This document shows, piece after piece, positions 1 through 64,000 of a stretch of DNA of 64,000 nucleotides. Source of the DNA: Flavobacterium sp. I3-2 (lineage in GTDB: Bacteria; Bacteroidota; Bacteroidia; Flavobacteriales; Flavobacteriaceae); NCBI RefSeq assembly GCF_013389595.1, contig NZ_CP058306.1:124001-188000 (forward strand), written 5' to 3'. The position numbers and the translations under genes were made by a program. Every line of letters begins with the position of its first letter. The stretch's first letter is position 1. A model generated the notes under the pieces. The model ran no database searches. It worked only from the letters and a program-made list of their open reading frames with translations, and had not been told where the DNA came from.

Positions 1-756
1 TTTTAAAACTTCATTCGCAGATAACATAAATTCAGCTAATTCCTCAACTTTATATGTTTCCCAAAACTCTAATTGCGCTGTAGATTGTAATAAATTTTTA
101 ATACGATCGATATCTTTTGCACCAGGTAATTCAACTAAGATTCTTCCAGAATCACCAACCAATTGAATTGTAGGTGAAGTTGTTCCAAATTCATCTATAC
201 GCTCACGAATAACAATATATGCACTTTCAACAGCTTCTTTAACTTTTTTCTCAAGTACGGTTTTAACTTGGGCATCAGTCATTGAAACATTCACTTCTGG
301 TAAATTTCTATTTGAGAAAATTTCTGCAGAAGATAATTTTACAGTTCCTTTAGACTCATTTTCAAAAGCGGTGAAAAACGCATTTAAATACGTTTCATTT
401 CCACTACGCACTTTTTCTGCATCAGCTAATGCTTTGTTGAAAACAGCATTATTTGAGTTATTTGCTAAACTTTTAAGTACGTCTTTAATTGAAATTTGCA
501 GCATTACGTTAACACCACCTTCAAGATCAAGACCTTTTTTAACTTGTTTTGATCTTACTTCTTCAAAAGTTTGACCTAAATATACTTTTTCATTTGCAAT
601 GGAATCAAGATAGCGAGATTCTTTTGTTAAATCTCCTTTAGCGAATTCTTTCGCCTTGTTTTCATAATGATTCGTAACAAATGTAAATGAAAGCTGGTAA
701 ATACTTACCAGTGCAAAAAGAATTGCAATAAACTTAACGAGTCCTCTATTCTGCAT
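1..756 (-). CDS. secDF: Protein translocase subunit SecDF (fused), N-terminal part
   Basis: The first 252 codons of a minus-strand gene that runs off the left edge of the window. SecDF is an inner-membrane accessory of the Sec translocon that uses the proton motive force to help release exported proteins. The product starts with one membrane segment (about residues 8-28) and has the SecD P1 signature GLDLEGG at residues 75-81. Further on it shows the RERIDEFG...LVGDSGRILVELPG block typical of the first periplasmic domain. Bacteroidota usually carry SecD and SecF as one polypeptide; that fusion is assumed here because the C-terminal part is not visible. The start codon is ATG at 754-756, just downstream of a good promoter-like pair. 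Confidence 0.93.
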   Translation of the reverse strand, partial: MQNRGLVKFIAILFALVSIYQLSFTFVTNHYENKAKEFAKGDLTKESRYLDSIANEKVYLGQTFEEVRSKQVKKGLDLEGGVNVMLQISIKDVLKSLANNSNNAVFNKALADAEKVRSGNETYLNAFFTAFENESKGTVKLSSAEIFSNRNLPEVNVSMTDAQVKTVLEKKVKEAVESAYIVIRERIDEFGTTSPTIQLVGDSGRILVELPGAKDIDRIKNLLQSTAQLEFWETYKVEELAEFMLSANEVLK

Positions 757-839
757 TATTACTAAAAAAATTAATTAAATTTTATTGATTGATTAATCTA
801 AAAAATAGTGTTTGAAGTGTACTTTTTAAAATTAACGAA

Positions 840-870
840 CAAATATATAACATCGAAAAAGATTAACCAA
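840..870 (-). promoter_or_regulatory. Promoter of secDF
   Basis: On the minus strand TATATTTG (840-847) matches the Bacteroidota -7 consensus TAnnTTTG, and TTG at 868-870 lies 20 bp upstream, the spacing expected for the -33 element. It faces secDF, about 85 bp before its start codon. Seen by eye only. Confidence 0.5.
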
Positions 871-925
871 TAAAAAAGTTGATATATAAGTTCTAATTTT
901 AACAAATTATTTTAAGCACAAAAAA

Positions 926-953
926 AAACAACAACCTAAAACGGTTGTTGTTT
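926..953 (-). terminator. Terminator after gyrB
   Basis: An 11-bp perfect stem (AAACAACAACC / GGTTGTTGTTT) with a 6-nt loop lies 22 bp after the gyrB stop codon and is followed by a T-run on the minus strand (the A-run at 919-928). It should end gyrB transcription before secDF. Confidence 0.8.
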
Positions 954-974
954 AAAATTTTATCTAAAAATAAA

Positions 975-2915
975 TTACGCATCAATATTTGCATACACTG
1001 CATTTTTCTCGATAAATTCTCGACGAGGCGGAACCTCATCTCCCATTAACATTGAGAAAACACGATCCGCTTCTGCCATATTATCTATTGTAATTTGACG
1101 TAATGTTCTATGCTCAGGATTCATTGTTGTATCCCACAATTGCTCAGCATTCATTTCTCCAAGACCTTTATAACGTTGTACTGAAGCACCTTGTCCCATT
1201 TCATCTAATAAAGCAATACGTTCTTCGTCTGACCAAGCATATTGTTTCTTCGCACCTTTCTTAACTAAATATAAAGGTGGAGTTGCAATATAAACGTATC
1301 CTTTTTCAATTAAATCTCGCATATAACGGAAAAAGAATGTCAAAATTAAAGTTGCGATGTGGCTACCATCCACATCGGCATCACACATAATAACTACTTT
1401 ATGGTAACGTAATTTTGATAAATTTAAAGCTTTTGAATCTTCTTCTGTACCGATTGTTACTCCTAAAGCTGTAAAAATATTACGAATCTCTTCACTTTCA
1501 AATACTTTGTGGTGCATTGCTTTTTCAACATTCAAGATTTTACCACGAAGTGGCATAATTGCTTGAAAATTACGATCACGTCCTTGTTTTGCAGTTCCAC
1601 CTGCCGAATCTCCCTCGACAAAGAAAATCTCACATTTCTCAGGATTTTGCTCCGAACAATCTGAAAGTTTCCCTGGCAAACCTCCACCACTCATAACCGT
1701 TTTACGCTGTACCATTTCACGAGCTTTTTTAGCAGCGTGACGTGCTTGAGCGGCAAGTATTACCTTTTGAACAATGGTTTTAGCATCTGCAGGATTTTCT
1801 TCTAAATAATTTTCCAACATCTCAGCAACAGCTTGTGATACTGGAGAAACTACTTCTCTATTTCCTAACTTGGTTTTTGTTTGACCTTCAAACTGAGGTT
1901 CCATAACTTTAACAGAAATAATAGCTGTTAAACCTTCACGGAAATCATCACCTGAAATTTCAAATTTTAATTTTTCTAGAAGTCCAGAAGCATCGGCATA
2001 TTTCTTTAATGTACGAGTTAATCCCATACGGAAACCTTGTAAATGTGTTCCTCCTTCGTGTGTATTGATATTATTTACGTAAGAATAAATATTCTCAGAA
2101 TAACTATCGTTATAAATCAAAGCAACCTCAACCGGAATTTCACCTTTTTCGTTTTCCATGCTAATAACATGAGAAATAATTGGCGTTCTGTTTCCGTCAA
2201 GGAATTTGATATATTCTTTTAAACCTTCTTCTGAATGAAAAGTTTCTTTACGAACTTCACCTTTATCATCAACTTCACGCAGGTCGGTTAATGTAATGGT
2301 AATTCCTTTATTTAAGAAAGAAAGTTCGCGTAAACGAGCTGCTAAAGTATCGTAAGAATATTCTAACGTTTGTGTAAAAATAGTCGCATCTGGCTTAAAA
2401 GTAACCTTTGTACCGGTTATATTTGTTTCGCCAATTTGACGTGCCGGATACATAGCTTTACCTCTTTCATATTCTTGTTCCCAAACTTTTCCGTCACGAT
2501 GAACTTCAGCACGTAAATGGTCAGATAATGCATTTACACACGAAACACCAACTCCGTGAAGTCCTCCAGAAACTTTATATGAATCTTTATCGAATTTACC
2601 TCCAGCACCAATTTTAGTCATTACAACCTCAAGTGCAGAAACGCCTTCTTTTTTATGCATATCAACTGGGATACCACGACCATTATCTTGAACAGAAATC
2701 GAATTATCTTCGTTTATGATTACTTGAATCGAATCACAATGTCCTGCTAAAGCTTCATCAATAGAGTTATCTACAACTTCATACACCAAGTGATGTAAAC
2801 CTCTAACCCCCACATCACCGATGTACATTGAAGGACGCATTCTTACGTGCTCCATTCCTTCTAATGCCTGAATACTATCGGCAGAATACGAATTCTTTTT
2901 TACTTCTTCACTCAT
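975..2915 (-). CDS. gyrB: DNA gyrase subunit B
   Basis: ATPase subunit of type II topoisomerase that introduces negative supercoils together with GyrA. Visible in order: the GHKL ATPase with VVDNSIDEA (about residues 46-54) and GGLHGVGVSCVNALS (about 116-130), the transducer domain, the TOPRIM start EGDSAGG (about 424), the metal-binding DADVDGSH (about 505), and the C-terminal YKGLGEMNAEQLW block. The length of 646 residues is usual for flavobacterial GyrB, which lacks the long insertion of enterobacterial GyrB. ParE has a similar architecture; the length and N-terminus favour GyrB. A -7-like TATATTTG (2953-2960, minus strand) lies upstream. Confidence 0.95.
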   Translation of the reverse strand: MSEEVKKNSYSADSIQALEGMEHVRMRPSMYIGDVGVRGLHHLVYEVVDNSIDEALAGHCDSIQVIINEDNSISVQDNGRGIPVDMHKKEGVSALEVVMTKIGAGGKFDKDSYKVSGGLHGVGVSCVNALSDHLRAEVHRDGKVWEQEYERGKAMYPARQIGETNITGTKVTFKPDATIFTQTLEYSYDTLAARLRELSFLNKGITITLTDLREVDDKGEVRKETFHSEEGLKEYIKFLDGNRTPIISHVISMENEKGEIPVEVALIYNDSYSENIYSYVNNINTHEGGTHLQGFRMGLTRTLKKYADASGLLEKLKFEISGDDFREGLTAIISVKVMEPQFEGQTKTKLGNREVVSPVSQAVAEMLENYLEENPADAKTIVQKVILAAQARHAAKKAREMVQRKTVMSGGGLPGKLSDCSEQNPEKCEIFFVEGDSAGGTAKQGRDRNFQAIMPLRGKILNVEKAMHHKVFESEEIRNIFTALGVTIGTEEDSKALNLSKLRYHKVVIMCDADVDGSHIATLILTFFFRYMRDLIEKGYVYIATPPLYLVKKGAKKQYAWSDEERIALLDEMGQGASVQRYKGLGEMNAEQLWDTTMNPEHRTLRQITIDNMAEADRVFSMLMGDEVPPRREFIEKNAVYANIDA

Positions 2916-3038
2916 AATTTATATCAAAATATTTTTTGTCGCATTTAATACACAAATATACGAAATTTAAAGCAATTATAAAATTTTAATCGGCTTTAGG
3001 AATTCATTTATTAACATATTTATCCATATTTAATAACA

Positions 3039-3482
3039 TTACAAAACCTGCTTAATGGTATAAGTTATGTTATTAACAACAACTTCTTCTCCGATTGATT
3101 TCCCAATTAATAAACTTCCTAATGGTGATACTTTTGATAATGAAAAAACATCTTTCCCATTTATTTTTACTTTTGGTAAAGCTGTGCTGATAAAAAACCA
3201 AAAATCATTGGCCTGAACCAAACTTCCTAAAATAATTTTATCTGATTTTTTAGAAAGATCAATTCTAGAAATTTCTATTTTTTGATTCAGATATTCTTGA
3301 ATTTTAGCACTTAATTTTTCTTGTTCGATATGCATCATAGACAACGCTGTTTCGTGCTTATCACCAGCAGAACTTTTCGCATCGTTTTGTGCATCTAAAG
3401 ACAAAGCTTCAATTCGGTCTTGAAATGCATCAATCTTATCTTGCAACATTTGCAAATGCAATTGTAATAATTCTTCTTTCAT
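3039..3482 (-). CDS. GreA/GreB-family transcription elongation factor-like protein
   Basis: A 147-residue protein with an N-terminal helical/coiled-coil half (about 1-70, rich in Glu, Lys and Gln) and a C-terminal beta-rich half (about 75-147) with the pattern SPLGSLLIGKSIGEEVVV, which resembles the FKBP-like C-terminal domain of GreA (SP-GRALLGK-GDEV). Gre factors bind the RNA polymerase secondary channel and rescue backtracked complexes. The coiled coil is atypical, so the activity on polymerase is inferred. Homologues in flavobacteria are often labelled 3-oxoacyl-ACP synthase, which the sequence does not support. Confidence 0.6.
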   Translation of the reverse strand: MKEELLQLHLQMLQDKIDAFQDRIEALSLDAQNDAKSSAGDKHETALSMMHIEQEKLSAKIQEYLNQKIEISRIDLSKKSDKIILGSLVQANDFWFFISTALPKVKINGKDVFSLSKVSPLGSLLIGKSIGEEVVVNNITYTIKQVL

Positions 3483-3541
3483 ATATAAAAAATAAAAAAC
3501 TCACCTTTCAGTGAGTTTCTTTTCAAATATAAAAAATCTTT

Positions 3542-5296
3542 TTAATTCTTAAAATTAAACTTATACATAGCTCCAACCAAAACTTGAGTTCCTTGTACTT
3601 TATAATTATTCCAAGATTGATATGATTGATTAAATAGGTTGTTTCCTTTGGCAAAAACTGTCCAATTGTCAGTTGCTTTGTAACCTACATTTAGATTTAA
3701 ATCAGCAAAAGAATCTAACTTTACAACTGCTCTTTCTAAAGCTCCTGAACCATCAATTACATAACCCATATCTTTTCTTTGTCCAACAAAATAAACATCT
3801 AAACCACCAAACCATTGGTCTGTAAAATTAACTTTTACTTTTGCTACCAATTTAGTTTCAGGAAGATTGAAAACAGGTCCATCTTTAGCAGAATAAGAAT
3901 TGAATTCTCCAGACAAATCAATAGTTGCATCGTCACTGAAATTTAAATTTAATTCTCCATAAGCATTAAAAGTTTTTACATCGTCATATGCCACACCAAA
4001 TGAATTTCCGTATTGATAAACTTGGCTAGTTGATAAATTAAAAATTGGAGCCATAGCATTATTCACAAACATAGCTTTATCAACCTCAGAAATATATGAT
4101 GCACGAATGTTATAAGAAATATTATGATACAACTTACCTTTTAATCCAGCATGAATATTAAACTGTTGTTGCGTTGGTTTTATTCCTAAATCTGGAGAAA
4201 CAAATGGATTTTGAGAAACAAAGTTTGCATAAGTATTGTTATAAACACCACCTTCTGCACCAGCATAAGCAATAACAATATTTTTAACCAAATCATAGTT
4301 TGCTTTTACTTTTGGATAAACCACAAAATCGTCTTGTTTTTCTCCATTAGATTTTCCGCTAACATTAGCGATACCAAATCCTAACTGAACCGAATAATCA
4401 TCTGAATAAAAACGAATATTAGGTTCTAACGCTAAAATAAAAGAATTGCTTTCTGTTTTAACTCCCGAATTTAATTGATCTGCAAATTGTGTATTTACAT
4501 AATCTGCCTTAACATCAAGATCAACTATAGATTCTTGCAGTAGAAAATTAAACTTTGGGTTTATCAAAAAATGATTCTCTCTTGAATCAAATGCATCCCA
4601 AAAATGTTTAAACTTCATCGAACCGCCGTCAAAAACACCTATATTGCTGTTATAATTAAATCCGACATGAACATCATTATATTTTTGTCCAAAATCTCTA
4701 TCATCATACTGGGCTGGAGCAAAAACAACAACATCTGAAGGTAAACCGTACCAATTAAAGTTTTGTTGCGAAACACCAAAATTCAAATTCCAATCGTTAT
4801 TGGTTTTTCTTGAACCAACATTGAAATCCAAATTAGATTTTGAATAATTATCATCAACCAACACTCCATTTATACCACCTTGCGAAGAAATATGGTCTAG
4901 AAAACCTGCAACGTAAACAGCATCACCTACTTTTTCGGCAATTCCAAGTTGTCCTTGTAAAGTATTAAAATTTCCGTAACCTAAAAGTGCATAGTTATTG
5001 AAAATCGATGTCAACGTATCTTGATCAACCTCAGCTGCCTTGCCTTTTTCGGGTGCAAAAGTTGAAGCCACCGGGAACGAAAAAATCGAATATTTGATTA
5101 TTTGTTTTTCATTATCTTCATCTCCAATTTGTGGCGTATCTTTAATTTTAAAAGCATCAACAACCGTTGCTTCGTAAGATTTTACAACTCTTACTTCTTC
5201 GGTATTCATATTGCTATCTTTTGGCTTTTCTTGTGCTTGCACTGACAATCCGAATAACATTGCGAATGCAGAACTTATATATAACTGTTTTTTCAT
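3542..5296 (-). CDS. Outer-membrane beta-barrel protein (TonB-dependent-receptor-like)
   Basis: 584 residues with a signal peptide (MKKQLYISSAFAMLFGLSVQAQ, cleavage after about residue 21) and a long series of alternating amphipathic strands ending in an aromatic residue-rich strand (GAMYKFNFKN), typical of an outer-membrane barrel. Phrases such as WTVFAKGNNLFNQSYQSWNNYKVQG are characteristic of the last strands of TonB-dependent receptors. No plug domain or TonB box is obvious, so it is either a plug-less relative or a porin-like protein. It lies 12 bp after the TPR gene and is probably co-transcribed with it. Substrate unknown. Confidence 0.7.
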   Translation of the reverse strand: MKKQLYISSAFAMLFGLSVQAQEKPKDSNMNTEEVRVVKSYEATVVDAFKIKDTPQIGDEDNEKQIIKYSIFSFPVASTFAPEKGKAAEVDQDTLTSIFNNYALLGYGNFNTLQGQLGIAEKVGDAVYVAGFLDHISSQGGINGVLVDDNYSKSNLDFNVGSRKTNNDWNLNFGVSQQNFNWYGLPSDVVVFAPAQYDDRDFGQKYNDVHVGFNYNSNIGVFDGGSMKFKHFWDAFDSRENHFLINPKFNFLLQESIVDLDVKADYVNTQFADQLNSGVKTESNSFILALEPNIRFYSDDYSVQLGFGIANVSGKSNGEKQDDFVVYPKVKANYDLVKNIVIAYAGAEGGVYNNTYANFVSQNPFVSPDLGIKPTQQQFNIHAGLKGKLYHNISYNIRASYISEVDKAMFVNNAMAPIFNLSTSQVYQYGNSFGVAYDDVKTFNAYGELNLNFSDDATIDLSGEFNSYSAKDGPVFNLPETKLVAKVKVNFTDQWFGGLDVYFVGQRKDMGYVIDGSGALERAVVKLDSFADLNLNVGYKATDNWTVFAKGNNLFNQSYQSWNNYKVQGTQVLVGAMYKFNFKN

Positions 5297-5308
5297 TTCT
5301 AAATTCGA

Positions 5309-8300
5309 TTATTTTACGGATGAATTACGTTTTGATTCTTCTGATTTGATATTTGTTAATTCAGTTTTTGCTTCTGTAACGATATCATGATAATCTGAGA
5401 AGTTCTTAATCACATTTTCTAAAATGTAAGTTGCTTGATAACTATCTTTTAAGCCATAAAAGTTTTTAGCCATCAAAACCAATCCTTTTGCTCCGAAATA
5501 TTTATAACTCGAATAATCCTTTGTTAATTTTTGAATGGCGCTGTTAGAAGCTTCATATTTTTTATCAACATTTTTAAAATACGCATCATAATATAATGCT
5601 TCAGCAGCAATTTCTCCATTTGCAGTTGACAACAATTCTGCATATGTTTTTTTGGCTGTTGCCCAATCTTTATTTGCAATAGCTGTGCGTGCTGAAATTA
5701 ATTGCGCATCTGCTTTAATTCTTTTATCAATCTTTGGATTAGTCAGTACTTTTTGTGCATAAGCTTCTGCTGATTTGACATCATCTGCCGATTCTGAATA
5801 AATCTTCATTAAATTAGCTTGTGCAAATAATTTATTTTGTTCTTTTTCTGCTTCGTTTTCTAAACGTTTTAACAACGAAACAGCTTCTGATTTTTGATTG
5901 TTTTCTAAATAATAATCAGACAAACGAACTAAAGAAACTTCTGTATATTCATTTTTAGATTTATTAACAATATTCTTATAATGCGGAATAGCTTTACTTA
6001 TTTGATTGTCATTAACATATAACTCTGCTAAATTATATTCTGCTTTCAACCCATTTTTACCGTTTGGATAATTCTTTAAATAATCTTCAAAACCAGAAAT
6101 GGCTTGTTTTGAATTATTCTGAAACAATTGTTTTTCTGCAGCAACATAACTATCGTTTTCTAAATCATAATTAGAAACATCAATAAAATCTAGTCCTTTA
6201 ATCCAAGTTGCATATTCAGATGTATTTCCAGAATCAAGATAAATCAAACGAGCTGTTTCGACTGCTTCAACTGCCTCTGGTGTTTTTGGATAATCAGAAA
6301 CTACTTTTTTGAAACGTTCTAATGCTTTTGCATTTTCTTTTTCGTTGTAATAAACCAAACCTTGTTTCAACATTGCTTTGGGTACAAATGCACTTTTGGG
6401 ATATTGACTGATTAATTTATTAAACGTTGTAATTGATTCGTTAGATTTATTCAAATTAGAATACGTACTTCCTAATTCATACATCGCATCAACCACATAA
6501 GACGAATTTGGATAATTAGAAATAAAGTTATTCAACTCTTTTACTTTACTATCATTTCTATCAACAAAACCATACGAAATTGCTTTTTGGAAAACTGCGT
6601 AATCCACTTCAGAACCTTTACTTTCGATAACTTTATTGTAAGATTCCATTGCTGGCCAATACTTACCATTTACGAATTGACTGTCTGCTAAACGTAAATA
6701 CGCATCATTTTTCTTATTTGGATTGTTTGAAGATTTTGCGTACGAATCAAACATCATGATTGATTCATCGTAATTTTTTAATTTGAAATTTGCATAACCT
6801 AAACTGTAATTCACATCTTTAAATTCAGGTGTAATTTCAGCATAAGGCAATTTTTTAAAACCAGAAAAAGTTGTTTTCGCATCGTTAAAACGATTTAAAG
6901 CATATTCAGATTCACCTTTCCAATATGTGGCACGAGCAACCATTTTTTTATCTTGTTGTTCGTTAATAGATTTATTGAATAAAGTTAAGGCTTCTGCGTA
7001 ATTCCCTTGATTATACAATTCTAAACCACGATAAAAATTCACTTTTTGATAAGCTAATTTATGCTGTGGTGTTCTATTTTTTTCTAATAAATCTAAAGCT
7101 TCTTTGTAATTTTTTGACGAAATATAGGAATCGATTAACAAACCATTCAGTTCTTCTTTATAAGTAGAATTTGGATATTTTTCTAAAAAAGAAATAATCA
7201 CAGTTGGCGTGCTTTGATACGGATTACCGATTTCATAACTTAATTTGGCATAATTCACGTTAGCATCTTCTTGAATTTTTGAATTAAAATTCATTTCAGA
7301 AGCATTTTTAAAGGCGTTCAAAGCTTGTGTTTTTTGATCTGACTTCAAATAACTTTCGCCTAAATGATAATAAGCATTTTGAGCAACAGAATCTGATCCG
7401 TTAATGATTTTATTGAATTCAGAAATCGCTTTTGTATAATCGCCTTTTTTGTAATAAACATAACCTAATTGATAAAAATCAACATTGTTCAAACGGTTAT
7501 TTTTTCCGTTGTATTGCAATAAATACGGAAGAGCTTCATCATATTTCTGAAGATTGAAATAACTTTCGCCTATGATTTTAGCTAATTCAGATTTTTCTTC
7601 ATCAGTTGATTTTGAAAATTGCTCTTTACCTAAACGAATAGCTTCGTCAAAATTTCCAGATTTAAAATTCATATCAGCCTTAAAATATCCCATTTTTTCG
7701 TGATATTTTTCGTTGTAAGAAACTTCGCCAAAATATTCTGAAGCAGTTTTGTAATCGTTATTCTGATACGAAATATAACCTAAATAATATTTTGCTTGAT
7801 CGCCGTATTTATCAGACTTATCAACTTTTGAAAAGAATTCTTTAGCTTCTGAAAATTTATTTTCTATAAAATAGCAATATCCTTTCTGAAAGTTTAAACG
7901 ATTTTTCATTTCGTCAGAAAGTACTGATTCATTTATACCTTTGGCATATTTCAAAACCTTTTTATAATCACCTTTTTTAAAGTAATAATTAGCAGCTTCA
8001 GAAAGAGCATCAACTTGTTTTGAACTCGTTGGGTAATTTAAAATAAATTCTTGTAGTTTACTTTCAGCTCCATCTTGATCTAAATTCAAAGCACAATTGG
8101 CAATATAATAAGAACAATCTGCTTGAATTTCGGAATTGAAATTCTTGGTTTTGATTTCTTCAAACAAAACTTGAGCTAAAGCATAAAGATTTTCGTTATA
8201 TAGAGAAACTGCTTTATCAAACTTATAATTCTCGTTAGTATAAATTACAGATTGTTGAGCGTTTAATTGGGTCGAACCTAAGGCAAGTGACAAAAAAAAT

Positions 8301-8320
8301 ATATTATTTAATTTTCGCAT
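5309..8320 (-). CDS. Large tetratricopeptide-repeat protein
   Basis: 1003 residues: a signal peptide (MRKLNNIFFLSLALGSTQLNAQ) followed by repeated TPR units along the whole length (for example DYTKAISEFNKIINGS, ALERFKKVVSDYPKTPEAVE, SITTFNKLISQYPKSAFVP). Many units carry the YPxS/YPNS turn seen in YbgF/BamD-like TPRs. It is likely a periplasmic scaffold. The gene precedes the outer-membrane barrel at 3542-5296 in the same operon, which suggests a cell-envelope role; the partner is not identified. Confidence 0.75.
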   Translation of the reverse strand: MRKLNNIFFLSLALGSTQLNAQQSVIYTNENYKFDKAVSLYNENLYALAQVLFEEIKTKNFNSEIQADCSYYIANCALNLDQDGAESKLQEFILNYPTSSKQVDALSEAANYYFKKGDYKKVLKYAKGINESVLSDEMKNRLNFQKGYCYFIENKFSEAKEFFSKVDKSDKYGDQAKYYLGYISYQNNDYKTASEYFGEVSYNEKYHEKMGYFKADMNFKSGNFDEAIRLGKEQFSKSTDEEKSELAKIIGESYFNLQKYDEALPYLLQYNGKNNRLNNVDFYQLGYVYYKKGDYTKAISEFNKIINGSDSVAQNAYYHLGESYLKSDQKTQALNAFKNASEMNFNSKIQEDANVNYAKLSYEIGNPYQSTPTVIISFLEKYPNSTYKEELNGLLIDSYISSKNYKEALDLLEKNRTPQHKLAYQKVNFYRGLELYNQGNYAEALTLFNKSINEQQDKKMVARATYWKGESEYALNRFNDAKTTFSGFKKLPYAEITPEFKDVNYSLGYANFKLKNYDESIMMFDSYAKSSNNPNKKNDAYLRLADSQFVNGKYWPAMESYNKVIESKGSEVDYAVFQKAISYGFVDRNDSKVKELNNFISNYPNSSYVVDAMYELGSTYSNLNKSNESITTFNKLISQYPKSAFVPKAMLKQGLVYYNEKENAKALERFKKVVSDYPKTPEAVEAVETARLIYLDSGNTSEYATWIKGLDFIDVSNYDLENDSYVAAEKQLFQNNSKQAISGFEDYLKNYPNGKNGLKAEYNLAELYVNDNQISKAIPHYKNIVNKSKNEYTEVSLVRLSDYYLENNQKSEAVSLLKRLENEAEKEQNKLFAQANLMKIYSESADDVKSAEAYAQKVLTNPKIDKRIKADAQLISARTAIANKDWATAKKTYAELLSTANGEIAAEALYYDAYFKNVDKKYEASNSAIQKLTKDYSSYKYFGAKGLVLMAKNFYGLKDSYQATYILENVIKNFSDYHDIVTEAKTELTNIKSEESKRNSSVK

Positions 8321-8448
8321 TATCCGATTTTTTTAAGATTCAAATATATCAAAATATATTTTGTTTATAACTCTTATAACGCAACTTTATAAAGATATTG
8401 TATCTAAATAAATCCATTTAAAAAAAATACAACTTTTAAAACTGTAAA

Positions 8449-8480
8449 TTTGATTAAATACAATTAACTTGCTATTTTTA
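8449..8480 (+). promoter_or_regulatory. Promoter of ftsE operon
   Basis: TTTG at 8449-8452 and TATTTTTA at 8473-8480 are separated by 20 bp, close to the Bacteroidota -33/-7 consensus TTTG-N19..21-TAnnTTTG. The start codon of ftsE is 18 bp further. Confidence 0.5.
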
Positions 8481-8497
8481 CATTAAAATTATTAAAT

Positions 8498-9181
8498 ATG
8501 TCCAACACCATTTTATCATTACAAAACGTTTCTATTTTTCAGGAAAAAACATCGATTTTAGCAAATATTACTCTGAATGTAAATCACGGTGAATTTATTT
8601 ATTTAATCGGAAAAACAGGTTCTGGTAAAAGTAGTTTAATGAAGACGCTTTACGCGGATTTAGAACTAACTGAGGGTGAAGGAACAATTGTCGATTTTGA
8701 TTTAAGAACTTTAAAAGAAAGTCAAATTCCTTTTTTAAGAAGAAAAATAGGAATTGTTTTTCAGGATTTTAAATTACTTCATGATCGTTCTATTTATAAA
8801 AACTTACTTTTCGTGTTAAAAGCAACAGGTTGGACCAATCAAAATGAGATGGATTCTCGAATTGAAGAAGTGTTAGATCGAGTTGGAATGTTAGCACACG
8901 CAAACAAAATGCCGCATCAGATTTCAGGTGGAGAACAACAACGTGTTGCTATTGCGAGAGCGTTATTGAATGATCCTGAATTAATTTTAGCCGATGAACC
9001 AACAGGAAATTTAGATCCGCAAACGAGTGTTGAAGTTATGGAAGTTCTTCAAAAAATCAACGCAAACGGAAGAACAATCATTATGGCAACTCATGATTAT
9101 GCTTTATTAATGAAATATCCAGCAAAAACATTAAAATGTGAAGGCGGACAAATTTTTGAAGTTGTACAAAAAACAGTTTAA
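8498..9181 (+). CDS. ftsE: FtsE-like ABC transporter ATP-binding protein
   Basis: 227-residue ABC ATPase with Walker [10 protein letters not shown] (residues 38-46), the signature [15 protein letters not shown] (about 142-156), Walker B LILADEP followed by TGNLDP, and a switch His in MATHD. The tight spacing and the [15 protein letters not shown] segment are typical of FtsE, the divisome ATPase that with FtsX controls peptidoglycan hydrolases. FtsX is not adjacent here, as is common in flavobacteria. The stop codon overlaps the next start by one base (TAATG), so it is coupled to a glycosyltransferase gene. Confidence 0.8.
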
Positions 9182-10071
9182 TGCTCAGTATTTTAATTCC
9201 TACATTTAATTATAACACTTATCCGCTGGTAAGTGAACTTTATAATCAATGCAGACAAATTGAAAATTTAGATTTTGAGATCCTTGTAAATGATGATGCT
9301 TCAAAAGATTTTTTTGAAAATGAATCAATCAATGATTTGCCAAATTGTTTTTTTAATATTCAAAAAACAAATCAAGGTTTAAGCGCTTCACGAAATTATT
9401 TAATTTCCAAAGCGGTACATTCTTGGTGTCTTTTATTGGACGCAGATGTTTGGCCTACTTCTAAGGATTTTATCTTAAATTATATCAAGAAAATCAAACA
9501 AGAAAATCAAGCTTGTGTTGCTTTTGGTGGATTAGAATATACTAAAATAAAACCGAATGCAAATGAACTTTTAAGATGGCTTTACGGAAATAAACATGAA
9601 GCTTTATCTTTTGAAAAGCGAGTCCAAAACAGACCAAAACATTTTTTGAGTAGTAATCTTTTAGTAAGTAAATCAGTTCTTGAAAGGTTTGCTTATCCAA
9701 AAGAAATCAATACTTATGGTTATGAAGATTTGATTTTTAATCTCAAAATAATTGAAAATAAAATTCCGATTTTTCAATTAGATAATCCCGTTTTTCATGA
9801 AAAATTAGATACTTCAGAAATTTTTCTTTCTAAGTCAAAAAAAGCATTGGAAAACTTATGTAAATCAATCGATTTGAAATTACTACCAAAAGACGCAACA
9901 GGAATTTCAAAATTGTATTATCAATGCAACATATTTGGATTACGAAAAATAATCGCTTTTGTTTTTAAGCTAAATCAAAAATGGATGGAAAAAGTTTTAA
10001 AAGGAAAATACACCAACTTAACTTTATTCAATTTGTACAGATTAGGATATTTTTTTAGCATAAACAAATAG
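9181..10071 (+). CDS. Glycosyltransferase family 2
   Basis: 296 residues with a GT-A fold N-terminus: LSILIPTFNYN at the start, VNDDAS at about 38-43 for nucleotide binding, and the DxD-like LLDADVW at about 87-93. It transfers a sugar from a nucleotide donor at the cytoplasmic face of the membrane. The start codon overlaps the ftsE stop codon by one base. It begins the polysaccharide locus that runs to about 17950. Acceptor and donor cannot be read from the sequence. Confidence 0.85.
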   Translation: MLSILIPTFNYNTYPLVSELYNQCRQIENLDFEILVNDDASKDFFENESINDLPNCFFNIQKTNQGLSASRNYLISKAVHSWCLLLDADVWPTSKDFILNYIKKIKQENQACVAFGGLEYTKIKPNANELLRWLYGNKHEALSFEKRVQNRPKHFLSSNLLVSKSVLERFAYPKEINTYGYEDLIFNLKIIENKIPIFQLDNPVFHEKLDTSEIFLSKSKKALENLCKSIDLKLLPKDATGISKLYYQCNIFGLRKIIAFVFKLNQKWMEKVLKGKYTNLTLFNLYRLGYFFSINK

Positions 10072-10106
10072 TTTTAATTAACTTAGTTTTGTATAATTCC
10101 GATTTT

Positions 10107-11042
10107 ATGGCTTTTTTCAGTATTATCATTCCATTGTATAACAAAGAATTTTTTTTAAAAACAACCTTAAAAAGTGTTTTTGAACAAACCTTTACTGATT
10201 ATGAAATTGTTATTGTAAATGATGGTTCAACTGACAAAAGTTTAGAAATTGCGAAATCGTATCAGAATGATAAAATAAAAATTTTCAATCAAAAAAATCA
10301 AGGTGTTTCTGTTGCTCGAAATTTAGGAATCGAAAAATCAACAGCAGCTTATTGTTGTTTTTTAGATGCCGATGACATTTGGAAATCGAATCATTTAGAG
10401 AGTTTATACAATTTGATTCAAAAATTTCCGGAAGCTGGTTTATATTGCAATCGTTACGAAATTCAAATCAACAAAAACAAAATCATCCCAACCGTTTTTG
10501 ATTTTGAAAATTCGTTCGAAGGTTACCTTAATAATTTCTTTAAAAGCAGTCTAATCAACAGAATAGCTTTAACTTCAGCCACATGTATTTCAAAAAAAGT
10601 ATATTCTGAAATTGGTGGATTTAAACCTGAAATTTCCAATGGCGAAGATTTAGATTATTGGATCCGAATTGCATTAAATTACAAAGTTGTAATTAGCAAT
10701 CAGATTACGATGTTGTATAATTTTAAAAATGACAATAAAGGTTTATCCAAAATAAATATCGAGAAACACAAATTACCTGATCTTGAAAAATATCAAGTCG
10801 AAGAAAAACAAAATCCGTATTTAAAACGCTTTTTAGATTTATATAGAATTGAATATGCTTTACATTTTCATATTTGTGGCAATTCTTTCAAAATGAAATA
10901 TTATTTAAAAAATGTTTCAAAAGAAAACATCCACCCAAAAACAAAACTTTTGTTTAAAACACCATCTGTTCTTTTAGAAAAAATGTTATTTACCAAACGT
11001 TATTTAAAACAATTTGGAATCGATTTTAGTGTGTATCATTAA
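10107..11042 (+). CDS. Glycosyltransferase family 2
   Basis: GT-A enzyme: FFSIIIPLYNKEFF at the N-terminus, VNDGSTDKS at about 34-42 and FLDADDIW at about 86-93, all standard GT2 motifs. I chose ATG at 10107; an in-frame TTG 18 bp upstream is less likely. It ends 17 bp inside the 3' end of the convergent glycosyltransferase gene, so the two transcripts overlap. Part of the surface glycan cluster. Confidence 0.85.
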   Translation: MAFFSIIIPLYNKEFFLKTTLKSVFEQTFTDYEIVIVNDGSTDKSLEIAKSYQNDKIKIFNQKNQGVSVARNLGIEKSTAAYCCFLDADDIWKSNHLESLYNLIQKFPEAGLYCNRYEIQINKNKIIPTVFDFENSFEGYLNNFFKSSLINRIALTSATCISKKVYSEIGGFKPEISNGEDLDYWIRIALNYKVVISNQITMLYNFKNDNKGLSKINIEKHKLPDLEKYQVEEKQNPYLKRFLDLYRIEYALHFHICGNSFKMKYYLKNVSKENIHPKTKLLFKTPSVLLEKMLFTKRYLKQFGIDFSVYH

Positions 11043-12096
11043 AAGTTGAAAGCCACTTTTTTGAAATATTTTCTTTAGAAAATTGTTCAATTGAAATCAA
11101 AGTATTCGATTTACAAGCTGTGTATAATTCTTCATTTTCAATGAATAAATTCATCGCTTCAATCAATTTTTCTGTATTTTGATTTTCAACTAACAAACCG
11201 TTCATTTTGTCTTGAATAATTTCATTCGGTCCGAAATCGCAATCAAAAGAAATCACAGGAGTTTTGCAAAGTAAACTTTCGATTAAAACCATTCCTAAAC
11301 CTTCGAATTTACTAGACAAAACAAAATATTTTGCATGTTTATAATAAGAATATAAATTGATTTCAAATCCTTTGAAAATAACTAAATCTTGTAAGTTCAA
11401 TTTTGAAACTTGCTCTTTTAAACTTTTCAAGCGAATTCCAGAACCTAAAATCAATAACTTAATATTTTGGCTTGGCAAAATCGATTTTGAATAACAATCA
11501 ATCAAAAGATCAAATTGCTTCACGTTCGATTCGTCCATTCGTCCAGCTGACATAATATAATTTTCCTTAATTTCTTTGAATTCTTTTTCGATTTTTGGAA
11601 CTTCAACGTTATTATAAATCGTTTGAATTTCAATTTTTGGATAAATTCGTTTAACTTCATTTTCAATTCCTTTTGACACCGAAATAAATTTAATTTTAGA
11701 ATTATTAGCCAATCTTGAATTTAAATAACTCGAAACATCAGAACTGTGAATGAAATAAAAAACGTGTTGATTTTTATAAATTTTATTGATCCAAAACGAT
11801 TCAATCAAATCATTTAATCGGTAACGATGATCTAATATAAAATCAAAATTGCCAGCTTGAATATCATTATTTAATTTGAAATATTTCTTAATTTTTACAA
11901 GAAAACCATCCGAAAAATTAAAATCATAACAACGTAAATTTCCTTTAAACGGAAAATCAATTTCGTTTTCCAAAACAAATAAATCAATTTCAAAACCTAA
12001 AGCATCAAACAAAAAAGTTTGATTAGAAACAACACGTTCCAAACCACCCGATTTTAAAGTATAAACAACAATTGCGATTTTCTTTTTTTTATCCAA
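11026..12096 (-). CDS. Glycosyltransferase family 4
   Basis: 356-residue GT-B enzyme. The N-terminal half has the glycine-rich entry VVYTLKSGGLERVV, and the C-terminal half has SAGRMDE followed by the donor-binding block SSKFEGLGMVLIESLLCKTPVISFD (key E, G and E residues about 260-275). The start codon appears to be TTG (12094-12096): no ATG or GTG lies upstream before the in-frame stop, and the domain begins a few residues later. The gene is divergent from the GT2 at 12132 with only 35 bp between them, so the promoters must overlap. Confidence 0.85.
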   Translation of the reverse strand: MDKKKKIAIVVYTLKSGGLERVVSNQTFLFDALGFEIDLFVLENEIDFPFKGNLRCYDFNFSDGFLVKIKKYFKLNNDIQAGNFDFILDHRYRLNDLIESFWINKIYKNQHVFYFIHSSDVSSYLNSRLANNSKIKFISVSKGIENEVKRIYPKIEIQTIYNNVEVPKIEKEFKEIKENYIMSAGRMDESNVKQFDLLIDCYSKSILPSQNIKLLILGSGIRLKSLKEQVSKLNLQDLVIFKGFEINLYSYYKHAKYFVLSSKFEGLGMVLIESLLCKTPVISFDCDFGPNEIIQDKMNGLLVENQNTEKLIEAMNLFIENEELYTACKSNTLISIEQFSKENISKKWLSTFNDTH

Positions 12097-12131
12097 TGAA
12101 GAAGGTTTATATTTGTTAGAGAAATTTACTT

Positions 12132-13034
12132 ATGAACCAAAATCCACTTGTAACTGTAATCTGCACTTGTTTTAATCATCAGAATTTTGTGATTGAAACT
12201 TTGAATTCTGTATTGAATCAGCGCTATTCAAATATAGAAATAATTATTATAGATGATTGTAGTTCGGATGATTCAATTTCAGTAATTACTACTTTTTTAA
12301 AAAATCGACCTGAAATTAAATTTATCCAAAATCAAGAAAATTTAGGTAATACCAAAACTTTTAACAAAGCTGCAAAATTAGCAAATGGTACTTTTTTGGT
12401 TGATTTGGCTTGCGATGATATTTTACTTCCGAATTGTATCGAAATTCAAATAGAAAAATTTCTGAATTCTGATTTAGAAACAACAGGAATTGTTTTTGGA
12501 AATTCGGAACATATCGATGAAAACGGCAAATATATTTCTGATTATTTCGAAACAAATTCGAATAAAAAGGTAATTGACAAATCATTATTTCAAACAAATT
12601 TAAATCAGCTTTTACAAGGCGGTTTGGTTATGAACTCGGTTTCTGCAATGATAAATAAATCTATTTTTGATAAACTGAATGGTTATGACGAATCGCTTGC
12701 ATTTGAAGATTTGGATTTTTGGATTCGTGTTCTTGAAAACCATCAGATTATTTTCATTGATGAAATAATCACACAAAAAAGAGATTTGAAATCATCTTTA
12801 GGAAATCAATTTTTTCAGAAAAATGAAACTGCAAATCGAATTGATTTATCAATGAATAAAATATTTTCTAAAGTTATCGATTCAAACAAAAAAAATAAGT
12901 CAGTTTTAAAAGCAGTTTTAAAAAGGATTCATTACAGCATAGATAATTCATTTAAAAACAGAAAATATAAATTTGTTTTCTTATTCGGATTTCAAAAACT
13001 AAAAGTTCATTATTACCTTTTGTTTGCTAAATAA
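12132..13034 (+). CDS. Glycosyltransferase family 2
   Basis: 300 residues; VTVICTCFNHQNFV N-terminus, IDDCSSDDS at about 39-47, and a DLACDD segment in the DxD position (about 92-97), where a plain DxD is not seen. A -7-like TATATTTG at 12108-12115 lies in front of it, immediately upstream of the divergent GT4 gene. Its last 22 bases overlap the 3' end of the convergent fdtA-like gene. Confidence 0.82.
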   Translation: MNQNPLVTVICTCFNHQNFVIETLNSVLNQRYSNIEIIIIDDCSSDDSISVITTFLKNRPEIKFIQNQENLGNTKTFNKAAKLANGTFLVDLACDDILLPNCIEIQIEKFLNSDLETTGIVFGNSEHIDENGKYISDYFETNSNKKVIDKSLFQTNLNQLLQGGLVMNSVSAMINKSIFDKLNGYDESLAFEDLDFWIRVLENHQIIFIDEIITQKRDLKSSLGNQFFQKNETANRIDLSMNKIFSKVIDSNKKNKSVLKAVLKRIHYSIDNSFKNRKYKFVFLFGFQKLKVHYYLLFAK

Positions 13035-13414
13035 GTTTTGAAATCGTCAAATTCACGAATATAATCCGACTCGTCAAATTCTCCTGAAGAAACAACTAAA
13101 CAAACAGAACCTGAAGAAAAATTTCTAAGTTCGCGCCAAGTATCATTTCCGACATAAAGTCCAAAACTCGGATTGTTTAAAGTATATATTTTTTCTGAAT
13201 TTCCATCGTTTAAAATCACATCAAAACTACCCGAAACTGCAATAATAAATTCTTGCTGATTGATATGTGCATGTCCACCACGTTCAGCGCCACTCGGTAC
13301 ATCGTACAAAAAATAAACACGTTTAACTGCAAATGGAATATTATCTTTTTCGATAACAGAAAGATTTCCTCTTGGGTCTTCGATTTTTGGTAATTTTAAA
13401 ATTTGATTTTTCAT
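13013..13414 (-). CDS. fdtA: FdtA/WxcM-type sugar 3,4-ketoisomerase (cupin)
   Basis: 133-residue cupin. It matches the family that converts dTDP-4-keto-6-deoxyglucose to the 3-keto sugar: the DPRGNLSVIE start, the VYFLYDVPSGAERGGHAH motif with the catalytic and metal-site histidines (about 48-50), and the SFGLYVGNDTWRELRNFSSGSVCLVV block. It is the last gene of a five-gene minus-strand operon that also holds the matching 3-aminotransferase. Whether the product is the galacto (Fuc3N) or gluco (Qui3N) sugar cannot be decided from sequence alone. Confidence 0.82.
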   Translation of the reverse strand: MKNQILKLPKIEDPRGNLSVIEKDNIPFAVKRVYFLYDVPSGAERGGHAHINQQEFIIAVSGSFDVILNDGNSEKIYTLNNPSFGLYVGNDTWRELRNFSSGSVCLVVSSGEFDESDYIREFDDFKTYLANKR

Positions 13415-13418
13415 GCAT

Positions 13419-14879
13419 TTATTTCTTAAACTTATTTTTGATGGATGTTAAAAATTGGTTGTTTTTATTCAATTCAAAAGCACAATAAAACGAACCAATA
13501 AACATCAGAATTCCTTTAGAAATATAGCGATTTATTTCATAATACCAAAACAAAAAATCAGAACCTATCATCAAAAAAACAAACAAAAAAGAAAGAATAA
13601 TATATTTTAAGCTTATGGAATTAAGGCAAAATAATTTTCGTTTAGAAACAAAATAAAGCAAGTAAAAATTAAATCCAAAATATTGAATAAACATCGCCAA
13701 ACCAATTCCGATTAATCCAAAATAATGAAATAAAACAACAATTAAAATGACATTTAAAATATCGCCAATAATATTTTGATAGAAATAATTTTTAGTATCG
13801 TCAATAGCCAAAATAATATATCCAACTGGATAATTGATGGTTTTACAAAGAATTGAAATCAAACCAAAAAGTAAAATCTCACGAACAGGTAAAAAGGCAT
13901 TTGAAGTTAATAACGGAATGATTAAATCGCATCCAAAATACATAATTAAAATAAGTGGCGTTGTAATTAAAATGGAAGTTTGAACTTGAATATTCACAAA
14001 AATATTTATGTCTTCTTTTCGAGCAATTTTATTTGTTAAAGTAGGAAAATAATCATTTGCCAAAGACGAAAAAATAATTCCGAAATATGAAATCAAATAT
14101 AAATTAGCAGCTTCGTAAAATCCTAAATCACTTGGACTATTTTCTTTTAAAAAAAGTCGAATCAAAAAGAAACAAACCAAACCAAAAACACCATTTATTG
14201 CTAACAAACTTCCTTTTGAAAAAAGATATTTTCCTTGGCTTAAAATCTCAGTTTTAGAAACCGAAACCTGATTTAAATTTAACTTCTGCAAATAAAAAAA
14301 ATACACTAAAAAAGTTACGAAACTATTAGCTATAAATGCAGGAAAAATACCGTTTATTCCCCAAAACCAATAACAAAAAATGGTTGCAATTGAAACAAAA
14401 ATCACCGAATAAATTTGATATTGAACCAGTTTTTTTATTTCGTTTAATCCTTTTAAAACGATGATTGAAAAGTTAATAATCGCATACAAAACAAAATAAA
14501 CAGAGAGCGCTTTAAAATGTAATGAATAAGCGGGTGAATCAAAAACCATTCGACTCAAAAAACCTGAAAAAATAAAACAAAAAAGAGCAGCCAAAATTCC
14601 GCAAAGCAACATCCAAAACGCCAAAACTTTCTGGTTCGTTTTATTCTCGCGTTCTTTAGCGATTAATTGAGTTCCGATGGTTTGAATTCCAAAAGAAGAA
14701 CCTTGCGTAATTAAGTTAATCACATTATCAATTAATCCAATTAAACCAACTCCTGAAGGTCCTAAAATCACCGAAGTTATTTTTACAGAAATCACCTTAC
14801 AAACCATTTGTATGGCTTGCACGCTTCCAAAAATCGAAATGGATTTAAAAATTTTATTATGTGTTTTTTTATCTGTCAT
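13419..14879 (-). CDS. Wzx-type polysaccharide flippase
   Basis: 486-residue membrane protein with about 12-14 hydrophobic segments, belonging by pattern to the MOP/PST superfamily of O-antigen flippases (N-terminal KSISIFGSVQAIQMVCKVISVKITSVILGPSGVGLIGL resembles RfbX/WzxE). It would move undecaprenyl-diphosphate-linked oligosaccharide across the inner membrane. It lies between the glycosyltransferase (11-bp overlap) and the isomerase gene of the same operon, fitting an O-unit or surface-glycan export role. Confidence 0.82.
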   Translation of the reverse strand: MTDKKTHNKIFKSISIFGSVQAIQMVCKVISVKITSVILGPSGVGLIGLIDNVINLITQGSSFGIQTIGTQLIAKERENKTNQKVLAFWMLLCGILAALFCFIFSGFLSRMVFDSPAYSLHFKALSVYFVLYAIINFSIIVLKGLNEIKKLVQYQIYSVIFVSIATIFCYWFWGINGIFPAFIANSFVTFLVYFFYLQKLNLNQVSVSKTEILSQGKYLFSKGSLLAINGVFGLVCFFLIRLFLKENSPSDLGFYEAANLYLISYFGIIFSSLANDYFPTLTNKIARKEDINIFVNIQVQTSILITTPLILIMYFGCDLIIPLLTSNAFLPVREILLFGLISILCKTINYPVGYIILAIDDTKNYFYQNIIGDILNVILIVVLFHYFGLIGIGLAMFIQYFGFNFYLLYFVSKRKLFCLNSISLKYIILSFLFVFLMIGSDFLFWYYEINRYISKGILMFIGSFYCAFELNKNNQFLTSIKNKFKK

Positions 14880-15879
14880 TCGTGATTTTACAACCTATTT
14901 TTTCATACGATTGCTTTAATTTATTGTACCAATCTTGCCACGAATTAAACGTGTTTTCAGGGAAATTATTTTGTGAAATTATCTTTTGAATGAATGCGCT
15001 TGAAATATCGTTATCAAAATTAAAAACTTCAAATTGATTTTGAAACCAAGTTTCATTCAATATTTTATTTAAAGAGTAAACATCAAAATCTGCATCTAAA
15101 TATTCTTTATTTTGTTTGGATGCTGTTGTTTTTAATGAAGTTCGAATCCATTCTTTTTTAGAATGACCTACATTTAAATCGGCATTCGGAATCTGAATTA
15201 CTTGCATAATTTGCGCCAATTCATCGACTTTATTTTGCGAAGTTTCCCAAGCTTTTAAATAATATTGCTTTGAAAAAATGGCATTTGCAACGGCATAAAC
15301 CTGATAATATTTTAAAAGATTTTTTTCAATCGGAATTCCTAATCGATTTAAAATCGAATCAATTTTACAAGTCTTTTTTCGGTAAATTAAGTCAAACAAA
15401 AACGAATTTCTTGTAAACAATTCAGGATTTGTTATAACCAGCGAAGTTGTTTCTTTTTCGATTTTATCCGAAATCAAAGCTTCATTTCCCATCCAAAGTA
15501 ATTTTACCAATTGTAAATTAAAAATCTTCATTTGATTTTCAACATCAGTAAAATCAATTGGTTCGCAAAACCAACAATCATCCTCAATTAAAATAAAATA
15601 ATCCGAACCTTTTGCAATTGTTTCTTTCCAGAATTGACTTGGAATATTTTTAGGTGGTTCTAAATCATTTTCGATAGCACAAGCTTTTTCTTGATAAAAT
15701 TGTGATTTTAAGATTAGAATATCGGGATATTTTTCTTGAATTTTATTAAGATATTTCTGAGGTGTTCCATCATCCATTACAATAATTTTTCCAGAAAAAT
15801 CAGAAGCGAATTTTTTAATACTCTCCAAGCATTTATCCAACAAAAACGGACGATTAAACGATTTTATATAAATATCCAT
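14869..15879 (-). CDS. Glycosyltransferase, GT2-like
   Basis: 336 residues beginning MDIYIKSFNRPFLLDKCLESI, with VMDDGTP at about 34-40 and LIEDDCWF at about 96-103 as nucleotide and metal-binding sites of a GT-A fold. The start codon follows the aminotransferase stop codon directly (TAAATG). The C-terminal half has no signature I recognise. Its position inside the amino-sugar operon suggests it adds the modified sugar to a lipid-linked glycan; that is inference. Confidence 0.7.
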   Translation of the reverse strand: MDIYIKSFNRPFLLDKCLESIKKFASDFSGKIIVMDDGTPQKYLNKIQEKYPDILILKSQFYQEKACAIENDLEPPKNIPSQFWKETIAKGSDYFILIEDDCWFCEPIDFTDVENQMKIFNLQLVKLLWMGNEALISDKIEKETTSLVITNPELFTRNSFLFDLIYRKKTCKIDSILNRLGIPIEKNLLKYYQVYAVANAIFSKQYYLKAWETSQNKVDELAQIMQVIQIPNADLNVGHSKKEWIRTSLKTTASKQNKEYLDADFDVYSLNKILNETWFQNQFEVFNFDNDISSAFIQKIISQNNFPENTFNSWQDWYNKLKQSYEKIGCKITNDR

Positions 15880-16977
15880 TTAGTAGGAATTAATCACGTC
15901 AATAATTTTAGCAACTTCATCATTCGCAAGCATCGGATGCAACGGAATACTCACAATTTGTGTATGAATTTGTTCTGAAATTGGAAAATTCAAATGCGAA
16001 AATTCTTTCATTGCTTCTTGTTTATGTGGCGCAACCGGATAGTGAATCAACGTTTGAATTTCGTTTTCTAACATATACAATTGAAAAGCTTCTCGATTTT
16101 CAACTCGTAGAGTAAAAACATGAAATACGTGATTTTCAGTGCCGTCATAAAATGGCAAATGCACTTTCGGATTTATAATTTCTTTCAAATAACGTTTGGC
16201 AATTCCGCGACGTTTGTCGTTATCAAAATCTAAATCTTTTAATTTTATCGATAAAAATGCAGCCTGAATATCATCCAAACGAGAATTTACTCCTTTATAT
16301 AAATTATAATATTTCATTTCAGAGCCGTAATTTCTCAAAGCTCTGATAATTTCGGCAAGTTCGCTATTGTTTGTAGTTATAGCTCCGGCATCACCCAAAG
16401 CTCCCAAATTTTTACCCGGATAAAAACTAAATCCAGCTGCGTCACCAATATTTCCGGCACGTTTTCTATGCGAAATAGCGCCATGAGCTTGAGCCGCATC
16501 TTCAACTAATATCAAATTCATTTCTTTAGCAAATGCAGCAATTTCTTCGGCATCGGTAATTTGTCCGTATAAATGAACCATTAAAATTCCTTTGGTATGT
16601 TGGGTTGTAGCGTTCTTAATATTTTCGATAGAAAGATTGTAGGATTCAAAATTAGTATCTACCAAAACAGGTTTTAAACCAGCATTTTCAATAGCCAAAA
16701 TGCAAGCAATGTAAGTATTTGCAGAAACCAAGATTTCATCGCCAACTTGTAATTTACCTTTGATGATAAAAGCCTTGAAAATTAATATCAACGCATCTAA
16801 ACCATTTCCTACTCCAATGCAATGTTTGGTTTCGCAAAATTGACTAAAATCACGTTCAAAATCAGCTAATTTTTCACCTAAAATATATCTTCCGCTATTT
16901 AAAAAACTTTGTGTAGCTTCTAAAAAAGCGGTATCGTAAGGTTTGTTTATTTTATGTAAATCTAAATATGGAATCAT
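15880..16977 (-). CDS. fdtB: DegT/DnrJ/EryC1-family sugar aminotransferase (FdtB-like)
   Basis: PLP-dependent aminotransferase of 365 residues. Visible are the DSxxL-type N-terminus, [11 protein letters not shown] (about 53-63), [10 protein letters not shown] (about 154-163), [18 protein letters not shown] with the Schiff-base lysine in PGKNLG (about 182), and [11 protein letters not shown]. It matches enzymes that aminate dTDP-3-keto-6-deoxyhexoses using glutamate. Together with the FdtA-type isomerase in the same operon it should yield dTDP-3-amino-3,6-dideoxyhexose. It overlaps the preceding acyltransferase gene by 4 bp. Confidence 0.87.
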
Positions 16978-17951
16978 AAATACAAATTATCTATTTTTGA
17001 AAAACTTTGTGTTTCGAATTTATAAAATTCTTGAATTGCAGGTCGTGCGCCAAACTTTTCCTTCCAGAAAAGTAATCCTTTATTAATATTTCGACCTTGA
17101 TTTTCGTTAGAAATTCCAAAATCAAAATATTTTTTTTCTGATTTAAATTTCTCAATTAAAGTCAAATGTAAAAAATCTAAAACACCTTCATTCGAAACTT
17201 CTTTATTTAAACTAATATACTGAGAATGTACAACATTTTTGGATATAAATAAGGTAGTTCCGCCAAGAATTTTACCGTCGTCTGAATATACGTTAACTTG
17301 AATGATTTCTTGAGAAAATTGATTTTTTAAATAACGAATTTCTTCAAGAGAATGAACCGGTTTTGCTTGATACGTTTTCAATAAATTTGGTTCTAAAACA
17401 TCTTTCCAAAAAATCGTTAAATCATCATCAAAAATGACGTAATGTTTTTTGTTTAACGATATGTTATAATCACGTTTTACTGACTTAGAAACATGAAAAT
17501 TCGCTGATAAATCGATAACTGAACAAATATCTTTTCGATAAATTTCTGCATCTAAAACAAATTGTAAATATTTAATTTCATCAGCAAACTGAGAAGTATA
17601 AAAATGAGGTAAATCTTTAATATACAAATGAGAAAAACCTTGAATATGCAAATACTCTAAAATCGATTTGAAAATTTCAAAAAAATCGGTTGAACGTAAT
17701 TTTTCAGAAACAACCAATCCGCCATAAGTTAAACCTTGATGCGAATAAATATTTACATCATCAACATTTGCAGGAAGAACGGCAAGCAATTTATTTTCAT
17801 CAAAAATCAAAAGAGAAAAATCATCAAATCTATCTTGATGATATTCCATAAAATTTCGATGAAACAAAAAAGTTCCGTTTTTAGCTTTGGCGATAAAACC
17901 GTTCCAAATAGGGAAAAAATCAGGTTGATATTTTTGGATTTTAAGTTTCAA
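16974..17951 (-). CDS. FemAB/GNAT-like acyltransferase
   Basis: 325 residues with the FemAB-like (double GNAT) pattern: an N-terminal region ending LLAVLPAN, then GGLVVSE, and a C-terminal segment [26 protein letters not shown] that resembles the acyl-CoA or lipid-side GNAT motif. It is first in the amino-sugar operon and is most simply read as the enzyme that N-acylates the 3-amino sugar, where other bacteria use the hexapeptide-repeat FdtC/QdtC. The start is a TTG (17949-17951); an upstream in-frame TAA leaves no other choice. Confidence 0.65.
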
Positions 17952-18036
17952 AAAGTGCGATTATTAAATGGTTTTACAAATATCAAAACTAAATAACGCA
18001 AAAACAATCACATTTCATACAAAAGCATAAATATTT

Positions 18037-18069
18037 TTTGTTGTTGAAGTACTAAAAATCGTATATTTG
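18037..18069 (+). promoter_or_regulatory. Promoter of thrS operon
   Basis: TTTG (18037-18040) and TATATTTG (18062-18069) separated by 21 bp match the Bacteroidota housekeeping promoter. They precede the thrS start codon by 23 bp. Confidence 0.6.
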
Positions 18070-18092
18070 CACTCATTATATACAACGTACTT

Positions 18093-20039
18093 ATGATAAA
18101 AATAACATTACCAGACGGTTCAGTAAAAGAGTTTGCTTCAGGCACAACTCCACACGAAGTCGCTTTGAGTATAAGCGAAGGTTTAGCGAGAAATGTAATA
18201 TCTGCAAGTTTTAATGGGACCACCATTGAGACGGCTACTCCTTTAACCACCGACGGTAGTTTAGTTTTATACACATGGAATGATGTTGAAGGTAAGAAAG
18301 CTTTTTGGCATTCAACTTCGCACGTAATGGCGCAAGCTTTAGAAGAAAAATTTCCTGGAATCAAGTTAACAATTGGTCCTGCGATTGAAAATGGATTTTA
18401 TTACGATGTAGATTTCGGAGAACATAAATTTGGAGAAGCTGATTTTAAAGAAATCGAAAATCGTATCTTAGAAATCGCTAAAGAAAAGCACGAATTTAAA
18501 ATGCGTTCTGCAACAAAAGCAGAGGCATTAGAATTATATAAAGACAACGAATATAAAACAGAATTAATTACAAATTTAGAAGACGGCACCATCACATTCT
18601 GTGACCATGCTACTTTTACTGATTTATGTCGTGGTGGTCACATTCCAAATACAGGAATCATCAAAGCAATGAAAATTCTTTCTGTTGCTGGTGCTTACTG
18701 GAGAGGTGACGAAAAAAACAAACAGTTAACACGCGTTTACGGAATTTCGTTCCCTAAACAAAAAGACTTAACTGAATATTTATTATTATTAGAAGAAGCA
18801 AAACGTCGTGACCACAGAAAACTAGGTAAAGAATTAGAACTTTTCCATTTTTCTCAACGTGTAGGACAAGGTTTACCTTTATGGTTACCAAAAGGAGCTG
18901 CTTTACGTGACCGTTTAGAGCAATTCTTAAAGAAAGCTCAGAAAAAAATGGGTTACGAACAAGTTGTAACACCACATATTGGACAAAAAGAATTATATGA
19001 AACTTCTGGTCACTATGCAAAATACGGAGCAGACAGTTTTCAACCGATTCATACACCAGCAGAAGGCGAAGAATTTTTATTAAAACCAATGAATTGCCCG
19101 CATCACTGCGAGATTTTTAATGCAAAACCTTGGTCATATAAAGATTTACCTAAACGTTATGCTGAATTCGGAACAGTTTATCGTTACGAACAATCTGGAG
19201 AATTACACGGTTTAACTCGTGTTCGCGGATTTACTCAAGATGATGCACATATTTTCTGTACACCAGACCAATTGGACACAGAGTTCAAAAAAGTAATTGA
19301 CTTAGTACTTTACGTATTTGGTTCTTTAGGTTTTGAAAACTTTACAGCTCAAGTTTCTGTTCGTGATTTAAACAATCCTGACAAATATATTGGAAATGTA
19401 GAAAACTGGGAAAAAGCTGAACAAGCTATTATCAATGCGGCAAGAGACAAAGGTTTAAATTATGTTATAGAAAGTGGTGAAGCTGCCTTCTACGGACCTA
19501 AATTAGACTTTATGGTTAAAGATGCATTAGGAAGAAGTTGGCAGTTAGGAACAATTCAAGTTGATTACAATTTACCTGAACGTTTTGATTTAACTTATAA
19601 AGGTTCTGACGATAAATTACACAGACCTGTAATGATTCACCGAGCTCCTTTTGGTTCAATGGAACGTTTTATCGCCATTTTATTAGAACATACAGCAGGT
19701 AATTTCCCTTTATGGCTAATGCCTGAGCAAGTTATCATATTATCTTTAAGTGAGAAATATGAAAATTATGCAAAAAAAGTTTTAAATTTGTTAGAAAATG
19801 ACGAAATTCGCGCTCTAGTTGATAACCGAAATGAGACAATCGGTAAGAAAATTAGAGAAGCTGAAGTTCAAAAATACCCATTTATGCTTATCATCGGAGA
19901 AGAAGAAGAGAAAAATGGTACAGTTTCTGTAAGAAAACACGGTGATGATGGAAAATCTAACATCACAATGAAAATTGAAGATTTTATTTCTTTTATACAT
20001 GAAGAAGTAAGCAAAACAGTTCGTTCATTAGAAGTTTAA
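18093..20039 (+). CDS. thrS: Threonyl-tRNA synthetase
   Basis: 648 residues with all expected domains in order. The N-terminal TGS domain (about 1-60) is followed by the editing domain with the zinc site [10 protein letters not shown] (about 70-80) and CDHATF/CRGGH (about 170-185). The class II catalytic core carries motif 2 ([22 protein letters not shown]) and the zinc ligands Cys in NCPHHCE and His in [12 protein letters not shown]; the C-terminal anticodon-binding domain begins near 550. It charges tRNA-Thr with threonine. It begins the thrS-infC-rpmI-rplT block, a gene order conserved in many bacteria. Confidence 0.96.
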
Positions 20040-20071
20040 CCGCTTGGTAACAAGCATAAATACATAACACC

Positions 20072-20626
20072 ATAGCTTTAAATAGTAAAAGAGGATATAC
20101 TCCTCGTGTTGAAAAGAAAGACGCGCACAGAACAAACAGCGCGATTAGAGTTCCAGAAGTTCGTCTTGTTGGAGATAATGTTGAACCAGGAGTTTTCAAA
20201 ACATCTCAAGCCTTACAAATGGCTGAAGAGTTGGAATTGGATTTAGTTGAAATTTCACCTAATGCCGAACCGCCTGTTTGTAAGATTATCGATTACAAGA
20301 AGTTCCTTTATGAACAAAAGAAGCGTGATAAAATGTTGAAAGCAAAATCAACTCAAATTACTGTAAAAGAGATTCGTTTTGGACCTCAAACAGATGAGCA
20401 TGATTATGAATTCAAAAAGAAAAACGCCGAAAAATTCTTAAAAGACGGAGCTAAATTAAAAGCATTTGTATTCTTTAAAGGACGTTCTATCATCTATAAA
20501 GAACAAGGTCAGATTTTGTTGTTACGTTTAGCACAAGATTTAGAAGAACTTGGAAAAGTTGAAGCTATGCCTGTTCTTGAAGGAAAAAGAATGACAATGT
20601 ACATTGCTCCTAAAAAGAAAAAATAA
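20072..20626 (+). CDS. infC: Translation initiation factor IF-3
   Basis: Binds the 30S subunit and checks start-codon and initiator-tRNA fit. Homology begins well upstream of the first ATG (20219): the codons from 20072 give [15 protein letters not shown], then [12 protein letters not shown], the standard IF-3 N-terminal domain. No ATG, GTG or TTG lies between the in-frame stop at 20057 and this region, so the start is most likely ATA at 20072, another rare codon being ATA at 20060. A non-AUG start in infC is the known device for autoregulation by IF-3. The C-terminal domain (about 95-184) is complete and ends in a lysine run. Confidence 0.92.
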
Positions 20627-20691
20627 TTCATTACTTTAATAGTAATGCAAACAATAATGTTAAGTAAGATAACATAAATACCTAGGAAGAC

Positions 20692-20889
20692 ATGCCTAAA
20701 ATGAAAACTAAATCTAGTGCTAAGAAACGTTTTAAAGTTACTGGCTCTGGAAAATTAAAAAGAAAGCACGCTTTTAAAAGTCACATCTTGACAAAAAAAT
20801 CTAAAAAGCGTAAATTAGCTTTAACTCACTCTGCTTTAGTAAACAAAGCTGACGAGAGAAGTATCAAAGAACAATTAAGAATAATGTAA
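20692..20889 (+). CDS. rpmI: Ribosomal protein L35
   Basis: 65 residues, strongly basic, beginning [21 protein letters not shown] with the [17 protein letters not shown] core of L35. Large-subunit protein. It sits between infC and rplT as expected. Confidence 0.95.
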
Positions 20890-21000
20890 TCGTTCTTTCG
20901 GTTAAAAACAATTAAAAAATAACCCTGGAGTGGGCAGATTAGAAATAATCAATAAGCAACTTAAATTATAAGTTCGCCTTACTACAAAAACATTAAAATT

Positions 21001-21345
21001 ATGCCAAGATCAGTAAATTCAGTTGCTAAAAGAGCAAGAAGAAAAAGAATTTTGAAGCAAGCCAAAGGTTTCTTCGGAAGACGTAAAAACGTTTGGACAG
21101 TAGCTAAAAACGCGGTAGAAAAAGCAATGTCTTATGCTTACCGCGATAGAAAACAAAAGAAAAGAAATTTCCGTGCTTTATGGATTATGCGTATCAACGC
21201 TGGAGCTCGTTTACATGGAATGTCTTATTCTCAATTCATGGGGAAAGTAAAAGCTAACAACATCGAGTTAAACCGTAAAGTTTTAGCTGATTTAGCAATG
21301 AACCACCCTGAAGCTTTCACAGCTATCGTTAATAAAATTAAATAA
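21001..21345 (+). CDS. rplT: Ribosomal protein L20
   Basis: 114 residues beginning [24 protein letters not shown], with [20 protein letters not shown] and [15 protein letters not shown], all diagnostic of L20. It is an early 50S assembly protein and in other bacteria represses its own operon. The 111-bp gap after rpmI contains a small AACTTAAATTATAAGTT inverted repeat (about 20958-20974) that could be part of a leader structure, but I cannot match it to a described L20 leader. Confidence 0.95.
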
Positions 21346-21383
21346 ACGTTTTGTAAAACCTGTTTATCTTACTTAATATATAG

Positions 21384-21408
21384 AAACCTATTCTTTTTGA
21401 ATAGGTTT
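21384..21408 (+). terminator. Terminator of thrS-infC-rpmI-rplT
   Basis: Stem AAACCTATTC / GAATAGGTTT with a 5-nt loop and a following T-run, 38 bp after the rplT stop codon. Confidence 0.85.
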
Positions 21409-21507
21409 TTTTATTATAAATAAAACTTATAAAGCTATAAATATAATATAAAATACAACTTCTTTTAAAAAGAACTTATCTTTATATTTGTATAAATAAT
21501 TGAATAG

Positions 21508-22323
21508 ATGGAAAACTTAAAACAAATCATAGAACAAGCTTGGGAAAACCGCGCGCTTTTACAAGAAGAAACAACTCAAAACACAATCAGAGAAGTTATT
21601 GATTTAATCGACAACGGAAAATTAAGAACTGCTGAACCGATTGAAGGTGGATGGCAAATTAATGAATGGGTTAAAAAAGCAGTTGTGATGTACTTCCCTA
21701 TTCAGAAAATGGAAACTTTAGAAGCTGGTATTTTTGAATATCACGATAAAATGCCTTTAAAAAGAAATTATGCAGAAAAAGGAATTCGTGTAGTTCCGAA
21801 TGCCGTTGCGCGTCACGGAGCATATATTTCTTCAGGTGTAATTTTAATGCCTTCTTATGTAAATATTGGTGCTTATGTAGATGAAGGAACCATGGTTGAC
21901 ACTTGGGCAACTGTAGGTTCTTGTGCACAAATTGGAAAAAATGTTCACTTGTCTGGAGGTGTTGGAATTGGTGGAGTTTTAGAACCATTACAAGCTGCAC
22001 CAGTTATCATTGAAGACAATGCTTTCATTGGTTCACGTTGTATCGTAGTTGAAGGTGTTCGCGTTGGTAAAGAAGCGGTTCTAGGAGCAAATGTAGTTTT
22101 AACAGCATCAACTAAAATTATCGATGTTACAGGTGATACTCCAATTGAAATGAAAGGTTACGTTCCTGAACGTTCAGTGGTAATTCCTGGTTCATACACT
22201 AAAAAATTCGCTGCCGGTGAATATCAAGTTCCTTGTGCGTTAATCATCGGACAACGAAAACCATCAACAGATTTAAAAACTTCTTTAAACGACGCGTTAA
22301 GAGAATATAACGTAGCAGTTTAA
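21508..22323 (+). CDS. dapD: 2,3,4,5-tetrahydropyridine-2,6-dicarboxylate N-succinyltransferase
   Basis: 271 residues. It is the succinylase-branch enzyme of diaminopimelate and lysine synthesis, transferring succinyl from succinyl-CoA to tetrahydrodipicolinate. An N-terminal helical domain (about 1-95) is followed by left-handed beta-helix hexapeptide repeats (about 100-220, for example GAYISSGVILMPSYVNIGAYVDEGTMVDTWATVGSCAQIGKNVHLSGG). The WATVGS and GVLEPL segments are characteristic of DapD. A -7 element TATATTTG at 21483-21490 lies upstream. It is monocistronic, with terminators on both sides. Confidence 0.95.
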   Translation: MENLKQIIEQAWENRALLQEETTQNTIREVIDLIDNGKLRTAEPIEGGWQINEWVKKAVVMYFPIQKMETLEAGIFEYHDKMPLKRNYAEKGIRVVPNAVARHGAYISSGVILMPSYVNIGAYVDEGTMVDTWATVGSCAQIGKNVHLSGGVGIGGVLEPLQAAPVIIEDNAFIGSRCIVVEGVRVGKEAVLGANVVLTASTKIIDVTGDTPIEMKGYVPERSVVIPGSYTKKFAAGEYQVPCALIIGQRKPSTDLKTSLNDALREYNVAV

Positions 22324-22332
22324 TATAAATCA

Positions 22333-22365
22333 AAATCCATTTTAAATTTAAAATGGATTTTTTTT
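22333..22365 (+). terminator. Terminator of dapD
   Basis: Perfect palindrome AAATCCATTTTAAA / TTTAAAATGGATTT followed by eight T, 10 bp after the dapD stop codon. Confidence 0.85.
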
Positions 22366-22420
22366 ATTTACTTTTGGTTAAACACTTTTTTAAATACACT
22401 TTTGTGATTCAATAAAAGCC

Positions 22421-24274
22421 ATGAACAAAACCAAAAATACACTAAACCTATTTTTTCAAAGATTTCTTTTACTCGTTATCTTTTACCAATTAATTAGAAT
22501 CGGATTTTACTTTTATAATCAATTTTTTTTTCAAGAAATAAATTTAAAAATTTTCCTTGGCGGATTGATGTTCGATTTAGCAATATTAGGTTATATCAAT
22601 ATCTTATTTGCCATTTTACATTTAATTCCAGGGAAATTTCAACAAAATAAAAGATATCAAAATTTTCTTTTTTACAGTTTTTTCATCATTAATGGAATTT
22701 TATTAACTACCAATTTTATTGATTATGAATATTTTCGATTTATAGGAAGACGAAGTTCTTTTTCTATAATTACAGCCGATGGTATGACAAACGAAATCGG
22801 AGGTTTACTAATTTCGTACATTAAAGATTATTGGCAAATTCCAATACTGATGCTAATTTCATTATTTGCATTTTGGTTCTGCTTAAAAAAAATCAAATTT
22901 CAAAACGTAAAAACATTTTCAAAATCAGGTAATTATGTAACTTTATTATTTGTTGTTGGATTACTTTTTATATCAGGAAGAGGAATTGGCAGAAAACCAA
23001 TAAGTTTAGTAGATGCAACAAATTACGGACCAATCGGAAGTTCTGCCTTAGTTTTAAACACGCCATTTTCGATTATGAAAACACTCAGCAAAAAAGAAAA
23101 TCTGAAAGAAATAAAATATTTCAGTGAAGCTGAAGCTGCGTCCATATTTAATCCAATACAAACATTTACGTATCCAGAATACAATAAAAAAAATGTTGTT
23201 TTAATAATTCTAGAAAGTTTCGGAAACGAAAACATACAACGTGGACAAACTCCATTTTTAGATTCTCTAATTCAAAAAAGTTATTATTTTAAAAATGCTT
23301 TTGCAAACGGTAAGTTATCGATTGATGCGGTTCCGTCAACTATTTCGAGTATTCCTGGATTGATGAATAAAAGTATTATTTCATCAGGTTATGCATTAAA
23401 TGAAGTGAACGGATTACCTAAAATTTTAAAAGAAAATGGGTATGAAACTTCGTTTTTTCATGGCGCATTTAACGGAAGTCAAAACTTTGATAAATATGCA
23501 AATGTAGCTGGCTTTGATACTTATTTTGGAAAAAATGAATATATTGGACCCGAGTCATTTGACGGAAAATGGGGTGTTTTTGATGAAGATTTCATGCAGT
23601 TTTTCGCAAAAGAATTAAACAACTTCAAACAACCTTTTTTCACAACCTTATTTACGGTTTCATCTCATGCACCGTTTACAATTCCAGAAAAATACAAAAA
23701 TAAATTCCCGAAAGGAACAACTGAAATTCACGAATCTATTGCGTACACAGATTTTGCATTAAACGAATTTTTTAAAACAGCTAAAAAAATGCCTTGGTAT
23801 GAAAATACTATTTTTGTGATAACTTCAGACCATACGTCATCAACTGGAAAAGAACTTGAATACAAAAACAATGTAGGTAAATTTAGAATTCCGATTTTAT
23901 TTTTCGTTCCAAACGATGAAACGATGATTGCAGTCGACGAGAAAAATTTTCAACAAATTGACATTCTACCAAGCTTAATGGACTATTTACAATTGAATGC
24001 TAAAATCATATCTTACGGAAAATCTTACAAATCAAAAGATGATTTTGTTGTGAATTATTTAGATAATGTCTATAATTTAGAAATGGGCGATTATTACTTG
24101 GCTTTTGATGGAACAAAAACTTTAGGTCTCTATAATTGGAAAATTGACCCGTTGTTAAAAGATGATTTATCGGATAAAAATCCTGAAATAAAACAGAAAA
24201 TGGAACGCTTTATAAAAGCTTACATTCAATCGTTTAATCATCGCGTTTCTAAAAACAAACTTACTATTCAATAG
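22421..24274 (+). CDS. LTA-synthase/MdoB-family phosphotransferase (alkaline-phosphatase superfamily)
   Basis: 617 residues with about five N-terminal membrane segments (residues 12-190) and an extracytoplasmic sulfatase-like domain (about 250-580). The metal and nucleophile sites are visible: NVVLIILESFGNEN (metal Glu), ANGKLSIDAVPSTISSIPGL (the nucleophile region), and FVITSDHTSS (metal Asp-His). Relatives transfer phosphoglycerol or phosphoethanolamine from phospholipids to surface glycans. It is followed by LPS-core-type genes, so modification of lipid A, core or another glycan is the likely role; the donor is not known. Confidence 0.8.
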   Translation: MNKTKNTLNLFFQRFLLLVIFYQLIRIGFYFYNQFFFQEINLKIFLGGLMFDLAILGYINILFAILHLIPGKFQQNKRYQNFLFYSFFIINGILLTTNFIDYEYFRFIGRRSSFSIITADGMTNEIGGLLISYIKDYWQIPILMLISLFAFWFCLKKIKFQNVKTFSKSGNYVTLLFVVGLLFISGRGIGRKPISLVDATNYGPIGSSALVLNTPFSIMKTLSKKENLKEIKYFSEAEAASIFNPIQTFTYPEYNKKNVVLIILESFGNENIQRGQTPFLDSLIQKSYYFKNAFANGKLSIDAVPSTISSIPGLMNKSIISSGYALNEVNGLPKILKENGYETSFFHGAFNGSQNFDKYANVAGFDTYFGKNEYIGPESFDGKWGVFDEDFMQFFAKELNNFKQPFFTTLFTVSSHAPFTIPEKYKNKFPKGTTEIHESIAYTDFALNEFFKTAKKMPWYENTIFVITSDHTSSTGKELEYKNNVGKFRIPILFFVPNDETMIAVDEKNFQQIDILPSLMDYLQLNAKIISYGKSYKSKDDFVVNYLDNVYNLEMGDYYLAFDGTKTLGLYNWKIDPLLKDDLSDKNPEIKQKMERFIKAYIQSFNHRVSKNKLTIQ

Positions 24275-24285
24275 AAAAAAAAACA

Positions 24286-24317
24286 AAAATCCTATAAAAC
24301 ATTCTTTATAGGATTTT
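24286..24317. terminator. Bidirectional terminator
   Basis: Stem AAAATCCTATAAA / TTTATAGGATTTT between two convergent genes, with an A-run on the left and T's on the right so it can act for both strands. Confidence 0.8.
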
Positions 24318-24325
24318 GAAATTTT

Positions 24326-25078
24326 CTAACGTTTTAGTTTACGTTTTAAATATTTTTTCTTGGCAATTTTTCGTTTAAATTGCTGACTCGATTGCATCAA
24401 TAAATCAAACAATTTCTTTTCATTTACGTTTGATAATTCGGCGTATTTCTTAGCAATTACTTTTACCATGTGTTTAGAAATCCACATCTTTTTAAAATTA
24501 TCCATTCGTTTTTCAATGGACATATTTTCAAATTTCATTCGATTTAAATCAATTAAATAAAAATCGTATTTGGAATTTTCTCGTTTTACAATCAATGTAT
24601 TTCCAGGCGAATGGTCTAAAAAATTAACTTTAGCTTCGTGTAATTTAAAGGTAAACTCTGTAAATTGTTCAATAATTAAATCGCGCTCTGAAAAAAGCGG
24701 GTCATGAATTAATTCACGAAAAGTAAAATCATAGTTAATATGGTCCGAAATATAAAAACTTTCGGCAAGTAATCCATTTTTATAATCTTCAGAAAAAGCA
24801 ATCGGATTTGGAGTTAAAATCTGATGTTCCAAAAGATAATTTGCATATTCAAAAGAACGTTTCGCTTTTGAAGGACGAAAAAAAGTATAAATCAAACCTT
24901 TAATAAATCCAAGCTTTGCAAAATATTTCAAGTTAACTTCCTTCTCATTCAAAAAATTTGTTTTGATACTATTACGAGCACCTTTTACCAAAAGTTTTCC
25001 TTGCGTGTGATAATTTAAAATCAATTGCTCGATTTCATTTTTTAATGGAAGATATTTTGAATTTATAATTATTTTCAC
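24326..25078 (-). CDS. Kdo/LPS-kinase-like protein
   Basis: About 250 residues of a small protein-kinase-like fold. The catalytic motif NFLDHSPGNTLI matches the HRDxxxxN loop, and LIDLNRMKF matches the metal-binding DFG-equivalent (DLN). An upstream glycine-free but lysine-containing N-lobe starts about GKLLVKGARNSIK. Such proteins (KdkA/WaaP/InaA group) phosphorylate Kdo or core sugars of LPS on the cytoplasmic side. I prefer the GTG at 25076-25078; an in-frame TTG at 25126 would add 16 hydrophobic residues, and there is no in-frame ATG near. Confidence 0.68.
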   Translation of the reverse strand: MKIIINSKYLPLKNEIEQLILNYHTQGKLLVKGARNSIKTNFLNEKEVNLKYFAKLGFIKGLIYTFFRPSKAKRSFEYANYLLEHQILTPNPIAFSEDYKNGLLAESFYISDHINYDFTFRELIHDPLFSERDLIIEQFTEFTFKLHEAKVNFLDHSPGNTLIVKRENSKYDFYLIDLNRMKFENMSIEKRMDNFKKMWISKHMVKVIAKKYAELSNVNEKKLFDLLMQSSQQFKRKIAKKKYLKRKLKR

Positions 25079-25171
25079 TTGTAAATATATTTGGATTGAA
25101 ACTATAAAAAATAGTACTTTGCACAAAGTTACGATTTAAGATGTAAGTCGGTAAAAAATGAATTCTTATTT

Positions 25172-26233
25172 ATGAAAAAAGTTTTAATTATTCAAAACAA
25201 ACGCATCGGTGATGTTTTGATAAGTTCAATTTTAGCAAACAACTTCAAGAAGCAATTTCCTGATAGCGAAATTCATTTTATGGCTTATGATTTTACAACT
25301 GGTGTTCTGATGAACAATCCGAATATAGATAAAATTATTCCGATTAAAGAAAAAGAACTAAAAAAACTTCCGAATTTATTCAAAAAGATTAAAGAAGTCA
25401 GAAACGAAAAATACGATGTAATCTTAGATCCGTATTCAAAATTTCAATCACGAATCATCTGTAAATTTTCTAATGCTAAAATCACAGTCGGTAATAACAG
25501 CCGAAAAAAACTAGGAAATTTAGGTTATTATACAAATCCGGTTACGTTATTAAAAGAAAAAACACATATTGCAGGAAAAGCAATTGAAGATCGTATTCAG
25601 TTATTAAAACAAATCGATGGGTTTACTTCGTTTGATTACGAACCGAAAATTTATTTATCAGAAGCAGAAAAAAGCGAAAAATTAATTCCTACAAACAATT
25701 CTAATAAAACAATAGTTATAGGTGTTTTAGGAAGTACGCCTCAAAAATCAATGCCGTATGAATATGTTGCTGCATTAAGTGATTTTATTGCAGAAAATTT
25801 TGATGTCAATATTCTTTTTAACTACGCGCCAAATCAAAAATCTGAAGCTTTAAAAATATATGAACTTTGTAAAAATAAAGAACACGTTATTTTTGAATTT
25901 AACGCACCAACGATTCGCGATTTTATCAAAATCATGAACGAAGCTGACGTTTTAGTTTCTAATGAAGGCGGAAGCGTACATATTGCAAAAGCTTTAAATA
26001 AACCAACTTACACGATTTTTTCACCCTATGTAAATAAAGATTTTTGGGCAAGTTTTGAAGATGGAAAATTTCATAAATCAATTCATTTATTAGAAAAACT
26101 TCCGAATTTATATAAAGAATTTTCTCATGAAGAACGCAAAGAAATCGAGAAAAATCCGCATGAGTTATATAAAAAATTAACTCCAGAAATGATTATTCCG
26201 GAGTTAAATGAATTTTTAAAAAATAATTTATAA
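25172..26233 (+). CDS. Glycosyltransferase family 9 (heptosyltransferase-like)
   Basis: 353-residue GT-B enzyme with KKVLIIQNKRIGDVLISSILA at the start, as in WaaC/WaaF heptosyltransferases. Further motifs are VLGSTPQKSMPYEYVAAL (donor-side start) and VSNEGGSVHIAKALNKPTYTIFSP, where the D/N-x-GxxH motif contacts the ADP-sugar. It adds a sugar, probably heptose or a related residue, to the inner core of LPS. It is divergent from the Kdo-kinase-like gene, consistent with inner-core assembly. Confidence 0.85.
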   Translation: MKKVLIIQNKRIGDVLISSILANNFKKQFPDSEIHFMAYDFTTGVLMNNPNIDKIIPIKEKELKKLPNLFKKIKEVRNEKYDVILDPYSKFQSRIICKFSNAKITVGNNSRKKLGNLGYYTNPVTLLKEKTHIAGKAIEDRIQLLKQIDGFTSFDYEPKIYLSEAEKSEKLIPTNNSNKTIVIGVLGSTPQKSMPYEYVAALSDFIAENFDVNILFNYAPNQKSEALKIYELCKNKEHVIFEFNAPTIRDFIKIMNEADVLVSNEGGSVHIAKALNKPTYTIFSPYVNKDFWASFEDGKFHKSIHLLEKLPNLYKEFSHEERKEIEKNPHELYKKLTPEMIIPELNEFLKNNL

Positions 26234-26235
26234 GT

Positions 26236-27054
26236 TTATTTTTTTACGATACCAAAATCAGTCCAAGGTCTTTTCGAAGACCTTGTTTCTTTTCTGATAT
26301 TCTGATTTTTTTCAATCGATTCTTTTGTAGCGTAACCACGTTTATGGTCTAAATGTAAACAAGTTGTCGAATATCTGATTTGTTTTGGTTTAATACCTAA
26401 ATTAACTAAACGCTCACCTAATTCGCGGTCTTGTCCACCGTATTGCATGCGTTCATCAAAACCATTAATTTTTAAAATATCCGATTTCCAACCGGAAGCA
26501 TTATGTCCATTCCAACTTGGATTTGTAGGAGTTAACGCATTTAAAACCGAACTTTTTACACCGTAAGCATCAATTTTATGATTCTTGAAAGACGTTTTCA
26601 TTCCGTTTTTCTTCAACCAAGAAACATCAAAACATTTATCAGAATAAATATCTTCTTTATTTATTTTAATTGATAAATCCATCGGAAGTTTGTGGTATCC
26701 ACCAGATAAAAAATAACCTTCTTCTCTGAATTTTATATGTTGTTCTACAAAATCTGGACGAGGAATACAATCGCCATCAGACATCATAATATAATCTGTT
26801 GTACAAGCAAGAATTGCTTTATTTAAAATTTGCGATTTCTGAAAACCATTATCTTCGTGCCAAACGTGAATAATCGGATAAAAAACTTCTTTTCGTAATT
26901 CATCAATCATATCAATCGTTTCTTGGCGAGAACCATCATCAGCAATCACCATTTCAAAATTGCGATAGGTTTGCGTGTTATAACCCCAAATTACTTTCTT
27001 TAGCCATTCGGGAGAATTATATGTCGATATAATAACTGAAATATTCTTTTGCAT
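26236..27054 (-). CDS. Glycosyltransferase family 2 with galactosyltransferase-type C-terminus
   Basis: About 272 residues from ATG 27054 (an upstream in-frame start adds 13 residues but begins before the domain). Motifs are ISVIISTYNSPEWL, IADDGSRQET, MSDGDCIPRPDFV (DxD) and the C-terminal block NASGWKSDILKINGFDERMQYGGQDRELGERL, with the second acidic catalytic motif. It is a close paralogue of the gene at 29403-30188: both share the HEDxGFxKSxILNKA and GDCIxxPxFVExHxKF blocks. Confidence 0.83.
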   Translation of the reverse strand: MQKNISVIISTYNSPEWLKKVIWGYNTQTYRNFEMVIADDGSRQETIDMIDELRKEVFYPIIHVWHEDNGFQKSQILNKAILACTTDYIMMSDGDCIPRPDFVEQHIKFREEGYFLSGGYHKLPMDLSIKINKEDIYSDKCFDVSWLKKNGMKTSFKNHKIDAYGVKSSVLNALTPTNPSWNGHNASGWKSDILKINGFDERMQYGGQDRELGERLVNLGIKPKQIRYSTTCLHLDHKRGYATKESIEKNQNIRKETRSSKRPWTDFGIVKK

Positions 27055-27111
27055 AATAGTGCAAAGATACGTATTTTTGATAAATCCGAACACTTAACAA
27101 ATTCATAAATA

Positions 27112-27849
27112 ATGAACAGAATTTCTGTAATCATACCAACTTATAACGAAGAAACTTACATTGAAGATGCTTTAAATTCAGTTGCATTTGCAGATGAAAT
27201 CATTGTTGTAGATTCATTTAGTTCGGACCGAACAAAAGAGATTGCAGAAAGCTTTGGCTGTAAAGTGGTTCAACGAAAATTCGATAACTTTTCGGCTCAG
27301 AAAAATTTTGCGATAGAATACGCAACTGGCGATTGGATTTTATTTATTGATGGTGACGAACGTGTTTCGAAAAAATTGCAGTACGAAATTATTAAAACGA
27401 TAAATAATCCGAAACATTCTGGTTACAAACTTCAGTTTCCACATTTTTATATGAATCGTTTTTTGTATCATAAAGTGGACCGCGTGGTTCGATTAGTAAA
27501 AAACGACAACGTACATTTTACGGGCGATGTTCACGAGAAACTTCACGTAAATGGAAGTATTGGAATCTTAAAAAACTTTATGATTCACTATACATATAAA
27601 GGATTATTTCATTTTTTAAGTAAGAAAGATTCGTACGCATGGTTCCAGGCTGGAGAATCTTTTAAAAAGAAAAAGAAAGTCACTTATTTTCATTTGATTT
27701 TTAAACCTTTTTACCGATTTTTTTCGGGTTATGTTTTAAAACGTGGTTTTTTAGATGGTGTTCCTGGTCTTGCTGTTGCAAGTATAAATGCCTACGGCGT
27801 TTTTTCTCGTTACGTAAAATTGATGTTACTTCAACGTAATTTAAAATAG
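27112..27849 (+). CDS. Glycosyltransferase family 2 (WaaE/KdtX-like)
   Basis: 245 residues; ISVIIPTYNEETYIEDAL, IVVDSFSSDRTKEIA and ILFIDGDERVS (DxD). The C-terminal FKPFYRFFSGYVLKRGFLDGVPG block is typical of LPS-core beta-glucosyltransferases of the WaaE/KdtX group. It is a paralogue of the gene at 28626-29378 in length and in all motifs. Its 3' end overlaps the convergent deacetylase gene by 9 bp. Confidence 0.82.
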   Translation: MNRISVIIPTYNEETYIEDALNSVAFADEIIVVDSFSSDRTKEIAESFGCKVVQRKFDNFSAQKNFAIEYATGDWILFIDGDERVSKKLQYEIIKTINNPKHSGYKLQFPHFYMNRFLYHKVDRVVRLVKNDNVHFTGDVHEKLHVNGSIGILKNFMIHYTYKGLFHFLSKKDSYAWFQAGESFKKKKKVTYFHLIFKPFYRFFSGYVLKRGFLDGVPGLAVASINAYGVFSRYVKLMLLQRNLK

Positions 27850-28554
27850 TTTTAGTTTTCCGAATTTTAGTTTAAGCTTAAATTTAAAAAGAGAATCTTC
27901 TCCTTTGATGTCGATTCGTTGAATTTCAAATTTATCTTTAAAAGGGAATTTACTTACTCGATTTCCAATACGTAAAGCAAAATGCATTTGATTTTTTTCT
28001 AAAACTTTAAAAAAGGCTTCTTTTTCTTGGATAATTTTCTTTGGATATTTTCCGTAAGGATAAGCAATTGCTCTAAAAACATTCAGTTTATTTTCAAGAA
28101 CAAACGCTTCAGACATATCAAAATCAGATTGTGCTTCTTCTAAAGAAATCTTTTCAAAATTACGATGTGCAAACGAATGATATCCTAACTCGATATTACT
28201 TGGAATTGCTTTTAATTCATCAACTGACATAATAGCTTCAGAACCCGAATTCCAATCATCAAATCCTCCTACATATTTAAAAGGAATAAAAAAAGTAGCT
28301 TTTAGTCCATATTTTTTTAATAACGGAATAGCAAATTCCATTTGATTTTTGGTAACATCATCAAAAGTCAAAATCACACTTTTTTGAGAAATTGTTTTTA
28401 AATTTTGTAATTCAGACAAATGATAAGTGTTATATTTGTTTTCAATCAAATATTTAAACTGCTCTTCTAGCCTATCTACAAAAATGTTTAATCCTTTAGA
28501 TTTAGATTTTTCTGAAACAACATTATGATACATTAAAATAGGTAACGAACTCAT
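27841..28554 (-). CDS. Polysaccharide deacetylase family protein (NodB fold)
   Basis: 237 residues. The NodB motif 1 is seen in VILTFDDVTKNQMEFA (about 55-70; Asp-Asp pair), motif 2 in ELGYHSFAHRNFEK (HxxxH zinc ligands, about 120-133), and motif 3 in FRAIAYPYGKYP (about 158-169). It removes N- or O-acetyl groups from a sugar. It sits between two paralogous WaaE-like glycosyltransferase genes, so it may deacetylate an LPS-core residue. Confidence 0.83.
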   Translation of the reverse strand: MSSLPILMYHNVVSEKSKSKGLNIFVDRLEEQFKYLIENKYNTYHLSELQNLKTISQKSVILTFDDVTKNQMEFAIPLLKKYGLKATFFIPFKYVGGFDDWNSGSEAIMSVDELKAIPSNIELGYHSFAHRNFEKISLEEAQSDFDMSEAFVLENKLNVFRAIAYPYGKYPKKIIQEKEAFFKVLEKNQMHFALRIGNRVSKFPFKDKFEIQRIDIKGEDSLFKFKLKLKFGKLKLF

Positions 28555-28625
28555 TAAATTTTGATTTTAAATTTGAGACTAAAATAGTACATTTGTTTTA
28601 TAATATTTGACAAAAAAGAAAAAAA

Positions 28626-29378
28626 TTGACGCCAAAAATAACCGCTTTAGCTATTACATTAAACGAAGAACAAAATATTGAAAGATATATTAAAAGTTTG
28701 GATTTTGTTGATGAAATTATCATTGTCGATTCGTTCAGTACGGATAAAACCGTTGAAATTGCTAAAAGTTTACATGTAAAAGTGATTCAGAATACATTTG
28801 TTGATTTTTCTTCGCAACGCAATTTTGCAATTAATCAAGCGTCAAACGATTGGATTTTATTTTTTGATTTAGATGAATATGTTACCGATGATTTAAAAAA
28901 AGAAATCATTGAAAATGTTACCAATCCGAATGAAAAGGTTGCTTTTTTTGTCAAACGTCAATTCAACTTTTTAGGAAAAAAAATAAATTATGGAGGTTGG
29001 CAAAATGATAAAGCTGCTCGAATTTTCAATAAAAAGTTCTGTCAATTTGAAGGTTTAGTTCACGAAAATTTAAAAATAAACGGTTCGGCAGGAAAACTTA
29101 AACACAAACTAAATCATGAAAGTTATTTTACATTTGACTCATATAATGCAAAATTAAATTTATATAGTAAGTTACAAGCTGAAAAATTATACGCAAAAAA
29201 ATTAAAACCAAACGCCTATCATTTTTTATTTAGACCATTTTATCGTTTTTCTTGGCAATATATTTATAGACTAGGATTTTTAGATGGTAAAGAAGGATTC
29301 ATACTGTCGTATTTACACGCTTTCTCAGTATTTAAAAGATATTTACAACTTTGGATGAAATATAGAAAACTCGAATAA
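28626..29378 (+). CDS. Glycosyltransferase family 2 (WaaE/KdtX-like)
   Basis: 250 residues; KITALAITLNEEQNIERYI, IIIVDSFSTDKTVEIA and ILFFDLDEYVT, then LFRPFYRFSWQYIYRLGFLDGKEG. It closely resembles the 27112-27849 gene. The start codon is TTG (28626-28628): no ATG lies upstream before a stop, and the domain begins three codons later. Confidence 0.83.
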   Translation: MTPKITALAITLNEEQNIERYIKSLDFVDEIIIVDSFSTDKTVEIAKSLHVKVIQNTFVDFSSQRNFAINQASNDWILFFDLDEYVTDDLKKEIIENVTNPNEKVAFFVKRQFNFLGKKINYGGWQNDKAARIFNKKFCQFEGLVHENLKINGSAGKLKHKLNHESYFTFDSYNAKLNLYSKLQAEKLYAKKLKPNAYHFLFRPFYRFSWQYIYRLGFLDGKEGFILSYLHAFSVFKRYLQLWMKYRKLE

Positions 29379-29399
29379 TTAATATAATTATTCGAGTTT
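29367..29399. terminator. Bidirectional terminator between convergent glycosyltransferase genes
   Basis: 14-bp perfect stem AAACTCGAATAATT / AATTATTCGAGTTT with a 5-nt loop and a T-run at 29397-29404. It overlaps the stop codon of the plus-strand gene. Confidence 0.85.
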
Positions 29400-29402
29400 T
29401 TT

Positions 29403-30188
29403 TTATAAATATTGATCTATACCTTTTTGACAACGAATTATTTTATTCTTGATAGTTTCGTTTTGGATAGCATCGTTTCTTAAGAAATTATCCCGTGAGT
29501 TATCTTTATGATAAATATGATAAACAATACCAGCGTATCTTAACCTTTGCGCTAAAATCCCATTATTATTCATTCGAATAACTAAATCAGAATCTTCTCT
29601 ACCCCAACCTTCGAATTCTTCGTTATAACCATTTACTTCAATAAAATCTTTTCGCCAAAAAGAAACATTACAACCTCGAAATTGAGTAGAATAATTAATA
29701 TGTGGTTTGTAATTGTTAGCTAGAATTAAAAAATGAATTGCGCGTGTTCTTTTGGATAAATTTTTAGAGAAAAAATTAAACTTAAAAACATTTTCTTTAA
29801 AAATATAGGACAAAGCTTCCTTTTTTATAGAAACTCTGGTTCCGTATAAATATTTATTTTCTGACGAAAACTTCAAATGATCTTCGACAAAATTAGGATG
29901 CATAATACAATCTCCATCAATCTGAATTAAATAATCACATGTCGTTTTAGCAACAGCTTTATTTAATATTTTAGACTTACGAAAACCTAAATCTTCGTGC
30001 CAAATATGTTTAATCGGAATTGAAATTTCCAGAGCAAATTTTTCTATTAAATCTTTTGTATCAGAACGAGAACCATCATCTGCAATTAAAACTTCTGTTG
30101 GTAAAACGGTTTGTATTTTCAAACTATTCAAAACCAAAGTTAAAGCTTCGTTCCAATTATATGTTGAAATTAATAAGGCGACTTTCAT
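29403..30188 (-). CDS. Glycosyltransferase family 2 with galactosyltransferase-type C-terminus
   Basis: 261 residues; VALLISTYNWNEALTL, IADDGSRSDT, IDGDCIMHPNFVEDH (DxD) and NEEFEGWGREDSDLVIRMNNNG in the C-terminal catalytic motif. It is a paralogue of 26236-27054. It follows the 30191-31054 gene with a 2-bp gap and is probably co-transcribed. Confidence 0.84.
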   Translation of the reverse strand: MKVALLISTYNWNEALTLVLNSLKIQTVLPTEVLIADDGSRSDTKDLIEKFALEISIPIKHIWHEDLGFRKSKILNKAVAKTTCDYLIQIDGDCIMHPNFVEDHLKFSSENKYLYGTRVSIKKEALSYIFKENVFKFNFFSKNLSKRTRAIHFLILANNYKPHINYSTQFRGCNVSFWRKDFIEVNGYNEEFEGWGREDSDLVIRMNNNGILAQRLRYAGIVYHIYHKDNSRDNFLRNDAIQNETIKNKIIRCQKGIDQYL

Positions 30189-30190
30189 AA

Positions 30191-31054
30191 TTATTTAAAA
30201 AGATGTTTAAACCATTGTCCAAAATTTTTCTTAACTAACCAGAAATTAGTTTTTTTCAATTTTTCATTATCTAAAATCAACTTACGCAAATCGACAAGAT
30301 TTAATGAAGCAAAATAACCTAATTTTTTCCAAGTTTTAGGATCTAGATAAAAAAAGTCTTCCATTTCTGTATAATTAGTTTCGTCAACTTTTAACCATTT
30401 TTCTAAAAAAGAATCATTGATTTCATGTTGATGTCCCCAATTTTTGAGTTTAAAACGTAATTCTTCTTCAGTACGAGCAAGACCTTCGTGCAAAACATAA
30501 CTATCTAAATAAACAATTCGTTCACGTGTATTTTTTGCATATTTATAATTAGGATAATTAGTCGCAATGTAAAATTTAGTTGGATTATCTATATATAAAA
30601 TACCTTTTTCTAAGTATTTATATACATTAATATGAAAAGCTGCAAATTGAATTGGATTCTTTTCTGGTGTTTTTAAAAAGTTATCGTATCTTCTAAGTTG
30701 CTGTACAAAACTTTTAAAATCAATAAAAATTTCATCAGAATCAACTTGTATCATCCAGTTACCGATTCCCATTTTCATACCTAACATATGACGCTCTCGC
30801 GTATCATTCTGAATTGCATTTAAATCGGACACATAAAAATCATCTTCGTAAATAACAATTTTGTTATCAACATCAATTTCTTTAATCCAGTCAAAAAAAG
30901 CTGGTTCAATTTCATATGTATTTCCTTTCCATGTACGACGCAGATGGTCTATTGCTAGAAAAATTGTATCAGAATCTTCATAAACGGGTGGTAAAGATTT
31001 CTTTAAAAATTCGTAGTCGTAAGAAACTAAGAATCCAGTTTGAATTTTATTCAT
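30191..31054 (-). CDS. Putative glycosyltransferase (GT-A type)
   Basis: 287 residues. The fold is suggested by an acidic metal-binding motif IQVDSDEIFIDF (about 98-109) within a region NDTRERHMLGMKMGIGNWM, and by TKFYIATNYPNYKYAKNTRERI. It lacks the typical GT2 N-terminal nucleotide motif, so the assignment is by context and the VDSDE motif only. It starts a two-gene operon with the GT2 downstream, within an LPS-core-like locus. Confidence 0.55.
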   Translation of the reverse strand: MNKIQTGFLVSYDYEFLKKSLPPVYEDSDTIFLAIDHLRRTWKGNTYEIEPAFFDWIKEIDVDNKIVIYEDDFYVSDLNAIQNDTRERHMLGMKMGIGNWMIQVDSDEIFIDFKSFVQQLRRYDNFLKTPEKNPIQFAAFHINVYKYLEKGILYIDNPTKFYIATNYPNYKYAKNTRERIVYLDSYVLHEGLARTEEELRFKLKNWGHQHEINDSFLEKWLKVDETNYTEMEDFFYLDPKTWKKLGYFASLNLVDLRKLILDNEKLKKTNFWLVKKNFGQWFKHLFK

Positions 31055-31141
31055 AATTTATAAGATTAAGCAAATATATAAAAACTGAAATCATTTTTTT
31101 ATAACATTGTTTTTATAATTATTTTTACAAAAAAATTAATA

Positions 31142-32092
31142 ATGAAAATTTGTATAATTAGCTTTGATATTTGGGGTTTTGATAATTTCATAAAAAAAAA
31201 CCTAGAAACACAAAACATTGAAGCCTATCACATTAGTCTATCAAAATATAAATACAAATACAAAAATCTATTTGAAAAAATTTCTAATTTCAATAATAAA
31301 TTATTTTTTAATAAAAACGTAAAAAAAATAAATAGAGAAAAATTTATATTAGATACTTTAGAAAATTTAGGCAAATTTGATCAAATTTTAATAATTAACC
31401 CTGAACAAATTAGTTTAGAAACACATCAAAAAATTAAAAATTCAACTAAAAGATATATCACTTTTTTGTATGATAGCTTAGATCGAACTCCAGTATTAAA
31501 TAACATCTTAGATTTATTTGACACTGTATTTTCGTTTGATGACAAAGATTGCAAAGAATTCAATTTTAAATTCATAACAAATTATATTTATCAAGACATT
31601 GAAGAAATAAAACAAACGTTTGATTTTAAAGCCTTTGCTATATATTCCGAAGACAATAGATTAAGAACACTTTATAAATTAGATGACATTTTTAAAAAAT
31701 TTGATACACCTTCAAAGTTTCTTATATATACAAATAAATTAAAAAAAGTTAAAAACACTACTATTCATTTTACCAATCAAAGAATAAGTATAGATGAAGT
31801 TATGAAAGATCTAGAAAAATCTGAAATTTTTATAGATTTGATAAGAGACAACCAAACTGGATTAAGCTTTCGAGTTTTTGAAGCTCTAGCAATGCAAAGA
31901 AAATTAATTACTACAAATAAAAATATCAAACATTATGATTTTTATAATGAAAATAACATTCTTGTAGTTGACAAAGAAAATCCTGTTATTTCAGATAACT
32001 TTTTGAATGGAACTTACGAAAAAATACCTGAAAACATATTAAATAAATATACTTTAAACCATTGGACAAAAACGGTTTTTAATTTAAGTTAA
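31142..32092 (+). CDS. GT-B glycosyltransferase-like protein (CgeB-like)
   Basis: 316 residues, lysine- and asparagine-rich and poorer in GC than its neighbours. An N-terminal Rossmann half begins MKICIISFDIWGFDNF. The C-terminal half has the GT-B donor motif-like stretch TGLSFRVFEALAMQRKLITTN (about 243-263). It resembles CgeB/LPS core GT-B proteins; the substrate is unknown. It is 3 bp upstream of the next GT4 gene and likely co-transcribed. Confidence 0.58.
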   Translation: MKICIISFDIWGFDNFIKKNLETQNIEAYHISLSKYKYKYKNLFEKISNFNNKLFFNKNVKKINREKFILDTLENLGKFDQILIINPEQISLETHQKIKNSTKRYITFLYDSLDRTPVLNNILDLFDTVFSFDDKDCKEFNFKFITNYIYQDIEEIKQTFDFKAFAIYSEDNRLRTLYKLDDIFKKFDTPSKFLIYTNKLKKVKNTTIHFTNQRISIDEVMKDLEKSEIFIDLIRDNQTGLSFRVFEALAMQRKLITTNKNIKHYDFYNENNILVVDKENPVISDNFLNGTYEKIPENILNKYTLNHWTKTVFNLS

Positions 32093-32095
32093 AAA

Positions 32096-33250
32096 ATGAT
32101 AACAAAAATACTTTTCATATTTCACGAAGACACACGAACCGGAGCACCAAACGCTTTACTTTCTTTTTTAAATTACATTAATGAAAATCATCAGAAAGAA
32201 TTCATTATTGATATTTTTGTTCTTAGATCAATTGCTAGTGAAATTGAGCCAGATTTAAAAAAAATTGCTAGAAACTTTTATACTAAAAGAAAAGACAAAA
32301 AAATAAAAACGAAAATTATTAATATTTTCAAACCTATTTCTTTACAACTTTTTGCTTTACAAAAAGCCCATAATTATGACATTGTTTACGGAAACACAAT
32401 CTTAACTTTAAAGTATTTAAGTAAACTAAAACAACAATGTAAAACTGTAAAAACAATCTTACATGTACATGAAGGAAATTATTTAACTAGTCTATTTTTA
32501 AATAAAAACAGAGCTACTAAAGAATTTCAAAATATTGACCATGTAATTACTGTTACCCAAACAGCTTCAAATAATCTTGAACAAAACTACGGGGTTATAG
32601 CATCTAAGATAGCTATAATTAGTCCAGCAATTGAGCAAAATGAATATTCAGAAATAGATTCTAATTTATTAAAAGAATATTCAAATAATGATTTAATATT
32701 AGTAAATTTAGGACAACCAAGTTTAACAAAAGGTACAGATTTAATTCCGCAAATTGCAAATTATCTACGAGCTAAAAATCCGAATCTAAAATTTAAAATT
32801 TTAATTATTGGAATTACTAGCGATAATGATTTTGTAAAAGCATTGAAATTAGATATTGATAAATTAGAATTAAATTCTTATATTGAGTTAATTTCACATA
32901 CCAAGACTCCGCTTGCTTATTTAAATTTCAGTAATGCCTGTTTGATAACATCTCGTGAAGAATCATTTTCATTAGTTGGTGTTCAAGCTGTAATGCTTAA
33001 CAAACCTTTAGTTTTATTTAAAAATGCAATTGGATTATCTGAAATAGTAACAGAACAAGCAACTTTTACAGCAAACTATTTAGACACTTACGATTTTGCA
33101 GATAAAATTTTAGAACTATATAATTTTCCAGAAACTTTACATCAAAAAACTTCATTAAGTAAACAAATTTACGCTGAAAAATTAGCACCAAGCATTTGCA
33201 ATAAAAAACATTATTTAAAACTGAAAGACTTTGTCAATCAAATTGAATAA
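32096..33250 (+). CDS. Glycosyltransferase family 4
   Basis: 384-residue GT-B enzyme: ILFIFHEDTRTGAPNALLSFL (glycine/alanine loop near the N-terminus), ILHVHEGNY in the acceptor domain, and in the donor domain LVNLGQPSLTKGTDLIPQIA and SREESFSLVGVQAVMLNKPLVLF, the E-x7-E block with the usual first E. It is the last gene of the LPS-core-like locus and lies 3 bp after 32092. Confidence 0.82.
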   Translation: MITKILFIFHEDTRTGAPNALLSFLNYINENHQKEFIIDIFVLRSIASEIEPDLKKIARNFYTKRKDKKIKTKIINIFKPISLQLFALQKAHNYDIVYGNTILTLKYLSKLKQQCKTVKTILHVHEGNYLTSLFLNKNRATKEFQNIDHVITVTQTASNNLEQNYGVIASKIAIISPAIEQNEYSEIDSNLLKEYSNNDLILVNLGQPSLTKGTDLIPQIANYLRAKNPNLKFKILIIGITSDNDFVKALKLDIDKLELNSYIELISHTKTPLAYLNFSNACLITSREESFSLVGVQAVMLNKPLVLFKNAIGLSEIVTEQATFTANYLDTYDFADKILELYNFPETLHQKTSLSKQIYAEKLAPSICNKKHYLKLKDFVNQIE

Positions 33251-33300
33251 TAAATTAGATAAATTTGAGTTATACTTAATTATATACTAAAAAATTTAAA

Positions 33301-34815
33301 ATGAAATATTTATATAATATTATTACAATATTTGTTTTAATTGGCTTCGTTTCTTGCCGAAAAGATTTCGATTTCGAAACAAGTTCAGGTACGGATTTAC
33401 GTTTTTCTAGAGATACCGTTTATTTAGACACTATTTTCACAAATATTGGTTCAAGTACATATACGTTAAAAGTTTATAACTCAACAAATAAAGACATCAA
33501 AATTCCAACTTTGAAACTTGCAAAAGGCGAAAATTCTAATTTCCGTTTGATGGTAGATGGGGTCGCAGGAAAAGTTTTCAATAATGTAGAACTTCTTGCA
33601 AAAGATAGTATGTTTATTTTTGTAGAAACAACCGTTGATATACATTCACTTTCGAATCAAAAGGAATATTTATACACCGATCAAATTCAATTTACTTCAG
33701 GTACTAATTCTCAGAAAGTCGAATTAGTAACATTAGTGAAAGATGCGATTTTCTTATATCCGCAAAAATTTGCTGATGGAACAAAAGAAACACTTCCGTT
33801 AGATGGCGAAGAAATTGAAGGTTTCTTTTTAGACGAAAATGATCCTGTAAACGAAAATGAACTAATTTGGACAGACGACAAACCTTACGTTATTTACGGT
33901 TACGCTGCGGTTCCTCCGAATAAAACTTTAGAAATTGAAGCAGGAGCTCAAATTCATTTTCACGATAATTCGGGACTTTTGGTTGCTAATAACGGAAATA
34001 TTAATGCAGTCGGAACGATCCAGAATCCGATTATTTTTCAAGGCGATCGTTTAGAACCTAGCTTTGAAAACACACCTGGTCAATGGGGTGCAATTTGGCT
34101 TACTGTTGGAAGTTCAGGAAATTTTGAAAACGCAATCATTAAAAACGCAACAATCGGATTACTAATTAATAAAAATCAAGGAACAGTTAACTTACATAAT
34201 TTACAAGTTTATAATGCTTCTGATTTTGGAATTCTTGGTAGAGTCGGAAAAATTCGAGGAACAAATGTAGTTACAAACAATTGCGGTCAAGCCGGATTAG
34301 GTTGTACGTTTGGAGGAAATTATCATTTCATTCAATCTACTTTTGCGAATTATTGGAATAAACCAAATCAAACTTCGGTAGTTATTGATAATTACGATGG
34401 AACACCTGAATTTGCTATCGAACAAGCATTATTTCAAAATTGCATTATTTATGGCTCAAGTAGCGAGTCGTTGATTATGAACAAACAAGGTTCAAATAAC
34501 AATTTCAATATTAAATTTGATAATTCTCTAATTAAGTTTACCGATTATTCCAATCAAGTTTTTGGAAATTTCCCTTATGATTTTAACAATTCAACGTATT
34601 TTAGTAATTGTTTAATTGCAAGAACTCCACAACAATATCGTCCATATTTCAAAAACACAAACAAAAACGAAATGATGATTACAGATAAGGCGGTTGATAT
34701 TATAGGAATTGGAAATCTAATTTTTGCGCAACAAGTTCCTTTTGATTTATTAGGAAATAGCCGCTTATCAAGTCCAGATTTAGGAGCCTATCAGAATATT
34801 CCAGAAAGTCAATAA
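33301..34815 (+). CDS. Lipoprotein with right-handed parallel beta-helix
   Basis: 504 residues with a lipoprotein signal (FVLIGFVSC, Cys at about residue 19), a beta-rich domain about 40-150, and repeated short strands about 190-460 (NNGNINAVGTIQNPIIFQGDRLEP, NATIGLLINKNQGTVNLHNLQVYNASDFGILGR) typical of a parallel beta-helix. The C-terminal LSSPDLGAYQN is common in this flavobacterial lipoprotein family. The function is not known; surface exposure is probable. It lies upstream of purL, with a separate -7 element for purL between. Confidence 0.72.
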   Translation: MKYLYNIITIFVLIGFVSCRKDFDFETSSGTDLRFSRDTVYLDTIFTNIGSSTYTLKVYNSTNKDIKIPTLKLAKGENSNFRLMVDGVAGKVFNNVELLAKDSMFIFVETTVDIHSLSNQKEYLYTDQIQFTSGTNSQKVELVTLVKDAIFLYPQKFADGTKETLPLDGEEIEGFFLDENDPVNENELIWTDDKPYVIYGYAAVPPNKTLEIEAGAQIHFHDNSGLLVANNGNINAVGTIQNPIIFQGDRLEPSFENTPGQWGAIWLTVGSSGNFENAIIKNATIGLLINKNQGTVNLHNLQVYNASDFGILGRVGKIRGTNVVTNNCGQAGLGCTFGGNYHFIQSTFANYWNKPNQTSVVIDNYDGTPEFAIEQALFQNCIIYGSSSESLIMNKQGSNNNFNIKFDNSLIKFTDYSNQVFGNFPYDFNNSTYFSNCLIARTPQQYRPYFKNTNKNEMMITDKAVDIIGIGNLIFAQQVPFDLLGNSRLSSPDLGAYQNIPESQ

Positions 34816-34842
34816 TAATTTTTAAATTGATGAAAATTAAGT

Positions 34843-34850
34843 TATTTTTG
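34843..34850 (+). promoter_or_regulatory. -7 element of purL promoter
   Basis: TATTTTTG fits TAnnTTTG and lies 33 bp before the purL start codon. I could not place a -33 element at the usual distance, so this is weak. Confidence 0.35.
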
Positions 34851-34882
34851 TAGCTTCAAACAACACAACTAATACATACACA

Positions 34883-37800
34883 ATGATTCATTTCTTCGTG
34901 AACCAAAAGGGCACTGTTTACAGTGTTCAAATCGAAAAAGATTTAACTACAGAAGATATTACTAAATTAAATTGGCTTTTTGGTAATGCTTCAAAAATTG
35001 AACAAACTACTTTAGAAGATTTTTACGTTGGCCCACGCGCGGCAATGATCACACCTTGGAGTACCAATGCGGTTGAAATTACGCAAAACATGGGAATTGA
35101 AGGAATTATTCGTATTGAAGAATTCGAAAAAGTTTCTTCTGATTTCATTGATTTTGATCCTATGATTTCTCAAAAGTTTGCTGCATTAACTCAAGAAATG
35201 TTTACCATTGCAATCAATGTAGAACCAATTTTAGAGATTGAAGATATTGAAGCTTACAACCAACAAGAAGGATTAGCTTTAAGTTCAGAAGAAGTTGAGT
35301 ACTTAAATAACTTAGCAACAAAATTAGGTCGTAAATTAACAGATTCAGAAGTTTTTGCTTTCTCACAAGCAAACTCAGAACACTGCCGTCATAAAATCTT
35401 TAACGGAACTTTCGTTATCGATGGCGTTGAACAACCTACATCCTTATTTAAATTAATCAAGAAAACATCAGAAACAAATCCAAACGGAATTGTATCTGCA
35501 TATAAAGATAACGTTGCTTTTGTAAAAGGACCAAAAGCAACACAATTTGCACCGATTTCTGCTGACAAACCAGATTTTTATGCTGAAAAAGAATTTGAAT
35601 CGGTTATTTCATTAAAAGCAGAAACGCACAACTTCCCTACTACTGTTGAACCATTTTCTGGTGCTGCAACAGGTGCTGGAGGAGAAATTCGTGACCGTTT
35701 AGCTGGAGGTCAAGGTTCTTTACCTTTAGCAGGAACTGCGATTTACATGACGTCTTATTCGCGTTTAAACGAAGAACGCCCATGGGAAAAAGCCATGAAT
35801 GAAAGAGATTGGTTATACCAAACGCCAATGGATATTTTAATCAAAGCATCTAACGGAGCTTCAGATTTTGGAAACAAATTTGGTCAACCGTTAATTGTTG
35901 GATCGGTATTAACTTTTGAACATGAAGAAGATGCTCGCAAAATTGGTTACGATAAAGTAATTATGCAAGCAGGTGGAATCGGATACGGAAAATTAGATCA
36001 AGCGATAAAACACAAACCAGAAGTTGGTGATAAAATTGTGATTTTAGGTGGTGAAAACTACCGTATTGGTATGGGTGGAGCTGCGGTTTCGTCTGCCGAT
36101 ACTGGAGCTTTTGGATCTGGAATTGAGTTAAACGCAATTCAACGTTCTAACCCTGAAATGCAAAAACGTGCGGCTAATGCGGTTCGTGGTTTAGTGGAAT
36201 CTGACAACAACCCAATCGTGTCTATTCACGATCACGGTGCGGGTGGACACTTAAACTGTTTATCTGAATTGGTTGAAGAAACAGGTGGTTTAATTGATTT
36301 AGACGCTTTACCTGTTGGAGATCCAACGTTATCTGCAAAAGAAATTATTGGTAACGAATCTCAAGAACGTATGGGATTAGTTATTGGAGAAAAAGATATT
36401 GAAACGTTACAAAAAATTGCTGATCGTGAACGTGCACCAATGTACACTGTTGGAGACGTAACAGGTGATCACCGTTTTACTTTCGAATCTAAAACTACAG
36501 GTGAAAAACCAATGGATTACGCTTTAGAAGACTTCTTCGGATCGTCTCCTAAAACGGTAATGACAGATAAAAAAATTGATAGAAATTACGCTGGATTAAC
36601 GTACAGCACAGAAAATATTCCTACATATTTAAACCAAATGTTACAATTAGAGGCAGTTGCATCTAAAGATTGGTTAACAAATAAAGTAGACCGTTGTGTG
36701 GGCGGACGCGTTGCAAAACAACAATGTGTTGGTCCTTTACAATTACCTTTAAACAATGTGGGTGTAATGGCTTTAGATTTTAAATCTACCGAAGGTATTG
36801 CAACTACAGTTGGACACGCTCCTATTGCAGCTTTAGTTGATCCGATTGCGGGATCTCGTAACGCAATTGCTGAAGCTTTATCAAACCTTGTTTTTGCTCC
36901 AATCAACAACGGTTTAGCTGGTGTTTCTTTATCAGCAAACTGGATGTGGGCTTGTAACAACGAAGGTGAAGATGCGCGTTTATACGAAGCGGTTAAAGGA
37001 TGTTCTGACTTTGCAATTGAATTAGGAATCAATATTCCAACAGGAAAAGATTCGCTTTCAATGAAACAAAAGTATCCAAACGGTGAAAACGTAATCGCTC
37101 CTGGAACGGTTATTATTTCGGCAGCAGGAAACTGTACAGATATTAATAAAGTAGTTGAACCGGTTTTAAATAAAAATGCTGGCTCTATTTACTACATCAA
37201 TTTATCTCAAGATACATTTAAATTAGGCGGATCATCTTTCGCTCAAATTTTAAATAAAATTGGAAACGAAGTTCCTACCATTAAAGACGGAGCTTACTTT
37301 AAAAAGACTTTCAATACCATTCAAGAAGCTATCAATACTAATTTAGTTGAGGCAGGTCACGATATCGGATCAGGTGGTTTAGTTACTACTTTATTAGAAA
37401 TGACTTTTGCAGATGTTAATTTAGGTGCAAACTATGATTTATCTGCATTAAACGAGGCGGATACGGTTAAAGCTTTATTTAACGAAAATATTGCAGTTGT
37501 TTTACAAGCTAAAGAAGATGCCGCTTTTGAAAAAGCTTTTGCTGAAGCCGGAATTGAAGCTGTAAAAATTGGTACTGCTGTTGCTGGTAACGAAGTTACA
37601 TTTAAAAACAACAACGATGTATTTACATTTAATGTAACTGAAACACGTGATACGTGGTTTAAAACGTCTTTCTTATTAGATCAAAAACAATCTAAAAACG
37701 GAATGGCGCAAGAACGTTACAACAACTATAAAAATCAGCCGTTAAACTTTACATTCCCTACTCACTTTACAGGTGTTAAACCAGTTCACAACGGAGCAAG

Positions 37801-38551
37801 ACCAAAAGCAGCGATTATTCGTGAAAAAGGTTCGAACTCAGAGCGTGAAATGGCAAATGCAATGTATTTAGCTGGATTTGATGTTAAAGATGTGCACATG
37901 ACCGATTTAATTTCTGGAAGAGAAACGTTAGAAGATATTCAGTTTATTGGAGCAGTTGGAGGATTCTCTAACTCAGACGTTTTAGGATCTGCTAAAGGTT
38001 GGGCTGGAGCTTTCTTATATAACGAAAAAGCAAAAGCTGCTTTAGAAAACTTCTACAAACGTCCGGATACCATGTCTGTTGGAATTTGTAACGGATGTCA
38101 GTTATTAATGGAGTTAGAATTAATCAACCCAGAGCATGATGTTCACGGAAAAATGATTCACAATACTTCTGGTAAACACGAATCGAACTTTGTATCTGTG
38201 AAAGTTCAAGAAAACAACTCGATCATGTTATCTACATTAGCAGGATCTACTTTAGGAGTTTGGATTTCTCACGGAGAAGGAAAATTCAACTTACCAAAAG
38301 ACGAAGCTGCTTATAACATTGTTGCTAAATATGCTTACGAGCAATATCCTGCTAATCCAAACGGATCGGATTATAACACTGCCATGATGTGTGATGTAAC
38401 TGGTCGCCATTTAGTAACAATGCCACACATTGAGCGTTCTACTTTCCAATGGAATTGGGCAAATTATCCAAACGGTCGTAAAGACGAAGTTACGCCTTGG
38501 TTAGAAGCTTTTGTTAACGCACGTAAATGGTGTGAAGCAAATAAAAAATAA
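34883..38551 (+). CDS. purL: Phosphoribosylformylglycinamidine synthase (long form)
   Basis: 1222 residues, the long single-chain FGAM synthase of purine synthesis, which converts FGAR, glutamine and ATP to FGAM. Visible are SQANSEHCRHKIFNG (about 163-177), the first AIRS/PurM-like half with SLKAETHNFPTTVEPFSGAATGAGGEIRD and SIHDHGAGGHLNCLSEL, and the second half with DIGSGGLVTTLLEM. The C-terminal class I amidotransferase domain (about 975-1220) has the nucleophile in VGICNGCQLLMEL and the His-Glu partners in MPHIERSTFQ. Complete. Confidence 0.96.
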   Translation: MIHFFVNQKGTVYSVQIEKDLTTEDITKLNWLFGNASKIEQTTLEDFYVGPRAAMITPWSTNAVEITQNMGIEGIIRIEEFEKVSSDFIDFDPMISQKFAALTQEMFTIAINVEPILEIEDIEAYNQQEGLALSSEEVEYLNNLATKLGRKLTDSEVFAFSQANSEHCRHKIFNGTFVIDGVEQPTSLFKLIKKTSETNPNGIVSAYKDNVAFVKGPKATQFAPISADKPDFYAEKEFESVISLKAETHNFPTTVEPFSGAATGAGGEIRDRLAGGQGSLPLAGTAIYMTSYSRLNEERPWEKAMNERDWLYQTPMDILIKASNGASDFGNKFGQPLIVGSVLTFEHEEDARKIGYDKVIMQAGGIGYGKLDQAIKHKPEVGDKIVILGGENYRIGMGGAAVSSADTGAFGSGIELNAIQRSNPEMQKRAANAVRGLVESDNNPIVSIHDHGAGGHLNCLSELVEETGGLIDLDALPVGDPTLSAKEIIGNESQERMGLVIGEKDIETLQKIADRERAPMYTVGDVTGDHRFTFESKTTGEKPMDYALEDFFGSSPKTVMTDKKIDRNYAGLTYSTENIPTYLNQMLQLEAVASKDWLTNKVDRCVGGRVAKQQCVGPLQLPLNNVGVMALDFKSTEGIATTVGHAPIAALVDPIAGSRNAIAEALSNLVFAPINNGLAGVSLSANWMWACNNEGEDARLYEAVKGCSDFAIELGINIPTGKDSLSMKQKYPNGENVIAPGTVIISAAGNCTDINKVVEPVLNKNAGSIYYINLSQDTFKLGGSSFAQILNKIGNEVPTIKDGAYFKKTFNTIQEAINTNLVEAGHDIGSGGLVTTLLEMTFADVNLGANYDLSALNEADTVKALFNENIAVVLQAKEDAAFEKAFAEAGIEAVKIGTAVAGNEVTFKNNNDVFTFNVTETRDTWFKTSFLLDQKQSKNGMAQERYNNYKNQPLNFTFPTHFTGVKPVHNGARPKAAIIREKGSNSEREMANAMYLAGFDVKDVHMTDLISGRETLEDIQFIGAVGGFSNSDVLGSAKGWAGAFLYNEKAKAALENFYKRPDTMSVGICNGCQLLMELELINPEHDVHGKMIHNTSGKHESNFVSVKVQENNSIMLSTLAGSTLGVWISHGEGKFNLPKDEAAYNIVAKYAYEQYPANPNGSDYNTAMMCDVTGRHLVTMPHIERSTFQWNWANYPNGRKDEVTPWLEAFVNARKWCEANKK

Positions 38552-38566
38552 TTCATTTTATAATAA

Positions 38567-38604
38567 ACAAAAAACTCCATCTAAATACAGGTGGAGTTTT
38601 TGTT
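38567..38604. terminator. Bidirectional terminator after purL
   Basis: 13-bp stem AACAAAAACTCCA / TGGAGTTTTTGTT with a 12-nt loop; the right arm overlaps the stop region of the minus-strand gene at 38604. Confidence 0.8.
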
Positions 38605-39230
38605 TATTCTGTAAACAAAATCTTCATGATTTTTTCAAATTGTACATTTGGATGTATTTCAAGATCTAAATCTAAAATAGAAGAATAGGCTTTTTCACAT
38701 TGTTCAAAATACTTTTTATTTAACTTTTTTAATTTCATTAAAAAATCAAATCTTTTTTCACCATAATACTCCTCTGCTTTTAATGTGAAATATAAAGATG
38801 TATAATATAATTTTAAATCGATTTTTTCAAGCATTTTATATTGATTGATTTGCTTATCTAAAACCTTTTTATAGGAAATTCCTTCTACAAATAATTTTGG
38901 ATTAAATTTTAATTTAATAAATTCATCAAAAAACAATATATGTTCAATATTATTTAATAAATTATATGCAATTTGTTCTTCATATTGATTAAATTTTGTA
39001 AAATCAAAAAAAGTTACAGTATCTAACCCAAAATACCTTAGCTCCAAGTGTAGCAATTCGTGAGTAAATAATTCTTTACTTTTTCGTGTATCAACATAAA
39101 TTAATGCACTATTTGAATCTGATTTAAATTCTAATTTATAATTAATAGTCTCAATAATTTGAATATCAAATTGTGAAATTAACTTATTCCAAAGTCCAAT
39201 ATTACGTTGATCTAGCAATTCATTAAACAT
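38604..39230 (-). CDS. Small HExxH-containing protein
   Basis: 208 residues of a protein I cannot assign. It contains the zincin motif HELLH at residues 57-61 (FTHELLHLELRYFG), which in metallopeptidases gives two zinc ligands and the catalytic glutamate. A third ligand would have to come from the downstream helical part (about 80-110), where NNIEH is a candidate. The rest is helical and lysine-rich. It stands alone between convergent terminators. It may be a stand-alone metallopeptidase or only look like one. Confidence 0.55.
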   Translation of the reverse strand: MFNELLDQRNIGLWNKLISQFDIQIIETINYKLEFKSDSNSALIYVDTRKSKELFTHELLHLELRYFGLDTVTFFDFTKFNQYEEQIAYNLLNNIEHILFFDEFIKLKFNPKLFVEGISYKKVLDKQINQYKMLEKIDLKLYYTSLYFTLKAEEYYGEKRFDFLMKLKKLNKKYFEQCEKAYSSILDLDLEIHPNVQFEKIMKILFTE

Positions 39231-39445
39231 AACTAACTTATTTTTTTTCTAAGTTACTACATTATTATAAAAAACTATTTTTTTAACATTTATGCTCTAT
39301 CATAATTACAACTGTACTGATTTATAAAATATTCAAGAATTTGATAAATTATAAATAATCCGTTATTTATTAGTTAATTTCAAATCCTTTCAAAGAAAAT
39401 CAAAATTAAAACCTTAGTTTTGCAAACTTTATAAGAAATCAAAAC

Positions 39446-39892
39446 ATGAAAAGAGTTATTGAATACAGAAAACTTATTGGAGTTGACAAAGACGTTACTT
39501 TAAAAGAGTTGAAAAACATTTACAGAAACACCATGAAGGATGCACATCCTGATAAATTTGTTGACAACGAAGCTGGAAGAATTGAAGCCGAAGAAAAAAG
39601 TAAAGCTGTAATCGAAGCTTATCATTTTTTGGTAAGTATCAATAGCGAAACACACGAAAAAAATAAGGATGCTTACGCTGAAACCATTGCTACTTCTAAT
39701 ATTTTAGATTTTCAGTTTGAAAAACAAGTCTTAATCATCGAACATTTAAACGGTGAAAAATACGAATATATTGGAGTTCCAAGAAACACGTATATTAAAT
39801 TAGTTAACGCAGATTCGTACAATCGTTTTGCTAAAAGACATATTTATGGGAATTTTATTTTCCGTAAAGCTGGAAAAGCAACAGAAGAATAA
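39446..39892 (+). CDS. DnaJ-like/KTSC-domain protein
   Basis: 148 residues. The N-terminal part is J-domain-like with LKNIYRNTMKDAHPDKFVDNE (the HPDK motif at about 32-35). The C-terminal part EYIGVPRNTYIKLVNADSYNRFAKRHIYGNFIFRKAG matches the KTSC domain. A promoter element TAGTTTTG at 39414-39421 precedes it. It may act as an Hsp70 co-chaperone or nucleic-acid-binding accessory; this is a family-level guess. Confidence 0.7.
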   Translation: MKRVIEYRKLIGVDKDVTLKELKNIYRNTMKDAHPDKFVDNEAGRIEAEEKSKAVIEAYHFLVSINSETHEKNKDAYAETIATSNILDFQFEKQVLIIEHLNGEKYEYIGVPRNTYIKLVNADSYNRFAKRHIYGNFIFRKAGKATEE

Positions 39893-39897
39893 AACAT

Positions 39898-39922
39898 AAA
39901 ATCCTCTAAAATTTAGAGGATT
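39898..39922. terminator. Bidirectional terminator
   Basis: Stem AAATCCTCTAAA / TTTAGAGGATTT between convergent genes, followed by T's on the plus strand. Confidence 0.85.
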
Positions 39923-39928
39923 TTTATT

Positions 39929-41527
39929 TTATATGAATCTACGTTTTAATCGTATGATTTTGTATTTATAGTATTTGATTTTATCTCTTTGAGGAATGGT
40001 TACAAAAATCAGAATCGCAGTAATTAATCCAATCCAAAAATAAAAAGTAAATAATTGCTTACCAGCTAATAAACTTGCTTGTTGATAAACCAAATTCATC
40101 AAATCGTTTTGCATGAGTAATTCACTTGTATCTGAAGTATAGATTTGACTATAAGTATCCAATTTAGTTTGTACTTCATCTTGAACTAATGCTCTTGTAA
40201 CATCGATGTTCGATTTTAGAGCATCAAAGTTTTTTTCTTGTAAGAAATACGTCATATTTTGAGAAATAGCAAATCCCAAATTTGTAAACCAAAAACGAGC
40301 AGCCGTTCCAACCATCGAAGCATTAGCGCCGTATTGCACAGGAACATTTCCGATGATATACATGACTAATGGAGTAAAAAGCCAACCTTGCGCAATTCCT
40401 TGAATAAATACAGTTTTACCGGCAGCAAAGGTACTTACATCGACATCGAACAAACAAGAAATTAAATAGGCATTTACGGATAACATTAAAAAACCAATCA
40501 TAAAAATTAGTTTGCTTGACGTTCCTTTTATAAGTAAAACTCCTGATGAAAAAACTCCTAATAACACACCACCAACATTAATAAACTGAAAATTTACAAC
40601 GTATTCCCAAGGCCATTTCCAAACCATTACCATAGTCGAATAAATACTCACATATCCAAATCGCATGATGTAAAAAATACAAAACAAAGCGACACCTATT
40701 TTGATACTTTTAAATTTTATGATGTCGAATAAAAATAATTTTCGTTTTGCATAAAATTCTTTTAAAATAAAAAGTCCTCCAGAAATTAAGAATATAAAAG
40801 TAGCATACCAAATTGCTGATGAGTGAAACCAGTTTAATCTAAATCCGTATATGATTACAAAAACACCAGAAACCAAACTAATCAGTAAAAATAAATAACT
40901 TATTAAACCCAATTGATAAAGTGGTTTTCGAGGAAAAAATCGATTGTTATTAAAAAGATACAAAGTGATGATTAGAACCAAAGTATGAAATCCTGCAACC
41001 GTTAAAAAAACTTCTTGCCATCCAAAATTACTTGTAGCAAATTTAAAAACCCAAGCAGTCAAAGGTCCTGAACTTAGCATTAATGCGTAAAGTATAAAGA
41101 AAGCAATAAATTTAGAATGTTTTGATTTTAAAGTAGCCATTATTACAGGTAAAAAAACAACGCCTTCTAAAAGTGCAAAAAAACCTTCTAATACACGTAA
41201 CGGAACAATAACGACATAACTTTTAAATATCACCAATAAAAGCAATATAAAAATTGAGCAGCTTGTCATTAAAAGTATGTAACTTTTTAAAGAAAAATAA
41301 GCTAAAAAACGCGCATAAATTAATAATGTTACTACAATTGTTGCGTAACTTATTGAAAGTAAAAATTGTAAATCATTGGCATCTGAATCTAAAACTGACG
41401 CAACAAATTGTGTATTTCCGCTAAATAAACCTATTAAAAGTAAATGTGGAATTAACCCTATTATTAATAATGGTAATTTAATCCATTCCGGAACCCACTT
41501 ATTATATATAGATAAATTAGCATTCAT
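39929..41527 (-). CDS. MFS multidrug transporter (EmrB/DHA2-like)
   Basis: 532 residues with about 14 hydrophobic segments and an extracellular-type loop (about 420-475) rich in Asp, Thr and Ser. The arrangement fits DHA2 drug:H+ antiporters that export through EmrA and TolC. It is the last gene of a three-gene operon (outer-membrane factor, membrane-fusion protein, transporter). Substrates cannot be inferred. Confidence 0.75.
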   Translation of the reverse strand: MNANLSIYNKWVPEWIKLPLLIIGLIPHLLLIGLFSGNTQFVASVLDSDANDLQFLLSISYATIVVTLLIYARFLAYFSLKSYILLMTSCSIFILLLLVIFKSYVVIVPLRVLEGFFALLEGVVFLPVIMATLKSKHSKFIAFFILYALMLSSGPLTAWVFKFATSNFGWQEVFLTVAGFHTLVLIITLYLFNNNRFFPRKPLYQLGLISYLFLLISLVSGVFVIIYGFRLNWFHSSAIWYATFIFLISGGLFILKEFYAKRKLFLFDIIKFKSIKIGVALFCIFYIMRFGYVSIYSTMVMVWKWPWEYVVNFQFINVGGVLLGVFSSGVLLIKGTSSKLIFMIGFLMLSVNAYLISCLFDVDVSTFAAGKTVFIQGIAQGWLFTPLVMYIIGNVPVQYGANASMVGTAARFWFTNLGFAISQNMTYFLQEKNFDALKSNIDVTRALVQDEVQTKLDTYSQIYTSDTSELLMQNDLMNLVYQQASLLAGKQLFTFYFWIGLITAILIFVTIPQRDKIKYYKYKIIRLKRRFI

Positions 41528-41532
41528 TTGAT

Positions 41533-42567
41533 TTATTTTTTAACGTGTATCATAACATTCATTCCTGCAGCCAATTTCTCAGTTTCTTGATTTGGATTAA
41601 GTATAATTTTTGTCGGAATACGTTGTTCTATTTTGATAAAATTTCCTGTTGCATTATTTTGAGGTAACAATGAAAATTTACTTCCACTTGCTGGAGAAAA
41701 AGCTATTATTTTCCCAGTAAATTCTTTTCCTGGATAAGCATCAGCTGTAAAATATACATCAGCACCTATTTCGATATTTGAAATCTGAGTTTCTCTAAAA
41801 TTAGCAGTTACCCATTTTTCATCGCTAACCACATTTACAAGCGATTGTCCTACTTTAATATATTGTCCTGGTTGAATATTCTTTTTCCCCACTACTCCAT
41901 CAAACGGTGCAACGATATAAGAATAGCGAACCATTAAATCGGCAAATTTTGCTGAAGCCTTTTTAGATTTTGTTGTACTTTTTGCTGGTAAAACTTTTGC
42001 CTTTGCTTCGTTAATATTTGCATTTATGACTTTAAGCCGACTTTCTAAAGTATGTTTTTGGCTTAAAGCTGATTTGTAAGCAACTTCTGCTTTTTCAAAT
42101 TGTTGTTGAGTTGCAGATTTTTCTACGACTAAGTTTTTAAAACGATTATAATCTTGTTGTGTTTGCCAAACTTCTAAATTTGCTTTTTCGATTTGCGCTT
42201 GAATTATAGCAATTTCTGAAGCTTTAGACTGCACTGCATTTTCTGTAACAGCTTCTGTAGATTGAGAAGCTTCAACTTCAGATTGCGCTTGTTCCGCAGC
42301 ATAAGCATATTCTTCGGCATCAATAACAATTAAAGTATCTCCTTTTTTAACTTTTTGATATTCTTCAAAGTTTACCTCTTTAATAAATCCTGAGATTCTA
42401 CTTGATAAAGGTGTAATATATTGGTCTACTTGGGCATCATTTGTAGTTTCGTATCGACTGTTGAAAACTAAATACGAAATCGCACCGATTACACCACCTG
42501 CTATTAAAATCCAAGCTATAATAAGCATAATTTTATTGAAACGAGTAGATTGATTTTTATTAGACAT
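41533..42567 (-). CDS. EmrA/HlyD-family membrane-fusion protein
   Basis: 344 residues: one N-terminal membrane anchor (about 12-32), the biotinyl-lipoyl half AQVDQYITPLSSRISGFIKEVNFEEYQKVKKGDTLIVI, a long coiled-coil hairpin (about 85-185), the second lipoyl half YSYIVAPFDGVVGKKNIQPGQYIKVGQSL, and the beta-barrel part. It links an inner-membrane pump to an outer-membrane channel. It is 5 bp upstream of the MFS gene. Confidence 0.88.
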   Translation of the reverse strand: MSNKNQSTRFNKIMLIIAWILIAGGVIGAISYLVFNSRYETTNDAQVDQYITPLSSRISGFIKEVNFEEYQKVKKGDTLIVIDAEEYAYAAEQAQSEVEASQSTEAVTENAVQSKASEIAIIQAQIEKANLEVWQTQQDYNRFKNLVVEKSATQQQFEKAEVAYKSALSQKHTLESRLKVINANINEAKAKVLPAKSTTKSKKASAKFADLMVRYSYIVAPFDGVVGKKNIQPGQYIKVGQSLVNVVSDEKWVTANFRETQISNIEIGADVYFTADAYPGKEFTGKIIAFSPASGSKFSLLPQNNATGNFIKIEQRIPTKIILNPNQETEKLAAGMNVMIHVKK

Positions 42568-42581
42568 GTATTTGAAAATTT

Positions 42582-43904
42582 TTATAATGTTCCTATTATG
42601 TATTTCAATTGATAATATTTAAGTTGTTTATCAATTTTAGAAGTAATTAATTGTGATTGTGTTTCAAGTAAGGTATTATCAGCATCAATCAATTCGGTAA
42701 TCAAACAAAGTTGATTTAAATATTTACTTTTTACAATTCTAAAATTCTCTTCGGCCTGAAGCACTGCTTTTTTGTAAACTTCAATTTTATCTTGTGCTTC
42801 GTTGTATTTTGAGTAAGCTCGCTTCACTTCAAAATTCACTTTTTCTTCAAGCTCTTGATGCTCTAAATACTGAGCTTCTAATTTTAAACGTTGTAATTTA
42901 ACTTTTTCTCTGTTGGTATAAATGTTACTTAAATTCCATTTGATATCTATTCCGATAAAACCAATGGTATAAGCAAAATTTTCTGGTGGAAAAAACATAT
43001 AATTGGGATAACTCAGTTTTGCATTTCCAACTAAATTAATGGTAGGAAAGAAATTTGCTTTTTGACCTTTAATTTCTAATTGCTTTACATCAATTTCTTT
43101 TGCTCCAATTTTCAAATCCTCATTTTCATGATGCGCTAACTTGATAATTGTTTTTAGGTCAAAAACTTCGTTCATTCCAAAAGTTAAGCCAGTAGTATCA
43201 ATCTGAATTTGATAATCTTCAGGTGCAGACAAATGATATTTCACTTGTTCTTTAGCAATTTTTATATCGTTATGGATAGTAATAAATTCTAAACTATCTT
43301 GCTTTAATTGTAATTCTGACCGTAATATTTCATTATAAGTTACCACACCATTTTTTTCTAAATTAGTAATGTGTTTAAGTAAAACATTATCTTCATTAAT
43401 ATGGTCTTGAATGACTTTTAGATGCTCTAATAAATTATAAATTTGAAAATAATCTGATATTAATTCCATTTTAACCTGTTTCTCACTTTTTTCAATAGCA
43501 AGTTCAGAAATATCAGTTTCAACAGCAGCGATTTTTTTTTCGGTTTGTAATTTCCCTCCTTTATATAAAGGTAAAACTCCACCACCATCTAATTCATATA
43601 AAGATCGTTTTAAGAAATATTTTGTAGGTCCACCTTCAAATCCACCATTTTGATATTGGCGTAAACGCGACATTCGATTGTACATATAATGTGCTTCAAA
43701 TTCTGGAAGTTGCTCATTAAAAGCAATTTTTTCTCTACTTTTAGAAATCTTATTATTAACTTTATTATATTGTATTTTTTTATTTTGATTAACACCGATT
43801 GTTATTGCATCTTTAAGTTTTAAAGCACCGGAAGGGAAATCGGTATTTTGAGAAAAAACCACTTCAGCACAAAGCATAAAACCGAGTAAAAAAATTCTGA
43901 ACAT
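42582..43904 (-). CDS. TolC-family outer-membrane efflux protein
   Basis: 440 residues with a signal peptide (MFRIFLLGFMLCAEVVFS) and two repeats of long amphipathic helices separated by short strand segments (LKLKDAITIGVNQNKKIQYNKVN; FFPTINLVGNAKLSYP), as in the OEP/TolC family. It is the first gene of the efflux operon. A -7 element TAATTTTG (43926-43933, minus strand) lies just upstream. Confidence 0.85.
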   Translation of the reverse strand: MFRIFLLGFMLCAEVVFSQNTDFPSGALKLKDAITIGVNQNKKIQYNKVNNKISKSREKIAFNEQLPEFEAHYMYNRMSRLRQYQNGGFEGGPTKYFLKRSLYELDGGGVLPLYKGGKLQTEKKIAAVETDISELAIEKSEKQVKMELISDYFQIYNLLEHLKVIQDHINEDNVLLKHITNLEKNGVVTYNEILRSELQLKQDSLEFITIHNDIKIAKEQVKYHLSAPEDYQIQIDTTGLTFGMNEVFDLKTIIKLAHHENEDLKIGAKEIDVKQLEIKGQKANFFPTINLVGNAKLSYPNYMFFPPENFAYTIGFIGIDIKWNLSNIYTNREKVKLQRLKLEAQYLEHQELEEKVNFEVKRAYSKYNEAQDKIEVYKKAVLQAEENFRIVKSKYLNQLCLITELIDADNTLLETQSQLITSKIDKQLKYYQLKYIIGTL

Positions 43905-43925
43905 ATAACATCTTTAATTAAAGTA

Positions 43926-43933
43926 CAAAATTA
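43926..43933 (-). promoter_or_regulatory. -7 element of the efflux operon promoter
   Basis: TAATTTTG on the minus strand fits TAnnTTTG, 22 bp before the TolC-family start codon, in the short space divergent from an AraC-type regulator. Confidence 0.4.
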
Positions 43934-44010
43934 CTCCTCGAAGTAAAGTTTTTATATTGTATAAATCGACAAAAATTTGCTCATTTACGCCATTTTGATT
44001 AAATTTGGTT

Positions 44011-44811
44011 ATGAATGACAATTTCTTCTTTTCTATAGAAAACTGTGAATCAGAGTTTTATATTTACAACTTTACAAGTTCACAACCTAAAACAGTTGAA
44101 CATCAACACGATAAAGGTCAGCTTTTATATGCAGAAGGCGGAGTACTTCATGTTTTCATAAATCAAAAACATTGGTATATTCCAGGACGATGTTTTATTT
44201 GGATTCCGCCAAACGTACCACATTACATACTTTCTCATTCTTCACACATCAAAATTTTTGGTTTGTACATGACGATTTTTGAAACAGATGATTTGCTTTA
44301 TAAAACAGAAAATGTTTATATGGTTGATGATTTATTACGAGAAATGATTTGGTACACCGAAAAATGGATGGGTTGCTACGGACCTGAAAAAGCTGCCGAA
44401 TATTATTTTTTGAAAGCGATTAAAACAAATTTACCAACAATGTGTAAAAATGTTTCATCTTTTCCGATTCAACATCCTTATCCAAAAGATGAACGATTGA
44501 TAAAAGTGGGGCAATTTTTACGTAATAATTTAGAAAAACGATACACTTTAGAAGAAGTTGCGAAAGAATTTGGATTGAGTTCACGTACACTTTCCCGATT
44601 ATTTAAAGAAGACATCGGGATGAGTTTTGTTAAATTTTATCGCGCAATACGCATATCGCAAGCTTTAGAATTGATGTCAGAAAATAAGTTGAATGTTTAC
44701 GAAGTTGCCGTAAAAGTCGGATTTATTAGTCTTTCTGCTTTTAGTAATATTTTTTATCGAATCATGGGAATTCGTCCGCAAGAATATATCAATAAATTAA
44801 AGAAGAATTAA
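44011..44811 (+). CDS. AraC-family transcriptional regulator
   Basis: 267 residues: an N-terminal cupin (about 20-115; EHQHDKGQLLYAEGGVLHVFI and PPNVPHYI), and a C-terminal double helix-turn-helix (about 165-265; YTLEEVAKEFGLSSRTLSRLFKEDIGMSFVKFYRAIRI, then NVYEVAVKVGFISLSAFSNIFYRIMGIRPQEY). The start is ATG at 44011. It is divergent from the three-gene efflux operon, so it is the obvious candidate regulator of it; a small-molecule ligand is expected to bind the cupin. Confidence 0.9.
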   Translation: MNDNFFFSIENCESEFYIYNFTSSQPKTVEHQHDKGQLLYAEGGVLHVFINQKHWYIPGRCFIWIPPNVPHYILSHSSHIKIFGLYMTIFETDDLLYKTENVYMVDDLLREMIWYTEKWMGCYGPEKAAEYYFLKAIKTNLPTMCKNVSSFPIQHPYPKDERLIKVGQFLRNNLEKRYTLEEVAKEFGLSSRTLSRLFKEDIGMSFVKFYRAIRISQALELMSENKLNVYEVAVKVGFISLSAFSNIFYRIMGIRPQEYINKLKKN

Positions 44812-44824
44812 ATTTATAAAGATG

Positions 44825-44933
44825 GCGTTACGTTTACAAAAACTCCTAACGTCGTTTTCTAAACGTCGGGCTTTATGTTTCAATCTTTTTTACACTTCGT
44901 TTCAAAAAGGATTTCCACTTCAATCCCTAACGC
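44825..44933. repeat. Dispersed palindromic repeat of flavobacterial type
   Basis: About 109 bp of noncoding DNA whose ends are GCGTTA (44825-44830) and TAACGC (44928-44933). Inside is a short hairpin AATCTTTTT / AAAAAGGATT and the phrases CGTCGGGCTTTATGTT and GGATTTCCACTTCAATCCC. From memory this layout recurs in intergenic regions of many Flavobacteriaceae genomes as a dispersed, structured element. It is either a MITE-like repeat or a structured RNA. Confidence 0.6.
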
Positions 44934-45014
44934 AACATCCAATCACAAACAAAATTTAAAATTAAATTAGCTTTTAGTAGCTAAAAAAGTAATAATTTTA
45001 AAGAAAAATAAATA

Positions 45015-46205
45015 ATGAATCCTTCCAAGAGCAATTGGATAACCAAATATTTTTCTGAAACTGCATCATCTTTTCAAAACGAAGTAGATGAAATTGAATT
45101 GTACAAAAAAATCAGAAAATCAGGTTTCATTTATGGTTATACAACTTCGGTTCCGTTTGAAGAAATTCCACAAGAAAAATGGACCAACGAAGAAATGACC
45201 AAAATAGTTTTGATACATAGTTTATACAAAACCTTTGTTTCAACAACTCAATCATCAGATGTTGATTTATTCTTTAAAAAAATTAAAGCTTTTTACGATG
45301 TCATTTCAACATATAAAGCCAATTTATTTTTTTCTTACATTCTACCTACTTCAAACGGAATCAAACAATCGTTAGAAAAGATTATTGACCAACGTGTTCA
45401 AAATGCATCAAACATTGTAGAAAAGTCTTTTTCACATAGTTTAACCAATGCGTTACTTTTTATTGATATTGTAAGTTTTAAGCGTTATTTACATAATGAA
45501 ACCGAGGTTCTAGCTTTTTTCAAACATTTAGAAGAAACATTATTGAATTTGGTTTACTTGGCTTATAACGAAAAATCTGTCAAAACCAAGTATGATGAAA
45601 TCATTCAACGAATATTTGAAAATTCGCTACGTTTTTCAGCCAAGAATTTAGCTAATAAAACTTTTAATGAGATTGATTTTAATGTATTCATTACTTATTT
45701 TGGCAGAAATTATATTTTAGACATAACTAATATGGTGATGTGGCGCGATAAAATTTTAGAAGAAAACGAGCTTGAATTTCTAAAACAAGTCGGTAAAAAA
45801 TTAAATCTTACAGATGAAAACATCAAGGAAAGTAGTTGTGCAATCAAACATTTTATTGAAATAAACAAACACGAAATTCCGTATTTTCAGTTTGCTCATC
45901 CAGTAAAAAAATTCTATAAACATACGTCTGCTTCTATATCTTTATTATTAGAACGAAATAAAAACATCTTAAGTAAAGAATTGAAAAACAATAAAGATTT
46001 GGTTTATTTATTAGCTAAATCGACGCACAAAAATTTAGATGAAAAAGAACGAAAACGCATCAAAAAACAATTGATTGAATTGTGTAAAACCATTCCGTCA
46101 TTAACCATTTTTGTTTTACCTGGCGGAAGTTTATTGTTACCCATATTAATAAAATTAATTCCGCAAATTTTACCTTCAGCTTTTAATGAAAATTTAGACG
46201 AATAA
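45015..46205 (+). CDS. LETM1-related protein
   Basis: 396 residues, mostly helical, cytoplasmic-looking until the C-terminus, where a hydrophobic stretch TIPSLTIFVLPGGSLLLPILIKLIPQILPSAFNE resembles the LETM1 signature. In flavobacteria this family is annotated as LETM1-related and biofilm-associated; I rely on memory for that name. The gene is preceded by the dispersed repeat at 44825-44933 and ends at a terminator shared with rho. Confidence 0.7.
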   Translation: MNPSKSNWITKYFSETASSFQNEVDEIELYKKIRKSGFIYGYTTSVPFEEIPQEKWTNEEMTKIVLIHSLYKTFVSTTQSSDVDLFFKKIKAFYDVISTYKANLFFSYILPTSNGIKQSLEKIIDQRVQNASNIVEKSFSHSLTNALLFIDIVSFKRYLHNETEVLAFFKHLEETLLNLVYLAYNEKSVKTKYDEIIQRIFENSLRFSAKNLANKTFNEIDFNVFITYFGRNYILDITNMVMWRDKILEENELEFLKQVGKKLNLTDENIKESSCAIKHFIEINKHEIPYFQFAHPVKKFYKHTSASISLLLERNKNILSKELKNNKDLVYLLAKSTHKNLDEKERKRIKKQLIELCKTIPSLTIFVLPGGSLLLPILIKLIPQILPSAFNENLDE

Positions 46206-46206
46206 A

Positions 46207-46234
46207 AAAACCTTCCAGATTTTTGGAAGGTTTT
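46207..46234. terminator. Bidirectional terminator between LETM1-related gene and rho
   Basis: Stem AAAACCTTCCA / TGGAAGGTTTT with a 6-nt loop between convergent genes. Confidence 0.85.
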
Positions 46235-46256
46235 ACTTTATATATTGAATTGAAAA

Positions 46257-48098
46257 TTAATCATTCATCATTTTCAAAAATTCTTCGTTACTTGAAGATT
46301 TCTTTAATTTATCATAAATTAAATTTGTTGCTTCGACAGCATTCATATCTGCTAAATGTCTACGAACAATCCACATTCTATTTAAAGTTTCTGGGTCTTG
46401 TAGCAAGTCATCTCTACGTGTACTTGAAGAAGTTAAATCAACTGCTGGGAAAATTCTACGATTTGCAATTTTTCTATCTAACTGAAGTTCCATATTACCG
46501 GTTCCTTTAAATTCTTCAAAAATAACCTCGTCCATTTTAGACCCCGTTTCAGTTAATGCTGTTGCAATAATACTCAACGAACCGCCGTTTTCAATGTTAC
46601 GTGCCGCACCAAAGAAACGTTTTGGTTTTTGTAACGCATTTGCATCAACCCCACCCGATAATACTTTACCAGAAGCCGGCTGAACAGTATTATACGCACG
46701 AGCTAAACGTGTAATCGAATCTAAAAGAATCACAACATCATGCCCGCATTCAACCAAACGTTTTGCTTTTTCAAGAACAATATTCGCAAGTTTTACGTGT
46801 TTTTCAGCAGGTTCATCAAATGTAGAAGCTACAACTTCTCCGCGAACACTGCGTTGCATATCGGTAACTTCTTCTGGACGTTCATCAATTAACAAAACAA
46901 TTAAATAAACTTCTGGGTGATTTGCAGCAATTGTATTTGCAATATCTTTTAGCAACATGGTTTTACCTGTTTTAGGTTGCGCTACAATCATACCGCGTTG
47001 CCCTTTACCAATCGGTGCAAATAAGTCGATAATTCGAGTTGATAATGTGCTATTAGAATCTGCTAAATTAAATTTTTCGTTCGGAAACAATGGTGTTAAA
47101 TGTTCAAATGACGTACGGTCACGTACTTCTTCTGGATTGTGTCCGTTTATTTTTGTTACTCGAACTAGCGGAAAAAACTTTTCGCCTTCTTTTGGTGGAC
47201 GAACAACACCACGAACGGTATCACCGGTTTTTAAACCAAACAAACGTACTTGAGATTGTGATAAATAAATATCATCTGGAGAAGAAAAATATCCGTAATC
47301 AGATGAACGTAAGAAACCATAACCATCAGGCATCATTTCTAAAACACCTTCACTCTCGATAATTCCATCAAATTCATAATCGGCTTCCCTAAAATTAGGT
47401 TTGCGATTATTATTGTTGTTTTTGTTTTTTTGATTTGGATTATTTTGATTTGCTTTAATGTTGTTTTGATGATTAGGATGAACTGGTTTTTCAGTTTCTG
47501 TTACAACATTTTCTTCAACTTCTTTAGTTTCTGTAGGATTTGAAACCGAATCGTTGTTTGTATCTTTTGTAGGATTCGAATGCGTTCGTTGATTATTCGA
47601 ATTTCTATCTTTTTTGTTATTTCTTTCGTTTTGGTTAAGATTAGTAGGCTTAGACTTAGCATTTACTTCTTTCTTAACTTTTTCTGAAACATTGTTTTCC
47701 TGTGTATTTTCTTGTTTCGTTTCTTCCGTTACAACTTCAGAAATTTGTTTATTTTCCTTAGCTTTTAAAGGTTTAACAGGAACATTTTTTTCTAGATTTT
47801 CAGTTTTTTCTAACTTTTGTGTTTCTTCTATTTTTTCAGTAGATTCTGAATTTTCAGTTATTTCAGGTGTAGAAATTCGTTTTCGCTTAGGCTTATTTTC
47901 CGAACTTTTAACATCTTGTTGAGGTTTAGATATTTCTTCGGGCTTACTTTCTTTTTCGATTTGAGCTTCTTGAAATTGCATAATGTTCGTAATAAGAACA
48001 TCTTTTTTCATAGCTCGATATTTTTTAATATCTACTTGCTTTGCGATTTCTTGCAGCTCTGTAAGCTTCATATCTTTTAATAAAGAGATCTCAAACAT
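46257..48098 (-). CDS. rho: Transcription termination factor Rho with long disordered insert
   Basis: 613 residues, about 190 more than E. coli Rho. Order: the Rho N-terminal helical domain (1-45, [18 protein letters not shown]), a low-complexity insert of about 190 residues (about 46-235) dominated by Asn, Glu, Lys, Thr and Ser, the RNA-binding cold-shock-like domain ([25 protein letters not shown]), and the ATPase with Walker A PKTGKTML (about 383) and [10 protein letters not shown]. Long disordered inserts are typical of Bacteroidota Rho and, in Bacteroides, have been linked to phase separation. It terminates transcription by translocating along RNA. Confidence 0.95.
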
Positions 48099-48278
48099 AT
48101 ATGTTTAAATGTTTAATTAAGTGTAATGCTTATTTTAATAGAAAGGTTTTTTTTGAAATCTGAATCGTCGCACAATGAAGTAGTTACAACAATACTATGC
48201 AATATTACGATTTTTTTTTAATAAACAATAGGTTTTTTAAAAAAAGAAAATGTATTTTTGTATTCAAACCTATTAATA

Positions 48279-48689
48279 ATGATTCAAAGAATACAATCCA
48301 TTTATCTATTTTTAGCATTTGTTGTTTCAGGAATTTTATCTTTAGTTTTTCCTATTTGGAAAAATGCTCAAGGTGCTGATTTTTATGCGGGACAAAACAC
48401 AATGTATGTAATTGGTTTTGGATTAAGTGCTGCATTAAGTGTTATTTCATTATTAGGATATAAAAAAAGACAAACGCAATTTGTTTATAACAGATTGAAT
48501 ATGATATTGAACTTTATATTACTAGGATTATTTGTGTATCAATCTCTAAATTTATCTGGAGAAGCTTCGGTTTCTGAGAAAGGTATTGGGATGTTTCTTC
48601 CTGTTGTTTCTATCATTTTATTAGCACTAGCTAATAAAGCCATCAAAAAGGACGAAGATCTTGTAAAATCTGCAGATCGTATACGATAA
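48279..48689 (+). CDS. DUF4293 family membrane protein
   Basis: 136 residues from ATG 48279 (a TTG 21 bp upstream is in frame but unlikely). Four hydrophobic segments (about 6-25, 42-60, 70-88, 103-120) separated by short loops match the DUF4293 family, MIQRIQSIYLFLAFVV being its usual start. The family has no known function and commonly lies beside rho in Bacteroidota. A -7 element TATTTTTG at 48253-48260 precedes it. Confidence 0.85.
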   Translation: MIQRIQSIYLFLAFVVSGILSLVFPIWKNAQGADFYAGQNTMYVIGFGLSAALSVISLLGYKKRQTQFVYNRLNMILNFILLGLFVYQSLNLSGEASVSEKGIGMFLPVVSIILLALANKAIKKDEDLVKSADRIR

Positions 48690-48720
48690 ACCTGTCATCT
48701 TAGTTTATTAGTGCGTTAAA

Positions 48721-48747
48721 AAATCCAATCTTTTCAGATTGGATTTT
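48721..48747. terminator. Bidirectional terminator
   Basis: Stem AAATCCAATC / GATTGGATTT with loop TTTTCA, then T-run. The core CCAATCTTTTCAGATTGG is identical to the terminator core at 50104-50121. Confidence 0.85.
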
Positions 48748-48749
48748 TT

Positions 48750-49226
48750 TTATCTAATTGTTTTCCAAACTTCTAATTTATCCTGATATTTCATTGAAGC
48801 ATATAATCCACTTGTTGATGGCATGATTAAAATTTCTTTGCCAAAATAATTACCTACATTTTTACGATAAAAAGTATAAGCATTCTTACTTGAAAAAACA
48901 ATCTTATTTAAATTGGGATATTTAGCAAATAACTTTTCGAAATTGTTCACTTCTGGATTCACAATATTTGCATCCAAGCTTCCTTTGCGTTCGCAGGTTT
49001 GAAAAACATCCCAAAGGGCAATTTTATTTTCCTTCAAAAACAAAAGTCTTTCTGAATAAACAGCTTCATATTCTGTTTCAAAAACATCATAAATCAATTT
49101 CCAAAACTGATTTTGTTTATTTCCATAATATTCATTCGAAGCCAAAGATTTCTCACTCGGAAAAGTTCCTAAAATAAGTATTTCAGATTCTGAATCAATA
49201 AAAGGTAAAAAAGCAGCTTTCATCAT
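48750..49226 (-). CDS. Mug/HDG-type DNA-deoxyinosine (uracil) glycosylase
   Basis: 158 residues. UDG-superfamily motif 1 is seen in LILGTFPSEKSLASNEYYGNKQNQFWKLI (about 16-44) and motif 2 in MPSTSGLYASM (about 136-146). The GNKQNQFW pattern matches the Mug/family-6 group that excises deaminated bases (hypoxanthine, or uracil opposite G) in base-excision repair. The start is the first of two tandem ATG codons. Substrate preference is family-level inference. Confidence 0.78.
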   Translation of the reverse strand: MMKAAFLPFIDSESEILILGTFPSEKSLASNEYYGNKQNQFWKLIYDVFETEYEAVYSERLLFLKENKIALWDVFQTCERKGSLDANIVNPEVNNFEKLFAKYPNLNKIVFSSKNAYTFYRKNVGNYFGKEILIMPSTSGLYASMKYQDKLEVWKTIR

Positions 49227-49281
49227 AACATTCCAAATTCTTTCCTATTTCCAAAAATACATTTGTACAAAATTAAAACAA

Positions 49282-50094
49282 ATGAAACTTTTATTTACAA
49301 CACTTTTAGCATTCACCTTAGCAACTTTTACTAACGCACAAGAAATACAATTAAAACCAAACGATTCTTTAAAAACACCTGTAAAAGTAAAACATGCCGA
49401 ACCTATATTTATTGATTTAATGCGTGATTTAGGCGCAAGAAAAGGCGAAGCTGAATTTAATATCGGATACGGAATTACAAATTACAAAAACAAAAAAGAA
49501 CAAAGTGCTTTTATCGAGTATGAATGGGCTGCAGCAGATAGATTAGGACTTGAAGTTGAGGTTCCAGTGAGCTTTACAAAAACCGATTTAGGACAAACAA
49601 TCAACAAAATTGACGGAATTAAATTAGCTACGCAATATACTTTTTTAGTTAATGAAAAACATCAAACTTCACTAGCAATCGGATATATGCATGAAATGGA
49701 ATTTGTAAATCAAAGAGCATTTAAAAAAGAATCGGCTTTATTTAAAGGATTTTTAGCTACTCCGTTTTTTATAGCAGCAAAAAATTTCGATCAAATTAGT
49801 ACCTTAATTTATACAGGTCCCGAATTTGAATACAACTTTAAAAATCGAAACACGCAAACCAATTGGCAGTTAAATGCGAGTGTACATTATATGGTTCCGA
49901 ATTCGAGCCATTTTATTGGAATTGAAAATAATTTACGAATGGAAAAAGGCTATGTTGAATATATTATGCGACCGCAAATAAAAGTTGGCATATTACACAA
50001 TTTAGCTATTGGAATAGTTTCTGGAATACCAATTAAATCAAAAGAATTTGAATTAGATTTTATGACGCGTATTATTTGGGAACCTAATTTTTAA
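49282..50094 (+). CDS. Outer-membrane beta-barrel protein, HAEP-motif family
   Basis: 270 residues with a signal peptide (LLAFTLATFTNAQ, cleavage about residue 20) and alternating beta-strand pattern to the C-terminus (DFMTRIIWEPNF, terminal aromatic residue). The segment VKHAEPIFIDLMRDLGARKGEAEFNIGYG (about 36-64) is a marker of a flavobacterial family that I recall under the name HAEPLID. No function is known. It is probably exported to the outer membrane. Confidence 0.6.
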   Translation: MKLLFTTLLAFTLATFTNAQEIQLKPNDSLKTPVKVKHAEPIFIDLMRDLGARKGEAEFNIGYGITNYKNKKEQSAFIEYEWAAADRLGLEVEVPVSFTKTDLGQTINKIDGIKLATQYTFLVNEKHQTSLAIGYMHEMEFVNQRAFKKESALFKGFLATPFFIAAKNFDQISTLIYTGPEFEYNFKNRNTQTNWQLNASVHYMVPNSSHFIGIENNLRMEKGYVEYIMRPQIKVGILHNLAIGIVSGIPIKSKEFELDFMTRIIWEPNF

Positions 50095-50098
50095 AAAT

Positions 50099-50131
50099 AA
50101 AACCTCCAATCTTTTCAGATTGGAGGTTTTA
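50099..50131. terminator. Bidirectional terminator
   Basis: 13-bp stem AAAACCTCCAATC / GATTGGAGGTTTT with loop TTTTCA between convergent genes; one of the strongest hairpins of the window. Confidence 0.9.
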
Positions 50132-50132
50132 T

Positions 50133-51056
50133 TTAATTTTTATAGTAGTAATAATATTGTTCTCCGCGAGTATAATTTCCAACCTGAATAATTCGAGGAT
50201 AATGATCTTGATCTACAATAAACTGATGGCTTTGAAAAATAGATTGTGCACGATAATTTCCAGAACTAAAATGCACTGAGTTAATTTTCGTAAAATCAGA
50301 ATATTCATTTGTAAATGTAATAGGAAACATATTCGCTATTGGATTATAAATATTCTTAATTTCTGTATGGTTATAATCAACAGCACTATAAACATATCTG
50401 TATTGATTTCGAAATGAGTCTAAATACACATCTATAAAAATATCAACGTTCGGATCTACTGGTAAAGTATAAATTTGTTTTGAATTTGTTGCGGTTTCTT
50501 GATATGGAAGTATATGAATTTTAAAGTACCCATCAAAATAATTATAAACTTCTTCACGAATTTGCTGACCTTTTTTATTAATCATTTTTCCATTTGCATA
50601 TTCATAAGTTACTTCGTTAATTAACGAATTGTCATTCTGCTTTACGATTTGCTGATTTTCGTATTGATAATAAGTTGTCTGTTTATAAAAACCATCAGGA
50701 TTGCCAAAATGCGTATTTGGATCACCCGAACGATAGTGAACTTCTTCAATTCGATCAACTAAATCGAATTCATTATAATAAAATTTTCTAACTGTTTTTT
50801 CGCAGCCTGAAAACGTATCGCCTTGTGTTAAATTGTTCATCTCAAACTGTGGATTCCAATTAGTATAGTTATAATATACTAAAGAGTCTAAACGTTTGAT
50901 CACTGTTGGATTGGTCAAATTAGTAGTTATTCCACTTTGATTCGTATTGTCAAATTCTAAAAAAGGAATATCAGGTGCTGTTTCTACACCATTATCATCT
51001 GAACATCCAATGAAAATCAATGACAAAATTGCTAATGGTAAAATATATTTTTTCAT
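50133..51056 (-). CDS. Hypothetical lipoprotein
   Basis: 307 residues with a lipoprotein signal peptide (LAILSLIFIGCSDD, Cys at residue 18). The mature part is beta-rich and full of Tyr, Asn and Asp, with repeats of the form YYNEFDLVDRIEEVHYRSG and YQYENQQIVKQNDNS that look like the short strand repeats (about 20-25 residues) of YD/RHS-like or flavobacterial surface lipoproteins. I do not recognise the family. It has no obvious operon partner and is the last gene before the accessory region. Confidence 0.6.
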   Translation of the reverse strand: MKKYILPLAILSLIFIGCSDDNGVETAPDIPFLEFDNTNQSGITTNLTNPTVIKRLDSLVYYNYTNWNPQFEMNNLTQGDTFSGCEKTVRKFYYNEFDLVDRIEEVHYRSGDPNTHFGNPDGFYKQTTYYQYENQQIVKQNDNSLINEVTYEYANGKMINKKGQQIREEVYNYFDGYFKIHILPYQETATNSKQIYTLPVDPNVDIFIDVYLDSFRNQYRYVYSAVDYNHTEIKNIYNPIANMFPITFTNEYSDFTKINSVHFSSGNYRAQSIFQSHQFIVDQDHYPRIIQVGNYTRGEQYYYYYKN

Positions 51057-51359
51057 AATAATTTTTTTTGAACATAAATATACAAAAAAATATTATTTAA
51101 CTTCTTCAAAAATAACCAACACTGAATATCAATAAGTTACATTATTATGGTACAAATAAGATACAAAAAAAAGAACATATTTATTTAAGAGTCAGAATTT
51201 TACACTCAAAATAAAACAACTATTATCGCTATCCAAAGCAGTATCAATAATAATTTATAATTTACCTTTTAACTAATTATGGATACGTTTAACTATTACT
51301 AATTGCAATAAAGTCATCATACAAATATGAACATTTTTGTTTATATAAAATAAAGGTCT
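51057..51359. other. Gene-free boundary of the accessory island
   Basis: About 300 bp of AT-rich DNA between the lipoprotein start and the hipT stop codon. I see only runs of A/T, one hairpin-poor stretch and no tRNA, att-like repeat or reading frame of note. It marks where the conserved chromosome-type genes stop and the toxin-antitoxin/defence genes begin. Confidence 0.5.
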
Positions 51360-52286
51360 TTATAAGTCAATTTGTTTTATTTTACTTTCGTAAATACGAA
51401 AATACTCTTTTTTGTAATCTTTGGACAAAAAACTTCTGTCGATCACATTTTGTACTTGATTTATTTGCTTAGAGAAGTCTTTGTAAATATTATCTCTAAC
51501 CGTTTCAGATAGTTCTAAACTCATTGCCAATTGATCAAAATCTGAACGTTTTATTTTTCGTTTACGACCACCCAAAGTTAAAGCCAAATCTTCTTTATCG
51601 TCAGGAAAAATCAAGTTCACATTCAACAAATCATAAGCAGGTGAAAACAAGATACCTTTATCTGTATGCATTAACGAAAAGTTTTTTAAGTGCATATCGT
51701 TATTACCTGTCAAGAAAGAAAACAAAACCAATCTAAAATATTTGATAGCATCTAACCCTGAATTGGTAGTATACTGTTTGATGATTTTCCCCACTCGTTC
51801 GTAAGAACTTTTATATTTTTGTTCGGTTAGTAATTCCGATAACTGACATAAATCTTCTACGTGAATTTTCTTACCATTCGATCGATCGAAACGCTTGGTG
51901 ATATAAGCTAGTTCGCCTGTTGAAGTTCGAATTAAAGCATGTTGAGCGGTATCAATTTTAAACAACTTGGCTAAGTGCATCGTTAGATCTTCCACCTCGG
52001 GCATAAAAGAAAATTCAGCAGATTGTGGCTTTAGAATATAGTCTCCCCATAAACCAACTAAAGTTAATCGTTTGTTACCTTGATCCTCGTTTAAGCTCAA
52101 TGATATTTTAGGTTGAACACCAGTTAAGGCCAATCGTTCGTTAACCGTAATTTCCGCTAATTGATTTAATTTCTCTTGATCTAATTCTAGAGTAGGAACT
52201 TGCGTTGTTTTAAAGAATTTTTTAGAACATTTCGAATGATATTCACCTGTTTCTACCGATTGATAACAAAATAAACAATTAGTCAT
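51360..52286 (-). CDS. hipT: HipT-like serine/threonine kinase (toxin of HipBST)
   Basis: About 308 residues from ATG 52286. The kinase is of the HipA fold but lacks the N-terminal subdomain, which is encoded separately by the gene upstream, the mark of HipBST. Motifs in order: a Cys-rich start (CLFCYQ...YHSKC, residues 4-20), the P-loop-like GVQPKISLSL (56-65; Ser62 and Ser64 form an SxS pair as in the HipT autophosphorylation motif), ATP-binding Lys in YILKPQ, catalytic NNDMHLKN, and SPAYDLLN. It is expected to phosphorylate an aminoacyl-tRNA synthetase (TrpS in E. coli HipT). Its start overlaps hipS by 8 bp and has a strong GGAGGAGGAA ribosome site (52291-52300), unusual in this phylum. 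Confidence 0.83.
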   Translation of the reverse strand: MTNCLFCYQSVETGEYHSKCSKKFFKTTQVPTLELDQEKLNQLAEITVNERLALTGVQPKISLSLNEDQGNKRLTLVGLWGDYILKPQSAEFSFMPEVEDLTMHLAKLFKIDTAQHALIRTSTGELAYITKRFDRSNGKKIHVEDLCQLSELLTEQKYKSSYERVGKIIKQYTTNSGLDAIKYFRLVLFSFLTGNNDMHLKNFSLMHTDKGILFSPAYDLLNVNLIFPDDKEDLALTLGGRKRKIKRSDFDQLAMSLELSETVRDNIYKDFSKQINQVQNVIDRSFLSKDYKKEYFRIYESKIKQIDL

Positions 52287-52614
52287 ATTTTTCCTCCTCC
52301 ATAGGATATACAGATACGGCACCAATGGTATCTCTGCACAAATTGATTAGTAATTCAAAACGATCTCGAGGATTTAACTTCCAATGTTTTTCGCCTATTT
52401 CAAGTAACCAGCCTTCAGGAATTAAGCCATCAAAAAATGGAAAAAGAACCTTGCTATGATAAGGTTGTTCCGTTAGTGGTAAGGTTAAACTAATTGATTT
52501 TGAATTCGATTTTTCCAAATATTCCTGTTCGTACTGAAAAGAATATCCGTTATCGCCTTCAACTAAAACACCCGCCAATTTATCTTGAAAATATATTTTT
52601 GCTTGACGTACCAT
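52279..52614 (-). CDS. hipS: HipS-like antitoxin (HipA N-terminal domain)
   Basis: 111 residues that match only the N-terminal subdomain of HipA: YFQDKLAGVLVEGDNGYSFQYEQEYL, then FPFFDGLIPEGWLLE and CRDTIGAVSVYP. In the tripartite system this stand-alone domain is the antitoxin that binds and restrains the kinase. It starts on the base that ends hipB (TAATG overlap) and overlaps hipT by 8 bp, so the three proteins are made by coupled translation. Confidence 0.85.
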   Translation of the reverse strand: MVRQAKIYFQDKLAGVLVEGDNGYSFQYEQEYLEKSNSKSISLTLPLTEQPYHSKVLFPFFDGLIPEGWLLEIGEKHWKLNPRDRFELLINLCRDTIGAVSVYPMEEEKYD

Positions 52615-52817
52615 TATTCACGAGTTTTATCGATTACCCCTACTTCTTTCCCAAACAAAGCCAACACGTCATTCACTTTGTCTAAACGAAGTGTTTTCTT
52701 TCCTTGTTCTAAATCACGAACAAAACGCAAACCTACACCAGCATTTAGCGCTAAATCTTCTTGAGTTAGCTTTAATTCTTTTCGTTTTTGTTTTACAAAT
52801 AATCGTAATGAATGCAT
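52614..52817 (-). CDS. hipB: HipB-like XRE-family transcriptional regulator
   Basis: 67 residues comprising one XRE helix-turn-helix (about 5-57; KQKRKELKLTQEDLALNAGVGLRFVRDLEQGKKTL). It should repress the hipBST operon through the three palindromes immediately upstream. No further domain is present; in the tripartite system the antitoxin role is in HipS. Confidence 0.88.
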   Translation of the reverse strand: MHSLRLFVKQKRKELKLTQEDLALNAGVGLRFVRDLEQGKKTLRLDKVNDVLALFGKEVGVIDKTRE

Positions 52818-52820
52818 AAC

Positions 52821-52918
52821 TATACCTTTTATGGTATAAATATACTAAAAAAATTTAAAACATACCTCTTAGGGTATAAAATTTTAAAAAGATAAAAAAA
52901 TATACCTTTTGAGGTATA
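52821..52918. promoter_or_regulatory. Triple HipB operator
   Basis: Three copies of the palindrome TATACC-N6-GGTATA at 52821-52838, 52861-52878 and 52901-52918. The middle copy reads ATACC-N6-GGTAT with one weaker outer position. Their centres are 40 bp apart, exactly the same distance twice, placing successive dimers on nearly the same helix face (about 3.8 turns). The first overlaps the region directly before the hipB start, and a -7-like TATATTTA (minus strand) sits between the first and second. Confidence 0.8.
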
Positions 52919-53007
52919 AAAAAATATCATATTGAATTAAAGAATTAAAAATATACTTTAACTTTATGATAAACTAAATCGTATTAGCGTGATACTAAAG
53001 AAGTAAA

Positions 53008-53526
53008 CTAATCTATTTCATAATAATCAAAACCAATGATTTGGACAGCTTCATCTATACAATCAATTGCTTCAATTTTATGAACAAATAGTACATATTC
53101 ATCTGATTCTGTATCAATACATCCTATTTGTAAGCCGTAAGCTCTTAAACAATCATCGTAATCATTTAAAACATCTGCTGAAGATATGGAAGCACCTGCT
53201 CCATAAGTTTCTGAATTGGGCAAGCTTAAGGAAAGTTCAAAATGTTTTTGAACCGCATTATCAATAAAATATTCCAAATCGTTTATGTCCTGTTTCCAAT
53301 CAAAAAATTTGATAAAAAACAACTGCTCTTTTTCTAAATAATCCAACACATAAATAAAGGTTGAAAAATAACGGTCGTCATCAGAGTAATCTTTTAGGCT
53401 ATGAAAAAATTCTAAAAGTTGTGGTTGTAATGTTGGATGAACACAATTTGACACTAAAGTTAAATATCCCTGCTTTTCTTCTTCGGAAAGTTCGCGAAGA
53501 TTTATGTTTGATGTGCTGTTATTCAT
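53008..53526 (-). CDS. Hypothetical acidic protein
   Basis: 172 residues, strongly acidic, all helical and strand without signal or membrane segment. I do not recognise it. The middle segment FIKFFDWKQDINDLEYFIDNAVQKHF (about 73-98) and the C-terminal CIDTESDEYVLFVHKIEAIDCIDEAVQIIGF look like SMI1/KNR4- or immunity-type proteins, but that is only an impression. It lies 38 bp downstream of hipA and 190 bp upstream of hipB, on the same strand, so it might belong to either module or be an immunity gene. Confidence 0.4.
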   Translation of the reverse strand: MNNSTSNINLRELSEEEKQGYLTLVSNCVHPTLQPQLLEFFHSLKDYSDDDRYFSTFIYVLDYLEKEQLFFIKFFDWKQDINDLEYFIDNAVQKHFELSLSLPNSETYGAGASISSADVLNDYDDCLRAYGLQIGCIDTESDEYVLFVHKIEAIDCIDEAVQIIGFDYYEID

Positions 53527-53564
53527 AAGTAAAGTAGTATTGGTTTATAAATTAGTACTATGGT

Positions 53565-54794
53565 TTATACTTTTGAAATTACCTTCTGAATTAGTTCTCT
53601 GTTAGACTTACTGATACCAAAATCTTTAGATAAGTTCATCCATTTAGCAAGTGAAGAACGAGTTTGTTCAATAACATTTTCTACGAATTCTTTTGACAGT
53701 TTTGCTTCCAAACCTAATTTAATAAGGTGTTTGATACTTATATTTCGCCCTTCTCCCATGACCATGGTACTTTGTTCTCCTCCTGGACCACTAGAAAAAG
53801 TAAGATCATAAGCAGGTGACAATTTCCATTCACCAAATTCATTCATCAAAAACGTGAAATTTTTTGAGTGATCGTCTCGATTGTGAGCCATTACATTAAA
53901 AACGGCTAAACGAAACATTTTTTCTACCTCTCGAATATCTTTTGTTATCACAGCTGTCAATGATAGTAAATCTTCATAGTCAAGAGATGGAAATCTAAAA
54001 TTATTATGAATCAAACCGCTAACTGTATGCATATGGAAACGTTTGTTGCCATCTCTATCAAAGCGTTTTACCGCAAAATAGCCATTCCCTTTTTGTGAAG
54101 GGAACAAATGAATGTTTGGCATTTCAATTCCAGCATCTAACGCCATTAAGCCGTACACATATTCTATTGCACCAGCATCCAATCCATCTTGCGAATTAGC
54201 AAACTTCACCATCCAATGTTCCAAACCATTTGATAATTGATCTTTTCCATGAACTATGTTTTTTCTTTCAGAATCAACACCAATCAATGCTTTTGGTCGT
54301 GCTCCAGCAGAAGATCCATTTAAAGCTAATAGTTCAGCAATCACTTCTTCTGATTCTCCTTGCAAAACTTCTTCGGTTTGTGCAGCCAAAACATCCAAAT
54401 TAATCCTTTCATTATTGTCATTTAGGCTTTGATCGGGTTCATAAACTAAGGCGCCTAAACCATTTAATCCAACATATGCTAAACGATTCAGCGGAGAAAT
54501 ATCTGAAGGATAGACACCTTCAGAACGAAGTAAACGGTCAAAAAGTAATCTTCCCCAACCATCCGGTAAACTATCATTGAAAACTCCAGCTAAACCTTCA
54601 AAAGGATTTTTTGGAAGCTCAATTACGCCACGTTGTAAAGGAAGTTTTATAGGGGAAATTTCTAAATTAGTTTGTAAAAATGCTTCCTCGTATTCAAAAT
54701 AGATCAAACTATTATGAATAGCCAAACGTCCAACTTTTTGGATTTCAGAACCAAAATCTAAACTTACTTTAATTTCTTTAGTCGTTGTTTTCAT
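53565..54794 (-). CDS. hipA: HipA-family kinase
   Basis: 409 residues, the usual two-part HipA: the N-terminal subdomain (about 1-110, FAGVFNDSLPDGWGRLLFDRLL-type segment) and the kinase. Motifs: the Gly-rich loop GSSAGARPKAL (about 160-170), where Ser autophosphorylation occurs in HipA, ATP-binding Lys in HWMVKFA, the catalytic HNRDDHSKNFTFLM, and SPAYDLTFSSGPGGEQSTMVMGEGRN. It phosphorylates an essential target (GltX for classical HipA; not known here). It overlaps the upstream regulator gene by 4 bp (ATGA). Confidence 0.9.
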   Translation of the reverse strand: MKTTTKEIKVSLDFGSEIQKVGRLAIHNSLIYFEYEEAFLQTNLEISPIKLPLQRGVIELPKNPFEGLAGVFNDSLPDGWGRLLFDRLLRSEGVYPSDISPLNRLAYVGLNGLGALVYEPDQSLNDNNERINLDVLAAQTEEVLQGESEEVIAELLALNGSSAGARPKALIGVDSERKNIVHGKDQLSNGLEHWMVKFANSQDGLDAGAIEYVYGLMALDAGIEMPNIHLFPSQKGNGYFAVKRFDRDGNKRFHMHTVSGLIHNNFRFPSLDYEDLLSLTAVITKDIREVEKMFRLAVFNVMAHNRDDHSKNFTFLMNEFGEWKLSPAYDLTFSSGPGGEQSTMVMGEGRNISIKHLIKLGLEAKLSKEFVENVIEQTRSSLAKWMNLSKDFGISKSNRELIQKVISKV

Positions 54795-55096
54795 TTTCTA
54801 CTTCCTCTTTTTCTACTATTTTTCTCTTCTGATTTTAGAACTTCGTCAATAGATTTAAAATGTTGCTGCTTTGGCTTTAAAGCCTCAATCATTTCATCTA
54901 AACCACCAACAACTGAAAGTATTTTTAAAAATGAATCCAAAGAAATTACCCCCTTTTGTTCAAATTTTCTTAAAGTTGACAACGGAACACCAGATCTTTC
55001 CGACAAGCCTTCTTGAGTCAGTTCCATTTGTAATCGTCGGTCACGGATGTTTTCTACGATTTTCCTCTGTACTTTGGATAAAGAAATAAATAACAT
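54791..55096 (-). CDS. XRE-family antitoxin/regulator of hipA
   Basis: 101 residues from ATG 55096. The XRE helix-turn-helix is at about 10-62 (VENIRDRRLQMELTQEGLSERSGVPLSTLRKFEQKGVISLDSFLKIL), followed by a basic tail (about 80-101). The layout (regulator then HipA-type kinase with stop/start overlap) is the standard two-gene HipBA module. A 22-bp imperfect palindrome lies upstream at 55125-55146. A TTG further upstream (55129) is in frame, but it would put the start inside that palindrome. Confidence 0.87.
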   Translation of the reverse strand: MLFISLSKVQRKIVENIRDRRLQMELTQEGLSERSGVPLSTLRKFEQKGVISLDSFLKILSVVGGLDEMIEALKPKQQHFKSIDEVLKSEEKNSRKRGSRK

Positions 55097-55124
55097 TATG
55101 ATGGTATTTAAGTTGATATAACAA

Positions 55125-55146
55125 TACAACTATCATTATAGTAGTA
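55125..55146. promoter_or_regulatory. Palindromic operator of the HipBA module
   Basis: A 22-bp element: TAC, A, ACTAT, CATT, ATAGT, A, GTA. The arms are complementary except for one A/A pair. It lies 29 bp before the regulator's start codon, where a HipB-type repressor would bind; it has a sequence different from the hipBST operators. Confidence 0.6.
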
Positions 55147-55340
55147 CAAATATACAAAAAATTTGGTTTAAGACATAACTTTATATTGAGCATTTATAAG
55201 AAGTTAACTATCTAAAGTTTTTTTATAAACAACATAAGTTTGTTTAATTTTTTTGATAAAGCTTTCTTTAGAAATGATCCATGCACTAACTCAAAAAAAT
55301 AACTTTCCTTCAGAAGTATTAATACAAGTATATTAAGAAT

Positions 55341-55379
55341 AGATAAAGTCTTCAATCGAAAGCTTTATCTTTTTTTCTT
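55341..55379 (+). terminator. Strong terminator with no obvious upstream gene
   Basis: Stem AGATAAAG / CTTTATCT with a 14-nt loop and a run of seven or more T. Directly before it is a 20-codon frame (55276-55338, ATG to TAA). The pair could be a small RNA or short peptide gene. Confidence 0.55.
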
Positions 55380-55470
55380 GAAATTCTCAACTTGTTATAA
55401 TTGTGATTCGATGTATTTCATAATAACTTTTTCAAGTTGTGTTTTTTGGTTTTGGTAATTGAAATAGTAG

Positions 55471-55590
55471 AACGTGTTACAATTTTCGACTTTTTGTAAC
55501 ATGAAAAAATAACGTGTTACATTTTTTGACATTTTGTAACATGAGAAAATAACGTGTTACAATTTTGGTGTTTTTGTAACGTGCCAAATT
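55471..55590. repeat. Three 40-bp tandem repeats
   Basis: Copies at 55471-55510, 55511-55550 and 55551-55590. Each starts AACGTGTTAC and carries GTAAC about 20 bases later, giving an imperfect inverted repeat TGTTAC...GTAACA inside each unit. The period of 40 is not a multiple of three, so it is not a coding repeat. Confidence 0.75.
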
Positions 55591-56030
55591 AATTGGTTTT
55601 CATTAAATATATTATTGCCTTCTGAATGCAAACCGGCGTATATTTTAATTGTTTCTGGATCACTTGGTCATTCAATTGAAGGTTTTATTTTTTGTAAAAA
55701 ATCTTCGGTTGCTTTATTTTGACCCACTTCTTTAAAAGCTTGCACAAACAAATACAACAATTCATCTTTATCTTTTTGAAAACCCCAAAAAGAAACAAAA
55801 AAGGTTTTCGACGCAGTCTAAATACGGTCTAAATCGTTTCAAAAGCTAAATTAAAAGAACTCCCTAAGGTCAAACAGCTTTTAATTTTACGCTTTTTTCG
55901 ACTTTTAGACACTCGTATTTATACTGTATGTCGGGTTTTAGATTATACTGAATATACTATTAACACTTGCAATGAACTTTTCTTATTTTTTTTTACAACG
56001 ATTTAGGGAATTTGGGAATGGGAATAAAAA

Positions 56031-56062
56031 GTTGAATGATTTAATAAAATAACTTATATTTG
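56031..56062 (+). promoter_or_regulatory. Promoter of the XRE gene at 56083
   Basis: GTTG (56031-56034) and TATATTTG (56055-56062) with 20 bp between them fit the Bacteroidota promoter. The start codon is 21 bp after the -7 element. Confidence 0.6.
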
Positions 56063-56082
56063 AATTTACAAAATTTAGGCTT

Positions 56083-56496
56083 ATGGAAACGATACAAAAG
56101 AAGCATTTAGGACGCAACATCAGTCGCATACGTGAAATGAAGGGAATGAAACAAGAAACTTTAGCTGAACTGTTAGGTATTAGCCAACAAAAAATGTCTG
56201 TAATAGAAAACACAGCTGATTTGGATGATGTAAAACTAAATGAAGTTGCTAAAGCCTTAGAAGTACCTAGCCAAGCGATAAAAGAATATTCAGACGAACG
56301 AATGATTAATTACGTAAATAATTTCTACGATAATAGCTCATCACAAGGAAATAGTTTTAACCAAGGAATGTACGCAACCTTCAACCCGTTAGACAAGTTG
56401 GTTGAGGCGTATGATGAGAACAAGAAATTATACGAACGTTTGTTAGCTGCTGAAAAGGAAAAATTAGCTTACCTAGAGCAATTAATAAAAAAATAG
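56083..56496 (+). CDS. XRE-family transcriptional regulator
   Basis: 137 residues: an XRE helix-turn-helix (about 8-62; LGRNISRIREMKGMKQETLAELLGISQQKMSVIENTADL) followed by a linker and a C-terminal coiled coil (about 103-137; NPLDKLVEAYDENKKLYERLLAAEKEKLAYLEQLIKK). This layout is common for stand-alone regulators on mobile and accessory DNA of Bacteroidota. It stands between the hip modules and the mcrC remnant; its target is not evident. A clear terminator follows. Confidence 0.8.
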   Translation: METIQKKHLGRNISRIREMKGMKQETLAELLGISQQKMSVIENTADLDDVKLNEVAKALEVPSQAIKEYSDERMINYVNNFYDNSSSQGNSFNQGMYATFNPLDKLVEAYDENKKLYERLLAAEKEKLAYLEQLIKK

Positions 56497-56531
56497 CTTT
56501 GTTATTATACGGAGCTCATTTATAAAAAAAT

Positions 56532-56570
56532 AAAAATCGACTGTTTATTAAATGAATAGTCGATTTTTTT
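56532..56570 (+). terminator. Terminator of the XRE gene
   Basis: Stem AAAATCGACT / AGTCGATTTT with a long 15-nt loop and T-run, 36 bp after the stop codon. Confidence 0.8.
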
Positions 56571-56693
56571 ATTTCACTTTTATGCTTTAGCTATGGAGTA
56601 CCTAACCTTTAAATGGCTATACACTAAAATTTTTGAACTTAATTAAAAAAAATCTTCTGATTTAAAAATAAGGTTTGTTGCCGATAAAAAGCT

Positions 56694-57080
56694 CTAATAC
56701 TCAATTAAAAAATTAATTTGGTTTACAATATCTTCTTGCCAAGTTTTAATATCCGTTGCTGTAGCAATTTGCATTATACTACATTCTTTTTCTGACATTT
56801 CTAAATAATTTTTTGAACTAAAGTAATTTCCTTTTTTAATTGAATGTTGATCCGAAGGATAAACAAGAGCAACTTTTTTTGCTTGGTAAAATCTATGATA
56901 TACATACATTTGGCGTAAATCTTCAGGTGATGGATTATAACCATTTAGATTTTTCCATTTTGTATCCAAAACGAAACTTTCTTGAGATTCTTTACATTTT
57001 AGAATGATATCTGGTCGCATTTTTGATGAATATCCCGAAGTTGGCTTCCAAAAACTTTTTGTTACTTGTGATGTAAACAA
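56694..57080 (-). pseudogene. mcrC: mcrC remnant (C-terminal nuclease part)
   Basis: About 125 residues of the C-terminal domain of McrC, the nuclease partner of the McrB GTPase in 5-methylcytosine restriction. The nuclease core is visible: MRPDIILK then VLDTKWKNL, i.e. the D...DxK active site of the PD-(D/E)XK fold, and DLRQMYVYHRFYQAKKVALVYPS. The N-terminal two thirds of McrC is missing; the frame upstream meets a TAA next to a TTG (57078-57080), and no mcrB is present. Loss appears tied to the nearby IS21 element. Probably non-functional. Confidence 0.7.
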
Positions 57081-57212
57081 ATTTTACAATCTGTTTTATT
57101 GCAGTTATATCCGTTTTTATTAGTTTTTACATTAAATTTTCCAAGAATTTTAATACTTAACCAACAAATAACTTCTTTTGAATATTCACTTAATGCATCG
57201 TATTGGAAAAAA
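57062..57212 (-). pseudogene. Unidentified gene 3' fragment
   Basis: A minus-strand frame that enters from the left end of the IS21 element and stops at 57062-57064. Its last part reads KEVICWLSIKILGKFNV and ends in the Cys-rich CNKTDCKICLHHK. No start is visible before the IS. It overlaps the mcrC fragment's 5' edge, so the junction is probably a deletion or recombination point. Confidence 0.4.
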
Positions 57213-57361
57213 CGGTCAAATTGACCACCTAATTCCAGTGTAAATTGACCACTAGTTTCGGATGAAACTGACCACCCAATTCCAGTTCAAATTGACCACC
57301 TAAAAAAAGACTCTTTTTTTCATGTTGTTAGCACCTAAATTCGTTTAAAAAAAACGGATTT

Positions 57362-58909
57362 ATGGCAAACAAAATAACAGACATGAGTAAAATTAGAAAA
57401 GCAATTAAATTCCATTTAAGTGGTAAGAGCAAGCTCTTTATAAGCAATTATCTGTCGCTTTCCAGAAATACGGTAAAAAAATATATTAGTTTGTTCGATA
57501 GTTTAGCAATGAATGCAGAAGACATTGAACGCAAAACAGATTCAGAATTAGAAATCCTATTTTCTCAAAATATACTAATTACACCCAATCCTAGGTTAGA
57601 AAAACTGTATAGTTATTTTCCAAAAATGGAACGAGATCTTAAAAAGGTTGGCGTAACTGTTCAGCATTTATGGGAGAATTATTATTCAGAAAATCCTGAT
57701 GGATTAAAAAGTTCTCAATTTAGACATCATTTTAATAAATGGAGTAATCGGGTGAACCCTGTTATGCATATGAATCACAAATCAGGTGATAAAATGTATG
57801 TTGATTATGCAGGAAAAACACTTTCAATCATTGATAAAGATACTGGTGAGCTAAAAGAAATCCAATTTTTTGTAGCGATATTAGGCGCTAGTCAATATAC
57901 CTATGCTGAAGCCACTTTTAGCCAACAAAAAGAAGATTTTGTAACTTCTTTAGAAAATGCTATTCATTTTTTTGGTGGCACACCCGCAGCAATTGTTCCC
58001 GATAACTTAAAGGCAGCTGTTATAAAAAGTAATCGTTTTGAGCCTACAATAAATGAAACGTTGGTTGATTTTGCTGAGCATTATCAAACTACTGTTTTGC
58101 CAGCTAGAGCATATAAACCAAAGGATAAATCATTAGTTGAGGGAGCCGTAAAAATACTTTATCAAAGAATTTATGTACACTTAAAGAATCAAGATTTCTT
58201 TAGTTTAGAAGAGCTTAATGATGAAATTTGGAGATTACTCGATATTCATAACAAAAAGAAGCTTACCTCACGTCCTTACTCTAGATTAGAGTTGTTTATC
58301 GAAGATGAACAAAAAGAATTAGCTCCTTTGCCACAAAATCGTTTTGAAATTAAACATCAGTCTTTTGCTACAGTGATGCAAAACGGACATGTACTTTTAA
58401 GTGCAGATAAAAACTATTACAGTGTTCCTTATCAATATTTACGAAAAAAAGTCAAATTACTTTATAGCAAAACAACCGTTGAAATTTATTATAAATATAA
58501 TCGTATTGCAACGCACCCAAGACATTACAAACCTTATGTTTATACAACTCATGCAGAACATATGGCTAGTTCTCATCAATTTGTGGCAGATTGGAGTGCT
58601 TCCAAATTTATAGATTGGGCAAGCAGTATAGATTCTATTATTGCTGAATTGATTATTAAGATTATTGACAGTAAAAATCATCCCGAACAAGCTTATAAAT
58701 CGTGTATGGGCATTTTATCTTTCGAAAAAAAGGTAGGTAAATACAGATTAATTAATGCTTGTAAACGTGCTTTAGACTATAAAATTTACAATTATAAAGC
58801 CATACATAACATTTTAGAAAATAATTTAGACAGCATTGACTCTGAATCAGAATTTGATCTAGAACTACCCAAACACAATAATATCCGAGGGAAAAACTAT
58901 TATAAATAA
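57362..58909 (+). CDS. istA: IS21-family transposase IstA
   Basis: 515 residues. An N-terminal helix-turn-helix (about 10-45; KAIKFHLSGKSKLFISNYLSLSRNTVKKYI) precedes the DDE catalytic core (about 140-300). The catalytic aspartates are seen in MYVDYAGK and IVPDNLKAAV and the glutamate in SLVEGAVKIL, followed by the C-terminal barrel. It performs strand transfer for the element and needs IstB. Confidence 0.92.
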   Translation: MANKITDMSKIRKAIKFHLSGKSKLFISNYLSLSRNTVKKYISLFDSLAMNAEDIERKTDSELEILFSQNILITPNPRLEKLYSYFPKMERDLKKVGVTVQHLWENYYSENPDGLKSSQFRHHFNKWSNRVNPVMHMNHKSGDKMYVDYAGKTLSIIDKDTGELKEIQFFVAILGASQYTYAEATFSQQKEDFVTSLENAIHFFGGTPAAIVPDNLKAAVIKSNRFEPTINETLVDFAEHYQTTVLPARAYKPKDKSLVEGAVKILYQRIYVHLKNQDFFSLEELNDEIWRLLDIHNKKKLTSRPYSRLELFIEDEQKELAPLPQNRFEIKHQSFATVMQNGHVLLSADKNYYSVPYQYLRKKVKLLYSKTTVEIYYKYNRIATHPRHYKPYVYTTHAEHMASSHQFVADWSASKFIDWASSIDSIIAELIIKIIDSKNHPEQAYKSCMGILSFEKKVGKYRLINACKRALDYKIYNYKAIHNILENNLDSIDSESEFDLELPKHNNIRGKNYYK

Positions 58910-58927
58910 CATAAAATCAATATAAAT

Positions 58928-59665
58928 ATGAATGAAGCAACAGTTATCAAACTGAACCAAATGAATTTAAAAGGTATGTGTAATGCCTTTAAATCAACTA
59001 TTGAAAACGGTAATGTAGATCGTTATACTATTGATCAGATGGTATCCATACTTGTTGATGCCGAATGGGATGACCGCCACAATAGACGTATCGAAAGAAG
59101 TATTAAAAACGCAAAATTTCATTACAAAGCTAATATTGAAAGTTTAAATTTTGATTCTTCTAGAAGTCTTGACAGAACTCAAATTTTACGTTTAGCTGAT
59201 TGTGAATTTGTAAACAAAAATCAAAATGTATTAATAACAGGAAGTACAGGTGTGGGTAAAAGTTATTTAGGAACAGCCTTAGGTTATCAAGCTTGTATTG
59301 AAGGCTATAAAGTAAGTTACTTTAATACTTCAAAGTTATTTGCTAAACTAAAAATGGCAAAAGCAGATGGATCTTATTTAAAAGAATTAGCTAAATTAGA
59401 ACGACAAGATGTAATTATATTAGATGATTTTGGACTTCAAGCATTAGATAGTCAAAACAGAATTACGCTATTAGAAATAATCGAAGACAGACATAATAAC
59501 GGTTCTATAATCGTTACATCACAAATCCCTGTGCAAGGATGGTACGATATCATTGGTGAAAAAACAATAGCAGATGCCATTTTAGATCGACTTATTCATA
59601 ACGCACATAGAATTGAATTACAAGGTGAATCAATGCGTAAAAAAAGAAGCAAAAACAACGAATAA
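58928..59665 (+). CDS. istB: IS21-family ATP-binding helper IstB
   Basis: 245-residue AAA+ protein of the DnaC/IstB group: Walker A GSTGVGKSYLG (about 106-116), Walker B VIILDDFGLQ (about 155-164) and the sensor region IIVTSQIP. It binds target DNA and activates IstA. It is 18 bp downstream of istA. Confidence 0.93.
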   Translation: MNEATVIKLNQMNLKGMCNAFKSTIENGNVDRYTIDQMVSILVDAEWDDRHNRRIERSIKNAKFHYKANIESLNFDSSRSLDRTQILRLADCEFVNKNQNVLITGSTGVGKSYLGTALGYQACIEGYKVSYFNTSKLFAKLKMAKADGSYLKELAKLERQDVIILDDFGLQALDSQNRITLLEIIEDRHNNGSIIVTSQIPVQGWYDIIGEKTIADAILDRLIHNAHRIELQGESMRKKRSKNNE

Positions 59666-59985
59666 TTTTTGACTATATTTGAATAAATCTTAACAACAGA
59701 AAAAAGTAGTTTTTTAGTAAAATTTTAGGTGATCAATTTACATTGGAATTACATGGTCATTTTGAATTGGAATTAACTGCTCACTTTAAATTGGAATTGG
59801 GTGGTCAATATCACTGGAATTTGCACCCTATACACTTTTAAACATTGCAAATAGGCGTGTATGTTTTACTGACTATCAATTAATGCTTGATGAAGTATTT
59901 TGGGTTTGATAACCTTATGTAATTACTAAATAAATTTATAATTTTTCTATTGAAATAAATTTATAATTTTTCTATTGAAATAAAT
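59666..59985. other. IS right end and tail without a gene
   Basis: From istB to the next gene there is no reading frame of note. The first 160 bp is the multi-repeat right end of the IS (repeats of TTTGAATTGGAATTA type); about 100 bp of unremarkable AT-rich sequence follows, and then the 25-bp tandem repeats begin. Confidence 0.6.
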
Positions 59986-60005
59986 TTATAATTTTTCTAT
60001 TGAAA
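59931..60005. repeat. 25-bp tandem repeat duplicating the end of the downstream gene
   Basis: Three copies of a 25-bp unit starting at 59931, 59956 and 59981. The unit contains AATTTTTCTATTGAAAT. The rightmost copy is the 3' end of the minus-strand gene at 59986 (codons for ISIEKL and its stop), so the other two copies are duplications of that gene end lying outside the frame. Confidence 0.75.
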
Positions 60006-62397
60006 TTACTTTCCATTTATCTCCTTTAAAAATAGCAGTAGCACTGATATTACAATCATTATAAATTTTGTGTTTTTCCAATAAATATTTTGGCACATAA
60101 TAATCTCCAATAAATCCAAAATCAGGAAATTCAATCATATCATTCTCATCATCAGAATCATAATAATCATATTCATTTTTATATTTTACGGATAATAGGC
60201 CTGAGACCTCTCTTTTTAAATTCGGATTTTTTTCCGAAGAATTCTTTATATCTAATACGTTTAGTCTAAATTTATTACTCTTATCTTTCTTTTTCGAATA
60301 AATTATTTCAATAAAATCACCTTCATTAGGTCGTAGGGGTGTCGCATCAAATTTTATAATACCTTCTGTATTTCTATCAACAATAAAATGAAACAACTGC
60401 TTTTCATTGTTTACTCCATCAACAAGAGCGATAGATTTATTAAAATGATTAATCGCTAAACTCTTCTCTATTTTTTTAATTTCCCTTAACTCTGATCGTT
60501 TTTCTCCTTTTATAATTTTATTGAATCTCTTAGCTGTGATAAAATCACCGATTTGAAAATTGTCATTTGATTGAGGAAAAAATATTTCTACATTATCGTA
60601 AGTAATAGCGTGTACAATTTGTTTTTCCTTGTTAATATATTCAACATAGGCAAAAGTATCTTCTAATATCTCGTAGGAATGTTTACTTGATGATTTAATA
60701 ACCAAAGGAATATATTTAACTTCTTCTATTATTTTTTTAGGTTGCCAAGAATATGTATTCTCTACCTCTTTTTTTATTATTTGTTGATGCAATTTGAAAT
60801 TAAAAACCTGACCTAGATTTGCATTTTTTAAAATGTTGAAACGACTTTTACTTAAAACAAATTCAATTTTATCTCCATTAATGAAAAGCATTTTATCTTT
60901 GCCTTTGTCATTTTTCCATTGATCAACTAAAACAACTTCATACCATTCAAAATCAGCATACGTAAAATCTTCTGCTATTGGGATATAGCTTGCATAAATT
61001 TTAAAATTGTTTGTCAGATTAGTTTCAATAACAGCAATGCTATTTATTAAACTGAAATACTCTTCCTTAACACTTTTACCATTTTTCTCTCTAGAAGTTT
61101 TATAAGTATTTAATTCTACAATTGCATTTTCTGGAAGATTTTCATAGACGAAAAGTTTAGCTAACTGTAAGCGAATTTCTCCTAAAAAATCTTCATTTTT
61201 CTCTAATGATGCAGCTTTTGCTAATAATCCAATTTTTAATTTATTATCGTTTTCAACACATTTTGCTAATTCGCTCCAGATATAATAGCTATTAGCCAAT
61301 TCAAGAACCAGTTTTTTATAAATAGAAATTGCTTCTTCAAACTGCTTACTTTTTATATGAATTAATGCTTTTTCTCTTAAAATCCATTCATCATCTGGAA
61401 AAAGCTTAATTGCTTTATGATATGCAGGAATTATCCAATTAAGATTTTGCTCATTATTTTGTTTTTTAATGCATTCAAAAGATTTTTTTAGTGCTTTAAT
61501 CGCTAATGGTTTATAAGTAAACTCTTCTTTTTTCGTTTCTTTCCAATCCTCATCACGTAATTTTTCTGGATTCCATTGTTTAAAAAACTCAAAAAAGCGC
61601 CACTCCTCATTTTCTTTCATAAATCTTTCTGCTAGATTTAAAATTTCAGAGTGCCATTTAGAAGAATCATAAGACGCATATTTTGTGATATATTCATTAA
61701 ATAAAGACCATAATTGGTTAAACCTATTTTCTTTATTCAAATTCATCAACTTCCAAAAATATGGTTCTCTGAAAAAATCAAGAATTTTGTTATTGTCCAA
61801 CTTAATTGAATCAAATAAAAAATTCAAATCAATTTCAGCTTTGGAATTTATAAACTCTCTACATATACGAGAAATAAGTGACGGAATTTTGTTACCATCT
61901 TTATCGCCATCTTTTAAATCTTCAGGTCTTAAATTTGAAGGATCCCATAATTTGAAAAAATTAAAGAATTTAAAATCAGTATTCGATTTAGAAAAATTAA
62001 GAGCAAAATTTAAAATCATAGAATGTAACATCGAAGGTCTTTCATTCTTAAGATTCATATAATCTCTTAAAAAAGTTCTGACTTGTACTGAATTTAATTG
62101 ATTTATATCTGACTTTAAATACCTATAAATAATCCAGCCATAAGCTTCGTGATGTACTTCTTCTAATTTATTCTGTATTATTAAGTTTTGAAAAATTTGA
62201 ATTGCTTCAGAATGATTTTCCTTTTTACTTAAATCTTCTGCCTTTTGAATTACACTATAATTACTATCAATTTTAGGACGTAACAGATTAATTTGTGAAT
62301 ATATAATCAGAAAATCTTTCGATATACCATTCTGCAGATTGGAAATCATCTTCATCCTCTGGAAAATATATTTCTCCTGAATAATCTTTAAAATCAA
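59986..62397 (-). CDS. TPR and OB-like-barrel protein beside brxL
   Basis: 803 residues at most. The first TTG (62395-62397) starts inside another frame, so real homology begins about residue 45 (SVIQKAEDLSKKENHSEAIQIFQNL), the first TPR. TPR-like helical repeats continue to about 430 (for example HLKSKQFEEAISIYKKLVLELANSYYIWSELAKC). The C-terminal part (about 450-803) is beta-rich with repeated small barrels (FIVDRNTEGIIKFDATPLRPNEGDFIEI; GDKWKVISIEKL). I do not recognise a named family. It lies 3' of brxL on the same strand, so it is a candidate BREX-associated accessory gene or part of an unrelated gene with a frameshift at its 5' end. Confidence 0.6.
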   Translation of the reverse strand: MILKIIQEKYIFQRMKMISNLQNGISKDFLIIYSQINLLRPKIDSNYSVIQKAEDLSKKENHSEAIQIFQNLIIQNKLEEVHHEAYGWIIYRYLKSDINQLNSVQVRTFLRDYMNLKNERPSMLHSMILNFALNFSKSNTDFKFFNFFKLWDPSNLRPEDLKDGDKDGNKIPSLISRICREFINSKAEIDLNFLFDSIKLDNNKILDFFREPYFWKLMNLNKENRFNQLWSLFNEYITKYASYDSSKWHSEILNLAERFMKENEEWRFFEFFKQWNPEKLRDEDWKETKKEEFTYKPLAIKALKKSFECIKKQNNEQNLNWIIPAYHKAIKLFPDDEWILREKALIHIKSKQFEEAISIYKKLVLELANSYYIWSELAKCVENDNKLKIGLLAKAASLEKNEDFLGEIRLQLAKLFVYENLPENAIVELNTYKTSREKNGKSVKEEYFSLINSIAVIETNLTNNFKIYASYIPIAEDFTYADFEWYEVVLVDQWKNDKGKDKMLFINGDKIEFVLSKSRFNILKNANLGQVFNFKLHQQIIKKEVENTYSWQPKKIIEEVKYIPLVIKSSSKHSYEILEDTFAYVEYINKEKQIVHAITYDNVEIFFPQSNDNFQIGDFITAKRFNKIIKGEKRSELREIKKIEKSLAINHFNKSIALVDGVNNEKQLFHFIVDRNTEGIIKFDATPLRPNEGDFIEIIYSKKKDKSNKFRLNVLDIKNSSEKNPNLKREVSGLLSVKYKNEYDYYDSDDENDMIEFPDFGFIGDYYVPKYLLEKHKIYNDCNISATAIFKGDKWKVISIEKL

Positions 62398-62590
62398 AAA
62401 TAATCAAGCCATTCGTATAATATAGTAATGCATCTGCCTGAAACTTATAAAATAGATCGTTGGAAGGATTTCCGATTAAAATTCCCTCGAAATTATATTT
62501 ATCAAATACACTTTGAATGATTTTAACAATTCTTCTGAACTGTTCATTCTCGTGCGTATTTTCGGTTTTATTATTTAGAATTTGTAGCAT
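62288..62590 (-). CDS. NERD-type nuclease domain, N-terminal fragment
   Basis: 100 residues. The segment FQADALLYYTNGLIIFDFKDYSGEIYFPEDEDDF (about 48-82) matches the start of the nuclease-related NERD domain, where Asp and the FDFKxYxG motif give the D and DxK of the nuclease site. The normal rest of the domain (with a GG and NPxxQ) is absent, and the frame stops at 62288, about 110 bp after overlapping the next gene in another frame. This suggests a frameshift, or a deletion that joined a NERD gene to the TPR gene. Confidence 0.5.
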   Translation of the reverse strand: MLQILNNKTENTHENEQFRRIVKIIQSVFDKYNFEGILIGNPSNDLFYKFQADALLYYTNGLIIFDFKDYSGEIYFPEDEDDFQSAEWYIERFSDYIFTN

Positions 62591-62647
62591 TTGGTTGGTA
62601 TGGTTATAAATATCAATTAGTGTAGAGCTTATTACTAAAACTATTAA

Positions 62648-64000
62648 TTACACATCCAATATCACTTTCTGTAACAATGTTTGTGAATCGGTATAGAATG
62701 GTACATCTGTTTTCGTAAAAACAGTTGGTGGTAATGTTCCAAATTCGGACATATTTGTCATAGGCACCAAAACGATTTTAGCACCGTTCTCTGATAAACT
62801 TGACACACGATCAGCAAAATTATTGGCTCTTTCAATTGCTCCACCAATTGAAATATTACCTAAAACAGCTAATCCCCCTTTTAAGTTTTTCTTATATAAT
62901 GCTGAAATAATGGCCACATAAACGGCAGCACCAATACCATCCGTTACATTAGAACCCAAAATTGTAGAAACTTGTAAGTTAATGTCAAAATTACTTAAAG
63001 AATGACGCTCATTCAAAATTGATTTTTCGTTCGCTTTTAGGTAATTGTACGTATTCTTAATATTCTCTTTTACGGCTTGGTTCGATGTACCTGTTATATT
63101 TAATTTACCATTCCCAGCAATTGCAACTACTTCTATTTTAACTACAGCATTGGTTTCGCCATCGTTGGTAGCAGTATAACATGTACCTGGAGCTAATGGA
63201 TTTGCTTCAATTAAAGACGATCCTTTTTCCTCTGGTAAACCGACAAAAACTTCTTCTTGTGTTTCTTTGTCAATGTATGAGAAATTGGTATCCCAGAATT
63301 CCATCCCCCCAATACGTTTTAATTGTTCTTTTACACGACGACGCATTTCCATCGCAATGGTTAAGTATTTACGGATATCTTCTTTGGTGTATTCTCCGTG
63401 TGGGTGTAAAAGTTTTACAAACCCTGAAACAATACGACGAACCGATTTGGCGTCACGCTGTTTTAAATGATTCCCTAATGCAAAATATTGATCTAAGGCA
63501 TCTGTGAATGTTATTTTACGCTGTGATTTTAGTAATTCTGAAAAGAAGTCTGTACTAAAGCCATAATGCTTCGTAAAATTTGATGGACTAAATTTGACAA
63601 TTTCCCACCCTGGTAAAAATAAGTTAATACGATCTAAGAAGGCTGTATCTTCATTGACCTCATCTGATAAGGGACTGAATAAATGAGAAGTTTGCAAAAC
63701 CGTTTCTACAGGTTGATTGATGTTTCCGTTTAAGATAATCGAAGCAGAACCTGAAATTTCACCATTCTTTGCACGAGAGAATGATCCTGATTCCATGTAA
63801 TCTTTCATTAATGGAATAGCATCTCTATCTTTAAAAAGCTTATCGGTACTTTCGTCAAAACAAATCGCATCCCAAAGTCCTACAGCACCTACACGTCCTG
63901 AAGCATTGTTAACGAATAATTGAGCAACAGTACCTTGACCGCCTGAAACTAAAATCGCATATGGTGTGATTTCTTTGTAGATGTATGATTTACCTGATGA
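62648..64000 (-). CDS. brxL: BREX protein BrxL (Lon-like), C-terminal part
   Basis: About 450 codons of a minus-strand gene that continues past the right edge. BrxL is the AAA+/Lon-like component of type 1 BREX phage defence. At the window edge the P-loop SSGKSYIYKE is partly visible, then GLWDAICFDES (Walker B) and the sensor-side KDYMESGSFSRA. The C-terminal Lon-like domain is at about 62700-63170. In it the Lon serine motif (DGPSAG) reads DGIGAA and the Lon lysine position aligns with an alanine (NNFADRV), so a Ser-Lys dyad is not visible. The other BREX genes should be upstream, to the right. Confidence 0.9.
   Translation of the reverse strand, partial: SSGKSYIYKEITPYAILVSGGQGTVAQLFVNNASGRVGAVGLWDAICFDESTDKLFKDRDAIPLMKDYMESGSFSRAKNGEISGSASIILNGNINQPVETVLQTSHLFSPLSDEVNEDTAFLDRINLFLPGWEIVKFSPSNFTKHYGFSTDFFSELLKSQRKITFTDALDQYFALGNHLKQRDAKSVRRIVSGFVKLLHPHGEYTKEDIRKYLTIAMEMRRRVKEQLKRIGGMEFWDTNFSYIDKETQEEVFVGLPEEKGSSLIEANPLAPGTCYTATNDGETNAVVKIEVVAIAGNGKLNITGTSNQAVKENIKNTYNYLKANEKSILNERHSLSNFDINLQVSTILGSNVTDGIGAAVYVAIISALYKKNLKGGLAVLGNISIGGAIERANNFADRVSSLSENGAKIVLVPMTNMSEFGTLPPTVFTKTDVPFYTDSQTLLQKVILDV

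What the first reader, a model, noticed from the sequence alone, without database searches (positions are those of the whole stretch)
52279..52918. Tripartite HipBST operon with three operators at an exact 40-bp period
The hipB, hipS and hipT genes are overlapping and complete, and upstream there are three copies of TATACC-N6-GGTATA with centres exactly 40 bp apart. Evenly phased operators suggest cooperative binding, and HipBST has been characterised mainly in proteobacteria, so a flavobacterial version with this operator array looks little described.
Basis: partly seen in the sequence, partly recalled or inferred. Interest (0 to 1): 0.75.

Follow-up and report, generated by a model that had tools for sequence, protein, structure and literature searches.

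The report
Three-operator array before flavobacterial hipBST
A complete three-gene toxin-antitoxin module in a probably Flavobacterium genome is preceded by three repressor-binding-like sites 40 bp apart, and most of the relatives examined keep such sites at spacings that appear to differ by whole turns of the DNA helix.

Summary
In detail: an intact hipB-hipS-hipT operon with three 18-bp inverted repeats upstream, starts exactly 40 bp apart (two perfect, the middle one with one mismatch). PMC10653801 already reports HipBST widely in Bacteroidota, and three evenly spaced HipB-bound operators in Legionella with 53-bp gaps (71 bp centre to centre). New here is the comparison. Of 169 non-redundant hipBST loci, 136 have three or four strong sites, 26 two, 1 one, 6 none. 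All 315 adjacent spacings between strong sites lie at 39-42, 52, 60-62 or 70-73 bp, or skip one site (79, 81): about 4, 5, 6 and 7 turns at 10.15 bp. Spacing changes less often than operator sequence, and spacers are not conserved. All 120 HipS of the 40-bp classes have the active-site tryptophan of E. coli HipS; none of 43 in the 61- and 71-bp classes do. Classical-type hipBA loci (26-28 bp; E. coli 28/39/28) are off this ladder. Best reading: HipB dimers, probably carrying HipS-HipT, dock on one helical face and repress the promoter. Binding and cooperativity were not tested here.

The parts
52614..52817 (-). hipB, 67 aa, HTH protein of the couple_hipB family
   Evidence: TIGR03070 9.8e-23, above its cut-off; HTH_3 9.4e-9
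52279..52614 (-). hipS, 111 aa, HipA N-subdomain-1 protein; Trp69 aligns with Trp65 of E. coli HipS
   Evidence: PF13657 6.2e-26, TIGR03071 1.1e-29; PDB matches HI_0666 7czo 1e-16, HipS chains 7ab3_B 3e-13 and 7vkb_B 4.7e-13; Trp column
51360..52286 (-). hipT, 308 aa, HipA-type kinase without the N-terminal subdomain
   Evidence: PF07804 9.3e-47; Legionella HipT 8ezr 2.1e-53, E. coli HipT 7ab3 5.8e-21
52821..52838 (.). operator-like site O1, TATACC-N6-GGTATA, 3 bp from the hipB start codon
52861..52878 (.). operator-like site O2, one mismatch
52901..52918 (.). operator-like site O3
52837..52844 (-). TATATTTA, like the Bacteroidota -7 promoter element (TAnnTTTG, consensus recalled), overlapping the first two bases of O1
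   Evidence: a loose match to this element starts 6 bp before O1 in 62 of 89 class-A loci

Best explanation
This is a tripartite HipBST toxin-antitoxin module with an autoregulatory array. HipB dimers bind the three palindromes (inferred; HipB binding to such sites was shown in Legionella by gel shift). O1 overlaps the -7-like box, so binding would block transcription (inferred). HipT, held by HipS, joins HipB on the DNA (reported in vitro for Legionella only). The array keeps neighbouring complexes on one face of the helix, so spacing changes by whole turns: 4 turns here, 6 or 7 in relatives. The spacing classes are shown here by comparison; the contact between neighbouring complexes is inferred. 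HipS neutralises the HipT kinase, probably by inserting Trp69 into the active site as in E. coli (inferred from conservation).
For: Gene families; hipB-hipS-hipT in order in 222 of 228 fetched loci (permissive profiles plus adjacency). Found without a spacing prior: both gaps at 38-43 bp in 131 of 163 loci, against 7 of 1630 shuffles and 3 of 652 other stretches; 6 of 163 at 69-73; 136 of 163 score above the shuffles' 99th percentile (the 163 include a few duplicates). At a strict site threshold all 315 adjacent gaps in 169 non-redundant loci lie at 39-42 (233), 52 (1), 60-62 (52), 70-73 (27) or skip a site (2). Spacer identity within a locus is 0.41 against 0.39 shuffled (n=103). Spacing state changes 4 times on a HipT tree, operator class 9 times. 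Departures within a class are about one turn: 61 among TTACYG arrays that are otherwise 70-73 (L218; L297 60/61), 52 among 40-41 (L108), 70 among 60-62 (L209). HipB helix consensus follows operator class. A Legionella adelaidensis locus has TTACYG sites 72/71 bp apart, as in some loci of the window's genus. In E. coli O127, HipB is reported to repress hipBST (as cited in PMC9325769, passage).
Against: No binding, repression or toxicity was measured here, and I found no such test for a Bacteroidota module in the searches made. PMC10653801 raises intermediate occupancy rather than cooperativity. Independent spacing changes are few, and the events of the phase test were listed by hand. The whole-turn fit needs about 10.15 bp per turn, below the usual 10.5 (recalled). 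Off the ladder: five hipBA loci at 26-28 bp and one at 39/39, E. coli K-12 hipBA at 28/39/28. Of 169 hipBST loci, 6 have no strong site and 1 has one. A few further hipBST loci gave no clear array, for example L262 and L287.
Confidence: 0.72

Rival explanations
1. The three sites are independent HipB operators, and the spacing is a frozen accident inherited within each clade; no contact occurs between bound complexes.
For: Only 4 spacing changes on the tree; stepwise gel shifts in Legionella (PMC10653801).
Against: Spacers have lost sequence similarity while spacing holds within 1-2 bp; within-class changes seen are about 10-11 bp; whole-turn coherence over hand-listed events has simulated p of 0 of 5000 (8 events) or 0.0006 (6 events) with phase zero, and 0.0024 (6 events) with free phase.
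Confidence: 0.2
2. The spacing is set by promoter geometry, with O1 on the -7 box and O2 near the upstream element, rather than by protein contacts.
For: A -7-like box overlaps the start of O1 in 62 of 89 class-A loci.
Against: Gaps of 40, 61 and 71 bp all occur; the box most often starts 6 bp before O1 in classes A and F but 16 bp before it in B and E2, and has no single clear place in C and E1; O3 lies further upstream at the same gap.
Confidence: 0.06
3. The 40-bp period is a short tandem repeat that arose by duplication and has no regulatory role.
For: Equal unit length.
Against: Spacer identity is at shuffled level (0.41 against 0.39); the sites are palindromic and recur in divergent loci; the HipB recognition helix follows site class.
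Confidence: 0.02

Closest known systems
HipBST of Legionella pneumophila (PMC10653801; PMC9325769)
   Same: Gene order; HipT is the nearest solved relative (8ezr 2.1e-53); three evenly spaced 18-nt sites with 6-nt arms upstream of hipB.
   Different: Spacing 40 instead of 71 bp. Arms TATACC here; TTACYG in the L. adelaidensis locus (the L. pneumophila operator letters are in a figure I could not see). HipS has Trp where L. adelaidensis has Ile. The residue matching P-loop Ser54 is Ala.
HipBST of E. coli O127 type (PMC6581861, PMC10627512; passages read)
   Same: Gene order; HipS Trp65 kept as Trp69. One relative of that type, on an Aliivibrio fischeri plasmid (L240; HipT to 7ab3 6.1e-94), has four sites within 2 mismatches of a 10-base pattern, 40, 41 and 40 bp apart.
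   Different: HipT is far less similar (5.8e-21); the Gly-loop SIS motif is ALT here, a variant form that PMC10627512 lists (psi-psi-T).
Classical hipBA (E. coli K-12)
   Same: Several palindromic HipB operators upstream.
   Different: Full-length HipA with no separate HipS; sites 28/39/28 bp apart; five other hipBA loci at 26-28 bp.

Membership tests
HipBST | three genes in the order HTH protein, HipS, HipT | tested here: met
HipBST | HipS is homologous to HipA N-subdomain 1 | tested here: met
   PF13657, TIGR03071, HipS chains in the PDB
HipBST | HipT lacks the N-subdomain and keeps kinase motifs | tested here: met
   308 aa, PF07804 only; GVQ loop, GN-DMHLKN and YD motifs invariant in the 13 rows of A1
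HipBST | Ser/Thr in the Gly-rich loop (S-psi-S and variants) | tested here: met
   ALT here: the Ser57 equivalent is Ala, the Ser59 equivalent Thr; PMC10627512 lists psi-psi-T among the variants
HipBST | HipS neutralises HipT; HipB represses | not testable with these tools
   needs expression and binding assays
HipBST | HipT phosphorylates TrpS (E. coli type) | not testable with these tools
   needs a kinase assay
Legionella-type three-operator array | three evenly spaced palindromes with 6-nt arms upstream of hipB | tested here: met
Legionella-type three-operator array | 53-bp gaps (71 bp centre to centre) | tested here: not met
   40 bp here; 70-73 bp gaps are in the TTACYG class, plus one of 70 in class E2
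classical hipBA | single full-length HipA | tested here: not met
   hipS and hipT are separate genes

The most novel reading that the evidence does not exclude
HipBST promoters are assembly rulers. HipB-HipS-HipT complexes stack side by side on one face of the DNA, so operator spacing can evolve only in whole helical turns. The mode of neutralisation (tryptophan-bearing HipS with a 4-turn array, other HipS with 6 or 7 turns) co-evolved with the array geometry, so that the promoter-bound array is itself part of toxin control.
Probability: 0.3. Interest if true: 0.75.

Novelty: new variant of a known kind. Interest (0 to 1): 0.55.

Why it matters
It extends an array reported for Legionella to a pattern that can be tested in several phyla: the number of operators and their helical phase are largely kept while operator sequence, spacer and recognition helix change. 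If whole-turn spacing is needed, it gives a simple genetic test of whether HipBST complexes touch each other on DNA, a point the published work leaves open. Operator classes paired with HipB recognition helices are also a natural specificity code.

Tried and rejected
Rejected: a chance array; tandem duplication; promoter geometry as the cause of spacing; a shared regulon, since the motif is not enriched elsewhere in the genome. That all Hip modules obey the whole-turn ladder was tried and rejected: five hipBA loci have 26-28 bp gaps and one has 39/39, although some fused or full-length hipA loci from the Bdellovibrionales-group searches show 40-41, 49-51 or 61. That control is incomplete: of the 53 loci were not recognised by my HipS profile (14 of them from Bacteroidota, nearly all full-length HipA) and 2 had no hipB found, so they were not examined. 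Four alphaproteobacterial plasmid hipBA loci gave one clear array (L241, 30/41) and three weak ones. The neighbouring hipBA of the window has no clear array (score 14.4).

No matches: phages for HipT, E. coli genomes for the Aliivibrio locus, viral contigs for the Aliivibrio HipT; in plasmids that HipT found only its own record at 1e-40. A second Hip kinase beside hipBST was seen in 3 of 77 genome-contig loci with flanks up to 2.5 kb. No structure prediction was run.

Rows dropped: of 228 loci, 6 lacked a recognised hipB, hipS or hipT; 222 became 216 after removing upstreams that were repeated or under 200 bp, then 169 at under about 85% HipT identity. The poorly defined motif class G was left out. 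Site matrices were trained on the same loci: circular for sequence, not for spacing.

Full report
Check. The minus strand carries hipB (52614-52817), hipS (52279-52614) and hipT (51360-52286), complete and overlapping by 1 and 8 nt. The three palindromes start at 52821, 52861 and 52901, and the middle one has one mismatch. The motif count alone is ordinary, but the evenly spaced triple is not. No other place in the 3.55-Mb genome has three such sites in a row. The genus is probably Flavobacterium: a same-genus contig (G056:C9) has the same length and match end as a named Flavobacterium contig (L133). That is an inference.

Identity. HipS matches the HipA N-terminal domain (PF13657, TIGR03071), HipT the HipA C-terminal domain, and HipB the couple_hipB family. 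The nearest solved HipT is that of Legionella (8ezr, 2.1e-53), well ahead of E. coli HipT (5.8e-21). HipS Trp69 aligns with Trp65 of E. coli HipS, which PMC10627512 (passages read) describes as inserted into the HipT active site.

What is known. PMC10653801 (sections 6 and 9 read; passages) reports Legionella-type HipBST homologues widely in Bacteroidota and related phyla. It reports three 18-nt operators with 53-bp gaps upstream of Legionella hipBST, bound by HipB in gel shifts, and HipB-HipT-DNA complexes; [quoted passage not shown] The operator letters are in a figure that is not held. I found no paper on operators of Bacteroidota HipBST, or on helical phasing of HipBST operators, in the listings. 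The library lacks most subscription papers.

Survey. HipT matches (E at most 1e-10) occur in 48 of 150 same-genus genomes. With an alignment of 13 HipT (E at most 1e-30) they occur in 51 of 299 genomes of the family, 86 of 395 of the phylum and 27 of 346 of the order; these counts include the window's own genome, and the samples overlap. At 1e-25 they occur in 26 of 191 genomes of the phylum of a Bdellovibrionales-titled locus. Of 228 loci examined together, 222 have hipB, hipS and hipT in order. The set was chosen by HipT similarity, and 60 were added by hand mainly for divergent HipT.

Array. A search that scores three similar palindromic 18-mers at any gaps of 25-120 bp found both gaps at 38-43 bp in 131 of 163 loci and at 69-73 in 6 (a few of the 163 are duplicates). 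Shuffles gave 7 of 1630 and other stretches of the same loci 3 of 652 at 38-43. Position matrices trained without a spacing rule were then used at a strict threshold, at which 37 of 1080 shuffled regions have any site. Of 169 non-redundant loci, 136 have three or four sites, 26 have two, 1 has one and 6 have none. All 315 adjacent gaps lie at 39-42 (233), 52 (1), 60-62 (52) or 70-73 (27), or skip one site (79, 81). Classes: A TATACC, B TATATG and F TACATTC-like (40-41 bp); E1 ATCACA and E2 AGTGCA (61 bp, one E2 gap at 70); C TTACYG (71 bp, one gap at 61). A Legionella adelaidensis plasmid locus has TTACYG sites 72 and 71 bp apart, the class also found in some loci of the window's genus (L032-L034). 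Loci from the Bdellovibrionales-group search show the 40/41 and 71/72 classes and one TTACYG array at 60/61 (L297); L287 there and L262 from the order search show no clear array.

Helical ladder. The gaps fit 4, 5, 6 and 7 turns at about 10.15 bp. Eight hand-listed events give a zero-phase coherence of 0.93 (0 of 5000 simulations reach it). Six events, leaving out two, give 0.92 (p 0.0006), and with free phase 0.93 (p 0.0024). On a FastTree of 172 HipT rows the spacing state changes 4 times and operator class 9 times; several branches have low support. Spacers show hardly more identity than shuffled ones (0.41 against 0.39, n=103).

Co-variation. The HipB recognition-helix consensus differs by operator class: GVGLRFVR for A, GVALTViRK for B, GvGKTvvFD for C, NTLYK for E1, GVGLRtLKq for E2; F (GVGLcFVR) is close to A. 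All 120 HipS of classes A, B and F have the Trp and none of 43 in C, E1 and E2 do; of 6 loci without sites, 2 have it. One E. coli-type module (L240, Aliivibrio) has both the Trp and four sites about 40 bp apart. The P-loop Ser57/Ser59 pair is Ala/Thr in the window and in 45 of the 89 class-A loci where the motif was found.

Promoter. A loose -7-type match starts 6 bp before O1 in 62 of 89 class-A and 10 of 10 class-F loci. It starts 16 bp before O1 in 12 of 18 class-B and 9 of 15 E2 loci, a shift of 10 bp. In C and E1 no single place holds most loci. O1 starts 11 bp before the assigned hipB start, and so covers it, in 7 of 12 E1 and 12 of 15 E2 loci.

Limits. Hip modules with full-length HipA do not all follow the ladder: 26-28 bp in five loci (L328 from Bacteroidota; L330, L334, L336, L337 from the Bdellovibrionales-group search), 39/39 in L347, 28/39/28 in E. 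coli K-12. Others have 40-41, 49-51 or 61. Most Bacteroidota full-length loci were not recognised by my profile and so not examined. No binding was tested here, and cooperativity is an inference that the Legionella gel shifts do not favour.

Noticed in passing
53565-55096, minus strand: A full-length hipB-hipA pair stands directly upstream of hipBST, with a DUF6630 gene (53008-53526) between them. PMC10653801 mentions a Bacteroides hipBA close to a hipBST. In the flanks of 77 named loci only 3 had a second Hip kinase.
   Followed up: partly
51360-52286: HipT here and in most rows of the 13-row alignment begins with a CxxC...H..C motif (CLxCY...DFHxxC) that the TTACYG-class rows and L. adelaidensis HipT lack; it looks like a small metal-binding knuckle.
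   Followed up: no
L280, L281, L283, L284, L285: Modules from the Bdellovibrionales-group search in which HipS and HipT are fused into one 430-443 aa protein still show three sites at 40-41 bp: possible links between hipBST and hipBA.
   Followed up: partly
L295, L339-L343: Full-length hipA loci from the Bdellovibrionales-group searches with three palindromes 49-51 bp apart, like a five-turn array. L293 is the same place as L339.
   Followed up: no
L116, L119, L144: Class-A hipBST loci in metagenome-assembled genomes titled Caenarcaniphilales, Gastranaerophilales and Chlorobium; the last has the same three sites as L069 and L071, so contamination or transfer is possible.
   Followed up: no
57362-59665: Two adjacent plus-strand ORFs (515 and 245 aa) that look like an IS21-type istA-istB pair (recalled resemblance, not searched).
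   Followed up: no
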